Assembly (NCBI GenBank): GCA_025435555.1
Contig: JAIWWG010000031.1
Location: forward strand, 62,001-126,000
Reading direction: 5' to 3'
Length of the DNA stretch: 64,000 nucleotides
Origin: Chytriomyces cf. hyalinus JEL632
Lineage: Eukaryota; Chytridiomycota; Chytridiomycetes; Chytridiales; Chytriomycetaceae
Part shown: in pieces, positions 1 through 64,000 of the stretch
How positions within the stretch are numbered: position 1 is the first letter of the stretch
Layout of the letters: each line of letters opens with the position of its first letter
Notes under the pieces: model-generated
Databases searched by the model: none
Seen by the model: the letters and a program-made list of their open reading frames with translations, nothing else
What the model was told of the DNA's origin: nothing
Position numbers and translations under genes: made by a program

Positions 1-15
1 ACTCAAAAACCAGAA

Positions 16-945
16 ATGAGCACACTCTCACTTCAGACGTCCAAAAATGTGTTGCGGTGCAAATGCATCGTGCTTGGGAACCAAGGGGTAGGGAAAACGT
101 CGCTAGTCCAAGTGTTTCAGTCGGATGGCGCCCAGTTTCCGAAAAACTACAACATGGTTGGTGCGCGTGCTTGCTTTGGCGTTCACTGCAGATGGTTTGA
201 TTTAGAAAACTCATCCTTTATTGACGCTGTTGATCTTTGCAGACCATCAACAGCGAAGTGTGTGTGAAGGTTGTCAATATTCCCGACACAAACACGTCCA
301 TTGAAATGTTTCTGCACGACATTGCCGGGCATGAGGTAACTTCAAGTGCTTCTCTTTCGTTGAATATATAAATACTGAACCAGCGCAGGTCTTTTTGGAA
401 TATTCAACGAAATACGTGAGTGCTCATGACCACATCCTTGACCGCGGTCAATGAACGAGTTTTCTCTCTTGCGCCACGCTTCAAGTGCGAAGGAGCATCA
501 GCATTCGTGATCGTCTACGACGTGACAAACCCTGAATCATTTGCATCCATGGGTCGATGGCTTCAAATCGCAAAACGATGTCGCGTCGGAAAACAGATCC
601 ACGGAGTGCTGGTTGCAAACAAGGCAGATTTGGATTTGCGGAGAAGTATTTCCAGACAGCAAGGGGAAGAGTTTGCGAAAGCAAACAAGTTGGTTTACTT
701 TGAGTGCTCGGCGGTTGAGTTGTTGCTGTTGACTTCCTTCTTGGGATGTTGCTGACCCTTGATTGCCAGGCTCAGAATGCGGACGTTGACGCGCCCTTTT
801 ATTACCTTTCAAACATGTTTCACGGTGATCAACTTAATCCATCGAACATATCTTGTACAGGAGCGAATCCCTTGAACTTTTTTATTCTCCAAAATCAGAA
901 CACTTTGAAGCCGCCATCAAAAGCTTCTCAAAAGCAGAGCATTAA
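16..945 (+). CDS. IFT27: Intraflagellar transport protein 27 (Rab-like small GTPase)
   Basis: Rab-like GTPase of the IFT-B complex, which carries cargo along the flagellar axoneme. Exons proposed at 16-156, 243-335, 389-415, 486-713, 770-816 and 861-945. Visible motifs are the P-loop GNQGVGKT (about residue 22), an IFT27-type strand VVNIPDTNTSIEMFLHD followed by IAGHE in place of the Rab WDTAGQE, the YDVTN strand, the base-specifying NKAD and an ECSA motif. The run SDGAQF after the P-loop is characteristic of IFT27 (human SDGAHF). The last intron (817-860) would be only 44 bp. Splicing it gives about 206 residues, close to the family length, and an FEAAIKSF end. Reading through instead extends the frame to 1036. 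Convergent with TAF1. Family assignment is strong, the C-terminus uncertain. Confidence 0.9.
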
Positions 946-1076
946 AACGGAATATGAGTTCCCAAACTCATCCAAGAAATGCAAGCAACTCTTCTTCAAT
1001 GTCAGCTGCGTCGGGAAAATCGTTGTCCTACAATAAAATACAAATCAGATGGACTCCAGATTAACAAAGCACAATC

Positions 1077-4000
1077 TCATGTCACCTGATTTGGACCAAA
1101 CTTTGCCGTAATTTCATTCTCGAGTCTTGTTACTTCGGCCGCCATCTGCGTTAGGTCAAGGATGAGACAAATGATCGATTCAAATTGATGTAACTCATGC
1201 GAAACGAACTTGTCTCATGGCTTTACGCGTTTTGTTCATGAGCCCAAGGGCGACATCCGTTAATGGATTTTGAGGACCATTGTACTGCACGCAGTTCTGA
1301 TACAATAGCTGCATGTCATTCACTAGCGAGGCGGCATTTCTGTATTCTAAAGAAACACATTTCTAATGCGCATTATCAATGAGCAATTGACTGAATCAGC
1401 ATAAAACACAACGTCGATCTTACCTGCTTCATATCTTCCAAACAAATTGGATTTTGAATCATCACATGATAGTCGGGAAAGGCGAGCGGATCCACCGGGT
1501 TGCAGAACACAAAACTCATTGGATGTGCAATGTGCTCAGACACAACCTTATCAAACATGCGGTTCAAAGCTTCTTCAGGCTCTGCGGATTTGATGGAGAA
1601 TTTGAGTTTCAGCGGCTGATTACTGGGGCCAGAAGATTCGGGTCGTTTCATGGCGCTTGGGGGCATGTTCGGATGACTCAGCGCCACTGAATCTTGGGGT
1701 CTGATTTGGAAAACAATCGTTGAACAAATGGAACTATAAATTGAGTTACAAAAAAGCGCTTGCTCACTTCCTTTTCCGCTTTCGTCCATCTTCCTCGGCA
1801 ACTTCTCCAAGAGCGTCCTGCTCCTTCTTCTGTTTACGCACATACGCCTCTCTTAAATACGCGTTGATCACTCGAGGATCACTAATTGTTTCGGATTTTG
1901 CAATCATTTGTCCATTCGGGCCTCGGACCTTTTTTCAGCACAGGTCAAAACGGACGGAGGACTTCTTCACAAACAGAACGAGCAACAAACCAGACGGTTG
2001 ATGATGAGCTTTCTGTTCTTTTTGACGGCCGATGATTCCACGCTTCCAGCGATTGACATTGCATCGTCATCCTTTGGTTGAATGGGTCCGATTTGGGGCA
2101 GCAACTTATCTTCATTCATGTCATCACGCTACCGTTTTTGTTTTTGAAGAATTGCTTGAACCGTTGCAAACACAGCCGTATTGAGTTTACCTTGTCATCT
2201 TCCAGGTCATCTTCTGCGCCCAATTCCTCTTCGGTCGGCAGGTCCACCGCCTTCTTTGAACTAAGCGATTTGACTTGGGCATTCCAAATTCTTCGAATCT
2301 GGACAGGGTGTGTGTGTTGATGTTTGCTCTTTGCCACTTGTTTTAAACGAGGGGAATAAACTCACTTCCTCTTTGTATACAACTTGTTGTTCGGCGTACG
2401 AAAATCGAATCAAGTTTTTTGGTGTGACGGGAGCTGTGCGTAGAGTTTGAATTTAGAGACGACCGCTGCATCAAAGACAGCGATAGAACCATACCATCTT
2501 TTGGTGGTGCTTCACCCTCTCGGTAAAACATTTCCTTCATGGATTGCCGAATGAAACTGAATCCTTCTCCGATTCCTGTTGGATCCCCGCCGCCATATAG
2601 CTGAACCATTCCTTTCCCCTGCATCGAGTGTGAGCAACATGATCATGTATTTAAACACAACCACACCTGAATCGTCATGACAAAGTTCTTGCTCCAAATC
2701 CACGGTGCCATTTGAATCTCCAAATCCGTGCTCGAATCTTCCTGCTCCTCCCCACCTTCTTCTCCTCCACCTCCGCCACCACCCGCGCCTAAATCAAGAC
2801 TTGCGTAACCAATATCCTTCAGCCGCTGTTCACCTGCGAAGGCAGCTTCAAGGAGGCAGCACCATTCTGGGGTGATGATCTTTTGCAATTCCTCTTCGGT
2901 TGGTAGAACTCGAGATTGCTTAACCTTGTACCAGCCCGTATTTTCCCCCTTTTTCCAATTTTGTGCAACTTCCTGGAATTTTCGCACAAACGTTAATTCC
3001 TTTCCGCACCACCGAGAACGGCAAGGTGAACAGAACAGAGAATGCTTACACGAAGCCGAGCGCGTACTTCCGAGTCTGGCTGATCTGCAAAGTACCGTTT
3101 CAAGTTTTCATACCAGAGCCGGTTATTTGCATTGTTGAGCATAAGTCGAAACGCAATCGACTTGCAATTTGATTCACATAAAAACGAAAGGTTAAGCAGG
3201 ACGAATAACGAAATATGAAAAGAATGAACAGCATACATGCAGCCGTGCTTTCATTAAGTTGAGGACTTTACGCGACTGTGGGCGAGGAACTTCTTGCTGA
3301 GGATAAGTTTGTCCCACGACAAATAGGAACGGCACATCTCTCAAGTACCATTTTACTTTTCCATTGTGTGTATGTCTAAAAACAACGGGTGAATCAATGT
3401 ATCCTGCCTGAGCAAAAACACATACCGAATCAGTAGAAAGTCGGTCGGGGGTATAACATGCTGCCAAATTGGCGCACGGATCAAATTATTCGTGATCCCT
3501 TGAATGACATCTCCAGGGCTTACGTCTCCGAAATTGTTGAACGGAGATGCATCAATTTTTTCAAGCGGAGAGTGTTGTCCAATTGGAAGCTATCAAGGGC
3601 ATCGAAATTTAGACGTTAGTTCCGTCAAGTTTTTAAGCCGAGTTTCCATATCCACCTTTGGAACCGTCAAATCCTTTTCGTTTTCCTTGCGGTAGAAATT
3701 CTGGAGAAGTGTTCCCATTCCAAAATTACTCAGAATTGGTGGATATTCTTCCTGCACTCAGCATAAAAGGGGTTTGGAATTAGAAACAAAAATGGCTTCT
3801 GGTATTAAGGTCGAAAAGTCGGTTGGCCAGTTTACCGAGTATTCTAGCAGGACATAATTATTCGTGTCACGGTTTGTCAGATTCATGTAATCGTCCAAAG
3901 GATCGGTGTCCCTTTTCTTTTTGGCACTTTTGCAGCGCGAAAAGTGAGCTTCTTCTCCGGGACTAAATTTAATGGGTGGGCGATGAAAATCTCGCAGTTC

Positions 4001-5438
4001 TTGTGTATTGAGTTGAGTTTTGTACTGGAGCGGGGCAATGAGGACGTGAGTTCAAACTATCGCAAACTCAGGGAACACTCACATGTGGCCATAGCATTTC
4101 TACAGCAGCGCGTGAATGCTTAAGAATCGCAGAACCTTGCGACTGTCGCACGTGCTCTCGTTTATGGGAGTTCACATAGAACATATCGTTTGAGAGATTA
4201 AATCGGTCCATCACAGGCGCGCCTTGATATCTTTTGATAGGATTGGCAGATGCTGGAGAGGTGAAAGGCTTTTAAAACAAGAGCAAACGCGCGGAAACAT
4301 GAACATTGATCTTTACTTTCGTCCGTGGCCCAGTTTTTCAAATCGTTCACAATTGTTGGGTCGTTGAATATGATTGGCGGAGGCACGAAATTATCCTCAT
4401 CGTCCCATATGATGGCATCCGTCCATAATTCCGCATCGAGGGCTGTGTTTCGAATGAGTAAACGCGACTGCTCTTCTCGCGCTCTTTGCCGAACAAAGAA
4501 AGAAGGTTAACAAGATGCGATTTGCTGTGAAGGGAAAGTAACTGATGCCTACTCTTTAATTGCATCCGCAGATTTATTCCGCGTCGAGTCTTCTTCCTCA
4601 TCATCCCAGAGAATCTTGTCTTCCCATTGGTCCAGAACGACAGGATCCATCGATGACGGAAGTACTTTATCTTCAAAGATTTCGCGCTGATGTTTTCAAA
4701 AGAAGGAAGGTGGAGAAAGTTGTTTCGAATGAGCAAGAGTCACCAGTGAGTGATGGACGAAAAAGAAATGGAGAGTCAGAGAGGCAAACCTCTTCCAGTT
4801 CTTCTTTCCATTTCCGAGCACGATATATGCCCCAAGAATCTGTCAACGTGGTTGGCTGTGATACGCGGCCAAGAAAGACATCCACGTCGTTCCTTGACAA
4901 CACATACCCTTGCCGATGCGAGGCTGCTCCGGAATTCGGAATCAGAAATTCAACCGTTAACATCAAGAACGAAAGGTATATGTGTGTTCACAATGCGAAG
5001 AAGAGCACCTTTTTTGAAAGTCTTTTTGATTTGCGGCTTCACAAACTTTAGTTTCGGAGCGAACAAGTCCGAAAACTTGAGGAGTTTCTGAGAAGATTGA
5101 TCTGCATTGGACTCTGAATCTGAATCATTGTCGAAAGCGTCCCAGTCTTTGAGTTTCTTTTGTTGTTCGACCTGAGTTGACTTGCTCGGCGATTGGATGA
5201 CATAGTCATTGCTGATAACAATCGGCGCAGATTGGGCTGACTGCGGTTCGAGCTGGATAGACTGCGGAAGAAGCGGGTTCCAGAGCAGCTGCGAGTGAGG
5301 TTGCGGTTGCGAGATGGCCAGGTTCGAAGTGATGTCCACGCCAACATCGTCGTCCTGGGCTGCATTCTCATCGGAGTCGTAGTCATCCGAATCCATCTTC
5401 ACAGAGGACGCTGGTTTACTGTGCGAGTGGGCAAGCAA
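1077..5438 (-). CDS. TAF1: TFIID subunit TAF1 with C-terminal bromodomain
   Basis: Largest TFIID scaffold subunit, which binds TBP and TAF7 and contacts the core promoter. Multi-exon, read from 5438 (or the in-frame Met at 5396, before the acidic DSDDYDSDENAAQDDD) down to about 1077. Diagnostic segments in order: an acidic N-terminus; the central DUF3591 domain with FNDPTIVNDLKNW (about 4360), FFVVGQ-like FLFVVGQTYPQQEVP (about 3300), WSKNFVMT followed by the nearly invariant GGGDPTGIGEGFSF (2560-2700), EEELQKIITPEW and IRRIWNAQV; a helix with DPRVINAYLREAYVRKQKKEQ (about 1880); then a bromodomain, PVDPLAFPDYHVMIQNP (about 1480), continuing in a further exon with YRNAASLVNDMQ and NCVQYNGPQNP (about 1240-1330). 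The last small exon ends at 1077 if the intron with a CTAAC branch site is used, otherwise the stop is at 1195. No kinase domain was identified. Confidence 0.9.
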
Positions 5439-5486
5439 TAAATATTCAGCACTTATTTATTTTCGTGCTTTATTTATTCATTAAAA
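5439..5486. promoter_or_regulatory. Very short divergent promoter, TAF1 / MOG1
   Basis: Only 48 bp separate the longest TAF1 start (5438) from the MOG1 start (5487), or 90 bp if TAF1 starts at 5396. The spacer is AT-rich with repeated TTTATT. No clear TATA box can be assigned to either gene. Shared control is inferred from the spacing only. Confidence 0.4.
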
Positions 5487-6250
5487 ATGGGAGAGTTGTT
5501 CGGAGGTGCCATCAAGCTCGCAATTCCGCCACACTTTGCAGATGCGTCCCAGTTCCGCCAAGTACCCGACAACCAGGAGGTGTTCGTGTCGTCGATTGAT
5601 AACAGCTCCGTGATCGTGGAACTACTGGAAGCTGTCGATGACACGGACCGCAGCTTGTGAGTTGGAGCTTTCTCTTCCTTCTTCTCATTCTCTTCTTCCA
5701 TTGATGCATCTGTTAATATTGTCATAACTTGGCTGGCCTGACTTCTCCTGCATTCTGCTTCCCAGATTCCACTTCAACGAACTTGCTGATAGCAATGACG
5801 CTGGAAACAGTACAGCAATTATAGCGCGATCCACCCTTCAGCCAGTGCCTTCGATGAATTTGCAGTTGAGTAAAGCTACTACTTGTGGAGCGATGGGGGC
5901 GGGTGATGTGGATGAGCGTTACTGAACCAGCTTAACCTCACAGACCAAAATGTACCATTGATGTAATCCATGGTGTCCAACATGCTGCAAAGTTCAACAC
6001 GTCAGATATAACTTCGGTGCATGTGTTGCTTGCTGTCGTTCATCTTCCCCAAGTGAACACGGACTTGTTGATTTCAATCAACAAACCAATAGACAAGGAG
6101 ACGAAGGGTAAGTTGCACCTTGCTGGCTGCTGATTTCTACGCGTATTTAAAAGCTATCTTCATTCAGAGGTGGCCAATGCAACTGCATTCGCTGAGTTTG
6201 CGCAGTTTGTGGGAACACTTCGCGTGGATGACTGGGGTCTCTTTGCGTAA
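5487..6250 (+). CDS. MOG1: Mog1 / RANGRF Ran-binding nucleotide release factor
   Basis: Small nuclear protein that binds Ran and promotes GTP release, supporting nuclear protein import. The start GELFGGAIKLAIPP and FRQVPDNQEVF are the Mog1 signature. FHFNELA, IHGVQHAAKFN, LPQVNTDLL and the terminal FAQFVGTLRVDDWGLF follow in family order. Proposed exons are 5487-5656, 5766-5869, 5944-6107 and 6168-6250. Exons 1-2 and 3-4 join cleanly, but 2-3 does not: the obvious donor GTAAAG at 5870 leaves the frame one base off. A non-canonical site, a missed micro-exon or a one-base assembly error would each explain this. Expected length is about 175 residues. Family identity is firm, the middle junction is not. 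Confidence 0.85.
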
Positions 6251-6412
6251 ATCAGCTTGGTCAAGAAGGATGGTCCTGGTCGTGTTGTTCTGATCCTGAT
6301 GCGCTCTGATTATTCGTCTTTTATTCTTGATATTATTTTGCGTCAGCCACATGCGGTTTGAATAACTTTCTTTTTTTTTTTTGGAGTTGTCTCAAAAGAA
6401 TATATCCACATT

Positions 6413-8454
6413 TTGATGTCTACTTGCCTGCGAGGTTTGAAGCCAATGCAAGCGATCAGCATGACGGCAATCCGAGCATCATGCGCCGTCAGAAAATACT
6501 CAAGTTTGCATCGTGGCGACCGTGCCCCCTCCAACTGGACCTTCAACACACGCTATCCCCGCACCCAGTCTGGGACGAACTCTAAGAGGGACAGCAAATC
6601 CCACTCAAAGCGAGATCATAAGCCATACAAGAAACCAGGCGTGTCTTTCACGGGTCTGGCCCTGCCACCCTCGCGGAGACTTGCCCGGCTTGGCGTCGGT
6701 GTGAATGTGAAAGGACAAAAGGGTTCCATGCCCGTCACGAAAAAGAAACCCACCAACAGACCAGACCCACGAGTTGCGGGAGAGCGGAGGAAACTGACAC
6801 TGTTGAACGATGCAGAGCGGAGAGCCGCTCAAGCGAAATATGACGCAAAGTTTGCAATGCAAAAAGTGCAGAAAAAAGACGTTTTGTTGGAAAGTGCCGT
6901 CGACCATTTTGAAAGTGAGTTCTACTTTGTTTTCGCTTTTGGTTTGGCCATTTTTCTTAGCTTTGAATTGCAGAGATGGGATTACTGCCAAGTGTGTTGG
7001 ATGCAATCAAACATCTTCTCGGTGAAAATGCAAAGCCCACTGCGGTTCAAAGTCTGGCTATCCCGGCATCGCTTCAATTGGGAAATTCTAAAAGTAACGA
7101 TGGAAATCGTGCCATGCTTGTTGGTGCCGAAACAGGTGGCGGGAAAACACTTGCCTACCTCGTTCCCTTAATCAACCGTCTTAAAGAGCAAGAAATTGAA
7201 GCGGCTGCTACTGCGAATGCTTCAATGCAGTCTGCTTCAGAATTAATTGAAGCGATTGTTGATTCTACCGTCCTTGATTCCGCTTCAGCAATGTCCTCTG
7301 TATCATCATCCAAATTGCGGCGGCTTCGTCGACCTCGTGCAATCGTTCTTGTCCCCAGCCGAGAACTTGTGACGCAAGCGACTGCCGTGGCGAAATCTCT
7401 ATGCTCACACAACGTCCGCCTTACAGTTCTTGGAACTCACGCCCGTCGTGCGCATCCAGAACGGGTCGCAGCAAAGCTCGCGACAACTCCAGTTGATATT
7501 TTCATCACCACACCTCGCGAATTGAAACGTCTTTTGGACTCAAACGCCGTTGCACTTTCTAAATTGAATGAGGTCGTCATTGATGAAAGCGACACAATGT
7601 TTGACGAAGGGAATTTACCAGACTTGGAAGAAATCCGCTCAGCAATTGTATCTCACGCACCACGTGCATCAAGCCCCGCGACCACCTCTGCTTCTGATAA
7701 TTTAAATCAGGTGGACGTTGTCACGAAAGAACCCATCACAACTTACATAAGTGCAACGTTCCCAGTCACAATGACAAATCGAATTACCGAACTCCACCCA
7801 ACTCATCTCCAAATTACAACGCAAAACTTGCACAAAGCATCTACTTCGCTCAAACAAATCTTTCTTAGCGTCACTTCCAGCTCAACGAAACCTACCCTTC
7901 TCGTTGATGTGTTGAAACGATCTGCGCAAGCCGGTGAAAAGAGAGTGATTGTGTTTGTCAACAGCCGAGACACGGGAACATGGCTTGTTGATTACTTGCG
8001 CAGCAAAAACGTTGTTAATCCAAGACTTGGCGGTGGTGGTGTGTTTTGGGTAAATGGGCAAATGGATCCGAAAGTGCGTGACGCTGTGATGGGTTTGTTT
8101 GTTCAGGGCAGAAAACGGCGTCTCGGAGAAGATGCCTTGTTGGACAGCGCTTTGGGAGAAACTAGTCTCGATCCTGACTCAAAATCACCAAATGGAGTGA
8201 GTTCGTGGGATTCCGGTGATAAAGTTGCAATTCTTGTTGCTACGGACTTGGCCAGTCGAGGCGTGGATACAACAGCGGCAGATCATATTGTCCTGTATGA
8301 TTTCCCGCGCAGTGCCATTGAGTATCTGCATCGTGTTGGTAGGACAGCAAGAAATGGTGCAGGTGGACGGGCAACAAGTTTGCTGACAAAGAGGGATATG
8401 CGGGTTTCGGATGGAATTGAAATGGCCGTCAAGAGGGGAAAAATTCTTGGCTGA
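6413..8454 (+). CDS. Mitochondrial DEAD-box RNA helicase, Mrh4/DDX28-like
   Basis: ATP-dependent RNA helicase, probably assisting mitochondrial large ribosomal subunit assembly. Two exons, 6413-6914 and 6974-8454, give about 660 residues. The N-terminus is basic, Ser-rich and non-acidic, with VRKYSS resembling a presequence cleavage site, so mitochondrial import is inferred; an internal Met at 6446 begins a tidier presequence. Helicase motifs: Q-motif KPTAVQSLAIP (about 187), I AETGGGKT (about 219), Ia PSRELV, Ib TTPREL, II DESD (about 370), III SATF, V ATDLASRGVD (about 589), VI HRVGRTARNG (about 620). Motif II reads DESD instead of DEAD; Mrh4 and DDX28 share the surrounding DT-x-F/L-DE context. 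The gene starts 163 bp after MOG1 on the same strand. Confidence 0.88.
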
Positions 8455-8647
8455 ACGTAATACAGTCAATTGCCGTGCATTTCATCTTCACAATTGGTTT
8501 TCTGTGCTCTCCGGCTAACTGCACAATTGAATGGTGGAAAATAGGCTATGCCTCGAACTCAAATGAATCAGTCATGACCTGCACGGCACCGGCACTTACA
8601 TTGCTGTCAGTGCAATCCGCGCGCAGAAATGAGCCTTTGTCCAAAAA

Positions 8648-8719
8648 AGCACCGGACGGGGGTTGATCCCGTGACCTCAGGATTTGCAGTCCCACGCTCT
8701 ACCACTGAGCTACCAGTGC
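8648..8719 (-). tRNA. tRNA-Cys (GCA)
   Basis: The reverse strand folds as a 72-nt cloverleaf: acceptor GCACTGG with CCGGTGC, D-arm GCTC-loop-GAGC, anticodon stem TGGGA/TCCTG around the loop CTGCAAA (anticodon GCA, Cys), 5-nt variable loop, T-arm ACGGG/CCCGT. The discriminator base is U, as expected for cysteine tRNA, and a run of five T follows at once (8647-8643), a normal RNA polymerase III stop. No intron. The rest of 8455-8963, between the helicase and TBCCD1, shows nothing else I can support. Confidence 0.95.
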
Positions 8720-8963
8720 GCGATGTGACCTCAAAACAAGATATTTTTATGGTTCTTGCTTGGTGGAAGAAGCAGGTCTTATGTCATCCATAGTTGCAGC
8801 CACGCTGCTTGGTAAACTACCTTAACAACGAAGACAGAAAGCAATTGGAGTGTTTGGAAGCACCGAATTCAATGATCAACAATATTTTTATTCAAAACAA
8901 ATGGCTTGTCAGCAGTGGCATCGGCCCAACTTCAGCGTGTCCGCGCTCTATAAGAGCAGCAAA

Positions 8964-10825
8964 ATGGCACTAACGCTGGAGCAGGTGACGCGGTTGGCTG
9001 AAAGTCTGCACAATCTGCGAACCGAACGGGAGGAGTTGGAGGGCACCGTGCCTCACGAAACGTGGGAGCAGCTGGTGTGCGCATTGCATGGATACGGACT
9101 CGACAAGTCACGCTCATGGTAATTTGGACGAATGTCACGCAAAACGGATGACGAATCAGTCAACTTATTCCTGCTTCGTTCTGACCCAGCGACTGGGCAA
9201 TGCGCGTGTACGCGCTTGGAAGCCAGGACGCGTTACTGCTGCTGCGTACAGCTTGTTTGCTGTGTTCGGACATTGATAAGGATGAGATGCGCTTTGCGAA
9301 AGTCGCTCCTGTCTTGCTGGCTGTTCTGGCAAAGGGTCTGGACCATGTCGCCGTTTCAAAGTCTCATTTCATTGACGGACTCATAGATGGCACATTTGAT
9401 CCGGATCTGATAAACGACTGCTCTCTCTCCGACAAGGAGTTGGCCGTGTTGGATGCTCTGTCGGACTGTGTATGGTCAACCAGTGCCAAGCATTCGGCCA
9501 AAGACAACTATGTTGCATGGCTACGCTCACAGGACCACGACCACATAACGCCGGAAGAAACGCGTCTCTGTTTGCGCAGTTGCCCGTCTACAGATTGGCA
9601 AGCCACGTTGTTCTCGCCCATGTTCGCTTTTTTCAACGATGGCTTGGAAGGGTTCAGCACGGCGCAAGGCTTTTCGCATTGGACAACAACGTTGGATTTA
9701 TGTTCCCAGTTCTTGGAATTCATTCACCACTCGCTTTCAGACGCGCTCGAACCAATGGTCGATAAAAATCAAGCCATCACATTTCAAAGTCCATTCGCAT
9801 TTGCAAACTGCCTCGAATCTCAGGCAGTCTTGGCCAAATTTTCTCATACATCGCTCCATGTTTATCCGACCTCGCAGTCTCAAAATAACCCTCTGCCTCG
9901 AACTCTCATCCTTGATAACTGCAATCATTGCACACTGTACGTTCATCCGTACCACAGTTCAAATTTCCAAAAGACTCAGCTTCACAACATCTGTGTCCAA
10001 AATTGCACAGATGTACGAATTATAAGTGCGCCCATACCAGGAAGTCTAAATATAACGGGAGACTCACACAGAATTCACATCAGCGCTGTAGCAGTACGCG
10101 ATATCTTCATCAGTCTGTCTGGCGGCAAGGAGGACGACCGAGATCGAGGCCAATGGCAGTCAGACAGAGATGTCAGCATCTTCGTCAACAGCGCTTTACC
10201 CGCTATTGTTGATTCAGGGGATGAAAGAGTTTGTTTTGGCCCAGCAGATGTGTGGTATAAAGGAATGGAGCAAGACGTACGCAGCTGCTTTTGTGGCGAG
10301 GATATTTTCGATGAACGTGTTGACTGGGTGGCAGAGGGAGAATTCGCAAGCCAAGGTACGGTCGGCGGTGTTCCAGGCATTTTAAGCTTTCGCAAGGATG
10401 ATGGAACGGCAGAGGAGGATCTTTATGCCGAGGAGGCATTTGCAAACACTTCCTGGAGACTTGTGGATCCCCTAAATTTCACTCTTTTACATGTTCCCTT
10501 GTTTCAGCGGGTACCGGACCACGTACCTCTCAGCAACGCGTACCTTGGCACTGTTCAAAAGGAATTGTATCCGCCACTGCCAAGTTTATACATTCGATGG
10601 GTCCATGAATATGTCAGATTTATTTTTGATTTCAAGGAATCAGTTCACGTTGAGGCGGATGCAGAAGCAGACTATAGCGATGACAACAACACTGGAAATG
10701 ATGACGGAGCGAAACTGGATGTTGACGCTATTCGAATCAACATGGAAGCAGAGTTCAAGGAGTGGATGGAAGAGAACGGGAAGTACAAAGAACTGGTGAG
10801 GCTACTACCTCCTGCGTGTGAATGA
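8964..10825 (+). CDS. TBCCD1: TBCC domain-containing protein 1 (centrosome/basal body positioning)
   Basis: TBCCD1 is a relative of tubulin cofactor C and RP2, needed for centriole or basal-body positioning in animals and algae. Exons 8964-9118 and 9190-10825 give about 596 residues. The Met at 8964 fits the family start; an upstream in-frame Met at 8850 would add a poor leader. The C-CAP/TBCC beta-helix (about residues 290-380) shows stacked strands such as TLILDNCNHCTLYVHP, VQNCTDVRIISAP and HRIHISAV. After it come DPLNFTLLHVP, an acidic insert, FKEWMEENGKYKELVRLLPP and the stop, which matches the human C-terminal pattern FYEWLINTGH..LVPPA. The TBCC arginine finger was not located, consistent with TBCCD1 proteins not acting as classical GAPs. 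Confidence 0.87.
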
Positions 10826-10926
10826 GATGAACTGCTTCGCTTTGTTCGTTGGAATATAAAATCATTTTCTTCACCTCACTCAGTGTTGGCCTTGTTGTGC
10901 AAATATTTTACAACAAAAGTCTTAAA

Positions 10927-11676
10927 ATGCGAGGGGAGACCGAAAAGAAGGACCACCGAGATACCCACCAGTTGAGATCACACGTACCATGTTGAACAAG
11001 CGAACTACTTACCAGTTGGCTTCTCTGCAGATTCAAAAAGGGCCTTCATTTTGAGGCTGAAACTCCAAACTTCCTAAAAATGCTGCAAGGCAACGGTACA
11101 AAACCAAAACAAATTCCTAACTTCGATGAAGAAGCTGAAGAAGATGTCGATGCAAATTACGATGATGAGGCGCCTCAGGTTTCTGTCGTCTGTGGATCAG
11201 CGCCTTCTACGCAATCTCGCTCAACGCAACGCAACGAGAATAGGTTGTTCTCGGCAAGAACGTGTCGGAAGGCGACGCAGTCAAAGCTCTCGGACTGAAG
11301 GATTCTGGTGAGCAGCGACTTGATTTTAGATCTATTTTATTTCGTATTTGTTGAAATTGTGCACTTGGCAGCCTCTCTGCAAGTCACGGAACTGGGGGGC
11401 AAGTCGAAGAAAGGGAAGAAGCGGCCCGTCCAAGACGCTGACAGCGACGCCGTTGCTTCGAAAGAATCTGTTCAATCAAGTTCGAAAATTGCTGAGATTG
11501 GATCGACTGGAGGCTCGGCCTTTGACAAGCGGCGAAAGCGAATGGAAGACCTCAAGAAGAAAGCAGAAGGCGGCGTATCTGCCGGCGCTGACAGCAATGC
11601 TAAATCTCGGACAGGAAAAGCTGGGAAGAGCGGGGTTGCGGCCAAGAAGATGCTATCGTTTGATTTTGATGAGTAA
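10927..11676 (+). CDS. DUF4604 family protein (KIAA1143-like)
   Basis: Small nuclear-type protein of unknown function from the eukaryotic DUF4604 family. Proposed exons 10927-10970, 11031-11178, 11244-11307 and 11372-11676 give about 186 residues. Family landmarks in order: KKGLHFEAETPNFLKMLQ (family pattern Y-x-x-x-E-P-x-F-L), acidic DEEAEEDVD, PQVVVLGKN split by the second intron, then a lysine-rich segment with KRRKRMEDLKKK and the terminal LSFDFDE, matching the L-S-F-D-x-E-D ending of KIAA1143. The first exon is the least certain, since the start was chosen only because it splices in frame. Downstream, 11677-11896 holds nothing I can identify. Confidence 0.75.
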
Positions 11677-11896
11677 AAGCATACTTGTATGTCGATCCAT
11701 CTGGATTGCATGTGCACGCTTGAAGCTGAGTACTTCTGTCGCCGAGTGGCTGCGGCAGTTGTGTCAGGCGCAGGGTTCGATGGACGATGAAATGTTCATC
11801 CGAGGACTTTTCATAATAACTTTCAAGAGCAAGTGAAATTTAGTTGGCAACGGCATCAATGAAACCCAGCGGTTGGATGCCACCAAAAAATCAGCA

Positions 11897-13566
11897 ATGA
11901 AAGACCAGGGCACTGCATACGTTCTGGTTCTGACGCTGCTGGCTGTCTTTACGGAGTCAGCGACGATACCCGGCCTCATTCGGTAGAGCCCTCAGCTTCA
12001 ACATCAGAACGAATTTCCTCAACCTTCTTTGTTACAGGCTCCCTCTCCAACGAGGCTCGTCGAATTCAAACGATACCAGATTGAACAATCTGTCCAAAGA
12101 TGTTGTCACTACCAACAGCGGGGCAATTGTAGCAGGGCTTGACAACAGGCAAGACTTGGGGGTGAGCTTGCTAACTTTTCATGAAACGTACTGGATATTA
12201 ATGCAATCAATAGTACTACGTGGATTTCTTTCTTGGAACTCCAGGGCAGCCGAATCGCCTTGTCGTTGACACAGGAAGTAACCAGTTGTGGGTTGGTTCC
12301 AAGACTTGCAACCAAATGCTCAAGTGCAACGATAATGTAGCCTTCAGTCCATCAGCAAGTTCCACATTCATGGATGTCAGCGATGCCTCTGTTTCGAATA
12401 TCACGTACGGCAAAGGATCAGTCAGTGGATACCGCTCTACAGACGTCTTCCGAATTGGAAGCATAAAGCTTCCCGATCAGCCATTCCTTCTGGTGGAAAA
12501 AGAGGATGCTGTACTTTGGAGACAGGTTAACAAAGGATTCAGTGGAATTCTGGGTTTGGCTTTTGTAGGAGGAATGGGACCTTTGCCACCGGCATTGGCT
12601 GGTCGTGCCGATATGCAGGGCCGCACTGTCATGCATCGCTTGATTGAGCAGCAGCTGATTACGCGACCAGTTTTTAGTCTGGCTCTGGCGTCTGTTGGGG
12701 GTTCCAAAATCGTGAAAGAACGGGGCGGCGAGTTGGTGATTGGAGGAATTGATCCAAACCAGCATAGTGGTACTTTGACGTGGTACTCTGTTGCGGACGT
12801 GGCAAGCAAGTACTACTGGTCTATTGCTCTTACTGAGGCGCAAATGGCACCGTCTGGTGTCAGCATTTTACCACCCGGCGCGGCTGCTGAAGGGAAACTT
12901 TTTGCCGTTATGGACAGCGGCAGCAGTTTCATGAACGTGGATGCAGCTACGTTTCGCAACTTTTTCACGCAGCTGTCTGCTGCAGTACCTGTTTTCATGG
13001 AAAAAACGACACAGTTGATCACTTTCAAGTCTTGTGCGGATGTTGGACGCGCTCCTGCCTTGGAGCTTCAATTTGGCGGTGGAGAGAAAGCCAGCGAAGG
13101 AAAGCGGTTTTTTCAAATCAGTGCGGACGATTATGTCATTCAAAGTGAAGGCGTCTGCATTGTCGGAATTGTGCCGAGTGCGACCATGTTGAAGGATGGA
13201 AGTATTTTATGGATTGTCGGGGATACCTTTCTGAGACGGGTTTTTAGTGCGTACGACTTTTCCGATGACGGGCGAGTTGGACTCGCGTATGCGGTGAATA
13301 TGGAGTTTTCCGGCAGCAAAAGCACAGGACAGCAACGGCAATCTCAAGAAGCGACGAGTTCCGGAGAGAGCAGCGCAACTAAGCAAACAACAAAGTTTAA
13401 AGCTGGCTCATCGCCATCGTCTGGTAGCTTGAACTCGACTTCGAAGGGTCCTGGTTCCAATGTGGTGGCTGGACCCACCGCCAAATTTTCCGCTGCAGGG
13501 CAGCTGAGGTCGGGTGTTGATCGCACATTTTTCTTTTGCATTTTCCTCCTTTCCTGCATTGTTTAA
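11897..13566 (+). CDS. Secreted pepsin-type aspartic protease, likely GPI-anchored
   Basis: A1-family endopeptidase entering the secretory pathway. Exons 11897-11982, 12038-12161 and 12214-13566 give about 520 residues. Residues 1-22 form a signal peptide (MKDQGTAYVLVLTLLAVF). A short pro-region precedes YYVDFFLGTPGQP and the first catalytic aspartate in VVDTGSNQLWVGS. The second catalytic motif is AVMDSGSSFMNV, where the usual D-S/T-G-T/S-S is kept. WIVGDTFLRRVFSAYD is the conserved C-terminal loop of the fold. After about residue 435 comes a Ser/Thr/Gly-rich linker and a final hydrophobic run FFFCIFLLSCIV, suggesting GPI attachment as in yapsins; this is inference. The long ORF seen by itself lacks the first two exons. 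Confidence 0.88.
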
Positions 13567-13679
13567 CATGACTGACGGTTGCATAGCATAGTGAAATAAC
13601 AACAACAATAACCAAATAAACAGCATCTTTATTTCTTTTTTTTTTTCAAGGTAATAAACAGTAAAAAGTTGAAGTACAA

Positions 13680-15659
13680 ATGGACGACACCACTCGACTC
13701 TTTATCGGGTTCGGAACCGCTAACGTCGACGCTGACGCCGTCCGTGGCCTCCTTGCACCACTGTCGCAAGTCAAAGACGTGCATCTCAGCACCGCAAAAG
13801 GCTGCGCCCATGTGACTCTGAACAAGGACTCTGTGGCAAAATGTAACTTGCTGGACTTGACTGCATCTTTCACTCATTTTTATTCACTTGCGTCTGTGAT
13901 TTCTATCTGTCAGGCATTAAGACTCTCAACGGAACAAAGTGGAAGGGTGCGACTTTGAAAGTTGAGCCAGCTGCCCCACACTATTTAGACCGTCTCGCAA
14001 AGGAGCGAGAGAGCACAAAGATATCCTCCGATAGTGCATTGCTTTTATCGAACGAAGCGAAATCGGCCAAGCGTCGTTTGAAGCGTCTTGTTCGTTCCTT
14101 GCCAGTCATCACTGACCCGAATATCGACACTCCCGTCACCGACAAAAACTGGGACACGCGCAAAGAAAAGGGCTGGAAACTTGTTAAAAGCGCCAGACGG
14201 GCTGTGTTGGTTGTGAAATTGAAGCCGCACCGAGACGCTAAAAAAATCATCAAAATTGATCCGTCAAAGTACGCCAACAAGATTGTGAAGCTCTTTCCAC
14301 GCGCTAATATTGCTGATGCGAGTGTTACGGAGCTGGAGTGGCCGGGTATTGAATGGCGCCCGCCTGCAAGGAGACCTGTCCCCTCAGCAGTTCTTCAATC
14401 GAAAATGGACTTAACCCAAGATTCGAAAAAACCTCTCATTTCAAGCCTTGCGAAGAAATCGATATCACTTGAAGTCAACGAGATTATGCCTCCACGAAGC
14501 ACGAAAAAATGGATGCCTTCCTTTTTGGATTCGGATGATGAGAATGAAGACAGTGCCAGCGACACGGAGAAAGGCGAAGCCGATAAGCCAGATGACACAC
14601 CAATTGTTGTACCGGAAGACTTGACAGAGGAGCGAGAAAATAGCATGAGTATATTGCGAGGATTGCTGGGGATGACTGAGCCAACCGAGGAATCTCGTGC
14701 GGCGCATGCTCCTGTAATGTGGCGTGAAACTGTTCGATTTGATCCGTTCGCAGAGGGAGCGGACGACCTTCTGCGAAATGATGAAGACATGGATGCAGAT
14801 ATCCAACCAGGCCCTGACGCGGTAGTGGATGAGGACACATGCAGCGAGGAAAAAGATGTGGAAGATGAGGATCAACCCATGGATGTCTCGGAGTTCGCAG
14901 AACCGGTGGCCGCTGAAGGATCATCGTCATCATATGTGGTCAATACGAACCTGCGTAGCTTGGTATTTGGAGAAGATGACTCTTCCACATCTAATTCTGG
15001 AGGACTCTTTTCATGGCTTGGGAATACCCCGAAGGATGAGGAACCTTCAGGTCCGGGCATGCAAGGTGATGCCATTCGAGAAAAGGTTGGCGGCGTGATC
15101 AAGTCTGCAGAAAAATTCAGTCTACTTGGAGCGCTTGGTCTGGATAGCAATGACATGGAAGCGGAACAAATTGAGGTATAAAAATGTTGTTCCATTTGCT
15201 TCTCATGCACAGGTCGGTGATATCGTCGTCACTCTCAAACTTTAGGACGGCGTAACTGTGAAATCTGCCACAACGAGTGCGAAAGTGGAAGGAGCTCCAA
15301 TTAATTTCGGAACAACTGCTCTCTTCTTTTTTCATTTTAACAAGCTTGAACTGAAAACGAGGTGACTGCGATTTCTATGCCAGTCGATGTTCAAATCTAA
15401 TCGTTAATTCAAACGCAGAACATTGTACGAGAATGAAAGCATCTTTAGAAGAACGAATACCATGTGAGTAATTTTTGATAGAATGCCTGTCGGAACACTG
15501 TTGTTGACACGAACCCCAACTCGCTATAGCGAGGAAATCACCGAAGAGTGGGAAGAAAATCGACAGCGGGTGACTCAGGACTTCAAACGCAAACATAAAT
15601 CTGCAGCTAGGAGGCGGACAAAGATGGTACGAACGAACCGCGGCGGTGGGAGCATGTAA
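13680..15659 (+). CDS. NOL8: Nucleolar RRM protein NOL8
   Basis: Nucleolar RNA-binding protein linked to ribosome biogenesis. Five exons, 13680-13842, 13914-15175, 15246-15361, 15419-15463 and 15530-15659, give about 571 residues. The N-terminus is an RRM with LFIGFG and LNGTKWKGATLKVEPA, the W-K-G-x-T-L then LAxERE pattern matching human NOL8. KIIKIDPSKY and KNWDTRK also match. A long acidic low-complexity middle (about residues 230-460) follows. Without the last three exons the frame stops at 15181. Those exons restore the conserved C-terminal block: FGTTALFFFHF, then EEWEENRQRVTQDFKRKHKSA, which I recognise as the NOL8 tail. Splice sites are canonical GT..AG. Confidence 0.85.
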
Positions 15660-15753
15660 AATCCCAATAAAAACTGGGTTGCACCTTGCATAATAAAATG
15701 CCGAAGTAAATCCGAAGTAAATCAAGCAAAAAAAAAAGCAGTGAGGCAAACAT

Positions 15754-18270
15754 ATGCGACCACTCGCACTTAATGTGAACAGCAAGCTGGGACCCGCATC
15801 ACCCAAATCCGCCTTTATTCTCCGTGACGATAATCTCGGAGGAGGTCTCCTGCAGCGTGTGGCCAGTAGCAGCAGTTTGACAGTGATGGTGGATCGGGAC
15901 GGCAGAGACTGGGAATGGGAACGAAGAGATAAGAATAGAGATAAAAGCAAAGACGTGTCATCCGGAATTGGTGGACCCGTTTTGGCGAATGCGGGATCAG
16001 GGACTCCAACCTCCGCTGCTATTCAAAGTGCACCGCTCCTTCCGCCGTTTTCGCCCGTGTTGCCGATGGTACCCTCCCATACAAATAAGGATGAATTCGG
16101 GTTAAGGGTGAAGAATACATGGATTGCCCTCTCATTTTGGATGTGTGGAGGTGATGATTTTGATGTTGGTTCATCCGAAATAACGCTTTAACCTGCCTGA
16201 ACTCAACTCTCGCAGCAAGGCACCGAGATCGGCTCATCATTTCCGCTCTCATTTTCACCCTGGTATCCTTACTGACGGCAATTATTCTGCTTTCCGTCAA
16301 GGTTCCTCCAAATCCCTCAAAACCTGCAACATATCCTGACCTGGACTCAGCAATGCTCACGCTTGACACGCATTTTCCAGTTATAAAGTCGTCTGGGATA
16401 GATCCCTCGTTTTCAGTTTGGTCAAGCGACTGGTACGCTGATCGGCGTTACGGAATCGTGATTGACGCGGGTTCGTCAGGGTCGCGCCTTCTTGTGTACT
16501 CATGGAAGGTCTTTGATCATTCAATCCACCGATTCGAATCATCTGCAATTCCGGTCATAGAAAAGGCGTTCCCTGATGATTCAACACCGTCGTCCATCAG
16601 CATCGAGCCTGGGTTGTCCAATTTGGCCTCATCTTCCATTTCCCTCGAAAATACTGCAACATACCTGGAACCTCTTTTGGCATTTGCAGCAGCAACAATA
16701 CCTACACAATTGCATGATTCTACTCCAATCTATCTCTTGGCCACTGCTGGCATGCGCCTCATCAAAGAGAATCAGCGAAATTCCATTCTTGAGTTTTCTT
16801 GCGAAGCGGTGAAGAGGCGATACAAGTTTGATCTTTCAGGAGGATGTTTGAGACAGTTTCGTGTTATATCTGGGGAATCAGAGGGCGTTTTTGGATGGGT
16901 TGCGGTCAACTATCTGAATGGTGGGTTTGGTGATCCTTCAAAGCAGAGCACGATACCTCTGGAAGGAAATCCAAAAACGTATGGTTTCCTCGACATGGGC
17001 GGTGCTTCCACGGTGAGTAAAAACGCGCTCATTTGTTGACGTCAAAATTCTAAATCTAAACCTCGCCCATGGAATAAACCAGCAAATTGCGTTCGAACCT
17101 CTTGAATCAATGAAAGCAAGGCATGCAGATGATTTGACGCGGGTTACGTTGAGGTCTGTCAACGGCAAAAATCTTGAGCATCAAGTCTTTGTGTCAACTT
17201 TTTTGGGCTTTGGAGTGAATGAGGCGCGCCGACAATATCTCGAAGGTCTCGCGTTGAAAGCTGGCTTCAATCTGATTGAGAAACGAAGGAAACGTCAAGA
17301 CATTGGTGGTTCACTCGCTGCAAATTTCAACAGCTCCAATGACGCTGGAAGCCCCAAAACTATAACTGCACCCAATCCGACTTTGAAAGAACACACCGCC
17401 ACTGCTTTAATCAATGATCCATGCCTTCCCAATCGGCTAGTTCTGGAATCAGATTCTTACCTATCGCGAGTTGCGCCACCCATTCCTTCTATTGTGGGGA
17501 GTGGGTCACTTTTGAACTGTCTGGCACATTTGAACCCGTACCTTCAAAAAGCTCGCCCATGTATAGAGGAACCATGCCTGTTCAATGGAGTTCATGCCCC
17601 AATTGCGAATTTTTCAAGACATCGTTTTGTTGGAATCTCAGAATTCTTTCACACACCAACGTCTGTTCAAAAATCGCTCTTGACTGGCGGTATATACCAG
17701 TTTGACGAGTTTATCAAATCTGCTGACAAAGTATGCAAGGGGCCTTGGGATGTGTTGAAAGAATCTTTTCTGGCAGCCCACGATGGGAAAATAAGCAACT
17801 TGGATGAAAATCGGCTGATGCTGCAATGTTTTAAAAGTGCGTGGGTGCTTGAAGTCCTGCATGATGGGTTTGGAATTCCAAAGCAGGACATTATTGATTC
17901 AGCTGGTTCACATCGGTCACCGCAACCTTTTCAGCCTGAAAACAAATTGAAAGGGTTTCAAATCAGTTGGACTCTTGGGGCCATCTTGTTCCATGTGTCA
18001 TCGACTATCCCGCTCGAAACTTCGAATTCATCGCATTTAAATTATATGTGGGAACGGGTGTTTTTAGGACTGCTGTGTCTGATCGTGGCGCTTGTGCTGG
18101 GCGTTATCTTTTGGCGAAGATACCGAAGGGCAACGTTGAGCTTGTATCGCCGGCGAGGGTCGCGCATGGAGTATCCACCATTAACAACGCTATGGCAGAA
18201 TCAGATGGATGAAGTGGGACTGCTGGGGTCGAATTCGGTCGGTGAAAGTGAAACAATAGAAATGCATTAG
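15754..18270 (+). CDS. GDA1/CD39 nucleoside phosphatase (Golgi apyrase, Ynd1/ENTPD4-like)
   Basis: Hydrolyses nucleoside di- and triphosphates, typically in the Golgi lumen where it removes the GDP/UDP inhibitor of glycosylation. Exons 15754-16100, 16220-17012 and 17083-18270 give about 775 residues. A cytosolic head (1-115) precedes a membrane segment in exon 2 (LIISALIFTLVSLLTAIILL). Apyrase conserved regions: ACR1 VIDAGSSGSR, ACR3 LLATAGMRLI, ACR4 SGESEGVFGWVAVNY and ACR5 FLDMGGAST. The segment after VFVSTFLGFGVNEARRQYLEG follows the usual C-terminal half, and a second membrane helix LLCLIVALVLGVIFW lies near the end with an arginine-rich cytosolic tail. Two membrane helices fit ENTPD4/7 better than single-anchor Ynd1. 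The first splice pair (donor GTTAAG) is the least certain. Confidence 0.88.
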
Positions 18271-18330
18271 AAAATAAAGGCGTCCTTGTCTTGCCATCTC
18301 GTCCCAATGACGCGTGCTGTTTGGGTGTTG

Positions 18331-18354
18331 CAGACAGACAGACAGACAGACAGA
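18331..18354. repeat. (CAGA)6 microsatellite
   Basis: Six perfect CAGA units lie between the apyrase stop and the lipase start, in a 230-bp spacer that otherwise shows nothing. Confidence 0.9.
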
Positions 18355-18500
18355 CCACTGGACATCAGCAACGCGTCAACAAGAGAGTTTACACATGGGC
18401 TTAGACTGATCAATCACATGCACCGCATTTTAAATAATCTCATAAATTCAGGATTGAGCACTTTATCGTTGAACAGATTTATTAATAATAAGCACAAAAT

Positions 18501-21263
18501 ATGGCTCCAGAACCTGAGACGCTGTCCGAGAAGCCACCCGTGAGTCTGTCAACCCAACCTGTCTCATGCCACATCCAAGCTGACTGCCATCATAGCTCGA
18601 CCCCGCCAGGCCTGCCGTGCTGACTGTGTCCGTGCGTCGAGTTGTCTCCGACACTGCCTGCACCTCGCTGCACTTGCGAGTGAAGCTGCGCACAGAAAGC
18701 GTCTGGATCACTCCGAATGCACAGACTGACTTTCTCGTGACTCTCCACGCCGTCACGTTTGACCAGCTGAAGGTGGCGCCTTTGTTGTTTGCCAGTTGCA
18801 ACACATTTCATTGATTACTAATCTTGCCTCTTATCAAGATCGATGTCTTCAACGGTGCTTCGTCCTCCCACAAGTCCCGGTCACGAACTCATCTCGGCAG
18901 AGGCAGGGTTGCTTTGTCCGAGATGCCAGACTGGCATTGGGGCTCTTACTCGAGGACCGTCAATCTTGTTTCTCCGAGAGATCCCTCTAAATCAATCGGA
19001 TTTGCGGAAATTGACGTGTCTTTCTCGCCAGTTATTCATCCAGAAGAGACCATCACTTCCTACGAACAACTGCGTGATTTCATGTCAAAGGTTGCTGTCG
19101 AGGAAAGTCAAGACGACACCATCGACGGAACTGCAAGCGCCCGTACCAATTCCAATAACATCAACAGTAATAACAGCAGCACTGACGAATTCAAGGATAT
19201 CTTTTCTGAAGATTCAGAAAACGAAGCTGGTGAAGCATCAGAGGGCTTGATATCGCCTTCTACTGATGAATTGGGCTCTGGAGTACAAAGTCCAACATCT
19301 CCTAATGGCTCCATTCTTAAGCTTCATCCCAACCCTGCGACTCGGAATCACTTTTTGAGAGCAACCACCTTGCATGAGGTTCGGGCTCTTGTTGGAAAAC
19401 CGACAAGCAATTCCCCTGTCGGCAATGCGCGAAAACATTCTCTCGATAGCACAGAAGTTTCAGGAGACTCGATTCTTGATCGCGAAATTCCCGGCGAAGA
19501 AAAAGCAAAGTCAGTGAGTTTGACTCAACTTTCTCGCGCGAAAACTAGCGCGTTTCATTTGAAATCCCTGTTTACCCGTGGATCGAGTCGGCGTGGATCG
19601 GCAGATAAAAGCATTGAAACGGAAGAGACTGACTCTGTTCTGAACGCAAGCAAAAGTGAAAGTCCGGAGCCACTTCAGTTCGAGACGGACTCATTGAAGG
19701 ACCTCACCGCTTTGGTGAAGGCTCCAACAATTCTGAAACTCAGCGCCAAGCCGAAAATGTTGAAGGAGAACGCGCACAACAACTTGAAAGAGGTTAACGA
19801 ATTGACAATGTCTCTTCTTAAAAATGACTTCAATATGCCGGTTGGGAGGGTTGTGAAGGTCGTGAAGTTTCTCTACAAATTCGAGAATGGGCTGCCCATT
19901 CCGCGCACAGGAAACATTATCAAAGAAGTTGGCGTCTTTGATGATATCAATCGCTTGTTAGATCACTCACTTGTGGTTTATGGGTCCGTTATGTTTGGTT
20001 TCGTCAACAGTTCCATGTCTCTGCGTGGTTTGATGCATTTCTTTCAAGCCATTTCCGCTGAAACTCGCTAACTTGACTATCCATCTGCTCTTCAGACAAC
20101 TTTCGACTTAACGCTGACGAGAAAACGGCCGTTGAGCATTTGGGCCTATTGAAGGAGAATGTGCTGTTTTGGGATCATTCAAAGCGCGAAATGTCCTCAT
20201 CGCGATACTATATAATGCATGATACAGCACTGAATGCGATTGTGATTAGCGTACAAGGAACGATTTCAGCCGCCCAAATTGTAACAGACCTGAATGCAGA
20301 GTACTTTGCCTTCCAAAACGGAAGCGCCCACCGAGGGATGCTCCGCTCTGCACAGCAGATTGTTGAAAAGCATCTGTTGGAACTGTTGGAATGGTCGCGC
20401 AGTCTTGGAGTCGCAAAAATATTTTGCACTGGCCATTCTTTGGGTGCTGGAGTTGGAGCTTTATTGACCATCTTGCTGAATGAAAAACTGGACCTGTTTG
20501 TGAACGAGACACAAAATCCCAACTTCAACATCCATGGTCATTGCTTTGCAACTCCGGGTGTGGTTACTCGACCGGTGGCTGAAAAATACGAGTCTTCAAT
20601 TGACAATTGTGAGTTGTTTTTTTGACATGAACCCACCTTATTTCGTGGTCTGATTGGGACTCACTTAAGATGTTATGGAGAGTGATACAATTCCGCGTCT
20701 TTCTGTTGGAACCTTTCTGGCTTTCAAGTGAGTGTGATGGAAACAAATTTCCAAAATCAGTATCTGTGTGTGCTCAACTGATGTTCCAGGGAAATGGTTA
20801 TCGAGGCATCTACAATAATGGACCAGAAACTTCCAGACGAAGAGGCGTATGATGCCCTGCAGGTGAAACGCGAAGAAATTCTCATAAAATACAATGACAA
20901 GCTTGGAATGATTCCTGGCAAGGTGTATCATGTGAGTTTTCATTTGTCAAAAATGTACAAAAAAGCCCTTCTTCTGAAACGTTGGCCACTTAGCTTTACA
21001 AAACTGTCCGAAAAGTGCCTCGACGCCATCAAACTCGTCTCAACATTCAGGAGCCGGTTTTTAAAACCGCATATCGCACCATGCCCTTGCCTGAGTCAGA
21101 GAAACCTGATGTCCCCCACTATGTCATGGAATTAGCACGCGCCGAATTTTTCGCATACATCGCCCCAAGACGCCATATTTTGACTCATCACATGCCTTGG
21201 TCTTACAGTAAATCCATTCGAGGGGCGCGAGACTGGATCATGTCTGAAGAGGCAAATTCGTAG
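18501..21263 (+). CDS. C2-domain class 3 lipase, diacylglycerol-lipase-like
   Basis: Predicted membrane-associated lipase of the sn-1 diacylglycerol lipase group. Seven exons (18501-18539, 18596-18772, 18839-20027, 20096-20608, 20670-20727, 20790-20931, 20994-21263) give about 795 residues. The N-terminus is a C2 domain (about residues 20-140; LTVSVRRVVSD, FDQLKIDVFNG, then WHWGSY). A long Ser-rich, probably regulated linker follows. The alpha/beta hydrolase part has ISVQGTISAAQIVTDL, the nucleophile elbow FCTGHSLGAG (Ser about 580), an acidic DTIPRLSV segment that should carry the catalytic Asp, and HHMPWSYSK near the end as a candidate His. Animal DAGLs have four N-terminal membrane helices; I see none here, so membrane contact would depend on C2. 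Joins are all in frame and canonical. Confidence 0.85.
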
Positions 21264-21571
21264 AGGCGGTCGCTGAAGCTGCCATAGAAGCAGTTTATCT
21301 AGTTAAAGCATAACCTGCTAAAAAGGAATATTATATTTTATCGAACATAAAAGCTAGAGTGAGGTTCTTTTGTTTTGACGTGTTGAGATTGAAAAGAAGC
21401 AAACCCCTGACTTGGTCAAATGAATATGAGCAAGATCAGCGCAGATAAGCCGGTATTCGGTTGGTTTCTATGGTTTCTCATCTGTCGTGCGAAGCAAAGT
21501 TGTCTCGATGAAAGTCGAAAACCTTTTTCAAAAGTGCCACAACCCCCCACTTCCGGAACATTAGATACATT

Positions 21572-24500
21572 TTAATTTTTCTTCGTATCGGCTGCAGTAT
21601 CAACTGCATTCTCCTGCTTCCTGGCTTGTCCAGCAATCTTTTCCATGACGGCATTTTCAACAATTATCTCCATCTCATCATGTCGTGCCCGCCAATGTTC
21701 CACATCGGCGCGCAACGCACCAATCTCAAGTAATGCATCATTATACTGCTCTAGCATGACGTTTTGGCTCATATCGATCGATCCAACGACGGTGTTTTCG
21801 ACAAACATTTTTTTGATTTCAGCATTGGTGGCGAGCTGATGTTGTAATTGGGCCTCAACAGCGTCAAGGCGCTGTTGTAAAGAAACGTTTCGAGAAAGAA
21901 GCTTCTTCATTGCAGATTGCATCTTGTCCATGCCACTATGCTTGTCGTCTGTTACTGACTGTGTGAGGAGCAGAGTACTACTGTATGATTCATTGTTTTG
22001 AAATGTTTCGTTGTTGCTGGAGGCTTCTCCAACAGTCTTGCTCCACTGAATCAGCGCAGATACCGCGGACGAGCTCGAGGAACTTGAAACCTCATCCAAC
22101 CGTGAATGGCTTTTCTTGAGATGACTCTGCCGTCCGCTACCACCAGGGCCCCCGACTTCCCAACGACCCACACCGGCGCCGTTCCTTGGGAGATCAATGC
22201 TACCTCCTGCAACAGATGACATGGCAATGACAGATTCCATTTTCTCATGCTGAGCATCCAAAACTTGATGTGTCTCTTCAAGTGTGCGTTCAAGAGACTG
22301 AGTTGCATCACACATCCAGCGCACCCATGAAAGCACGTTCACATCCTCAACCCGCTCTGTGCTCAAACCACGACTCCATCCATCATTTCTTCGATCGGCA
22401 GTTTCCCAAATTGCTTTCTTGATGGCATTCATGTCTGAGAGAAGGAATTGGTATTGGTGCTGAATCGATTCGGTGGCAGCGTAGAGGCTCCGCTCTTTGA
22501 GATTCCATGTTTCCCGTTCTCGTGCAATTTGAGATCGCAAGTCGGATAATTCCCGGAGAGATTCCGCGGCACTTGAGACAAGAGATTCACGCTCCAAGGC
22601 TCGCATTTTCAAATTTTCGAGGTGCTCTTTGGTTTCAGTGAGATTGTTTCTGAGAGACATCACTTCGGTCGCCAGTTGATCATTTCGGGACTGAAGCGAT
22701 CGAATTAAGTCGTTTTGTGTAGTTGCAGGTCCCTGATTTTCATTGACATGTTAATCAACTGATGGAAATCTGTAATCCTTTTTTCTCACATTTTGTAACA
22801 GCGCCGCTCCAATGTCGGCTTGTGAAAGTCGCAACCGAGCTAATTCGGCTTCTGTACGCATCAAATTGTCGAGGAGAGACTGTGACCGTGCTTGAGCATC
22901 ATGAAAGCGATCCTTGGTAGTTTCTAAAGCATGCTGTAGTGACTCTATTTTGTATGAGTACTGCCCGACAGCTTTTTCATACTGGGCTTTCGGGACAGTT
23001 GTTGCTGATCCATACAAAGATTCGTATTTGGAAGCAAACTCCTGCGCTTGCTGTTTCAATTTGTTGGATAAATCGAAGTGGCGGGTGTTTGCTTCATCCA
23101 GATCGTCACTTAAAGAGGCGACGACGTCCTTAAGTTCTTTGTTTTCCGTCTGGAGTACCTCGATTGCAAGCGTGTTGGGCGACACAGGCGGCTGCGACGC
23201 TTGCGACAAAACTGGCTCTGAAGGTTCAACCGCTTTCGACGACAGCATTCCTTGCAGCTCAGAAATTTGAAGTCCTAATGCATCCCGCTCGTGAGTAATT
23301 TTTTCGAGTTCGCAAGTTAATTGCGATATGGCAGCTTCTTTTTGAAACTCCCAAGCCTTGAGTTCTCCTTCCAGCTGCAACAGTCGCGTTTGGCAGTCTT
23401 CTCGAGAACGGTTTGAAGAATTGATCTCTTTCGTGTGCGCTTCCCGAGCCTCCAAAAGAGACAGTTCAAGACCTTGATTTTGATGTACAAGTTTCTCGAT
23501 GCGAGATTGTGCTTGCGCAAATTCCAACTCTAACGTCTGAATACTGGCCTCGAGTGACGGGCTGATTGGTGGCGCAGGTCCATCGTAAAAGACTGGGGCA
23601 ATATTCGTCCTCTTTTCCAATTCCTTTTTCAGCCGTTTGCTCAACTCCTCAAGTTCAATTATGCGAGCAGCATGCCCATCCTTCTCATCAAGTTGCTGCC
23701 GGGCAGCGTCAAGCTCCTTTGCCAGCAGCTTATTCACCCCCTGCAATTCCTTCAATTGATCCATCAATTCCAAACTCCTCGCTTGAGTTTCTTGCTGTGA
23801 TGACATGTTCATTCCACGCGAAATTTCGCTCTCCAAGTCCCGTTTACACTCTTCAAGCTCCCGGACACGATGAGTCAGCTCAACATTACGCGCAACATCA
23901 GCCTCCTTTTCCGAAACCATTTTACGCAGCACATCCTCACTGCGCCTTTTTTGAACAGTTTGCTCTTGAGCGATTACAGTTTGCGCAGCGGAGAGGTCAC
24001 GGCTGACCTTTTTGTTGGCGTCTTGCAGGTGAGAGACATGATCTTGTAAACTTGCAATCTCATTGGAGGCATTTTGCTGAGATTCTTCAAGAGCACGTTT
24101 CAGTTGTGCGATTTCAGTGCGAAGAGAACTTTCCAACTCCCGCGACTCTTGCTCATAAGTGCTCAATTCGCTTTTCAGGCTATGAATTTGTCCATGAAGA
24201 TTTTCGCAATCGCCGCAAGAACTCTTCGTCTGAATATTGGGTAAATCCTGGAGCTGGGTTTTTTGATGTTCATAATTCACATCTTGTGAGGTCGGTTCGA
24301 TTTGCTCATGACAAGATTTCATGGATTGTAGCTGACGACGAAGAAATTCAAGTTGAAGCGTCAGGGAGTTTTTGTCTGAAACCAACTGAGAATTTTCGAG
24401 GCCAAGTATTTCCGCTTTCTGAAGAACTTCTTGAAGCTGTTGAGCGTTGTGGTGGAAACTTTCCGTGGGAACAGCGTCATTGGGTGGGAGTGACATGGCT

Positions 24501-25599
24501 GAGGTGGAAGATTTTTCAGACAAGCTTTGATTGACATCATTGAGTTGTTGCGACAATGCAAATTTTGAATTTGCTTTAAGAAGGGTATGATCCATCGAAT
24601 GCAATTTGGTTTTCGGTAACGAAGAGGTTTCTGCGGATTCTTTGTTCGCGTGATTTGATTTGTCAAGTTCGGCGTTTTGTTGCGTCAGTTCCGGTATACT
24701 CAAGTCTTTGTCTTGGAATGTGCGCTGGCGAGGTTCAATTGGTACCAGTGGTGATGAAGTTGTGTCCAAAGTTTGCGTTCCAACGGTTTCTTCCAAGGGC
24801 ATGGAAACAGTCGGCAGAGTGGATGTAATGCCATACTCGGTTACTAGCGACACGTTTACAGTCTTTAAAGCATCCGTCTTGTCAGAAGTGACTCTGTCCC
24901 TTGCGTCGAAACCCTCGGGGTCGCGCTGGTGTGCAGTATTGCGAATCACATCCGTTTGAATATTCATTTCCGCTGATTTCGACTCTATTGCCGCGTGAGG
25001 AGACTCAACAGCTGCCTCCAGAACAGGAATAATTGAATTTTGGGTATCATTGTGGCACACCTCGACAGGAGAGAACGGGCTTTCGATATTCAACGGCAAA
25101 GGCACTACATATAACGGAATAGAAGAATCTGCCGACGCATAATTCGAGGCATGCGGTTTGGTGGATTGGATTGCCGTGGCAGAAACCTGCCTATGAATCA
25201 AATACGCTGTCGCGGTTTCCAGCTGAACAGGACGTCATTAGATTATGTATCAGTTTAGATAATTGAGAGAAGAGCAGCACCTCAGTTGTCCTTTGGCTGG
25301 CAGCTATTTTTGCTGTTTCAATGTTCGGATCAGAGTGAGGAGGTTCAGCTCGGCGACTGCGTCGATGGCCGACAGTAGATGAATCATTTGGATTGGAAGT
25401 GCTTTCGTTTGATATTGTGACCAAGGTTGAGCTGGCCGGAGAGGGCGCCGACGCGGAGGCAACTGTGCTCTTGCGTTGCTGGAACTTTTTCAGCTGGAGA
25501 CAGAACTGCTGCTTAGACGCAATTGTTGGCGAAATATCGTGCGTGAGTTACCTTCTTACGTGCCCGATCAAGCAGGATCTCTCGCTCGCTTGCTTCCAT
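21572..25599 (-). CDS. Long coiled-coil golgin, GM130-like N-terminus
   Basis: Predicted Golgi tether of about 1300 residues. The start at 25599 (MEASEREILLDRARKK) is joined by a small intron to LKKFQQRKS. This gives the K-K-L-K-x-[FY]-Q-Q-R-x-S motif found at the N-terminus of GM130-type golgins, where it binds p115. A disordered Ser/Thr-rich stretch follows (25420 to about 24600). From there to 21572 nearly everything is heptad-patterned coiled coil, for example ELESSLRTEIAQLKRALEE, with a gap around 22100-22200 (Gly/Ser-rich). Introns are seen near 25545-25485, 25285-25225 and 22785-22735. No GRIP domain or C-terminal membrane helix is visible. Coiled coils are poor for orthology, so the golgin call rests on the N-terminal motif and overall shape. 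Confidence 0.6.
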
Positions 25600-25641
25600 C
25601 GCTATTTTTACGCTGGCAAATAAAGTTAAAATCGCTGAAAA
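25600..25641. promoter_or_regulatory. 42-bp divergent promoter, golgin / NTAQ1
   Basis: The proposed golgin start codon (25599, minus) and the NTAQ1 start codon (25642, plus) are 42 bp apart, so both 5' leaders and the core promoters must overlap. No TATA box is evident. The distance depends on the golgin first exon being right. Confidence 0.45.
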
Positions 25642-26226
25642 ATGAACCAACTCAACAAGTCCATCTTCACGCGCACAGCCTGCTTCTGCGAGGAAAACGT
25701 GTTCCTTCTCCTCAAACACAAAATAATACCAGATCCATCGAAAACATTCGCTGTGTTTGTCTCAAACCCGCTCAAATCGGTTCCCATCTGGCGCCAATCG
25801 AAGGGAGACCCAGTCGTATGGGACTACCACGTGTTTGCCCTCATCCCGGACCCGGAAAACGAACAAGAAATGCTCGTGCTGGATTTGGATTCAACGCTCC
25901 CGTTCCCGTCACCGTTGCAGCAATACATGGACGAAGCTTGTCCTGTTCTTAGGGACAACAGCTACAAGCGGTTCTACCGCCTGATTCGGGGATCAGAGTA
26001 CATTCAAACCTTTGCTTCAGATAGGCGCCATATGAAGGCGGTTGATCAAGCGGGGAATCCGGTTTGGAACGCGGAGCCACCGGCTTATGCACCTGTTCAG
26101 ACCGAGACGAGCAAATTTAACTTGGATCGGTATTGGACCATGGGGCCAGAGGATGTGGGGAAAATCGAGGCTGGGTTTGGAAGTGTGTATGATGAAGACA
26201 CGTTCAGACGAGTGTTGTGCAGGTGA
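25642..26226 (+). CDS. NTAQ1: Protein N-terminal glutamine amidohydrolase
   Basis: Deamidates N-terminal Gln to Glu, feeding the Arg/N-degron pathway. A single exon of 194 residues, close to the family length of about 205. The catalytic triad is visible: Cys in TACFCEENV (Cys 15 or 17; the family aligns C-x-C-E-E-N with the second Cys), His in VVWDYHVF (about residue 73) and Asp in LVLDLDSTLPFP (about residue 90). Further conserved blocks are FVSNPLKSVPIW, YKRFYRLIRGSEYIQTFASDRRHM and the C-terminal KFNLDRYWTM. The start fits the family exactly. Convergent with the permease gene downstream; 26227-26403 holds nothing recognised. Confidence 0.95.
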   Translation: MNQLNKSIFTRTACFCEENVFLLLKHKIIPDPSKTFAVFVSNPLKSVPIWRQSKGDPVVWDYHVFALIPDPENEQEMLVLDLDSTLPFPSPLQQYMDEACPVLRDNSYKRFYRLIRGSEYIQTFASDRRHMKAVDQAGNPVWNAEPPAYAPVQTETSKFNLDRYWTMGPEDVGKIEAGFGSVYDEDTFRRVLCR

Positions 26227-26403
26227 CAAGGAGCGATATAAAAAAAATGTGGGATGTTTTATTTTCGGACTTGCAGAAGGAAGAACTACAAAACGTCCTT
26301 GGATCTCTGCGCTGGAAGCTGGCTCATTGAAATGGTTTGGCCCATGTGCTCAGCAATGAAGATCTCTGGAGAAGGATTCGGCAAAGTGCGCATCAGTTCA
26401 CGC

Positions 26404-28698
26404 TCAGCGAGAAAATATTCCAAGCGAAGCCAAACCTTCTGCACTCAGAACCAAGTGTTTTCGATGCGCAAAGTAAAAATGAAGCATGCCAATTGTGATT
26501 TTTCCCGCGACAAGCGCAAGCGGGATGTGACTATCCGATGTGCGAATGATGAACGCAAAGACCGAGACACATACAAGAAGAACAAGCAAGGCGCACAGAG
26601 GTCCCAGCGATGACTGAAAGGGTCGACGCACCTTCGGGCATTTGTAGCGAAGGTACAAGAATGAAATCGCTGTGAAGGAATCTTTTCGAGGGAGTCAGTT
26701 CATGTCAGCGCCAGATGACAGCATCACGTACACATGATCGCTAGATAGAAAAATCCAGCGGGCCCTAGTCCTTCTGTAATTTGCTCCAAATTCTGCGAGG
26801 CCTCAGCAAAGTAAGAGATAAGAATCACCGTCATTGTAGTGACGATTGAAAACAAGTACGCTGCCCAAGGTAAGGGCTCGGCTGTTTAAAATATATAATT
26901 TAAATTGACACAGCAGTAATCGAAGAGAAGGCGCACATTTGAACGGGAATTTGGTAAGTGACAAGTACTGCGGCATCAGCCCGGAACGAGACATCTTCGT
27001 TGCAAAAGGATCATTTAGGTGAGTGCGTTTATTGCGCCAAAGTGTTAAATTATTTACCGCAAAGTTCAGCCGTGTAAACGCAAGAGTCAAAGACAAAACG
27101 CAGGCAATTTGCTGCAAGTTAAGTCGGGTCATCAGGTCGGAGACAGAAAATAGTTCATTCCAAAGATGCTGTTGTTACCCCGCTAATCAAGGGAAACAAA
27201 GCCGACAAGGTCATGTGCGCTGTGCCCTCATGTTCAAGTTGAAAAATGTGTACAAATGTGTCCACCACAGGGACCCAACTCCATTGAGTAATGTATAAAC
27301 CAGGTGGCAAACAAGGTATGACCAGTACAAGCATCCAGTAAATAACATTGAAGCAAATGATAGTTGTCAGCATCGCGCGCGGGCCATCTTTTACAAAATT
27401 TCTTGATTCTTCCGCAAGAAGGGGCATAAGTTCAAGGCCTTGCAGAAACATTGTGGAGGACATTAGCTCTAGGAAAAAAAATATATGTGACAGCCTGTAC
27501 CTTGAAAGTCGCCAAAGATGTACGGCAACGTCTTCATGAAGCCTGTGAAGCCAAAGGGAAATAGGGCTGTTTCCAGACTGAAAGGGGTGGACCCCGTCTC
27601 GGCCACGTTGCCGTTGTAGGTCTGATTGAAGAAGTCAGTCTCCGCCCAGAGAACGGGATCTGTATGACCCAGTTGTGGCAGCACCAATGAAAAATTGATC
27701 TGGTGGAGGTGTTAATATCGGCGAAGGGTACGAAGAATACTCGCCATACCAAAATCGAAAGAGTGGTCAGAATCGTAAATGCAGCAAAAAAGCATCTTGA
27801 TTTCGTGAGCATGAGTCCAAACATTGCCGCAAAGATGATGAACCACCACAGTGGAACATATTTCCTGTCCATGCCTGTCAGCTCAACAAAGCCTACTGCG
27901 ACGCCGTTCAAGTTTGCCGAGATAAAGATCGTGTATTCGGCAAGTTCGCACTGGGCAATCAGATATCCTATGTAAGGACCAAACGCTGCGCGAGAGTAAG
28001 TTGCAAGACCCCCAATAAACGGTAGCATGGTCATTAACTCGGTGAGAATAACTGGAAGAAAAGTCACACTCAACCAAAGGCGGGTGAAAGACATGAATTG
28101 CCACGCTGCTCACCTCCAAAGCTGACTTGCCAGATTGTCATAATTGTGGTTGCCACCAGCACTGTTCCCCATCCTTGGGCCGTGCAGTAGGTCCACCAAC
28201 CGCACCCAGTCCCCGATGCCAGGACGGAGTAAGTGATGGCAAACAAATCAAAATACCCTAAATTGGATTTCTGCAGCTTTCGTTTTTCAAAATACGACGC
28301 GTCTTTTTCTTCATACTCGACACTGAGGGAAATTTTGAAATTCGCATCATGTTGCGAGGGAGTGTTACCGAATCCCTCCGATGGAAGAGTTTGAAATTAA
28401 CTCACCCAGCTGCATGAAGAATGGCTTTGCTGGCCAACGAGATTTTCGAATTTGCCAACGATACGGTGCTTTTCACATTGCCAGCAGCTTCGGGACGAAG
28501 AGCGCCGCTCTCTGCAGCAACAGGATTGTGAAGTCCGCCACGAAGAGACCGATTTCCCACCGCAGAATTCTTGCCGACGGATTGTGTGTGTTTGGACACA
28601 TCTATTCCACGGGCGGACTTTTGGCAAGCGTGAGCGTCATTTGGATGGAAATCAGGCAGTATAGTTGCAGTACACACCATCGGAAGCTCAGGTTGCAT
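26404..28698 (-). CDS. APC-superfamily amino acid/amine permease
   Basis: Multi-pass plasma-membrane transporter resembling the ethanolamine/cationic amino acid permease branch. Exon 1 (28698 down to about 28403) encodes a cytosolic head of about 98 residues ending HAAG. A GTGAGT intron leads to VEYEEKDASYFEKRKLQ and the first helix FDLFAITYSVLASGTGCGWW. Further exons give LTELMTMLPFIGGLATYSRAAFGP and YVPLWWFIIFAAMFGLML. Next come MKTLPYIF and MFLQGLELMPLLAEESRN, the APC helix-6 region with its A-E-E motif, then the loop MSRSGLMPQYLSLT. The last helices are WAAYLFSIVTTMTVILISYF and LCALLVLLVCVSVFAFII. At least eight introns are needed. One (27469-27500) would be only 32 bp with a GT donor, or 44 bp with a GC donor at 27512. 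Substrate cannot be told from sequence. Confidence 0.8.
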
Positions 28699-29609
28699 CT
28701 AAGTTTTCTGTGAAATTGTCAGCGAACCACTGATTAACTTGAATGTCAAAAGTGGACAGTCATCAGAGTATGACTACACTTTCAACACGAACCAGACTAG
28801 ACTAGTAACAGGCCAACGATAAACTTAATTTAGGCATTAACTACATAATTATTCTGTGATACTTGTCTATGGAATTACTCCAATCTATGTTATCCACAGA
28901 GCCAGTCCAATCTATATCTAGGAAATTGGGTAAGCCTAGTATATCATGAAACCCTAAGTATACACAGATGACCTAGTGATTAGTAGCAGGATTGGATGCT
29001 GGTACGGGAGGGGAGGGAGCATTGAATGAGGTAGCAGAGACTGAGGTAGCAGGGTGCAACCTAATTGGACAGGTACAAGTGAGTAGTAGGTAAGGATTCC
29101 AACGAATTTCATGCCAAATAGTGATGGGTAAGGTGGAATGGAGTAAATGGAAGGCCCCGTATCCCTCAATGAGTGGTGATAACTCTATTCAATTATTACT
29201 CTATGTTCCTTCTATTACATTAGTCTGTTACTCATGCTTGTAGGTATCGATCTGGTCCCACGTCACCATCCCTTCTGTCGGGTAATGTCAGGTAGTGTCA
29301 GGTCATGTCTACAGTGGGAACTCTACCAACTTGCTAGGGCCCGTGTCATGTTAACTGAGGAGGAAGAAAAGCTCAGTCAAACCTCGCCTGTTGCAATTTA
29401 TATCAAACGTACTTAAGGGCTGAATTTAACCCAGCTGAACGTGCGGTTGCAAAGATGCATTCTTGCACAACTAATCAGGACATTTCTCCTCTTCACTAGA
29501 ATTGGCCCCACATTCATTTTAAATACAATGTCAAAACTGCATTCATGGGAAAAGTCCAGATTTATGAGAATCTAACTAGCCATCCAGACAGCGATAACAC
29601 CAGAAAACA
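28699..29609. other. Gene-free stretch, composition unlike its surroundings
   Basis: About 900 bp without a coding frame I can support. It has many short CTAG/ACTAG motifs (28785-28980), GGTA/AGGTAG repeats (28995-29090) and repeated GTCAGGTA/GTCAGGTCATGTC (29288-29312). It could be an eroded mobile-element or LTR remnant, but I found no terminal repeats or target-site duplication. Confidence 0.4.
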
Positions 29610-30362
29610 TTACAGCACAAGAAGAATCCATGCCAAAGAGCAAACAAGCCCTACCATCAATTTCCCGCCCGAGTTCGAGGGCCCAAAGTTATCAGAATAC
29701 GCAACAAGCTGACTATTTCCAGCGATTGCAAACGCAGTCATACTAGTTCCAGGGAAGGGCTGGCCTGCTTTGTAACACTGCACCTTCCCCGGGTTAACAG
29801 CCATGAAATATTGAGGATCGATATCGTCCGCGACGATGCGAAGAAGATAGTTGCCTGGTTGCAGCGAGCCAACTTGCCAGAGGTAAGAACGCGAGTTGCC
29901 GGGGATATTGGTTGCGATCGCATTTTCGTGGAATTTCTGAGGGGTGGGCGCCTGAGTTGGGGTAAGACCGTTGGAAGCAGGAACGTAGGCCCAGTAGATG
30001 GTAAGTGCGTTGGGAATGACAGATGTATCCTATCACGTTGAGTCAGTAAGAATATTCAGCATAGTTTGCATGCGACTATAAACGATATGGAACGGCAGGA
30101 GAAGGGAAGTTGCACTCACTGAGTAGGACCAGGTCACGTTTAGCTTCCCGCCAACGACAGCGGCGGAGTTTAGAATATTGTTTGCGTTTGGGGTCAGAAT
30201 AAAGATGGCGCCAGGCTGTGCGTTGTTATTGAAGACGCATGGCGCTGATGCGTTATTTGTTTGCTGCGTTGTCGTGCGTTGGGCGGAAGATGCTTGAAAT
30301 GAGAGTTGAAAGACAAGGCAGAACAGTGCCAGAAGGAGAGGTCCAGTGTTTGTTTGTTTCAT
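29610..30362 (-). CDS. GPI-anchored cell-surface protein, Kre9/KNH-like
   Basis: Predicted secreted wall or membrane protein of about 223 residues. Two exons: 30362 to about 30120, and about 30030 to 29610. The start Met at 30362 gives a clear signal peptide (GPLLLALFCLVFQLSFQASS). The mature part begins with a Thr/Asn-rich stretch. A beta-sandwich follows with GAIFILTPNANNIL, GGKLNVTWSYS, LTIYWAYVP, YLWQVGSLQPGNYLLRIVAD and DPQYFMAV; the I-x-x-P..G..V-x-W pattern matches the Kre9/KNH (Ser-Thr-rich anchored) domain. The end has SDNFGPSNSGGK and a hydrophobic tail LMVGLVCSLAWILLVL, a typical GPI signal. An upstream in-frame Met (30521) would bury the signal peptide, so it was not used. Confidence 0.7.
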
Positions 30363-31172
30363 TGGTCTAGTTGTCGGATTGCAGTTGGCGACTGAGCTGG
30401 GGTGTTTGCTTGTTGGGTCGTAGAGGATGCGACAGACAAGGTACAAACCAAATTTTTCTTCTGGTTCAACGAAGCACGAATGAACCCAAAAATAGACCGA
30501 ATCCTTGATGTGATGTAGCACCGTCTGTAACTGCTTTTATTCAAGGGGATGGTGTAATGGAACATGCCTCCCCGTGAGATTCCCCTCACCGGGCCGCGCT
30601 TCAGGTCAACCGCTGTTAGCGAAACTGCCGATTCCCAGCAAAACTCCTCAAACAATGCCTGCGCGACAGAGCACGTTCAGCATTGGAAGGTGACGGAATA
30701 CATTGGAAACTGGATTCTGACTGTTGAAAATTTCTCTTTCCGCACTCGTAAATTCAAAAAGTAAAAAAAAAAGGAGGACTCTCTCGGACCCCCTTTTGAA
30801 AAGGTGAGGAAGCGTCCTGTTATTCTTTCTTGCGGATTCGGACTGTCTGCATGCGCTCTGTACTGTCGGATGGAGCGCCTTCTATACGGCGCAAGCGTGG
30901 TGGGCTACTTGCGGATGTTTCCTATCACTCTGGATCGCCATATGGTCGTCAGTACCAACCGGAGGCCCATCTTCAAAACGCCGGCGTATCAATGTCGTAG
31001 CCTTCATAGCATCCAAACGCTTCTCAAATTCACGTTCGCCATAAAAATCAAAAAAAAAAAAAAAACGTCAAAATCACAAACTCCTCCTACCATCTCTCTC
31101 ATCCTCCACTCCCGCAAGGCGTCTCAAAAACTATTCATAACCCCCCAATCCATTCCCGCCACTACATTATAA
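30363..31172. other. Intergenic stretch, no supported gene
   Basis: About 800 bp between the divergent GPI-protein and Hsp110 genes. It contains A-runs at 30761-30771 and 31048-31063 and a pyrimidine-rich stretch from 31070. An ORF at 30804-31172 (+) has no recognisable domain and a lysine run from the poly-A, so I do not call it. Confidence 0.5.
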
Positions 31173-31427
31173 CCCCTAAAACCAACAGCCACAATTCCAT
31201 CCAGCGACTCCTCGACAGCCCGATCTCCGGCATCTTCATACCTCCTGTTTGGATACTCACTTGCGGACCTTCTCGTTCCGTCCCTTGTATTACTCGCCTG
31301 CGCCGTATTAGCCTACTCCGTCTATCGCCGCTCCCAAGAAGCTTCGCCATCTTCAGCTTCTAAAAAAAAGTCAAAGTCTCGCAAAGCAAACGAATCTCTG
31401 TTAAACGACACCTCTATTGTAAATCAA
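31173..31427 (+). other. Open frame upstream of and in phase with Hsp110, predicted membrane helix
   Basis: From the stop at 31170 the frame of the Hsp110 start codon stays open for 85 codons with no Met. It would encode a Ser-rich piece, a hydrophobic helix [26 protein letters not shown] and a Lys-rich segment KKKSKSRK directly before the Hsp110 start. It may be untranslated leader, or part of an N-terminally extended membrane-anchored isoform made from an upstream exon or a non-AUG start. Seen in sequence; function is guesswork. Confidence 0.3.
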
Positions 31428-34183
31428 ATGTCTGTCGTTGGTATTGATTTTGGAAACCTGAACACGGTCGTGGCAGTTGCCAGAAACCGTGGAATTGATG
31501 TGATTACGAACGAAGTCTCAAACCGTTCCACTCCGTGAGTCTCCCATTGGCTGTTGTCCAAAATCGCTTGTATCTATGCAATATAACACTGCATCATGTG
31601 TCTAGGTCCCTTGTGTCATTTGGTGAAAAGCAAAGGTACCTTGGTGAATCTGCAAAAACTCAAGAAATTTCAAACTTCAAGAGCACTGTTGGAGGATTGA
31701 AACGCCTGATTGGACGTTCTTTTGAGGACCCGGACGTTATTGCTACTGAGCAAAAGTTTGTGAACTGCAAACTGGTTGAGGGTGAACGTGGAGATGTTGC
31801 TGCACAGGTAACTCAACTCTTGCTTTTGAAAGAATGCTCTAAATTCAGCGCGAACATGCATATAGGTGACATACCAAAACGAGTCACGCACCTTCTCGAT
31901 GACCCAAGTTGCTGCCATGTTCTTCGGTCAAGTGAAGGACTTTACTTCTAAGGAAATTAAGACCCAGTGCACAGATGTCGTCTTGTCATGCCCAGGATGG
32001 TTCAGCGACCGTCAACGTCGCGCTTTGTTGGACGCTGCCGAAATCTCTGGTGTCAACGTCCTGAGAATTATGAACGATTTGACAGCTTGTACGTTTTTTT
32101 TTGACCTCTCCATTCTGAAACTCTTAATCAATTCGCCTTTATCTTTGCCAGCCGCTCTTGGATACGGAATCACCAAGACTGATTTGCCCGACCCATCTCT
32201 TGACGAAAAAGTGAAACCTCGCACTGTCGTTTTCGTCGACATGGGAAACTCATCCTACCAAGTCTCAGTCGTCCAGTTTGTGAAAGGAAAGCTCACAGTT
32301 AAGAGCACGGCATACGACCGTAACCTGGGTGGCCGCGACTTTGACGAAGTCATTGTTGACCACTATGTTACTGAATTCAACAAAAAGTACAAGATGGATA
32401 TCCGCGCGAACCCCAAGGCTCTGTTCCGTCTTCGTCAAGGTGTGGAGAAAGTGAAAAAGATTCTCTCTGCAAACAGCGTCACAATGCTCAACATTGAGTG
32501 CTTGTTGGATGACAAGGACGTCAGCGCTGAAGTGCACAGGGCCGAATTTTTGGAGTGGATTAAGCCACTCATGGCGCGGTTGAAGGGCCCCCTTGACCAA
32601 GCCATGGCTGATGCCGGTATTTCAACGGCTGACGTTGACTTTGTTGAACTCGTTGGAGGAAGCACTAGATTGGCTGCTGTGAAAGAGTTCCTTGGAGAGT
32701 ACTTCCAAGGGCCCAAGGGAGAGAACAAGATCAGCACGACCCTCAACTTGGACGAGGCTGTTGCTCGTGGATGTGCTTTGCAGTGCGCCATGATTTCACC
32801 CGTCTTTAAAGTGCGTGAATTCAGCGTTCAGGACTGGAACCACTACCCAATCAGCCTTTCCTGGGACGCCGCTCTTGTGCCATCAACCAAGACTGGTGAG
32901 GCCGGAGTCAGCCACATGGAAGCCTTCGGTGTTGGAAATGCCATCCCCTCCAACAAGGGTCTCACCCTGGCGAGACGCCTGCCCGAGTCTGAGCTTGCTG
33001 AAAACAATGGCCATGTCAAATTTGAGGTGGAAGCCAAGTACGACGCTCCTGCCACGGCTCGCGGTCTGCCCCATGTTCCAAAGGATTGGATCGGCAAATT
33101 CACCATTACCGGAATCAAAAAGTTGAGCGGAGACCCCAACGCAGCTGGTGAAGGTGTTGCCAAGGCCACCATTAAGGTCAAGGCCAGACTCGACGCCAAC
33201 AACTTGGTTGTGTAAGTGCTTTTCTTTCGTTTGTCACTTATATGATTCCCTTACCCGAATGCGCAACGTTAAGTGTTGACGGAGCCCAACAGATTGAAGA
33301 AGTTCTCGTTGCTGAAGAAGCCGAAAAGAAGGATGAAGCTGCTATGGAAACTGACGAAAAGCCAAAAGAAGTCAGTGCCGCCCAACTTGCTGCATCCGGA
33401 GGTGGCCCACCCCAAAAAATGAAGCGTGTGACTCGCAAACACGATCTTCACATTGTTGTTCAAACCGCCGGAGCCAGCCGTGAACTCGTCAAGGAATGGC
33501 ACGCTCTTGAAGGAGAGATGAACGCCACTGATCGCCTCGTCATTGACACTGCTGAAAAGCGTAACCAGCTTGAAGAGTACGTGTACTACGCCCGTGAGAA
33601 GCTTGACATGGCTTGGAGCGACTTCATCACAGACGCCGATCGTTCTACCTTCAGCACTGAGTTGAACGAGATGGAAGACTGGTTGTACGGAGATGGTGAG
33701 GATGCCACCAAGAGCGTGTTTGTTGAGAAGCTGTCTGGACTTAAAAAGAAGGGAGACCCTGTTGCGGCTCGTTACCTGCAAGCGGATGAACGTCCACGGG
33801 CTGAGAAGTTGTTCCGCGAATTCGCCAACAACGTGTTGATCAACTTGTCTGCTGAGGATGACCGGTACAGCCACATTGCACCAGCTGACTTGGAAAAGGT
33901 CAAGAAGGAGACGAATGACAAACTCAAGTGGTTGAACGACAACATTGCCAAGGTGAATGACCAGCCAAAGCACGTTGCTCCTGCTGTGACTGTCGAGCAG
34001 ATCAACTTGGAGCGCGATTCGCTCATGTACTTTGTGAACCCAATCCTGAACAAACCCAAACCAGCACCGAAAGTGGAGGAGAAGGTTGAGGAAAAGGCTG
34101 AAGAGACCGACAGCTTGGGCAACACTAAGGAGGTGCCAACGGAAGAAGGCAAGAAGGAGGAGCAGAACATGGATGTGGACTGA
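31428..34183 (+). CDS. SSE1: Hsp110 / SSE1-type chaperone nucleotide exchange factor
   Basis: Cytosolic Hsp70-superfamily protein that acts as nucleotide exchange factor and holdase for Hsp70. Exons 31428-31534, 31606-31807, 31866-32088, 32152-33211 and 33274-34183 give about 833 residues. The ATPase domain starts [17 protein letters not shown] and has Hsp110-type blocks: [45 protein letters not shown] and [25 protein letters not shown] is here [18 protein letters not shown]. The beta domain is followed by an acidic insert [19 protein letters not shown] typical of Hsp110, then the helical lid ([16 protein letters not shown]-like pattern). It ends MDVD, not EEVD. The third intron (32089-32151, 63 bp) contains no stop and keeps frame. 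Confidence 0.95.
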
Positions 34184-34387
34184 TGACTTTTTTCTTCTTT
34201 ACTTTTCACGTACAAGATGCAATTATTCGTCTTTCAATATTTTGATTTATAAACGGGATCCTCTGCTGCTGTCGATACCTCTGATGAGTCCTTACATTAC
34301 CAGTACCCCTCTGGACCCAACGAAAGTGTGCCTTGACATACCTATTTCACATCGATAAATTGCACCAAACTCAAAACCACCAAACTC

Positions 34388-34672
34388 ATGGCTCGCATTC
34401 AGCGTCTCCTTGCCATCGTAGTCAGCTCGATGCTTGTTGTGGCAACAGTGATCATGGCCACGCTCTCGATAGTCACTCGAATGGACTCGATTCCGCTTCA
34501 GAGGCCTCATGCAAACCCAAAACGGACGTCAACGCCATCAAGCATTGCATCTGAACGGTCGACAATTGCGAAACCGACAACAACAACGACAGAATCATCA
34601 GAAGCATCGGAGAAGGACCACTCAGATAGAGTTGCCAGGTCGAATTGGAGGACGGCAGGGACAGAGATATGA
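34388..34672 (+). CDS. Possible signal-anchored Ser/Thr-rich protein (fragment)
   Basis: Candidate ORF of 94 residues. It starts MARIQRLLAIVVSS and has one hydrophobic helix (LLAIVVSSMLVVATVIMATLSIV) followed by a Thr/Ser-rich segment with TTTTTESSEAS, a type II membrane or secreted shape. No domain is recognised. It may be the first exon of a longer gene: another frame runs 34509-35003 through the GA repeat, but no convincing splice joins the two. Treat as tentative. Confidence 0.3.
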   Translation: MARIQRLLAIVVSSMLVVATVIMATLSIVTRMDSIPLQRPHANPKRTSTPSSIASERSTIAKPTTTTTESSEASEKDHSDRVARSNWRTAGTEI

Positions 34673-34704
34673 ACGTTTTGGAGGAATCATTTTGGCGATA
34701 GACA

Positions 34705-34706
<2 letters not shown>

Positions 34707-34751
<45 letters not shown>
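34707..34751. repeat. (GA)n microsatellite, 45 bp
   Basis: Perfect alternating GA over 45 bases. In one frame it encodes Arg-Glu repeats, which explains a long but probably non-coding ORF here. Confidence 0.95.
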
Positions 34752-34754
<3 letters not shown>

Positions 34755-35073
34755 CAGAGACGAATACGGCGGTTTCTATCCTCAGATAGTCTTCATAAAT
34801 CTTGCATGAAATCTTCAATGGATTTGTTTTCCATTTCAAAGGCCAACTTGACCGGCGCCAAATTCGTCATTTCTACTGGCAGTCCGGAATATGGTATGCA
34901 ACATTTGAGAAGTGGGGATTCTCCAAGCGGGGGATGCCTGATTCAAGCACTCAGCGTTCTAAAAATTCCAGACCATACAGTGAATTTTTCCCCTCGGACA
35001 TGATGTAGACTTCAATAGATACAGTGTTTTATTTTTCATGAATTACGTGCGGCATGCATCCCAAACAGCTTGA

Positions 35074-35289
35074 TCATCTTCTGACTGGGGCCGGCAATGA
35101 AACCGGGCTGTATACTGTGCATGAATGCGTTGTGGTAGTTGGGCGCGTCGTGGTCGCAGTTGCCAAGCCCGCAATTGATGTTGGAAATGGTGCAAGCGTC
35201 AGACTCATGGATGAAGACGCGGTGCTGGTTTGTCCGAATGCTGAAGCAACGACCATAATTGCGACAAATGCGAGTTGGCGGGCGATCAT
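35074..35289 (-). CDS. Small secreted Ser/Thr-rich protein
   Basis: A 71-residue ORF with a textbook signal peptide (MIARQLAFVAIMVVASAFG, then QTS) and a short Ser/Thr/Pro-rich mature part with TTTRPTTTT and a single Cys. A TATA-like element lies 66-74 bp upstream on the same strand, supporting expression. A splice acceptor-like CCCCAG near the end leaves open a longer product. The opposite strand also has an ORF, but it is Val/Ala-rich antisense without features. Function unknown. Confidence 0.42.
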   Translation of the reverse strand: MIARQLAFVAIMVVASAFGQTSTASSSMSLTLAPFPTSIAGLATATTTRPTTTTHSCTVYSPVSLPAPVRR

Positions 35290-35354
35290 TCGTGTGTGCG
35301 GTTAAGTGGGGCGGGTGTGGCTTTTTTAGGAGTTGAGGTTTGCTGTGGTTGTGT

Positions 35355-35363
35355 CTTTTTATA
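35355..35363 (-). promoter_or_regulatory. TATA-like element
   Basis: TATAAAAAG on the minus strand, 66-74 bp upstream of the small secreted ORF. It lies beside two copies of GCGGGTCTTT (35371-35419). Position relative to a transcription start is unknown. Confidence 0.35.
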
Positions 35364-35526
35364 CTCCCTGGCGGGTCTTTTTTTTTCCACGTAAGTTATA
35401 GCGGGTGGGCGGGTCTTTGGTGTTGTACCTTCGCGCTCATCGCCGTCTTGCTGTCTTTTGGCACCAGGTTGCGCGTCGGCCCCTGAAAGTCAACATCGCA
35501 CTGAACGTGGATTGCTGACTCCGAAG

Positions 35527-35697
35527 CTACGCAAGCATCATCGGCATTGACATCAGATTCGCGCCAATTTCATCGTCAATCAAACGCGCATTTATAAATT
35601 CTACAAGACCATGCTTGAACCAGCGGTGTTCATTTTCTTGATTATAGATCACTGACACTAACTCTTCAGCGCGTTTAAGCAAGTTCATTTTTTTCAT
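35527..35697 (-). CDS. Small helical ORF, possibly a terminal exon
   Basis: The frame, open from about 35748, has balanced composition: NLLKRAEELVSVIYNQ, then HRWFKHGLVEFINARLIDDE, ending MMLA. The first ATG is at 35697 (56 residues). It looks more like the last exon of a gene than random sequence, but I could not find a matching upstream exon in 35700-35906. No family recognised. Confidence 0.22.
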   Translation of the reverse strand: MKKMNLLKRAEELVSVIYNQENEHRWFKHGLVEFINARLIDDEIGANLMSMPMMLA

Positions 35698-35906
35698 TTG
35701 GCCCCGCTGTTGAACTAGCGCTTGCGACTTTTCTTTGCTTCTAGTCAAACTTTTGTTTGGTTGAAGTTTGTTGTGTCGGGTACAGATTACTGTAATGCAT
35801 CATAACAAGCTTTTGATATAACCAACCCCAACACCAATAGACGGTTGAAAGTAAATATATAAACCACAGTAAGTTAAATAAACAGGCAAGATATGAAAGC
35901 AAGATC

Positions 35907-38884
35907 CTAATAATAGCCGAAAAGCTGTGTCGGTGAAAACCGCGCTCCACTGCCGTCCCCAGCCCCTGCGAACAGACTCCCCGACCCAGAATTTAAGCCA
36001 TTCGGAAAAACGACCCACCCACCAACAGATATGCTTGGCGGAGTGGATTGGGATGCAAATTCACCACTTGAACCACAGCCACCCCCAGGCATCAGTTGTG
36101 CAACAGGAATCAACAAGTGTCCCGCCCCGGATTTCATGTTGGTTTCTTCGACTGATCCGTTGTAATCAGGTGCAAGCATGGCGCTCGGTAAACCTTTCAA
36201 TGGAAGTGAATCATTTGTACTGGTTGCTAAGGCAGATGAGTCACTGATTCCGCTGGTTGAGTTCAGAGGAAACATATTTATAAGGCTAAGTCCGCGACTG
36301 AAACCCCAAGGTGGAATGCTGGAGGCCATCGCTCCCGGACTCAAACTGTGAATCATCCAGTCAGGACTTGCTTGAATGTGCTCAGCCGCAGTACTACATT
36401 TGGACGTATTTGAAGGTGCCTCAGCAGCTGCATCCGCTGAAACTTGCTTAAAAAGAAACAAGAGCGGACTTGAAGTGGTTTTGACATCTTCAGTGACGGC
36501 CGAAGAAGATGCAGCAAGGTCCTCCTCTTCAGTCATCGGTTCCTTGCCCTTCTTCGAATATATCCGTCTCTTCAAACTACCAGTATGCTCAGTGACATTA
36601 TTCCCCGCTTCATTGCATTTCAAAGACTCGACATCTTGGCTTCCAGGTAGCTGTCCATTTTGAAACGGTAGAACCAAACCATTCATGAAAGAGAGGCTGG
36701 CACTTCGCATCAGCGCTTGGGTTTTCGGACTCAAAGTGCAATCATTCCATTGCTGGACGAACAAATCACCATCTCCTCCACTAGCTGTACCAGCGGCATT
36801 CGTGACACCCACTCCTCCCATTTCAGGCAAAGAAGATTTCACTGTGTTTTCAAACTCATCCATTTTTCCATCCTGCATTGCCCTTTGGATTTGTTTTTGC
36901 TGCAAAAAGTAAACTGCCTGCGAATTCCAACCGGGCGCGGAGGATGACGAAGACGCGGGTGGAGCGCTGGAATGATCAAAAGCATCCTTTTCGTTGTGAG
37001 CACTGGGGTTTTCCCTTGTTTCTCCATTTTGCGCAAACGCGGCACAAGTTTCCAAATTGTGTGAAGAGTTTGAAGGCAAGAATACTCCAATCACAGGAGA
37101 CGCGCCAGATCCTAGCACTGACCCGGTTGACATGAACCCGCCCATAGTTGGAGTGCTCATTGAAAATCCAAGTTGCGCAAACAATTTCGAATTGCTCAAC
37201 TGTGATTGCAGCGTAGGATGGAATAAGCTTGTGAAACTAACGGCCTTACTAAGCGGCTCGGTTTGAGAACTGGTTCGGCTGAGATTGCTGTGCGCTGATT
37301 TGGAGGGTGATGTGTCGATTGAAGATGTAGGAGTTGGAATTTGGCTGTGAATAGGATGGTCGCTTGTTTTGCTTCTCAGTGTGGTTGGAGGTGTTGATGA
37401 AAGATTTTGAAGCGGTGAAAGTAATGGATCGCTTGGTGATGGCATTTGCACAGGTACATAGAGCATCTGGTACCCGAATGGGAGGCTGTTGCTTGTGCTT
37501 GTGTGATTGAACGGACCTGAAAACATATTCTGATGAAAGTCCTGCTGTTCATTGAATTCGAATGGAATAAACGATGGCATTTGCTGCTCTTGTTGGTGCA
37601 TGTTGAATTCCATGGCTGGGTCTTCTGGATCCGATTCGAGTTTAAGCTCTTCATTCCTTCGCTGCTTCTGTAGGTTTGATAAGTATACTTTCTCAAATCA
37701 GAAGATCCAAAATGGTACCTTTTTTTCTCGCCTTTTTGATTTACTGGACGAAGTATCCGAGGAGTTTTTCCTTCCTACATTTGGCTGCTGCGGCAAAAGA
37801 TCACACTCCAACGCTTGCGTTGGAATGGAAAACTGTTGTGTACATCCCCATTCCGCGGAATCACTCTCACCGCTTAACGGGTCAGAAAGCGAGTTGGTAT
37901 TCCCCACTTCGCAGCTTGTATCCATGGTTAATCCATTTTTTTCCGCAATGCGTTGCCTCAATTTTCTGTTCAAATCCAACTTGAGCGCTGCTTTACTGGT
38001 TGCAATACTACTGGTCGGCATATTTTGTACGTGTTGATCCCTTTTGACAGCGTCGCGCTTGACTGGAGAAGTTGGAGAAAGCGGCTTTGAAAGGCTTGCC
38101 GCACTTGTCGCTGAAACCGAGGCCCGATCGGATTTGAAGGCAGCAATGTTTTTAAACGAAATCGAAACGCGAGTTTTTGTGGGCGACGCAGTGGATGAAA
38201 GTGCAGCGGTAGCGTGCTTGGAAGCTGTCGTGGAAGTGGTCGAGTTGGTGCGCGCGCGTTTCAAGGATGTCGAAGAGGATGCATTGACTTGCGCAGTGGC
38301 GCCGCTTGATTTGCGGGAATTGTAGATAGAGAAGCGAGGCTGTTTCGGTGTTGGCGGGTATTCGGCTTGGTGGGCGGACAACGGGACATCGGTGCTGCCT
38401 GGTGTCGGTGCCTCTTGTGGAGTGCCGGACTGGGGAAATGTGTAGTACTGCGCACTGTTGACTTCCTGGTACATGTCGGGCAACGAAAGACTGTCGTCCT
38501 GCATTTGGATAAAGTAAAGCTGTTGCTGATTGGGTAATTGCTCGTTCCAAGGCGCAGAGGCCGCGTCCGGCGAGGTTGATGAGTCTTGTTGCTGCGCTGG
38601 TGCGTACATCTGAGATTGCGTAAAACGGGCTGAGTTGCGCGGTGAGTTTCCTGATCGTGGCTTTTTTGAAGGAAGAAATGGAACAAACGAGAAAGTGAAC
38701 CTCGCAGAAGGAATTTTGGAACTCGTTCGCGACATTTCAAGCTGTTAAATGCGGGCAGTTTAAATATTTCGTCTGGAGAAGCGATTGGGTCTTGCGGCGT
38801 GAAGCGGTGAATTTGTTTCAGCTGCATTTGAAGTTGTGCGGGGGAAGCTGGATCTCTTGCGTGCATTATCCATGCATAGTACAT
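35907..38884 (-). CDS. Long Ser/Pro-rich disordered protein, unknown
   Basis: A protein of roughly 960 residues with no domain I can name. Proposed exon 1 starts at 38884 (YYAWIMHARDPASPAQL) and is joined over a 50-bp intron at about 38699-38650 to NSPRNSARFTQSQMYAP. An alternative start is the in-frame Met at 38735. A second intron (about 37728-37670) joins the basic run KSKRREKK to KQRRNEELKLESDPEDP. The rest is Ser/Thr/Pro/Asn/Gln-rich with homopolymeric Ser tracts (ASSSSSAPG) and several SP/TP sites. A Lys/Arg patch SLKRRIYSKKGKEP is near residue 720, and the protein ends LFGYY. Composition suggests a transcriptional or signalling regulator with nuclear localisation signals, which is inference only. 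Confidence 0.6.
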
Positions 38885-39058
38885 GGGGATAGAGGAGGGG
38901 GGGGGCAGGAGAGGGAGGGAGGCTGGAAGGGGGGTTGTGAAGGAGAGAGAGTGATGGAGGCAATCACGTTTCAAGATTCCGATGTATAAATCAACACATC
39001 CAACTTTTGTTTGGATCTGCTTTTCTCTTGCCTAGCAAACTGCTCTCAACTCCATAAG

Positions 39059-40548
39059 ATGGATACTCTGTGCGTGCAAATTCTGATGCATGATCAAGTT
39101 TCAGACAGCACGGCCATCAGAATTTGCCCCATGACACCCCCCCAAATCCCTTCAGAGTTTTTACGGCTGTTAAGGCCAGAAACAACGTACATTTTACTGT
39201 GTAAGCCAGCGTAAAGTAGAATCACCGTGTTGGGACTTAATAAGATTGCTTAAACCCTAGTTTCGGACTGTTTCAAAATTTAACTGAAACAGATTTAAAA
39301 AAAAGGTCGCGAATACGGGTGGCCATCGCTTGTTAAACCGATTCTTCAGACGCAGTGCAAGCAGCGACACTACTAGTGAAGTATTGGCTTCCTCAATGCA
39401 TTCTTCCATGGCAACTCCGTCTTCTCCAGCTGCAGCATCTTCTTCCTTTTCTGTTACGACGTCGTCTTCGTTGAAAAAGCGCGGAATGCGAGTCAAAACC
39501 GAAATCACATGTATACCAAACTCTCAAGTTGTTGCAGTTGGAGACACCATCGGAGCTTTCAACAGCATGTCCCTCCACCATGAAACTTACAGACCTAACA
39601 TCGCTGAAAGTGATGAGCTTCCCAACTCATTCACTGCAGCGGGTGACTCCTTCTATGCTCACATGGCCAAACTTCCCGCCCTGTACTCTACAGGGCTCCT
39701 GGACTTGCCGACTGAACTTATCGTCAAGATCGCGCACTACTCGGGTTTTATTGCCGCCACTCGCCTGATGCGCTCACACGGACACCTTCATGCTCTTCTC
39801 AACACGCCAGCTGCATGGCATGCGTACATGCACGACGCCCACTCAAGCTCCGACATTGTTGAATCCCACGTGCAAATCTGCACAAAGATCCACACATTCG
39901 ATCATTTGGTGTTTGGTACGTGGAATAACGGCAACAGCGAACCAAGTGTGTACTTTGAGCATTTCACCTTCAACGAGGCGTTTGATTTCTTGGGCGGTGT
40001 TGAAATGGGAGTCTCAAGGAGTGGGATGACCACGAGCGCGTGCTTTGAGCATCGCGAGGCGTTGGCATGTTATCAGAAAGCGCTTATGGAGGCTGTAAGG
40101 GCCGGGGCGTTGCCGCCGAGCGCGCCGCATGGCGGTCCTCCTCCAGGCGCGAAAATAGATCACAGCTGGTAGAGTTTTGTATGTTAGCATGGTTGTGATC
40201 TTCTTGTAGCCTCATCAAACTCTTCTCTTTCATAACAGTAATAACTGTGGTAGGTACAATGCGCGACACGTGCTGAAATCCATTTTTGTTTTTGATCAAG
40301 CCCCACATCATCCAAGATGGAGCAAGGACGGATTTAGCTGGGTGCATTCTTACCCAGATAGACGTCGGAGCTTGCGAGTGAGTATCACGCCGTTTCATGG
40401 AGCAGCAGGGCACACCAGCATCCAAGATCTACCAACTGTGCATGTAAACAAAGTGAATATTAATGGTGTCGATTTGGTGGGCGAGGAGTGGGAAACATTC
40501 CAGCGTCTTGTTCAGAGGAGGGCAAAATCAACACACCTCGCGATTTAA
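39059..40548 (+). CDS. F-box-like protein
   Basis: Probable SCF ubiquitin ligase adaptor of about 436 residues. Exons 39059-39198 (donor GTGTAAG), 39293-40168 and 40254-40548 join in frame. Residues about 50-105 are Ser/Thr-rich. An F-box-like helix set follows at about 175-225: LLDLPTELIVKIAHYSGFI, then ATRLMRSHGHLHALL and PAAWHAYM, matching L-P-x-E-[LI]-[IV] and the later W. The C-terminal part (SVYFEHFTFNEAFDFLGG, WVHSYPDRRRSLRVS) is not a repeat I recognise. The long ORF starting 39330 begins only with TTG, so the small upstream exon with a real ATG is preferred. Substrate unknown. Confidence 0.6.
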
Positions 40549-40675
40549 TATAATCGGTTTCGCGTTTATCATTAAGCGATCGGAATATGCACAACGGATC
40601 TGTGGTGGCACATTGGTTGCAACTTTGGAAGAGCCTTGATAAATAAAGAATAAATAAAACAAACGCAAATATTTA

Positions 40676-42731
40676 ATGTATACCTCGCATCAGTTCTGCC
40701 CTACGTCGCCAATGGACGCCGGCACGAACGGTGCGCTCTTAGCAGCATTCGCAAGTGTATTTACGGAGAAGGAGAAGAAGCGCGAGGCGGAGAAAGCGAT
40801 GGTAATGGAAGCAAGAGGCGACTTTGAACGAGCGGCGGAATATTCTGAACGAGAGCGGGAGAATACGATGCATGCCATGGCGCAGTATCTTCATGCAGTC
40901 CGGGCCACGGAGGAGGACAGCGTCGTCGCGCCGGTCTTCGTTCTGTGCCAGGCACTCCTCAGCCGGCACGACTCCCTGCTCCACGAATGGGCGAGCTCGC
41001 TCGTGACTGTGACCATCAATACCGGAAGTATGAGTTATCATGATACATCGCATTGGCTTGCGCTCTTTTCGCATGTCTTGCTGGGTCGCATGCATGCTGC
41101 TGTCTCGACACTGGACATCATTGAGGCCATGCTGCCACATTGTGCCCACACTCTGCGCTTGCTCAAGCGAGCCATCCAATCGCGACCAAATGCTGCGAGC
41201 AGGTAATACTTCAGTTTTTTCAGTATCAAAGATGACGATTCATTACCCTTATACTCACACTGACTGTACCTTTAGCAGCATCAGCAATACCACCTGGTCG
41301 ACTTGGCGTCACTCCACTGTACAGTTCTGTGACACGGACACTCTTCGTGTCCATTCATCAATGAGCAACCAGGGAAACACGGCTTCACATGACTCGCATT
41401 TACGCAGTATCAGCACGTGTTTCTCCCTTTTAGTTGGAGACTTGAATGCAATTATTGCAACTGCGTCCTTGCTTGTACGGGAAGGCGTCTGGTCCACTGA
41501 CTATTTATGGATGCCCTGCTTCGCAACCTTTGTCTCCTACAAAGACCCTCTCTGGACTCTCGACAGTTTGCCGTCTCATTTGGACACCCTTAGAGAAGCT
41601 ATTCCAGATTCTGTTCCGTTTTTGCCTCAGGAAGATGATACTGTTGATGAGTCTGACCCAATTGACCGGTTCGAAGTCACCGTCATCTCACTGCTCGAAC
41701 TTGAAATGGACGTGGCAGTCTTGAAATACATGCCGTTTCTGCATTGGCCAGCAGCAGTCCATTTAATGGATATTTTCAACACAATCTCACGTCTTAACCA
41801 CCTTCATGGCAACGTTTCAGAAGGACACATATACTTTGGCGGCGAAGATGCAGTAACTGTCGTGGACACAGTCGCATCCTCCAATCCAACCAATCAAAAA
41901 CTGACCATCCGAAACTCGATTATTCTCGAATACGCCCTGTCACTCTCAAACAACCCAAATACTGAATGGATCGCAGTGTCATATCTTGTCTCGCTGTCCA
42001 GGGAAAATGTTCCAGAAGCACAGTTTGCACTCGAACGCGTCTTGATTTCAATCGCAGGCAGTGCTGATTTGGAATCTCGAATTATCCGAAAAGTTATGAG
42101 TGTTGCAAAGTCCGCTGGCATCCAGCACAATGTTGGACGAAGCGTGTATGCGTCCCGTGCGAAACATTGCGTGGATACTTTGCGTCTCGGAGAAGCGATC
42201 GTGAACTACTTTGAAGCTGGCCTGATTGAGAGGTGCAACGCAACGGCAAACGTACTTTTTAAAAAACTACTTGAAGAGTACGAAAATGCGCAGCAGGATC
42301 AATCAAGGCAAGAAATTCGATGGTCCAGAACTGTGTCGCAACTACCCGCCCGCGTCGTGAAAGTGTCCCCACAAGCTGCTCTCTGTGTGAAGCTTGTTGA
42401 ATTTCAGAACGCGTTCACATCGAGCGAAACTGTTTCAAGTAAAGCAAGCGCAGGTGCCCATCTCCTCGAATTACTGACGCATGGACTCGCGCCTCGGAAT
42501 TTTTGGCCGTATTTGCTTGTGGACAGCTACGCTTTACTTGAATCTGGAGTGGTGTTGGGTGTGCAAGAGACGTTTGAGTTGCTTAGGTGTCTGGAAGATG
42601 TTTCGCAGGATGAGTCTATTCAATGGGACGGGCGTGGTATCTGTGATGACAGAATGGGAGGGCGTGTCAGCGTGGCGACATTGAGACTGGCGTTGAGTAA
42701 GAATTTGTCAAGGGCCATGATGATGGCTTGA
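40676..42731 (+). CDS. NUP85: Nucleoporin Nup85
   Basis: Scaffold subunit of the Y-shaped Nup84/Nup107-160 complex of the nuclear pore. Two exons, 40676-41202 and 41276-42731, give about 660 residues. All-helical ACE1-type pattern: SHWLALFSHVLLGRMHAAVSTL is the conserved W..L..LLLRG..A motif, followed by SLLVGDLNAIIATASLL, FLHWPAAVHLMDIF and NSIILEYALSLSNNPNTEW, which corresponds to the family motif L-E-Y-A-x-S-L. ALERVLISI and LRLGEAIVNYFEAGL continue the solenoid. An alternative Met at 40712 removes 12 residues. A 21-base T run (42735-42755) follows the stop. Convergent with B9D2. Confidence 0.8.
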
Positions 42732-42833
42732 AGGTTTTTTTTTTTTTTTTTTTTTGGTCTTGAAACAGATAGGTATTGCTGTTATTTCCTTTCTTTTTTT
42801 TCACGTTTTTTTACTTTCTTTTTATATGGCTTT

Positions 42834-43737
42834 TTATAATGAAACGCCGTGCTTTTCAAATCCGCGAACGGCGATGCTTAACGTGATGTGAATCTGGGTG
42901 AAGACGTGGTGATCAGAATATTCGAGACAAATAAGCTTTCTCCACCTTTCCCATGGCAATAGTGTGTAAGCGGAATCGATCGCTGGGGTTGTGAATCAGA
43001 TCCATGCTCTTAAGTTGCGGTGTTGCGCCCAAAAAGAAGCCTGTGAAGTTAAAGATAAACAATCGGAAAAACAATCAAAGAGACAAACTCAACTCCACAC
43101 TTGATCCATCAAAGTTCCTGCAGGACGCCACGTGGCAACTTCGAGAACATGCGTGCCAGGAGTCGTAGGTACATGTACAAAGCCGTATCCGTCTAGTGTC
43201 GAAAAAAGAAATGGTTCATCCAACCGTTGACGCAGCTTGCAGTTAAAAAAATGGATGCTTTACATAATTCATTACGACCAAACATATCTTGCCGGAATAC
43301 TTGGAATACGAGTTTGGGCCAGCCTGATAAGCTACGCGTCGTGTAATGCACGTCTGTTTTTCGAAAACAAGGAAAAAGTCGACAAGGAACTGTTAAAAAA
43401 CGCGTCGCAAGATTCAATTGGAAAAAAACTGACTGAATACCGATTGGATGACTCCAGACGGTGTAGCGTTCATCCTGGAAAAGCAAAAGCAACAAGTCAA
43501 TTCCGATTTGCCCCCAAACCCCAACGAAACGCCACCTTGCCAACGAGCTACATCCAAGTAGCAAACAAAACAAAAAGATTTTACCTCTCCAGGAACATCA
43601 ACTTGCGTCTGTCCAGACTCCTCGCCTTCAACAAGTTCCCAGGCGTCACCGGAGACAAACGCCCACTTGGCGCAGAGCTCTGCATGCGGATATCCAGATG
43701 CGCCTTGGAGCGTGCCTATGCAGAAGAGTTCGGCCAT
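42834..43737 (-). CDS. B9D2: B9 domain-containing protein 2 (ciliary transition zone)
   Basis: Subunit of the MKS/B9 complex at the flagellar transition zone gate. Six exons, read from 43737, give about 177 residues (human 175). The B9-type C2 domain spans nearly the whole protein: AELFCIGTLQGASGY, FVSGDAWELVEGEESGQTQV, VWSHPIDVHY (joined across an intron at the Asp codon), LSGWPKLVFQVFRQDMFGR, YGYGFVHVPTTPGTH, TWRPAGTLMDQ, DRFRLHTIAMGKIHI and the end VRGFEKHGVSL. Each block aligns with human B9D2 (SHPIDLHFATK, GYGFCHVPSSPGTH, RNFDRYGV). The last intron (with GTGGAG donor) is required for the true C-terminus; without it the frame stops at 42913. Confidence 0.9.
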
Positions 43738-44184
43738 GTTTGTTTAATTTTCGCGATTGGACGAGGACGTTTGTATGAAACTTGGCTTGGTTCAACTTTT
43801 GTTTTGACACTTAATTTTTCATAAAATTTGGGGCCCAAGAAGTAAAAAGGCCCAGCAGGCAGTGTTTTGCCAAAACATTCGATGACGATAAAAGCACGAA
43901 TCGAAAGCTGACTTACGCGACAACAAGTGCAAGTGTGTTAACGAAAAAAAGGCTTGACGTGCATCGAACAGGTGATCTTTGGAGTGGCTTGACACATGTG
44001 CCAAGCTGCAAGGTTTACAAGCGTTGGGGAAGCGTCCGTGTCTCCATTCAAAAAGGGCCCATTTTATTTACTCGCAAAAAACATGCACAAAAAGGAACGA
44101 TTTCTTCTATTTAGAATCACCTATTTGGAATCAGCTGTCAAAACAAAATGCTTTTTAAATTAAAGGGCAACAATATATGACGGG
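43738..44184. other. Intergenic stretch, nothing identified
   Basis: About 450 bp between B9D2 and the tubulin ligase, both on the minus strand. It holds B9D2 upstream sequence and the 3' flank of the ligase. ORFs here are short and featureless. Confidence 0.5.
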
Positions 44185-47158
44185 TCATTCGTATCTTTTA
44201 GGCAGAGTGTGAGAACTGGGTGCGAGCGTGTGCGTCAACGGTGTATTCCTGTACGCTGCCGCCGCACTCAGCGCCCGACCAACAACAGCTCCAGCTTCAA
44301 CCGCCCCATCCGCTCGAAAAATATGAGAATTTTGGCCGTGTTTCTTGTCCGCCAGTTTGACCGACTGCCTCCGAAACCCTGATGCCCCCGCACCAGCCCC
44401 AACCATTTTAGCGAAAGCATCAAAAGAATGCGTTAAAGTAGCATCCCCGACACCAATTCCTGCCGGTAAATGTATGTTCTGGACAGAAGCTTGGCGCGAA
44501 CCGTGATTGGCGGCGAGAATATTCTTTTTACGCGGCGGAATCGTCAGTGCGTGCTTTCGAAGATGTATCGACTGGTTACTGCGAGTGGTTGCGACATCTT
44601 TTGAAATCCATGTTTCCACTGGCTGAACATGAATTTTCATGCTCTCCGGATTTGAGGTTGGTGTAGAGTTGCGAAGTTTTCCGTTTCCAAGAAATATTTT
44701 GTTCAACCCTGCCAGATTGCCAGAAGGAGTGCCTGGAACCATCATGGACGCATTCACCAAGAAGGAATATTCGTCGCCAACCGGCAAATCACGGACATCC
44801 ATCTGAGGTGTGTCCATATCCTCCTTCGGAACCCGCCTCCACTCCATCAGTTTACTTGTAATCTTTTTTGAACCTCCGCCATCCCCGTCATCCCTTGCAA
44901 TCCCCCGTTCAACTCGATCCCTCCAACGCGCTACCTGGCGTGCCGCTTCTTCCTTTTCTAATGCTTCACGCTTCAACGCAACTGACCGTCCTTTCGCAGC
45001 GGCAGTTTCGTATCCGCCGACACCCCCAGCACAGCGTCTTGCTCCTGCTAGACATGCAAGGTACCGTTCCATGCGGTTACGGCACGCGGGTGGGAACGCA
45101 CGCTTGAAATTTCCCAAATGCGAGTCTTCAAAGGTCTTCAAAGAATCCAAAGCACCCGTTGGAAAGTTTGAATAATATGCATCGACAGAGTCTAACACTG
45201 GGTTTGCAGGTGATGATGAGCCAGCGGCAGATTCCTTTCCAAACGGAATGGAGGATGCTTTTGACGTATAAAGCCCTGTTCCGGTGAATCCACTCTCACC
45301 CAACCGGCTTTCACTGCCACCGCCACCACCACCACCGCCTCGACTTCCACTTCCACTGCCACTGCCATGAGCGCTATTCATCCTTTTTACGGCGCCTTCG
45401 CGGCCCGCACCTCCTCCCGCCTTTCCACCCTCCCCAAACAACCGACTCCGAATCTTTTCTTTCTCTCCCTTTTCAAAGCGCCGCTGCAGTTTCAAATTCA
45501 AATTCAGTAACCCCAAAGTATCTCCAATCACTGCGCGCTTGACTGAAAAATCAAGGCCACTGTCACAAGTGAAGCTCGGCGAGTGATTCACTTCTAGAAC
45601 CCATGGTTTCAAAGACCTGTCCAAGAAAATGTCAAACCCAAGGATTTCAAAGCATGGACTCCCAGCTGCAGGAAACGCGGACGAACCCCCAACTCCACCA
45701 ATACCACTAGCGGCATTGGACGCGGCACCCCCTCCCGCACTCGACAAGGAAGAAGAAGGAAAACACGCTTTCAAAATCATGCTCAACTGCGGTTGAATTG
45801 TAACGACAGTTTTGACAATAGCGTCGTGAATGCGCATCCAGAGATCCTCTGCGCAGGGTATGGCGTTTTTGGCGACCAAGTGGTTGAAAACGGACTGAAG
45901 AGTTCTTTTTGAGCCTTGGTGATCGGATTCAGTGGTGTCAAAGTTTGGATTGTGTTTGTTGATTGCGTAGTTTGTGAGGTGCTGTTTTTTTTGGGGGGGA
46001 GAATGAAGAAGGAGATGGATGAGTTGGAATGAGATATCAGTGGAATGGCAAAAAGGTGTCACCATGCACACGTCGTCCATGTTGGAGTCCGTTGGATCAA
46101 CATATCGCTCCGTTGCGAAACGCGCGAGTCCATCTCGATGCACGAAAATGCGGAGCGGATCCACGCTCGTGACGAGAACATAACTAACAATGGATCGAAC
46201 GTGCGCGTGTGGGGAATAATGATCTCGTTAAAAACAAACCTCCCAAAAAACCAAAAAGGTAACAGACCCAACTCACATTCTCAAATCAAACTTGAACTCA
46301 TCAATTAAACAAGGCCGATTCAAATACAGCTGCACAATCATGCGGCTGTCCTTGTACGGCGTGATTGCCTTTAAACTGCGAAACAAAAAGATCCCCTTTC
46401 CTTGGCACCCGTGATCTGGTTTCGCAATCCATGTTGGCCGTCGTTTCCCGCCAGAGCCGTTGCTAGCCTTGAATCCAGGGTAATTGTGATGCGATTTGGC
46501 TTTGAGGGCGCGTTTTAGGTCGGGCCAGTCGTGCGGCAGGACAAAGGTTTTGGGAAAGAACATGTATTCAGTGGGCAGGATACGAGACAGTCGGCCGAGA
46601 TTTCGCGCCAAATAGTCTTTGCGGCAGATTTCGTGCATGCCTGGAAAATGATTGATTTTCTGATATGGCTCCCTGTCGAAACGGGAAGTTAATAAAACAA
46701 TGAAACTGGATGCGGTGGAGGCAGTTACATTTCCAAAACTCTTTGAACAGAAACGCCAGTATCAATCCTGAATTGAATTCGAAATATGAACGCTGCATCT
46801 TTTACTACTAGAGATGGAAAGCTCACCAGAACAAACTCCACGGCTCCGAATCACCTACAATTCGCAAGCCATGCTCGGTGGTGCACTGTCTCACAATGTC
46901 GTACTTGCAGTTGGTCGTGTTGACTGTCAGTTTTTTCTTCTTGGCTTTGGTTGCTGGAGACTTGGTGCTTCTCCTGCAGGTTTCCTTGGGGCAGTTCTCG
47001 GCGCTGGCAGCAGACTCCTTGGGCACTTCGGCGTGATCTAACGCGGCCAGATCGAGTGTGTCCGTGGACAGGGCTTCGAGAGACGCGACGGACGATCCTT
47101 CCTCCATTGCATCGAAGTCAAACCTTTGAAAATCCCCGAACGGAAGAATGCTCATCAC
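44185..47158 (-). CDS. Tubulin polyglutamylase, TTLL6/TTLL13-like
   Basis: ATP-grasp ligase that adds glutamate side chains to axonemal tubulin. Starts at 47158 with an acidic head and a basic patch KKKKLTVNTTNCKYDIVR (the TTL domain start), then DTGVSVQRVLEM and EPYQKINHFPGMHEICRKD. Core motifs: KPDHGCQGKGIFLFRS (ATP-binding Lys), FDLRIYVLVTSVDPLRIFVH, GLARFATERY, HLTNYAINKHN, CFEILGFDIFLDRSLKPWVLEVNHSPSF. At least five introns interrupt the N-terminal half. One of 81 bp, just before HLTNYAINKHN, has no stop and keeps frame. A low-complexity insert rich in Gly/Ser/Ala lies before CFEILGF, and a long Gly/Ser/Arg-rich C-terminal tail follows the catalytic domain. The HLTNY and NHSPSF context points to TTLL6/13. 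Confidence 0.9.
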
Positions 47159-47316
47159 AATGTTACAAAATTTTTTATCACGTCACAGAAAACAGAGTCC
47201 ATCAGTTTTACTAATGAGTCACGCGTAGTTTATAATGTCCATAGTATTCATGCTGCCGCCATCATGCGACAGCAGATGATAAAAAAGGAGCCCTCTCCGT
47301 CCCAGCCAACTTCGTG

Positions 47317-47892
47317 TCAGATAGAAACCAAGAAACAGAGCGGTTTCTTGCGCTTGTGTCGCGCCAGGCAATGCTCGGTCCGAAAGACTGCGCTGCAGTC
47401 CAGACAATGGACGGGACGTACCCGGCAACGCGTGTGCCTCTCATACCTGCGAGTAGGGACGCATCCGCATGGGCTGTGCGCTTGGCTGCCCTGAAGAGCA
47501 TGGCATTTGCTAGTGTCGAAAGTTGGCAAGCACGAATGGCTGTGATTGAACATGCTTGGATGTCGTGGGCCCGCCGTGCTTGGCTGCTGGGTATGTGATT
47601 TCAAGTGCCCACATTCTGCCTTCTTTTGACTGATTCCAAGTCCTGCAACGCTATTTGGACAAGTGCTCCTGCTGCCATGGATAATTAGTTTTGTGGGAGT
47701 CAGAATTGCGGATTTGAAGGTCCTGTTCAAAACGCAAGGCACCTTTTGGAGTTCTCCACAACGATCCGTGGGCCCGACGGAGTATCTTGCACGTGAGAAC
47801 CAGAGTCCAAAATACGAGTTTCTGATTGTGTCGATGTTGCAGACATTGAAGGTTGCAGCTTGGCAAGCCGATCTCTGACCATGTGCGGACAT
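47317..47892 (-). pseudogene. Degenerate C2H2 zinc-finger copy
   Basis: A single unspliced frame ends (before 47317) with an intact last finger, PVHCLDCSAVFRTEHCLARH followed by KRKKPLC. It aligns with the terminal finger of the next gene (PCVDCNRKFRTEAGLARH..PVC), including the unusual final Cys. Upstream in the same frame are eroded finger-like pieces: VPCVLNRTFKSAIL (second Cys lost) and FDTSKCHALQGSQAH, resembling the Q-K-C-x-L finger. No proper finger 2 with T-T-N-N-R is found. Either a decayed paralogue, or a real gene whose exons I cannot resolve. Confidence 0.35.
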
Positions 47893-48968
47893 GGACCAGG
47901 ATCAGTGGAGCGCTGGATGCAGCGGAAATGTACATCCACGCTTTCATTCAAACCGAGGCGAAATGGATCCGAGAATGCAGCCGAACCCTTCAGTGTGCTC
48001 AACTGAGCGGTGGTGGCTGGCCCATTTGGAACAGGAGCCGGCTGTCTGGACGCAACAGATGGCAACACACATGCGCACTGGTGGCTATTATGAACCCAGA
48101 TATGAACCCCCTGCGCACAGTGCATTCGAGCCGTGGGGGGTTAATGCGACTTGTGCGTTTTGGAGGCAATGGGGAGTGCGTTATCAAAAAATTAATTTTT
48201 TTGCCGCCGGAAGTAAATTCATGCGAACAACAATGACGAGAGTATATACGCCGACTTCAAGTGTCCCCGTGCCAAGTGTCTGCACCTATGGCGTGCAGTG
48301 GTTGGAGAATAGGCAGCATTGGCTGTGCTGCTGCCGTGGACACCAAGCGTCATCTCGAGCGTAAAGATGGTGAATGAATGAAGCGTCGTGAATACCCGCA
48401 GTCATGCATGGATGTGCTTACGATGGGCATGCAGGCTGTTTGGCATGTGCTCGGAGGCCGTTGCGTCGCTCTGGTAACCGTGTCCAGGTGCTTGCCTCAC
48501 ATTGAGTCACTTGGAAAAATTCCCGCATGCTCGTTCCGAGGGCGGCGAATGCAATTCTAAGCGAAAACGAATAAAGTGCAAACAGTCATGGACTGCGCAC
48601 GCTCAACATCGCCAACAGCGCAGCAACTCCCGTACTCTGTCCTTGCAATGCCGGACAACAACACGGATCTGCTCTCGCTGTTGCACGAACCATATCCCCT
48701 CATACCTGCACACCTAATTGGACACGGATCTGCTGCAGTTGCTTGAAGGGAAGCGGAGGATACGGTTGGATGTGAGTCGGGATGTTGCCGTGTTCGGGGC
48801 ATGAAGCTGTGCCCTCTCGCAGAGATGACTTCGCCCGTTAAAAGTAAAATTGTGATGGCCAAGAAAAAAAAAATTCAATTTTCCTCTTTTTCGCCGCCTC
48901 TTTACATGAAGCACCCCCATCATCAATCCACTTATTTTTTGCTTCGGTGAGAACCTTTTGGGAGAAAG
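47893..48968. other. No supported gene; possible remains of the zinc-finger copy
   Basis: About 1.1 kb between the degenerate copy (-) and the next zinc-finger gene (+). ORFs on both strands are short and Cys/His-rich in places (minus strand near 48250-48330 and 48600-48860), but no C2H2 spacing is intact. Confidence 0.4.
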
Positions 48969-49946
48969 ATGCACCACACGTGGACCAGCGAGCACCACCA
49001 CCACCACCACCACCACCACCACCACGGCCTTCTGCCGTTCCTCTCGGACCCGCTTCTCTTCAGCGCTGATACGGACTTGTGTGATGACACGGAAGAAGGC
49101 GACACGGAGTCGGACGTCTCCGGCGGCCTCTCGAACATTGACTGGACCCAATGCCGGCAAGATACGCTCACAAGCCCGTTGATGCATCCGGATCACGCCT
49201 TTCTCGACTCCATCTGGAACATTGAATCCATGCCGCAACAAATATGGACCGCCCCCGCCGCTGAATATCCTATCTTCTTGGACCCGGTGTCACTCAAGGC
49301 GGATATTGCCCCAACGCCTATAACGCCGCCCACCGCAAAGTATGCCATGATTTCCCGATCGTATAAGATTTAAATATATTAACCGATCTCAATCTGTTTC
49401 TCAATCCAGGAAACAAGCTCGGATCTTCAAGAACTTTCCGTGCCCGGAATGCAGCAAGGTCTTTCACTTTCCGTCGCTTCTCGCGGAACACGCTCGTTCA
49501 CATTCTGGGGAGCGTCCATTCGTATGCTCAGAATGCGATAAATCATACACCACCAACAACCGTTCGTAGTTTTCCCCCTGTTTAATTTTTTTTTTAAAAA
49601 AATTAACCCGATGGTTTAAAATTTTCTCTTTGCCGAATTTCAAGGTCTCAAAGTGCACATGCGCATACACACAAATCAGAGGCCCTACTCTTGTCCACGC
49701 GAAGGATGTACTTACAGTGCAAAGCAGGCCAGCGACTTGAAACACCATTCCATAATTCATTTGCCGCCAGACGAGAAGGAACGTGTCTTGGATCAAGTAC
49801 GCCGAAATTATCCGTGTGTTGATTGTAACCGCAAGTTTCGCACTGAGGCCGGCCTTGCGCGTCACAAGCAAGCAGCACCCGTTTGTTTTACAAATCGCGG
49901 TGGAAAAAGGGGAGGAGGTGAAGGAAGAGGAGGAGAAGGAATTTAG
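48969..49946 (+). CDS. C2H2 zinc-finger protein (cluster member A), poly-His N-terminus
   Basis: Predicted DNA-binding protein of 274 residues. Exons 48969-49339, 49410-49561 and 49645-49946, all in frame. The head has a run of 11 His (from a CAC repeat, after TWTSE) and an acidic stretch DDTEEGDTESD. Four fingers follow: CPECSKVFHF..LLAEHARSH; CSECDKSYTTNNRLKVHMRIH; CPREGCTYSAKQASDLKHHSIIH; CVDCNRKFRTEAGLARH with a final Cys (C2HC). A Gly/Arg-rich tail ends the protein. The second intron splits the Arg codon of N-N-R (C|GT). Linkers GERPFVC and TNQRPYSC are standard for DNA-binding fingers. Target unknown. Confidence 0.75.
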
Positions 49947-50617
49947 GTCGTCTTCCAGTTATAATCTTTTCTTATTATTTTTCACGGACCTTTTTCTCAT
50001 TTTCATGCCTTCAGTGTTTGTTTGTTTTTTTTATTACTCATTTCCCTTTTTTTTTTTTTTCGCTCCTTTTGGCGGGTCTTTTCGACCATTACGATAGAAA
50101 CGCTTAATAATATACATACTGCGACTGCCCTATTTTTGAAAGGATTGTTTTGGGCATCAAGGACACTGCGTTTTAATGCAATGAAAGAAGCAGAATCCTG
50201 CACCATGCATGCGAAAAAAAAAAAAAAAAATTCCTTTGACCTCTTTTTGCTTTCGAGTTTCTTGCTGCATGCATAAATGGGCGTTAGGCATTTTGCGCTC
50301 TTGAGCAGCGCATCTTTCGTTTATTTCTCGGCAAGCAGGGTTGTGAAAAATTAGCAATTGTTGCAGTATATGTTTTAAGCGCAAGACACAGCTTGAATAA
50401 CCCAGAAAAGAAAAAAAAAAAAAGAAGCGAGAAAAAGTGGTCAGAAGTCTCGTCCTTCATTAATTCGCCGGCAAATAATGATGATAGCTCGCAAAGAAAA
50501 AAAAAATGGAGGGCGTTAGAAACCACTCCAATCGCAGGTCATTAATAAATAAAAAAAATACAAAAAAAAAAAAAAAAGGGAGAAGAAAGAGGAAAGAAAA
50601 TAGAATTAAAAAACATA
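49947..50617. other. AT-rich intergenic stretch with A/T runs
   Basis: About 670 bp between two convergent zinc-finger genes. Runs of T (50048-50060) and A (50215-50230, 50408-50421, 50499-50507, 50563-50577) dominate. No gene seen. Confidence 0.6.
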
Positions 50618-51787
50618 TTATAATTCAGGATGAGTCTTGATACGATGCAGCCGGAGGCTCTCATTGGTCTTGTAACACTTGCCGCACTCTTCGCAAGGAA
50701 TCTTTCGAAGATTTTTGGGACGCAAGACTTCCTTGTCCTTGAGAGACAAGTGTACAACCTGGTGATCCTTCAAATCGCATAGCTGCTTGCCTCGATAGCT
50801 GCAACCAGGCTCCGTGCAAGGATAGCATAATTCTCTTGTGTGTCCGCGCTCATGCACTGTCAATCGGTTCTTGGTTTGAAACGTCTTGTTGCACAGGGCA
50901 CACTCAAAGGGACGCTCTCCTGTGTTTGTTGATCATTTAGTTATTGTCGCCAATGAATGACGGAAGCAGCTTTTTTGGTAAAACTTTTGAGTTGATAAAC
51001 ATACCTGTATGCACACGCAAGTGCACGGTGAGTCCCGCTTTGAATTTAAACGTCTGTGGACACTGAGGATATGGGCACGGGAATTTTCGAAGTCTGTTGG
51101 AGAAAATTTTTCAGTTTTTTAGATTTTTTTAAAATTGTTTTGCCAAACGGTTCACGGAAAAGAAATTCTTAGTAAAGCAACACGGAAGTGGATCGAGGCG
51201 TGCAAGTCAGTGCCAGGGCTGACGTGCGTATGTTTGCTGTGGAGGAGGGGGGGGAGGGGAGGGGAAGAAGAAGGAACTCACTGCTGGCGGTGTATTGATG
51301 GCGCGGGGGTGTCTGATACGACCGATTCACAACCGGTGAGAGACGGTGCCGGTGACGACGGCACGTGATCCACTTTGGTCATGAAGACGAGATCATCGTG
51401 TACAGCAGCAGCAGCAGCAGCGAGAGCGTTCGTCGCATCCAACAGCGGGAACGCCGGCCGTGATCCCATGAGGTCAGACAGTTCCGGGGCTGAAAACACC
51501 AAGACGTCGCAAGGAGTGAACGGATTGATGCCGATCCAAGGCAGGCAGTACGTTGTCATGTCCACTGTTGAGAATGGATGCCATTGAGTGAGCGCGGGTG
51601 ATGGTCGGTTCATAGTTTGCGGATGATTTTGCGAAAGAGTTTTTCTTTTTCCGTCCTTCCCATGCGAAAAACGGCGACATCCGAAAGTGACGGCCGGGAA
51701 AATCGTATTGAACACTTGAGCAAGCCTACCTTGGTGAGTCATCATGGTCTGCGACACTTTCGTTCGATGTTTTGTAGCAGAATGCAT
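50618..51787 (-). CDS. C2H2 zinc-finger protein (cluster member B)
   Basis: Predicted DNA-binding protein. Exon 1 runs from 51787 to about 51284 (poly-Ala run in NALAAAAAAVHDD, Ser/Pro-rich end). Exon 2 is around 51095-51005 and exon 3 about 50920-50618. Fingers: CPYPQCPQTFKFKAGLTVH; CALCNKTFQTKNRLTVHERGH, where the signature is Q-T-K-N-R-L in place of T-T-N-N-R-L; CTEPGCSYRGKQLCDLKDHQVVH; CEECGKCYKTNESLRLHRIKTH. The charged linker KDKEVLRPKNLRKIP lies before the last finger as in the other members. An intron falls in the HTG/ERP linker between fingers 1 and 2. The exact start is uncertain; a further intron inside the long first exon is possible. Confidence 0.7.
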
Positions 51788-52229
51788 GTCGACTGAGGGG
51801 GTAATAGTGCGGTCCCCTTTTATGGCATTTGCTGCCGAGACCAGGATCCGTTCCTTTTAGCGTGAAAGTAAAATCCGAGTGGCTCGTGACACTAGCACGC
51901 ACTTTCTCTGTCGTCGACCGCAAGCAGTGCTCCATGCGCACGCACGCAATACATGCACACACGCATGTCTATGAACACTCTCTGGTTTGGATGATGTTCT
52001 GATTCTGAACAAACCAGGGTTGGCATCAGTAAAAATTGTCTGGGGCTGGTTGCCACTTTTTCTCTCCGTTTGTCATCTGATGACTCAACGAACACTCTGC
52101 GTGCATCGGTTCTCACTGGAAGCACACGAACCAATATTATTGTTTTATTCTTATTCCAGCAACCACGGTCACAGCGAGTCGTTATTGTTATTGGGGTATC
52201 ATGTATCAGGGCTGGGCAGAATCGCAACG
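51788..52229. other. Intergenic stretch, nothing identified
   Basis: About 440 bp between zinc-finger members B and C, both on the minus strand. It would hold the promoter of member B. ORFs present are shadows without features. Confidence 0.5.
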
Positions 52230-53449
52230 TCAATGATGCTGCTGGAATGGGGCCAAGTGATCAGAGGGTCAATATCTAGTTCTGGGGACAATGCACGCAA
52301 GCAAATAGCAAGCGTCGTAACAGGCTTTACCTGTCTCCGGTGTAGCTCCAGCGACTTTTCAGTCTTGTAAAGCTTGCTGCAGACAGAGCACATGATCGTG
52401 CGCTTGCGACTCGACTTGATGCTCCGCTTCTCATCTGGCGGCAAATGCGTCAACTGAAAGAGGACCGGATCAGTAATCACTTTGTTTAAATATAATTTTA
52501 AATTTTTTAACCCGATGGTTTTGCAGCGAACACTTTTGTGTTGCGCTGTAGCCGCATCCCGCTACTTCGCACACGTAAGGTCGCTGATTTGTGTGTGCTC
52601 GTTTGTGAATAGTTCTGATGGGTGTGTTGCTTGTTAAACAACGAGGCATCTGGCAATGAAAAGCGCGCTTACAATCGATTATTGGTTGTGTAAGCTTTCG
52701 CACATATATCGCAGACAAAAGGCTTCTCCTCTACAACGCGTCTTCATTAGTATAAATCAAGCGCGCAATCGAGTGTAAAAAAGGGGGAGCGCTTACTTGT
52801 GTGAGTGATGGAATGCTGTTTCAGTCCCGACGAGCTTGAGAAGCAACTCGCGCACTCTGGGCATTTGAATGGTTTCGCTTTGGGAAGATGTCGTTGTTCC
52901 GGCGGTGATCCCAGCAGCAGGTTGGCCAATTCGGCTGCATCGATTTCCGAATGAGGTTCTAGGGTGACACGCAAATTATTTTTTTTGGAATGTCAGTGGG
53001 CCAGTGTTCAACTGCTTGAACCATTTGGTGAGTGTACCATCGCGCATCTGCTGATTGGGCAACAGCGCCGCATTGGGCGGAAGTGCGTCAGGGAGAGTGC
53101 TGGAAGAGTTGATGCTCATGGCATCGAGGGCTGGTATCGATGTGTATGAATGCGACGGCAGCGTTGATTGCACAGGATGCTCGGCCATCATGTGGAGCTG
53201 CATATCTTGCGGCGTTGAGAAGACTTTGGAGCAAGTGTGGTATGGACAGCAGAGTAACTGCGGTGAGGAAGTTCTTGCCAGCAAGTCTGATATGGAGGGG
53301 AGTTTCGGTGATCTCTCTGCGGACGAGGATAAACGCTGATGATTCGGCGCCTTTGAGAGCAAGTGCGCATTTTGGATTGAAACGGGGGCCTGTGGCAGGT
53401 GAGGTAGTTTTAAATGCCGCGAAACTTGCAGCGAGTGATACTGCAGCAT
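52230..53449 (-). CDS. C2H2 zinc-finger protein (cluster member C)
   Basis: Predicted DNA-binding protein in six exons. Exon 1 (53449-53038) carries a possible extra finger CPYHTCSKVFSTPQDMQLHMMAEH and a Ser/Pro-rich stretch. It joins EPHSEIDAAELANLL and finger CPECASCFSSSSGLKQHSITH. The next exon encodes CDICAKAYTTNNRL, splitting in the Leu codon (TT|A). Then TIHKRAHTNQRPYVC with CEVAGCGYSATQKCSLQNH, then LTHLPPDEKRSIK and the last finger CSVCSKLYKTEKSLELH. The end RRQQHH followed by stop at 52230 requires one more small intron. A block at 52601-52704, intron included, is nearly identical to member F. The divergent partner is member D, 308 bp away. Confidence 0.72.
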
Positions 53450-53757
53450 TGGGATGTTCGAAAACAGGTTTCAGGGTGCAAAAATACAAAAGACCAGGCG
53501 TTGAACACTTGTTGATGAAAAAATATTGAACAACAGAAAGGGCGAGTTTGCTCAACTCCTGTTCTGGGTGCGTGGAGGTTGAGCTGGCTCGGAGGGTTCG
53601 AAGCCGCGCCAGGTTCAACTGCCGCAGACTTGTTGACCTGCACAGCACACACGCACAGCCATCAGCTGCTCAAGAGCCAGTCAGGCTCAACTCCCCCAGC
53701 GTCACGCACGGACCCACCCTCTCTGTAGGTCACTAACGTGCACACAGTTCAAACAAA
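53450..53757. promoter_or_regulatory. Divergent promoter region, zinc-finger members C and D
   Basis: 308 bp between two divergent start codons. No clear TATA box. Shared control is inferred from spacing. A similar 292-bp arrangement separates members G and H. Confidence 0.4.
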
Positions 53758-54883
53758 ATGCCCGTTTCGCTCAGTTTGTTCTGGGATGAGATGCGAAATT
53801 GTTTTGTTAAACACTGTTTTTTGGATGGTTGGAGATGCAATTCGAATTCGTGTGACAAACACACGCCGCATCAATTTCGAGGCCAGCTGAACTCAACCCC
53901 AACTACCATGTCCTGCTCACCTCTCTCACCAAGTCAACGGGCCCTTTACACGGACGCAGCCCTACTCCCAGCAATCCCTCACAGCCATGGTCCATCCCAC
54001 CTCTTTCAGCTATCTATGCAACCTCAAACTGCAAACATGAAGGACAATCAGAGGAATCCCCGTCACGAAACAAGTCATCCTGATCTTCACCTCGCAGTGC
54101 ATCGAACCCCTCCTGTGGCTGCTGGCCTACGCGAATGGACTTTAGCTGGAACTCAGCATCACCATCACACCAGCTCCTCTCCAAGCGCATGCAGCAGCAG
54201 CAGCAGCAACAGCACGCCCCAATGCCTGGAATCTAAAACACCAAGCGTATTCTCAATGCCTGGATCGAACTCAGCATTCGGCGCAGTGTCTTTTGCATCC
54301 ATGTCCGAGTCTCCTGCAAACCCTAGATTGGCGGTCGAGACCGTTGAACACTCCTTTGAAAAAAGGAAGCCCATTCGTATTTCTATCTCCCAGCTGTGCG
54401 ACAATGTGGAGGAGGAGGAGGAGGTCAGCAGCATCGTCCCTATAGAGGTTGCTTCATACACTGTATCACCGTACGCCGGTTTACCAAATTTCGATACCTC
54501 CTCACAAGAAAAAGAAAAGCTTTTACAAACATCACCAGTCTCTTCTGGCGATTCAATTCGTAACGGGCTAGAAAGTTGTGAATCCGAAGGGGAATATGCC
54601 GACAGCGCGAGGCAACGGGCGGCACTGTGTGTTTTGGCGGCTGCTGCTGCCGAATCCACGTTTGGTGGCTCATTCAAAATACCCACTTCAAAAAGAATTG
54701 ATGCTCCGTTGCTGTGCAGCAGCGGCTCGAAAAAGTTTTTGTGTGATTTTGAGGGGTGTCTTCGAACGTTTGCAAGTGGCGCTTCTCTTCGATCGCATGT
54801 GATTTGTCACACGGGTGCAAGACCTTTTGTTTGTGAATATGAGGGATGCAACAAGTCATATACGACAAATAATCGTGAGTGGA

Positions 54884-54921
<38 letters not shown>

Positions 54922-55258
54922 TTATTTATTTTTTTTTGTGCCCCTTTTCTTCCCCCAATGTCTTTTACTCATAATATTCCCTTCAGGTTTGAAAGTGCAC
55001 ATACGTCAACACACAAACGAGAAGCCTTATGCATGCGAATTTCCTGGCTGCGACTATCGAACAACCCAGAAATGTTCACTGACGCCTCACATGGTCCGAC
55101 ATTTGGATGAACGAGCAAAGAGAGAAATCAAAGCAAAGAATGAGCGCAGCGTTCCTTGCACACATTGCGGCAAAACTTACAAGAGTGTTATTTCGCTGAA
55201 CCAGCACTGCTTCAAAGATCACAATACTTCAGTGGAATGGAGCCTGAAACAGCAGTGA
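53758..55258 (+). CDS. C2H2 zinc-finger protein (cluster member D)
   Basis: Predicted DNA-binding protein of 462 residues in two exons, 53758-54874 and 54987-55258. A disordered head contains poly-His (THQHHHHTSSS region), poly-Ser and an acidic EEEEE run, then an Ala-rich helix LAAAAAEST. Fingers: CDFEGCLRTFASGASLRSH; CEYEGCNKSYTTNNRLKVHIRQH; CEFPGCDYRTTQKCSLTPHMVRH; linker ERAKREIKAKNERSVP; CTHCGKTYKSVISLNQH. The intron splits the Arg codon of N-N-R (C|GT), exactly as in member A, and contains a 34-base T run. Reading through the intron would add a long Phe run, so the intron is certain. Confidence 0.8.
54886..54919. repeat. T34 homopolymer inside an intron
   Basis: A run of 34 T inside the intron of zinc-finger member D, just after the donor. 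It may serve as an extended pyrimidine tract. Its length is open to sequencing error. Confidence 0.9.
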
Positions 55259-55588
55259 TATCCCTTTCCAAAGACCCAAATGAGTTGAAAATCATGTTAA
55301 ATTAAATATGTTCCTGGAGTACTTCTCTTTATGGAGAGACTGAATCAAAAACGAATCCAGAAGATGGCTGGTAGAAAAGCGTGGATATTACGAAGCCAGT
55401 GTAGAGCAATGTCTACAAGCGTCGGGAAATCTTTGCCAAGGTTACATTTTCAAAAGTGGCCTCTCCGTGAACATCAGTTAAAACTCAATCAGAATTCGGT
55501 TCGTTGAAAAAAAGAAGCGCTGTTGTATGTACTATACGTGAACTCCATTGTGTGGTTTTTTTTCCATGGAAAATTCATACCAAGAACA
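55259..55588. other. Intergenic spacer between members D and E
   Basis: 330 bp between two co-oriented zinc-finger genes. An in-frame Met at 55523 could extend member E upstream (VLYVNSIVWFFFHGK), but the hydrophobic extension looks unlikely. Nothing else seen. Confidence 0.4.
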
Positions 55589-57000
55589 ATGGCGGAAAAC
55601 CTCCCAACCCCTGCCCACAAACACCACCACCAGCTTTACCCGGCCAGCAATTGCACAGACTACGGATCCTTTACGCACTACGCGCCGCCAGACTCAATGT
55701 ACCGAACTAATCCGTGGAACTGCCCGCAAGAATGCCGCCCGGTTCCTTACCTCCATCAGTGGCACCATACACATCCATCGCCACAGCAGCAGTTCGTGTA
55801 CTACGATCCAGCAAGTCAGGTACATTCGAGTTTCTCACGGCCATATACCCCAGTGCACTGTGGCTGTGGGCATGTCGGACCTCGCTCTGAGGAGCGCGTC
55901 GCGCATCCAAGCATGCCTGTCTCGTCCAGCAGCTTGTCCAACGACCCCTCTCCGCCGTTATATTCCCATTCAGTCGATTATCACGTGGACCAACGGTCAA
56001 TGACTGTCCACGCGAACCAATCAAATCCAATCCAAAAATGGCACAATTACCAACCCACAAAGAAATCATCGCTGGCGCCTCTTTTGAACTACCCACTAGA
56101 ATATCCAGAGTACGAGTCGCGATCAGAGGGAGAGTCCCTCCAGTCTCCGCGCAACGACTTTGACGGTCATCATCCGAAACCTTTTGAAAACTCGTCACCG
56201 CAGGACACCAGAGTTTCAATCGCAAATCTTTTGTTTCCGATCGAACACGACAGAACAGTTGATGACGGCGACAATTCCTCCGGTGGAGAATCTGTTGAAC
56301 AACAGCAAGTGACATTCGCAGTTGTTGTCAATGCACCAAGGAATGAGCAAAAACCAAGTCTGTCTCTCCTGCACAACTACTTTTAAATTTCTTTTTCGTG
56401 TATCTCAACCAATTATTATTTCCCTTCATGTAAAAAACAACTATAGGAGCGAGGAAAAACATTTGCACTTACCCTGGATGTGAGAAAGGATTCACTTCGA
56501 ACGCAGGGCTTCGCATTCACGAGGCCATTCACACCGGCATACGGTCTCATTTGTGCGTCGTTTGCGGGCGGTCATACACAACTGCAAATCGTGAGAGAAA
56601 AAAGCTGTCTCCCCCGCAATGCACTAAATTTTCGTCTAATTTTTTTGGAAAACAAGGATTAAAGGTTCACTCGCGGTCACATTCAGGGGACTTTCCTTAC
56701 TCTTGTACTTTTCCAAATTGCGATTACCGCGCACCGCAGAAATGTTCTTTGAGCTCGCATATGGTAAGATTTGACTGCTGTCATGTGAAATTTCCATAAT
56801 GACTGACCCTCCTCTCCACATGACATGTCCGCCACACTGGGTTGGTACAGTTGAAACATTTGCCAGCCCATCAAAAGAAGGAGATTCAAAGTGCCAGTGC
56901 AAGGACGATTCCTTGCCGTTTTTGTGGGAAAATGTTCAAGTCAGAAAAGAGTCTGGATCAGCATTCGTGGCAAAATGTGCGTAAATGCGCTTTTTTTTAA
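55589..57000 (+). CDS. C2H2 zinc-finger protein (cluster member E)
   Basis: Predicted DNA-binding protein of 389 residues. Exons 55589-56357, 56447-56590, 56657-56763 and 56851-57000 all join in frame. The head is Pro/His/Ser-rich (AENLPTPAHKHHHQLYP). Fingers: CTYPGCEKGFTSNAGLRIHEAIH; CVVCGRSYTTANRLKVHSRSH, with T-T-A-N-R-L for the usual T-T-N-N-R-L; CTFPNCDYRAPQKCSLSSHM; linker AHQKKEIQSASARTIP; CRFCGKMFKSEKSLDQH. The second intron splits the Arg codon (C|GA), the same position as in members A and D. The third intron falls inside finger 3 after SSHM. The long unspliced ORF ends at 56386 and misses all fingers. Confidence 0.75.
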
Positions 57001-57280
57001 ACGGTGATTTTATGGAGATTCCGTAACGAGGTTTTTTTTAACTCTAGCATCGCGTCGGTATCCGTCACGACGGCCCGCTTCCAAGTTTCCAAGAGCGATA
57101 AAAAACATACGGAAAAAAAAAAAAAAGAACAAGAATGAAAATACGAATAGCCTCATAATATTTAATAAATTTAATACTGATATTTCGAGAATTTAAAGCG
57201 CACTATGCTCCGCATAGCTCGGTATATTTCGGTAAAATCATAAAAAAAAAAAAGAAAAAGACCTATGTGACAGACGCGGC

Positions 57281-58133
57281 TCAGTTGCCGTGAATCTGTT
57301 TTTGATGCTTCTTCAAACTTTCTTGCGTCTTGTACAATTGTCCGCAGTGCGAACACGGCACTGTTCTCGCGTTTTTAAGCTTAAACTCCCGCTTCTCCGC
57401 GTCAGAGAGATGCGTCAATAAGTGGCTCCGCAACGTGCACATTTGCGTGGCGGCGTATTCGCACTGGTTGCACATGTACGGTCTGTGGTTTGTGCCACTG
57501 TTGAGTATGAAAATAAAACAAGCCCGGTCAGTTGGTAAACAGCCGTCACCTGAGGTTCGAATGCGCCCGTTTGTGAATAGTTCTGATACGTGTGTTGATT
57601 GTTAAACAACGAGGGCATCTGGCAATGAGAAGAAGCTGGAAGTGAGCTTACAATCGATTATTGGTTGTGTAAGCTTTCGCACAGCCTGCGACGGAGCACA
57701 CAAAAGGCCGATCCCCTGAATGTGTCACAGAGTGTGAAGTCAGGCGGGCCTTGGTCGGAAACTCTCTCGTGCAGTCAAAGTACGGGCATGGATACACCTG
57801 CTTCTTTTTGCGCCGTCTTGTTTCAGCGTCGCGCAGAGATGCCGGCGTTGTTATTGTCAATGGGGGTGTTGTTCTTGTTGTTGTGGGTGGGGAACCACAG
57901 TCGAGCGAGTCATCCTCGTGACAAGACAACGGAGATCTTGTGTCCAGATCCGGCGCACGCACCACAGAGTTATTATCGAGCAGGTCGAAATGTAGATACT
58001 GATGGAAGCTGCTGTCCATGAACCCAAACATACTTGTCAGGCTGAGTCCAAATTCATTCGCCACTTGGACAGTTGGCGGCGCGTCTTTCGACGTGACGAA
58101 TGCACCAGGTTGGCTCCCGCTTACTTTGGTCAT
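57281..58133 (-). CDS. C2H2 zinc-finger protein (cluster member F)
   Basis: Predicted DNA-binding protein. Exon 1 starts at 58133 (TKVSGSQPGAFVTSKD). It contains a Thr/Pro-rich stretch and a basic ETRRRKKKQ before finger CPYFDCTREFPTKARLTSHSVTH and finger CSVAGCAKAYTTNNRL, with the intron in the Leu codon. The small second exon reads TIHKRAHSNL, then a further intron, then TNHRPYMC. Finger 3 is CNQCEYAATQMCTLRSHLLTH, linker DAEKREFKLKNARTVP, and finger 4 CSHCGQLYKTQESLKKHQKQIH with the stop just after. The segment 57569-57683 is almost the same as 52601-52704 in member C. Convergent with member E; 57001-57280 between them holds only A/T runs. Confidence 0.75.
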
Positions 58134-59226
58134 TTTCAGGCAAAGCGAAGCTTTGCTCTTTCTATCGATCGGCGAAAACCACTGTTGAAATTTTAGCTTT
58201 TTTCAACGTGCTTGGACAAAGCATGTGGCACAGCGCAACTTTCTCATTATTCCTTCAAACACAGCAGCAACGCGCTTAAATGAAGCGTGACTGGCATGGA
58301 TAACATTGCTTGCAGTCCCTCTTAATCATCAGTGTCGCTGGCTGGCTCGACGTTCTGCAACAAAAGTCAGAAGTGCGCCGTTCAAGTCGCGGTGCGGGAG
58401 CTGAAAAACAGGCTTTCATTCTTACAAGCAGAGGCCGGTTGATTTTCAGGCTGAGAAGACTTGTATTCGAAGCTGCGTTAACCAAAACGGCTCACCGACT
58501 CAGGAATCCACGAAAATATGACAGAAATACAAGGCGTGAGATCCAAAAGCGTCGGGCAAGAAGGGTTATCTAAAACGCCAAAAAAAAAGTAGCAGTAAGT
58601 TAAATACTCGTCTCGGCTGAACCGAAGCTCATTTTAACTTGGCGATGTCCAATGAATGGATCAGCACAACTCGCAATGCATCCATGATGTGGGCCACGGG
58701 TATTCGTTGTGTGTGCCAGGCCCAATTCTTCTGACCAAGATCGATTGCCAAAGCGGCGAGAGAATAAAAATTTTCGTCCGCGAAATTCGAATAGTCTGCG
58801 TGTAAAAACTCTTCCTCATTCAATCGCGTTTTTTGAAGAGTCGAATACCTGGATATACAGATGAAAGAAAAGAGAACGAACATGGTTTCGTACCAATTTG
58901 AAACGAAGTTCCATTGCTATTCAACCTTATAAACAGGAGTCGCATTGCGTGATGAGTAAGAATCAGAAGGTCGAAGGAAGATATTCCTGGAAAGTGGCTC
59001 GGCGCGTTAATGTCGAATTCGCAGGATTCGGAGTTGAATTCGACCAAACTAAACATATGAAAGCGGTTATAAGTAACTACATAAAAAATTGAGGAAGAAG
59101 AAGGAGCTTACATGGGCAGGGGAGCATAACTCGGTTCGGTCGGTCACCTAAATCATTCCCACTCGGAGCTCGGAAAACATGCGCGAGAGAGAAACTACAA
59201 CAAAATAATCCGGGGCAGATAGTATT
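58134..59226. other. Gap in the zinc-finger cluster; one possible small ORF
   Basis: About 1.1 kb. The only coding-like frame is on the minus strand, ending at 58629: EEEFLHADYSNFADENFYS, then LAALAIDLGQKNWAWHT and IMDALRVVLIHSL. Its composition is balanced and it looks like a last exon, since CCAG just upstream (58861) is a plausible acceptor. No start or partner exon could be fixed. Other ORFs look random. Confidence 0.3.
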
Positions 59227-60081
59227 TTATTGAGAGGAAGGATGTGTCTTCAAATGTGCAACTAGATTACATTTTTGTCTGCACCCCAAGCACAATATTA
59301 GTCACTGCGCATCGATACTACACAAAGAGGCAGAATAAAAACTCACCGAGCAGCGTAGCTACAACCAGCATATGGGCAAGTATAGGGCTTTTCACCTGTA
59401 ACCAACGTATAATCAGACTCTCGACAACATAGATGCTAGGATATCTTCGGTTGACTGGATGTACCTGTATGTGTCCGTTGATGAATTTTCCTGCATGATG
59501 AACGGCGCGATGAGATGAAAATGGAGACACGACAAAAAAAAAAAAAAAGGTGAATACAAGCGATTGTTGGTGGTATAGTTCTTCGAACAATTCTCAAAGT
59601 TGCATAAAAAGGGACGCTCTTTTGAATGTGTGTAGGAATGGTGGCGAAGTGCAGACGATGTTTTGAAGCCGTTCCCGCAGTCGAGGCATCTGAACTTTCT
59701 CTCCAGATCCCGCGCCGACGGCTCAGCAGATGATGATGCTGGTGATTCTCGCGAAGGCTGAAGTAGGGCCGGTTGCGGTGGGGTTGGATTTGGATTTGGT
59801 GGCGCCGACTCAAGACAGTTGTTCATATGGGGTTGAACAAACGAGGACCCAGCGCAGCGACTTTGCAGCTCGGCGGACATATAGGACTGCCTTGACAAAG
59901 TATCGCTCATGTCGATGCTGCTGTATAGGCTCGGGTCGATAAGTCGCAGCCAAAAGTCCGGGTCAAACTGCTCCTCTTGTGTCTGGAATGAGAATGGGGG
60001 TGCGGGGGTTTGCGGTTGCGCGTCCGCGCCGCTTTTCCATCTGGACCAGTTACCGTGAGTATCTTCCTTCTCGCGGGACAT
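59227..60081 (-). CDS. C2H2 zinc-finger protein (cluster member G), three fingers
   Basis: Predicted DNA-binding protein. Exon 1 starts at 60081 (SREKEDTHGNWSRW) with a Pro/Asn-rich stretch (SAPPNPNPTPPQP). Finger 1 is CLDCGNGFKTSSALRHHSYTH and finger 2 CNFENCSKNYTTNNRLKIHQRTH, with an intron in the Leu codon as in members C and F. After a further intron comes GEKPYTC with CPYAGCSYAAR, then a final intron and QKCNLVAHLKTH, PSSQ and the stop at 59227. Finger 3 is thus split by an intron after Arg. The fourth finger and charged linker present in the other members are absent, so this copy is truncated or ancestral. Divergent from member H. Confidence 0.72.
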
Positions 60082-60373
60082 GGTCGTGGCTAATAACGGA
60101 AACTAATATCAATTCGTGTATATTTTGTGCAAGCCCTTGCTCGCCATTTATGAACCGCGTTGAACCAAGTCAAAAAAATTCGACCTTTTCCAACGACCGG
60201 CGCGACTAGGCCTGCTGAAAAACGCAGTGCGGGGCGTGCGCCAGAGAACGACAGATCCACGGAGACAGTCGGGACGAGCTCGCAGAAACTCTGGTATTAC
60301 TCGTCTCCATTTTACTTCATTTCTCCTTTTCATAAAAAATCGGTTGAACCGTAATTGACACCTCCGAACACAC
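60082..60373. promoter_or_regulatory. Divergent promoter region, zinc-finger members G and H
   Basis: 292 bp between two divergent start codons. No TATA box or obvious operator is visible. Called from layout only. Confidence 0.35.
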
Positions 60374-62795
60374 ATGAACCACTCTGACGGCAGCCAAGGC
60401 GGCGAGCCACCCTCTGCCAAGCCGATGCCAATGCCAATGTCCATGATGGCTGCGCAGTACAGGGTATCTAATGATGAGCCATTGAAGCCTTACCAGCTGG
60501 GCTAAATGTTCTCCTCTTCCACTCACAGGACTCGCTCATGCCTCCGCCTTTCTCTCTACGCATGTGCAACGAGCCTGTCTCAGACTCCTCAAACCTACTC
60601 ACTGCTGATAACATTTCCCGCTCAACGAGGGTTCCTTCGGTTTCTTCTCCGCCCATACCATATCGCCTCTCACATTCACTCTCGGTTCCGATTCCTGAAA
60701 TAACAATCTCAAACCATGTCGGTGACCAAACGGCGCTGAATCCCAGCCAATTCGAAAACGGGGCGTTGCGCATCAATGCCTCTCAATCTGTGGCGCACAG
60801 TGGGAACTTACTGTGTCCTCCAACAGCTGCTTCTCTTGATTCTTTACTGCTGTCACCGCTACCCGGAACCCCTCATTCACAGTCCTTGTCCGCTTTAAAT
60901 AATGGATTCAATTTAAGCGACAGCTTTTACTTTTACCCGGACCGGAGGATGGACGCAAGCCCCGTTCTCACATTCTCATCTGGCATTCCGCTTTCACCGG
61001 ATGTTGGCAACCATGAATATCTTCATATCCAAGACATTGACGCTTTGGTTGCCGGAAGACCGCTTCCAGTTTCTCCAATGCTCAGTGGCAGGCTTGATAT
61101 GCATCATCCGAACATGCTCTTGCAGAGAAGATCGTTTGACATGGCCCTTGCAGCACCGCTGACTTTGAATCTGGACGGTTTTCAGGAATCTGTGACTGGC
61201 TCGTTGATTCAGTCTCCTCGTCAGAATTCGCCCAGTTCGTTGAACGCAGGAGGCGAGACGTTTTCGTCCAACAGCCTTTTACCCTCATCCAATTATTCCG
61301 AAACGCGACAGAATAGTGGCTTTCTAAGTCCCCATCAGTACATACATCCTGCGCCTCTGTTGCCGTCCATTCAAGACTACAAGAGAAACTTGAATTCAAA
61401 CCCAGAATTCAGCCCTCCAGAGAGCCAAATTCAGTACAGCCAATTCGCGCCAAGTTATTCGGTACCCACTGCGCAATACACAGATTCCTCAAACCCGCCC
61501 GTGATGCATCATTCATCAGTGAGAGGCTCACCATTCGTTCGAGCAGCCTTGGGAAGCCGGCCCCGTTGCCCTTTCCCTGAGTGCCAAGGCATCTCGTTTG
61601 ATAATGTCAAGGGCCTTCAGGCGCACACGCGTGATCATCATCGGGATGGGCTTGGCGATTCTGCCATTGCGAGCGGTGCGTCGGTTGCTGGAGCTGTGGC
61701 TGCAGGTGGTGCTAAACGGGACCGAGACAGTCGCATGAGAAATTCGGTGCTTGGAGTTGATGGGGTGGTGCACTATCAGCAAACGAGAGGAGGGGCGGAG
61801 GGAGCAAGTCTTTCAATGCAAGAGGAACGAAGTGGACTATTGAACCCCAACGGGCAGCTAGCTAATTACACGGAGCTGGACGGATACTATGATTCCGGTA
61901 AGACTGTTTTTTTTCCAACTGCAATGAACAAAATTTATCAACACCTTTTCTTGGCGCATTTAAATTTTTTTGTTAGCTGGTGGGGGAATGGCGAGCCGTG
62001 GAAGCCGAATTGTATCAGTTCAAGTAGTGCCATCGCAAAGCCTTCCACACACCTCTTCCATTGACGAGTCTGCGCAAAACCAATCTCAACAATTCCTCCA
62101 AAACCGTGCTTACATGCAGCAGCAACACAACACAACCGCAATCCCTAACTCTGCGAATTCCACTCCTGATTCCACTCACATGCAATCTGGTCAACCCGCT
62201 CGTGCCCGTTCAGGAGGCAACATTTTAAAACCGTACGTTTGCACGTATCCAAACTGCCATAAATCGTTTGCACAACCAGCGGGACTTCGAAGTCATACCG
62301 TGACACATACTGGGGACAGGCATTTTGTTTGCAAGTTTGAAAATTGCGACAAGCGTTACACGACCAACAATCGCTTGAAAATCCATATGCGTTCACATGT
62401 GAGTTTAGCCTGATGACTGCCTAGTTGAAGTGATCGTTTGGTAACCTGTTCCAATGCGTTAGACGAACGAGAAGCCCTATGTTTGTAAACATCCCGGTTG
62501 CACCTACGCAGCAAAACAAGCATGCTCACTTACGCAGCACAAGCTTACACACTTGAATCCTGAGGAAAAACGAGCTGAAATGGAGAAACGCGCTCGAACC
62601 CTTCCTTGTGCGGAGTGCGGGCGAGTTTATCGAACCATGGAATCGCTTGACTTGCATTCGTGGAAGGAGCACGGAAAAGCAGGGATTGTTGGAATCATTG
62701 TGGCGAATAATGGGGGCAATGGTGATGGCCCAGGGCGACAGCAGAACGGTGGTGGTTCATTCGAAGAGACGGACGCAAGGTTTTCGGAGGAATGA
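60374..62795 (+). CDS. C2H2 zinc-finger protein (cluster member H), longest member
   Basis: Predicted DNA-binding protein of 737 residues. Exons 60374-60463, 60529-61897, 61977-62398 and 62463-62795 join in frame. The small first exon (NHSDGSQGGEPPSAK, then MPMPMSMM) supplies the only good start; the long second-exon ORF otherwise begins at 60538. A Ser/Pro/Leu-rich disordered region fills residues 30-480, with a possible degenerate finger CPFPECQGISFDNVKGLQAH at about 375. C-terminal fingers: CTYPNCHKSFAQPAGLRSHTVTH; CKFENCDKRYTTNNRLKIHMRSH; CKHPGCTYAAKQACSLTQHKLTH; linker PEEKRAEMEKRARTLP; CAECGRVYRTMESLDLH. The intron lies after RSH, not at N-N-R. A Gly-rich tail ends the protein. Confidence 0.8.
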
Positions 62796-63070
62796 CTGTG
62801 ATGATTTTTTTTATGGTCCAAAGGGAGTAAGTTAATTTAAATAACCGGAAGCGTGGATACGTGTATTTGAATAATTATGAGGGAAATAGTGAATGAAGAA
62901 AGTAAATCAAATTGCCTTGCCGTTGATTTTACGTGTTTTTTTTATACCCCGCATGCAGCGCCGTCACAAGACAAGGTTCGGACATAGTTAAAACGTTCAA
63001 TGGTTTATTACATTCAATTTTACGGAATAAGAACTGTCTCTAAATGATGCTGCAGTGTTCGGACTGATGA

Positions 63071-64000
63071 TTAATTCATCAGCTTTCCAGCAATGTTCAA
63101 GAAGCTTTTGCGAAGAGAAGAAGCAATAGATGCACGCTTGTTGATTTGTGGTGGCTTACTTTCGTTTGCCTCCGATGCTTCATTACCACCACCAAACTGC
63201 AGAGGAACTGCAGTCTTCATTGAGGCAGAAGTGCCGCTTGACTGGTTGAGCTTCTCCTTCTGCTTAATGTACGCAGCAACGGAGGTGCTCTCAAAGTCCG
63301 CAATGAATCCGTTCGAAAGGTATAAATCGGCGACAGGGTCCGCATCGTCTGGTCGCAAAAGACTTTCAGGTAGAGCAAACTTTTCAATTTCAACGTCCAA
63401 AAAGCGCGTAGTCACAGTGAGATTCGCGTCTTTTGCGTAGACGCGCAAAAAAACGGACGCAGATAAGCTGAAGTCAATTGCCTCTTCATCAGTTCCGACG
63501 GACTCGTCTTTGGCCTCTTCCGTTGCTTCTTTCGCGTCTTGCTCGGCGTCAGTCTTGTCTGCTTTGTCCGCCTTGTCCGCGTCATCAGATGTTGGAGTTT
63601 CAGTTGCAGAGGTCGCTGTTTCAGCTGTGGTCTGCACGTCTTCAGTCGTTGAAGCAGGAGTCTCTTCAACAACAGTCTCTTCAACAGTCGCAGTTGTCAC
63701 TGCCTCGGTTGTTGCTTCAGCAACTACATCGGCAGCTGGGCTAGACTCAGCGGCTTGTGGGACGTCAGCAGACGGTGCAGACTCAACAATAGCTTCAACA
63801 GTAGGTGAAGACTCGATAACAGTGACTCCAGGAGCAGATTCCACGACAACAGTTTCTTCGACAGCTTTAGATGCGACATCTGGAGCTGAAGAGTTGAGGG
63901 TTTCGTTGCCCTGTTCGATGGAAGATTGCGCCGCCTTTTCAGCTTCCTGTTTGGCCTTTTTGGCAGCTTCTTCATCGGCAGCTTTCTTTTCGGCCTCTTT
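63071..64000 (-). CDS. Acidic Ala/Glu/Thr-rich protein, 3' part only
   Basis: Open from the window edge to the stop at 63071, about 310 residues visible; the start lies beyond 64000. From the edge inwards there is a charged helix (EKKAADEEAAKKAKQEAEKA), then low-complexity Val/Glu/Ala/Thr/Ser repeats (VVESAPG, VESAPSADVPQ), a DKADKADKTDAEQD stretch and a more ordered end with SASVFLRVYAKDANLTVTTRF, DVEIEKFALPESLLRPDDADP and the basic INKRASIASSLRKSFLN. No family recognised. Likely a scaffold or cytoskeleton-associated protein by composition, which is a guess. 62796-63070 between this and member H shows nothing. Confidence 0.6.
   Translation of the reverse strand, partial: KEAEKKAADEEAAKKAKQEAEKAAQSSIEQGNETLNSSAPDVASKAVEETVVVESAPGVTVIESSPTVEAIVESAPSADVPQAAESSPAADVVAEATTEAVTTATVEETVVEETPASTTEDVQTTAETATSATETPTSDDADKADKADKTDAEQDAKEATEEAKDESVGTDEEAIDFSLSASVFLRVYAKDANLTVTTRFLDVEIEKFALPESLLRPDDADPVADLYLSNGFIADFESTSVAAYIKQKEKLNQSSGTSASMKTAVPLQFGGGNEASEANESKPPQINKRASIASSLRKSFLNIAGKLMN

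Follow-up and report, generated by a model that had tools for sequence, protein, structure and literature searches.

Chytriomyces cf. hyalinus JEL632 carries a real, old, clustered and partly dispersed family of C2H2 zinc-finger genes that appears to belong to one family of chytrids, the Chytriomycetaceae. The genes share a four-finger module that is under purifying selection and in which DNA-contact residues are conserved. We consider it probable that they form a family of regulators derived from old duplications, with a finger-2 helix held by selection and a common core site; we infer DNA binding, the shared site, and a role in transcription. This kind of family is already known; what deserves attention is how constant its central helix is.

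The window analyzed here is a stretch of 64,000 nucleotides on a contig that we call C168 (other C-numbers, such as C46 and C176, denote other contigs of the same genome). Between 47.3 and 62.8 kb it holds a C2H2 cluster of eight readable genes (B to I) and a relic (A), located on both strands (window coordinates):

47317-47901, minus strand: copy A, a degenerate relic whose clear part is finger 4 only (47335-47406).
48951-49898, plus strand: gene B, with an N-terminal ORF at 48951-49373 (by position), the module at 49429-49877 and an intron at 49562-49644.
50618-51856, minus strand: gene C, with an N-terminal ORF at 51278-51856 (by position), the module at 50627-51089 and an intron at 50920-51004.
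52199-53470, minus strand: gene D, with an N-terminal ORF at 52976-53470 and the module at 52322-52875, which has three introns.
53758-55258, plus strand: gene E, 462 amino acids in two exons from the first ATG of its ORF, with the module at 54730-55225 and an intron at 54875-54986.
55508-56976, plus strand: gene F, with an N-terminal ORF at 55508-56386 (by position), the module at 56452-56976, two introns (56591-56656 and 56764-56850) and finger 4 downstream of the second.
57281-58202, minus strand: gene G, with an N-terminal ORF and the module at 57287-57800, which has two introns.
59236-60102, minus strand: gene H, with three fingers, no finger 4 and three introns.
60478-62795, plus strand: gene I, with an N-terminal ORF at 60478-62064 (first exon inside), the module at 62228-62675 and an intron at 62399-62462.

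Modules of the eight genes were spliced by hand and by a spliced-alignment script, in which a profile built from all eight was aligned with the genomic sequence and introns were permitted (GT-AG introns only). The two approaches differ in where they place the second intron of G, and both support the count of eight intact genes plus one degenerate copy proposed in an earlier note on this DNA. N-terminal ORFs were assigned by position, and a public relative backs those of E and I only. Seven genes (B, C, D, E, F, G and I) have the order finger 1, finger 2, finger 3, linker, finger 4, as the note had described; the exception is H, which ends after finger 3. The residue patterns that it gave for fingers 2 and 3 fit all eight and seven of the eight genes, respectively: finger 2 reads TTNNRL in six, TTANRL in F and QTKNRL in C, and finger 3 contains Q-x-C-x-L everywhere except in B (QASDL). 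Finger 4 begins with PC in six of seven genes and with MC in D; in B it is C2HC-like. The sequence TAYACNACNAAYAAY occurs six times in the window, compared to a mean of 0.00 in shuffles. A canonical C2H2 pattern matched 14 times in the whole window, every time within 49.4-62.7 kb, while a much looser pattern gave five matches below 46 kb. All eight members matched PF00096 at E values up to 0.01, with gene I scoring 51.9 bits against a curated cut-off of 25.2 (the cut-off being shown for gene I only). A tubulin-tyrosine-ligase gene lies to the left of the cluster. Ten of the larger other ORFs inside the interval, picked by hand, gave no Pfam match, so the earlier statement that no other gene can be supported there stands as far as tested.

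Public sequences agree with these structures. Models P0004, P0005 and P0032 read through the module as spliced here, and C. hyalinus HDU77_009505 is 95% identical to gene E over the module and crosses the intron in the same way. Gene B is 81% identical to module 2 of C. hyalinus HDU78_005087. Relatives of gene I include C. hyalinus HDU80_006540 and Chytriomyces sp. MP71 P0002 (81%); of this gene, the public model BJ741DRAFT_533952 (P0001) includes just the final 183 amino acids. Within the genome, gene H is 84% identical to C46d in amino acid sequence over 83 codons, and the finger-4 DNA of copy A is 75% identical to C46a over 85 columns.

An AlphaFold model of P0001 (17 sequences) predicts four beta-beta-alpha fingers with high confidence and places a helix (residues 106-116) inside what had been described as a charged linker. 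Its fingers 1-3 superpose on DNA-bound three-finger units, mainly over residues 15-105, and would thus form a canonical three-finger DNA-binding unit, linked by the short predicted helix to finger 4. A sequence search with this helix and finger 4 returned weak C2H2 matches only. The C-x(2-5)-C-x(12)-H-x(3-5)-H/C fingers with their PF00096 matches and the predicted fold place the proteins in the C2H2 superfamily, and DNA binding is predicted for them.

The cluster runs beyond the window end (C168:131-148 kb). C168 contains 14 readable members (B to O) at 109.3-147.7 kb, plus relic A, and one calpain gene and two ammonium-transporter genes are interspersed among cluster members. Protein searches of the genome, together with fetched regions, gave at least 29 genes whose module can be read, though some are partial; this is a lower bound since the genome search scored best candidates only. 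Fourteen are on C168, six on C46, three on C176 and one, with two modules, on C193; C205, C71, C201, C181 and C3 have one each. Three relics (A, C205b and C180) stand outside this count. The C71 member has a near-identical counterpart on C101 (98.9% identity over 5.1 kb), indicating that the assembly holds some allelic or very recent duplicates.

Full-module relatives were found in Rhizoclosmatium globosum, Physocladia obscura, Obelidium mucronatum, Chytriomyces sp. MP71 and C. hyalinus strains; C. confervae yielded a partial relative. The three R. globosum genes, one of which carries two modules, are each listed on a contig 653,319 bases long. Rhizoclosmatium, Physocladia and Obelidium are Chytriomycetaceae, the family to which we take Chytriomyces to belong as well, and full-module relatives were seen in this family only, among the matches listed by a word-based search (5-residue words, with length limits). 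Among the best 120 of 133 matches, every one of the 12 rows (query included) that reached 45% identity or more across 85% or more of the module came from these fungi; the remainder were lower or shorter, mostly animal finger arrays and metagenome proteins. The sequences searched did not reveal these loci as unrelated, single-copy finger families in other chytrids, an outcome that the earlier note had named as a refutation. The proposed lineage-specific expansion survives to the extent that one related family of putative transcription factors has expanded in one chytrid family; its attribution to purely local duplication does not.

The evidence on this last point comes from a tree of 46 modules from six taxa (A, C205b, C24 and C180 were left out, and the first C193 module was taken from P0004 rather than from the spliced C193b row). 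The 14 C168 rows did not group, a single clade was rejected (p-AU 8.6e-6), and members interleaved with copies on other contigs, so that the genes of the cluster are not each other's closest relatives. Well-supported nearest relatives were C with C3 and C181, H with C46d, M with C46f, K with C201, and J with C71; the pairing of E with C193 had lower support. Only 18 of 42 inner branches were well supported and several rows were long, which leaves fine relations unsure. A stretch lying about 7 kb to the left of the C168 cluster has a match (70% over 863 bases) near the C181 relative, and a 3.3 kb flank is common to C176 and C180 at 86%. These matches indicate that blocks of DNA were duplicated, introns included; intron positions vary between family members. 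Growth would accordingly have been by old duplication at the DNA level, both in tandem and in blocks that now lie on other contigs, with introns retained.

The expansion is old. The eight window modules are 38-54% identical in pairwise comparisons, and six of the 14 older pairs, among 18 examined for dN/dS, were saturated at synonymous sites. The other eight had dS values of 0.60-3.15 and dN/dS of 0.04-0.29, rough figures because each Nei-Gojobori comparison was pairwise, averaged over sites, and covered 83-126 codons. The three pairs of the C176 trio are young (dS about 0.3, dN/dS about 0.5), and C101 and C71 show zero synonymous differences. Each of the 11 pairs for which dS was finite and non-zero had a dN/dS below 1, showing that the module is under purifying selection.

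Conservation is strongest where finger 2 is expected to touch DNA. Among 30 modules (A, C205b, C24, C180 and C101, the near copy of C71, were left out), its contacts were T in 29, N in 27, R in 29 and I or V in 30. Finger 3 had Q at position -1 in 29 of 30, and position 6 of fingers 3 and 4 was very variable. With zinc-ligand columns defined explicitly, contacts were less variable than other non-ligand positions (1.58 vs 2.13 bits, p 0.02), more so when hydrophobic-core columns were dropped (1.58 vs 2.35 bits, p 0.001-0.002), and still so without finger 2 (p 0.02); the module rows are related, which makes these p values guides only. Finger 1 showed no contact conservation (2.36 bits at contacts vs 2.28 elsewhere). 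The T-N-R helix was present in none of 612 control fingers from 113 other proteins, which were returned by searches, are mostly animal and do not form a random sample. In other genera the finger-2 helix is equally conserved. Selection would thus have kept the recognition helix of finger 2, and finger 3 in part, from changing, and for this reason the paralogs would most likely recognize variants of a single core site. Site preferences may nevertheless differ between members, given how variable the contacts of finger 1 and position 6 in fingers 3 and 4 are; paralogs would differ through fingers 1 and 4, through the N-terminal region and in expression.

The N-terminal regions have diverged faster than the module, in agreement with the earlier note. 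Gene I and HDU80_006540 have identical modules (tree columns) and are 93% and 95% identical over N-terminal pieces, and gene E and its C. hyalinus relative are 95% identical in the module region and 80% at the N-terminus. The accompanying claim that all N-termini are unrelated agrees with the blastp result for the eight window members, between which there was no credible match (a match of I to B, E 0.009, came from another frame), but is not supported family-wide. An additional finger, F0, with the pattern CP[YF]-x(2-4)-C-x(2-5)-F-x(4-6)-[LM]-x2-H-x(3-5)-H, precedes the module in seven genes (D, I, J, K, L, C193 and C201); a similar N-terminal finger occurs in MP71 P0035, whose N-terminus matches that of D over 83 columns (E 2.5e-12). 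N-terminal stretches are also common to K and C201, to C3 and C181, to M and C46f, and to the C176 genes. Across 215 kb of fetched DNA, excluding C198, this narrow F0 pattern matched 11 times, always within the family: at the seven N-terminal fingers and at four ordinary first fingers (G, C, C181 and C3). F0 is weak by Pfam, the copy in D (53177-53248, in an ORF that also has an LPSISDLL motif) matching Zap1_zf1 at E 0.00055, below the cut-off, and the copy in I (61567-61641) giving no match. The earlier list of features did not include this finger in D and I. The N-termini also contain acidic-hydrophobic patches of no more than suggestive value; for H and I, the best stretches extend into an intron.

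Instead of selection on binding, ectopic gene conversion centered on finger 2 could be the main process that keeps the modules alike, an explanation that we regard as unlikely. It draws on short, similar tracts of exon and intron in two sets of genes:

52594-52704, minus strand: D tract, conversion-like, comprising the finger-2 helix exon, an intron and the start of the next exon; 84% identical to G over 122 columns.
57562-57683, minus strand: G tract, the counterpart of the D tract.
62357-62452, plus strand: I tract, conversion-like, comprising the finger-2 helix and an intron; 86% identical to M (C168) and 88% to C46f over 98-99 columns.

Aligned bases in the tract introns are identical at 54/58 (D/G), 55/59 (I/M), 57/62 (I/C46f) and 60/61 (M/C46f) positions. 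Intron identity alone is weak proof of conversion, since other introns at shared positions align at about 62-90% when gaps are free, with more or longer gaps (H/C46d 57/63, C/C3 64/77, B/E 54/81). For I against M and C46f, 11-12 of 14 third codon positions are kept in the helix compared to 1-2 of 13 and 6-10 of 28 in the flanks. The contrast is weaker for D/G (flanks 8/26 and 15/28) and graded for M/C46f, and the helix of H/C46d is likewise alike (11/14). The simplest cause of these tracts is conversion, with a constrained element in the introns as a possible alternative. As a general account of finger 2, conversion is unsupported: across pairs, with eight close ones left out, codon identity at shared residues was 1.06 times expectation in the helix and 1.03 in the rest of the module, and equal conservation of the helix in other genera also argues against it. 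The two sets of similar introns were found only in I, M and C46f and in D and G, and we rejected introner-like or mobile introns; a 15-base piece of the I/M/C46f type has 27 one-mismatch matches elsewhere. Rfam gave no match to a structured RNA in the introns at E values up to 1 (window 46-64 kb), and an intronic snoRNA, suggested by a TGATGA box that we took as a snoRNA motif, was dropped as it has no D box.

Many expansions of animal zinc-finger clusters are thought to chase transposons, and such clusters are best known from animals. Clustered C2H2 genes with many paralogs, variable finger-1 contacts and a variable position 6 in fingers 3 and 4 would fit arms-race repressors of the vertebrate KRAB kind, whose tandem copies change specificity as they track transposons. 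We hold this to be quite unlikely and set it aside on the conservation of contacts (p 0.001-0.02) and the pairwise dN/dS values, both opposite to diversified contacts under positive selection. Finger-2 contacts are near invariant, finger order is mostly fixed rather than arranged in long variable arrays, and positional N-terminal ORFs of the eight window genes had no Pfam match to KRAB, SCAN or BTB at E values up to 0.1. Finally, that unrelated finger genes came together by chance, or that duplicated haplotypes misled the assembly, is very improbable as an account of the cluster and is taken as refuted by splicing, tree and pairwise divergence: C101 and C71 do resemble such duplicates, but the C168 members all lie on a single contig, and the module identity and family-specific helix of the eight window genes make these neither unrelated nor alleles.

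The probable explanation thus remains a family of old regulators with a selected finger-2 helix. A bolder extension of it, which we offer tentatively and would rate as possible but doubtful, is that some 29 paralogs with a frozen T-N-R-I/V helix compete for or share one core site, partitioned by flanking fingers, N-terminus and timing, and that local conversion in finger 2 perhaps contributes to keeping the helix uniform. If true, the cluster would be evolving in the opposite direction to KRAB zinc fingers. Chytrid biologists gain a defined gene set and a sharp prediction, a shared motif. In the available text of the sources consulted, zinc-cluster factors make up a much smaller fraction than C2H2 factors in chytrids (PMC5415576), C2H2 factors expanded in the opisthokont ancestor (PMC10406608), and the term 'C2H2' is absent from the main text of PMC8778642. 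We found no prior description of this family in the literature searched, a scope that excluded most subscription journals.

Several known systems invite comparison. The solved three-finger units of WT1, KLF4 and Zif268 differ from the family module, which has an additional helix, a fourth finger and other contact residues. TFIIIA has nine fingers. The C2H2 arrays of its Xenopus and yeast forms (1tf6 and 8ffz) are matched by the module profile, but the best stretch does not reach the linker and finger 4, as it ends at profile position 84-86. A second C2H2 cluster in the same genome (C198:48-71 kb, with similar matches on C2 and C13) differs in finger type, many of its fingers reading F-x-R-x-x-D-L-x-R-H. 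The poly-zinc-finger sets of insects have other N-terminal domains (ZAD). Vertebrate KRAB and poly-zinc-finger clusters, in the available text of Emerson and Thomas (2009; PMC2604467), likewise consist of lineage-specific, physically clustered C2H2 paralogs, with short gene-conversion regions in some sets. There, however, positive selection falls on contacts -1, 3 and 6, whereas the chytrid finger-2 contacts are among the most constant positions; the chytrid genes are also four-fingered as a rule, and those of the window lack a KRAB match. The Drosophila and Anopheles expansions, for which the same text reports no signal of positive selection, resemble the chytrid family in this. An old fungal cluster with purifying selection and near-fixed central contacts would provide a second model, in which paralogs keep one binding core.

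Read from the relic A at window position 47.3 kb to member O at position 147.7 kb of contig C168, which holds the window, the zinc-finger family members lie on the strands in the order - + -- ++ -- ++ -- + - +. Five of these runs are exactly two members long, an arrangement with a chance probability of about 0.003 in a test made post hoc. Inside the wider cluster, at C168:141.7-145.2 kb (locus L040), lies a tandem repeat that carries ammonium transporter genes and whose DNA identity is about 71%. Short, weaker matches to this repeat occur at C198:72 kb, adjoining another C2H2 cluster. That second gene cluster (C198:48-71 kb; loci L056-L058) has fingers of a type differing from the family of the window, and similar matches were found at two places:

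C2:558-576 kb
C13:91-106 kb

The second cluster apparently has up to three related genomic places (C198, C2 and C13).

Within the family's introns, gene E (54875-54986 of the window) contains a run of 34 T at 54886-54919, and long homopolymers are also present in several further introns. A piece of the gene I intron (62399-62462) differs by one base from the 15-mer AGCCTGATGACTTCC, which is found at 24 places in the whole genome (G000), e.g., C1:260715 and C24:392289.

Contigs C101 and C71 (L049, L051) share 98.9% identity over a 5.1 kb stretch that includes a family gene; the pair in the assembly is either two alleles or a very recent duplication. Lastly, two relatives' proteins, P0006 from Rhizoclosmatium and P0022 from C. 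hyalinus, each contain two full modules. The P0006 arrangement may be a true internal duplication; the P0022 gene model looks like a fusion of two adjacent genes.
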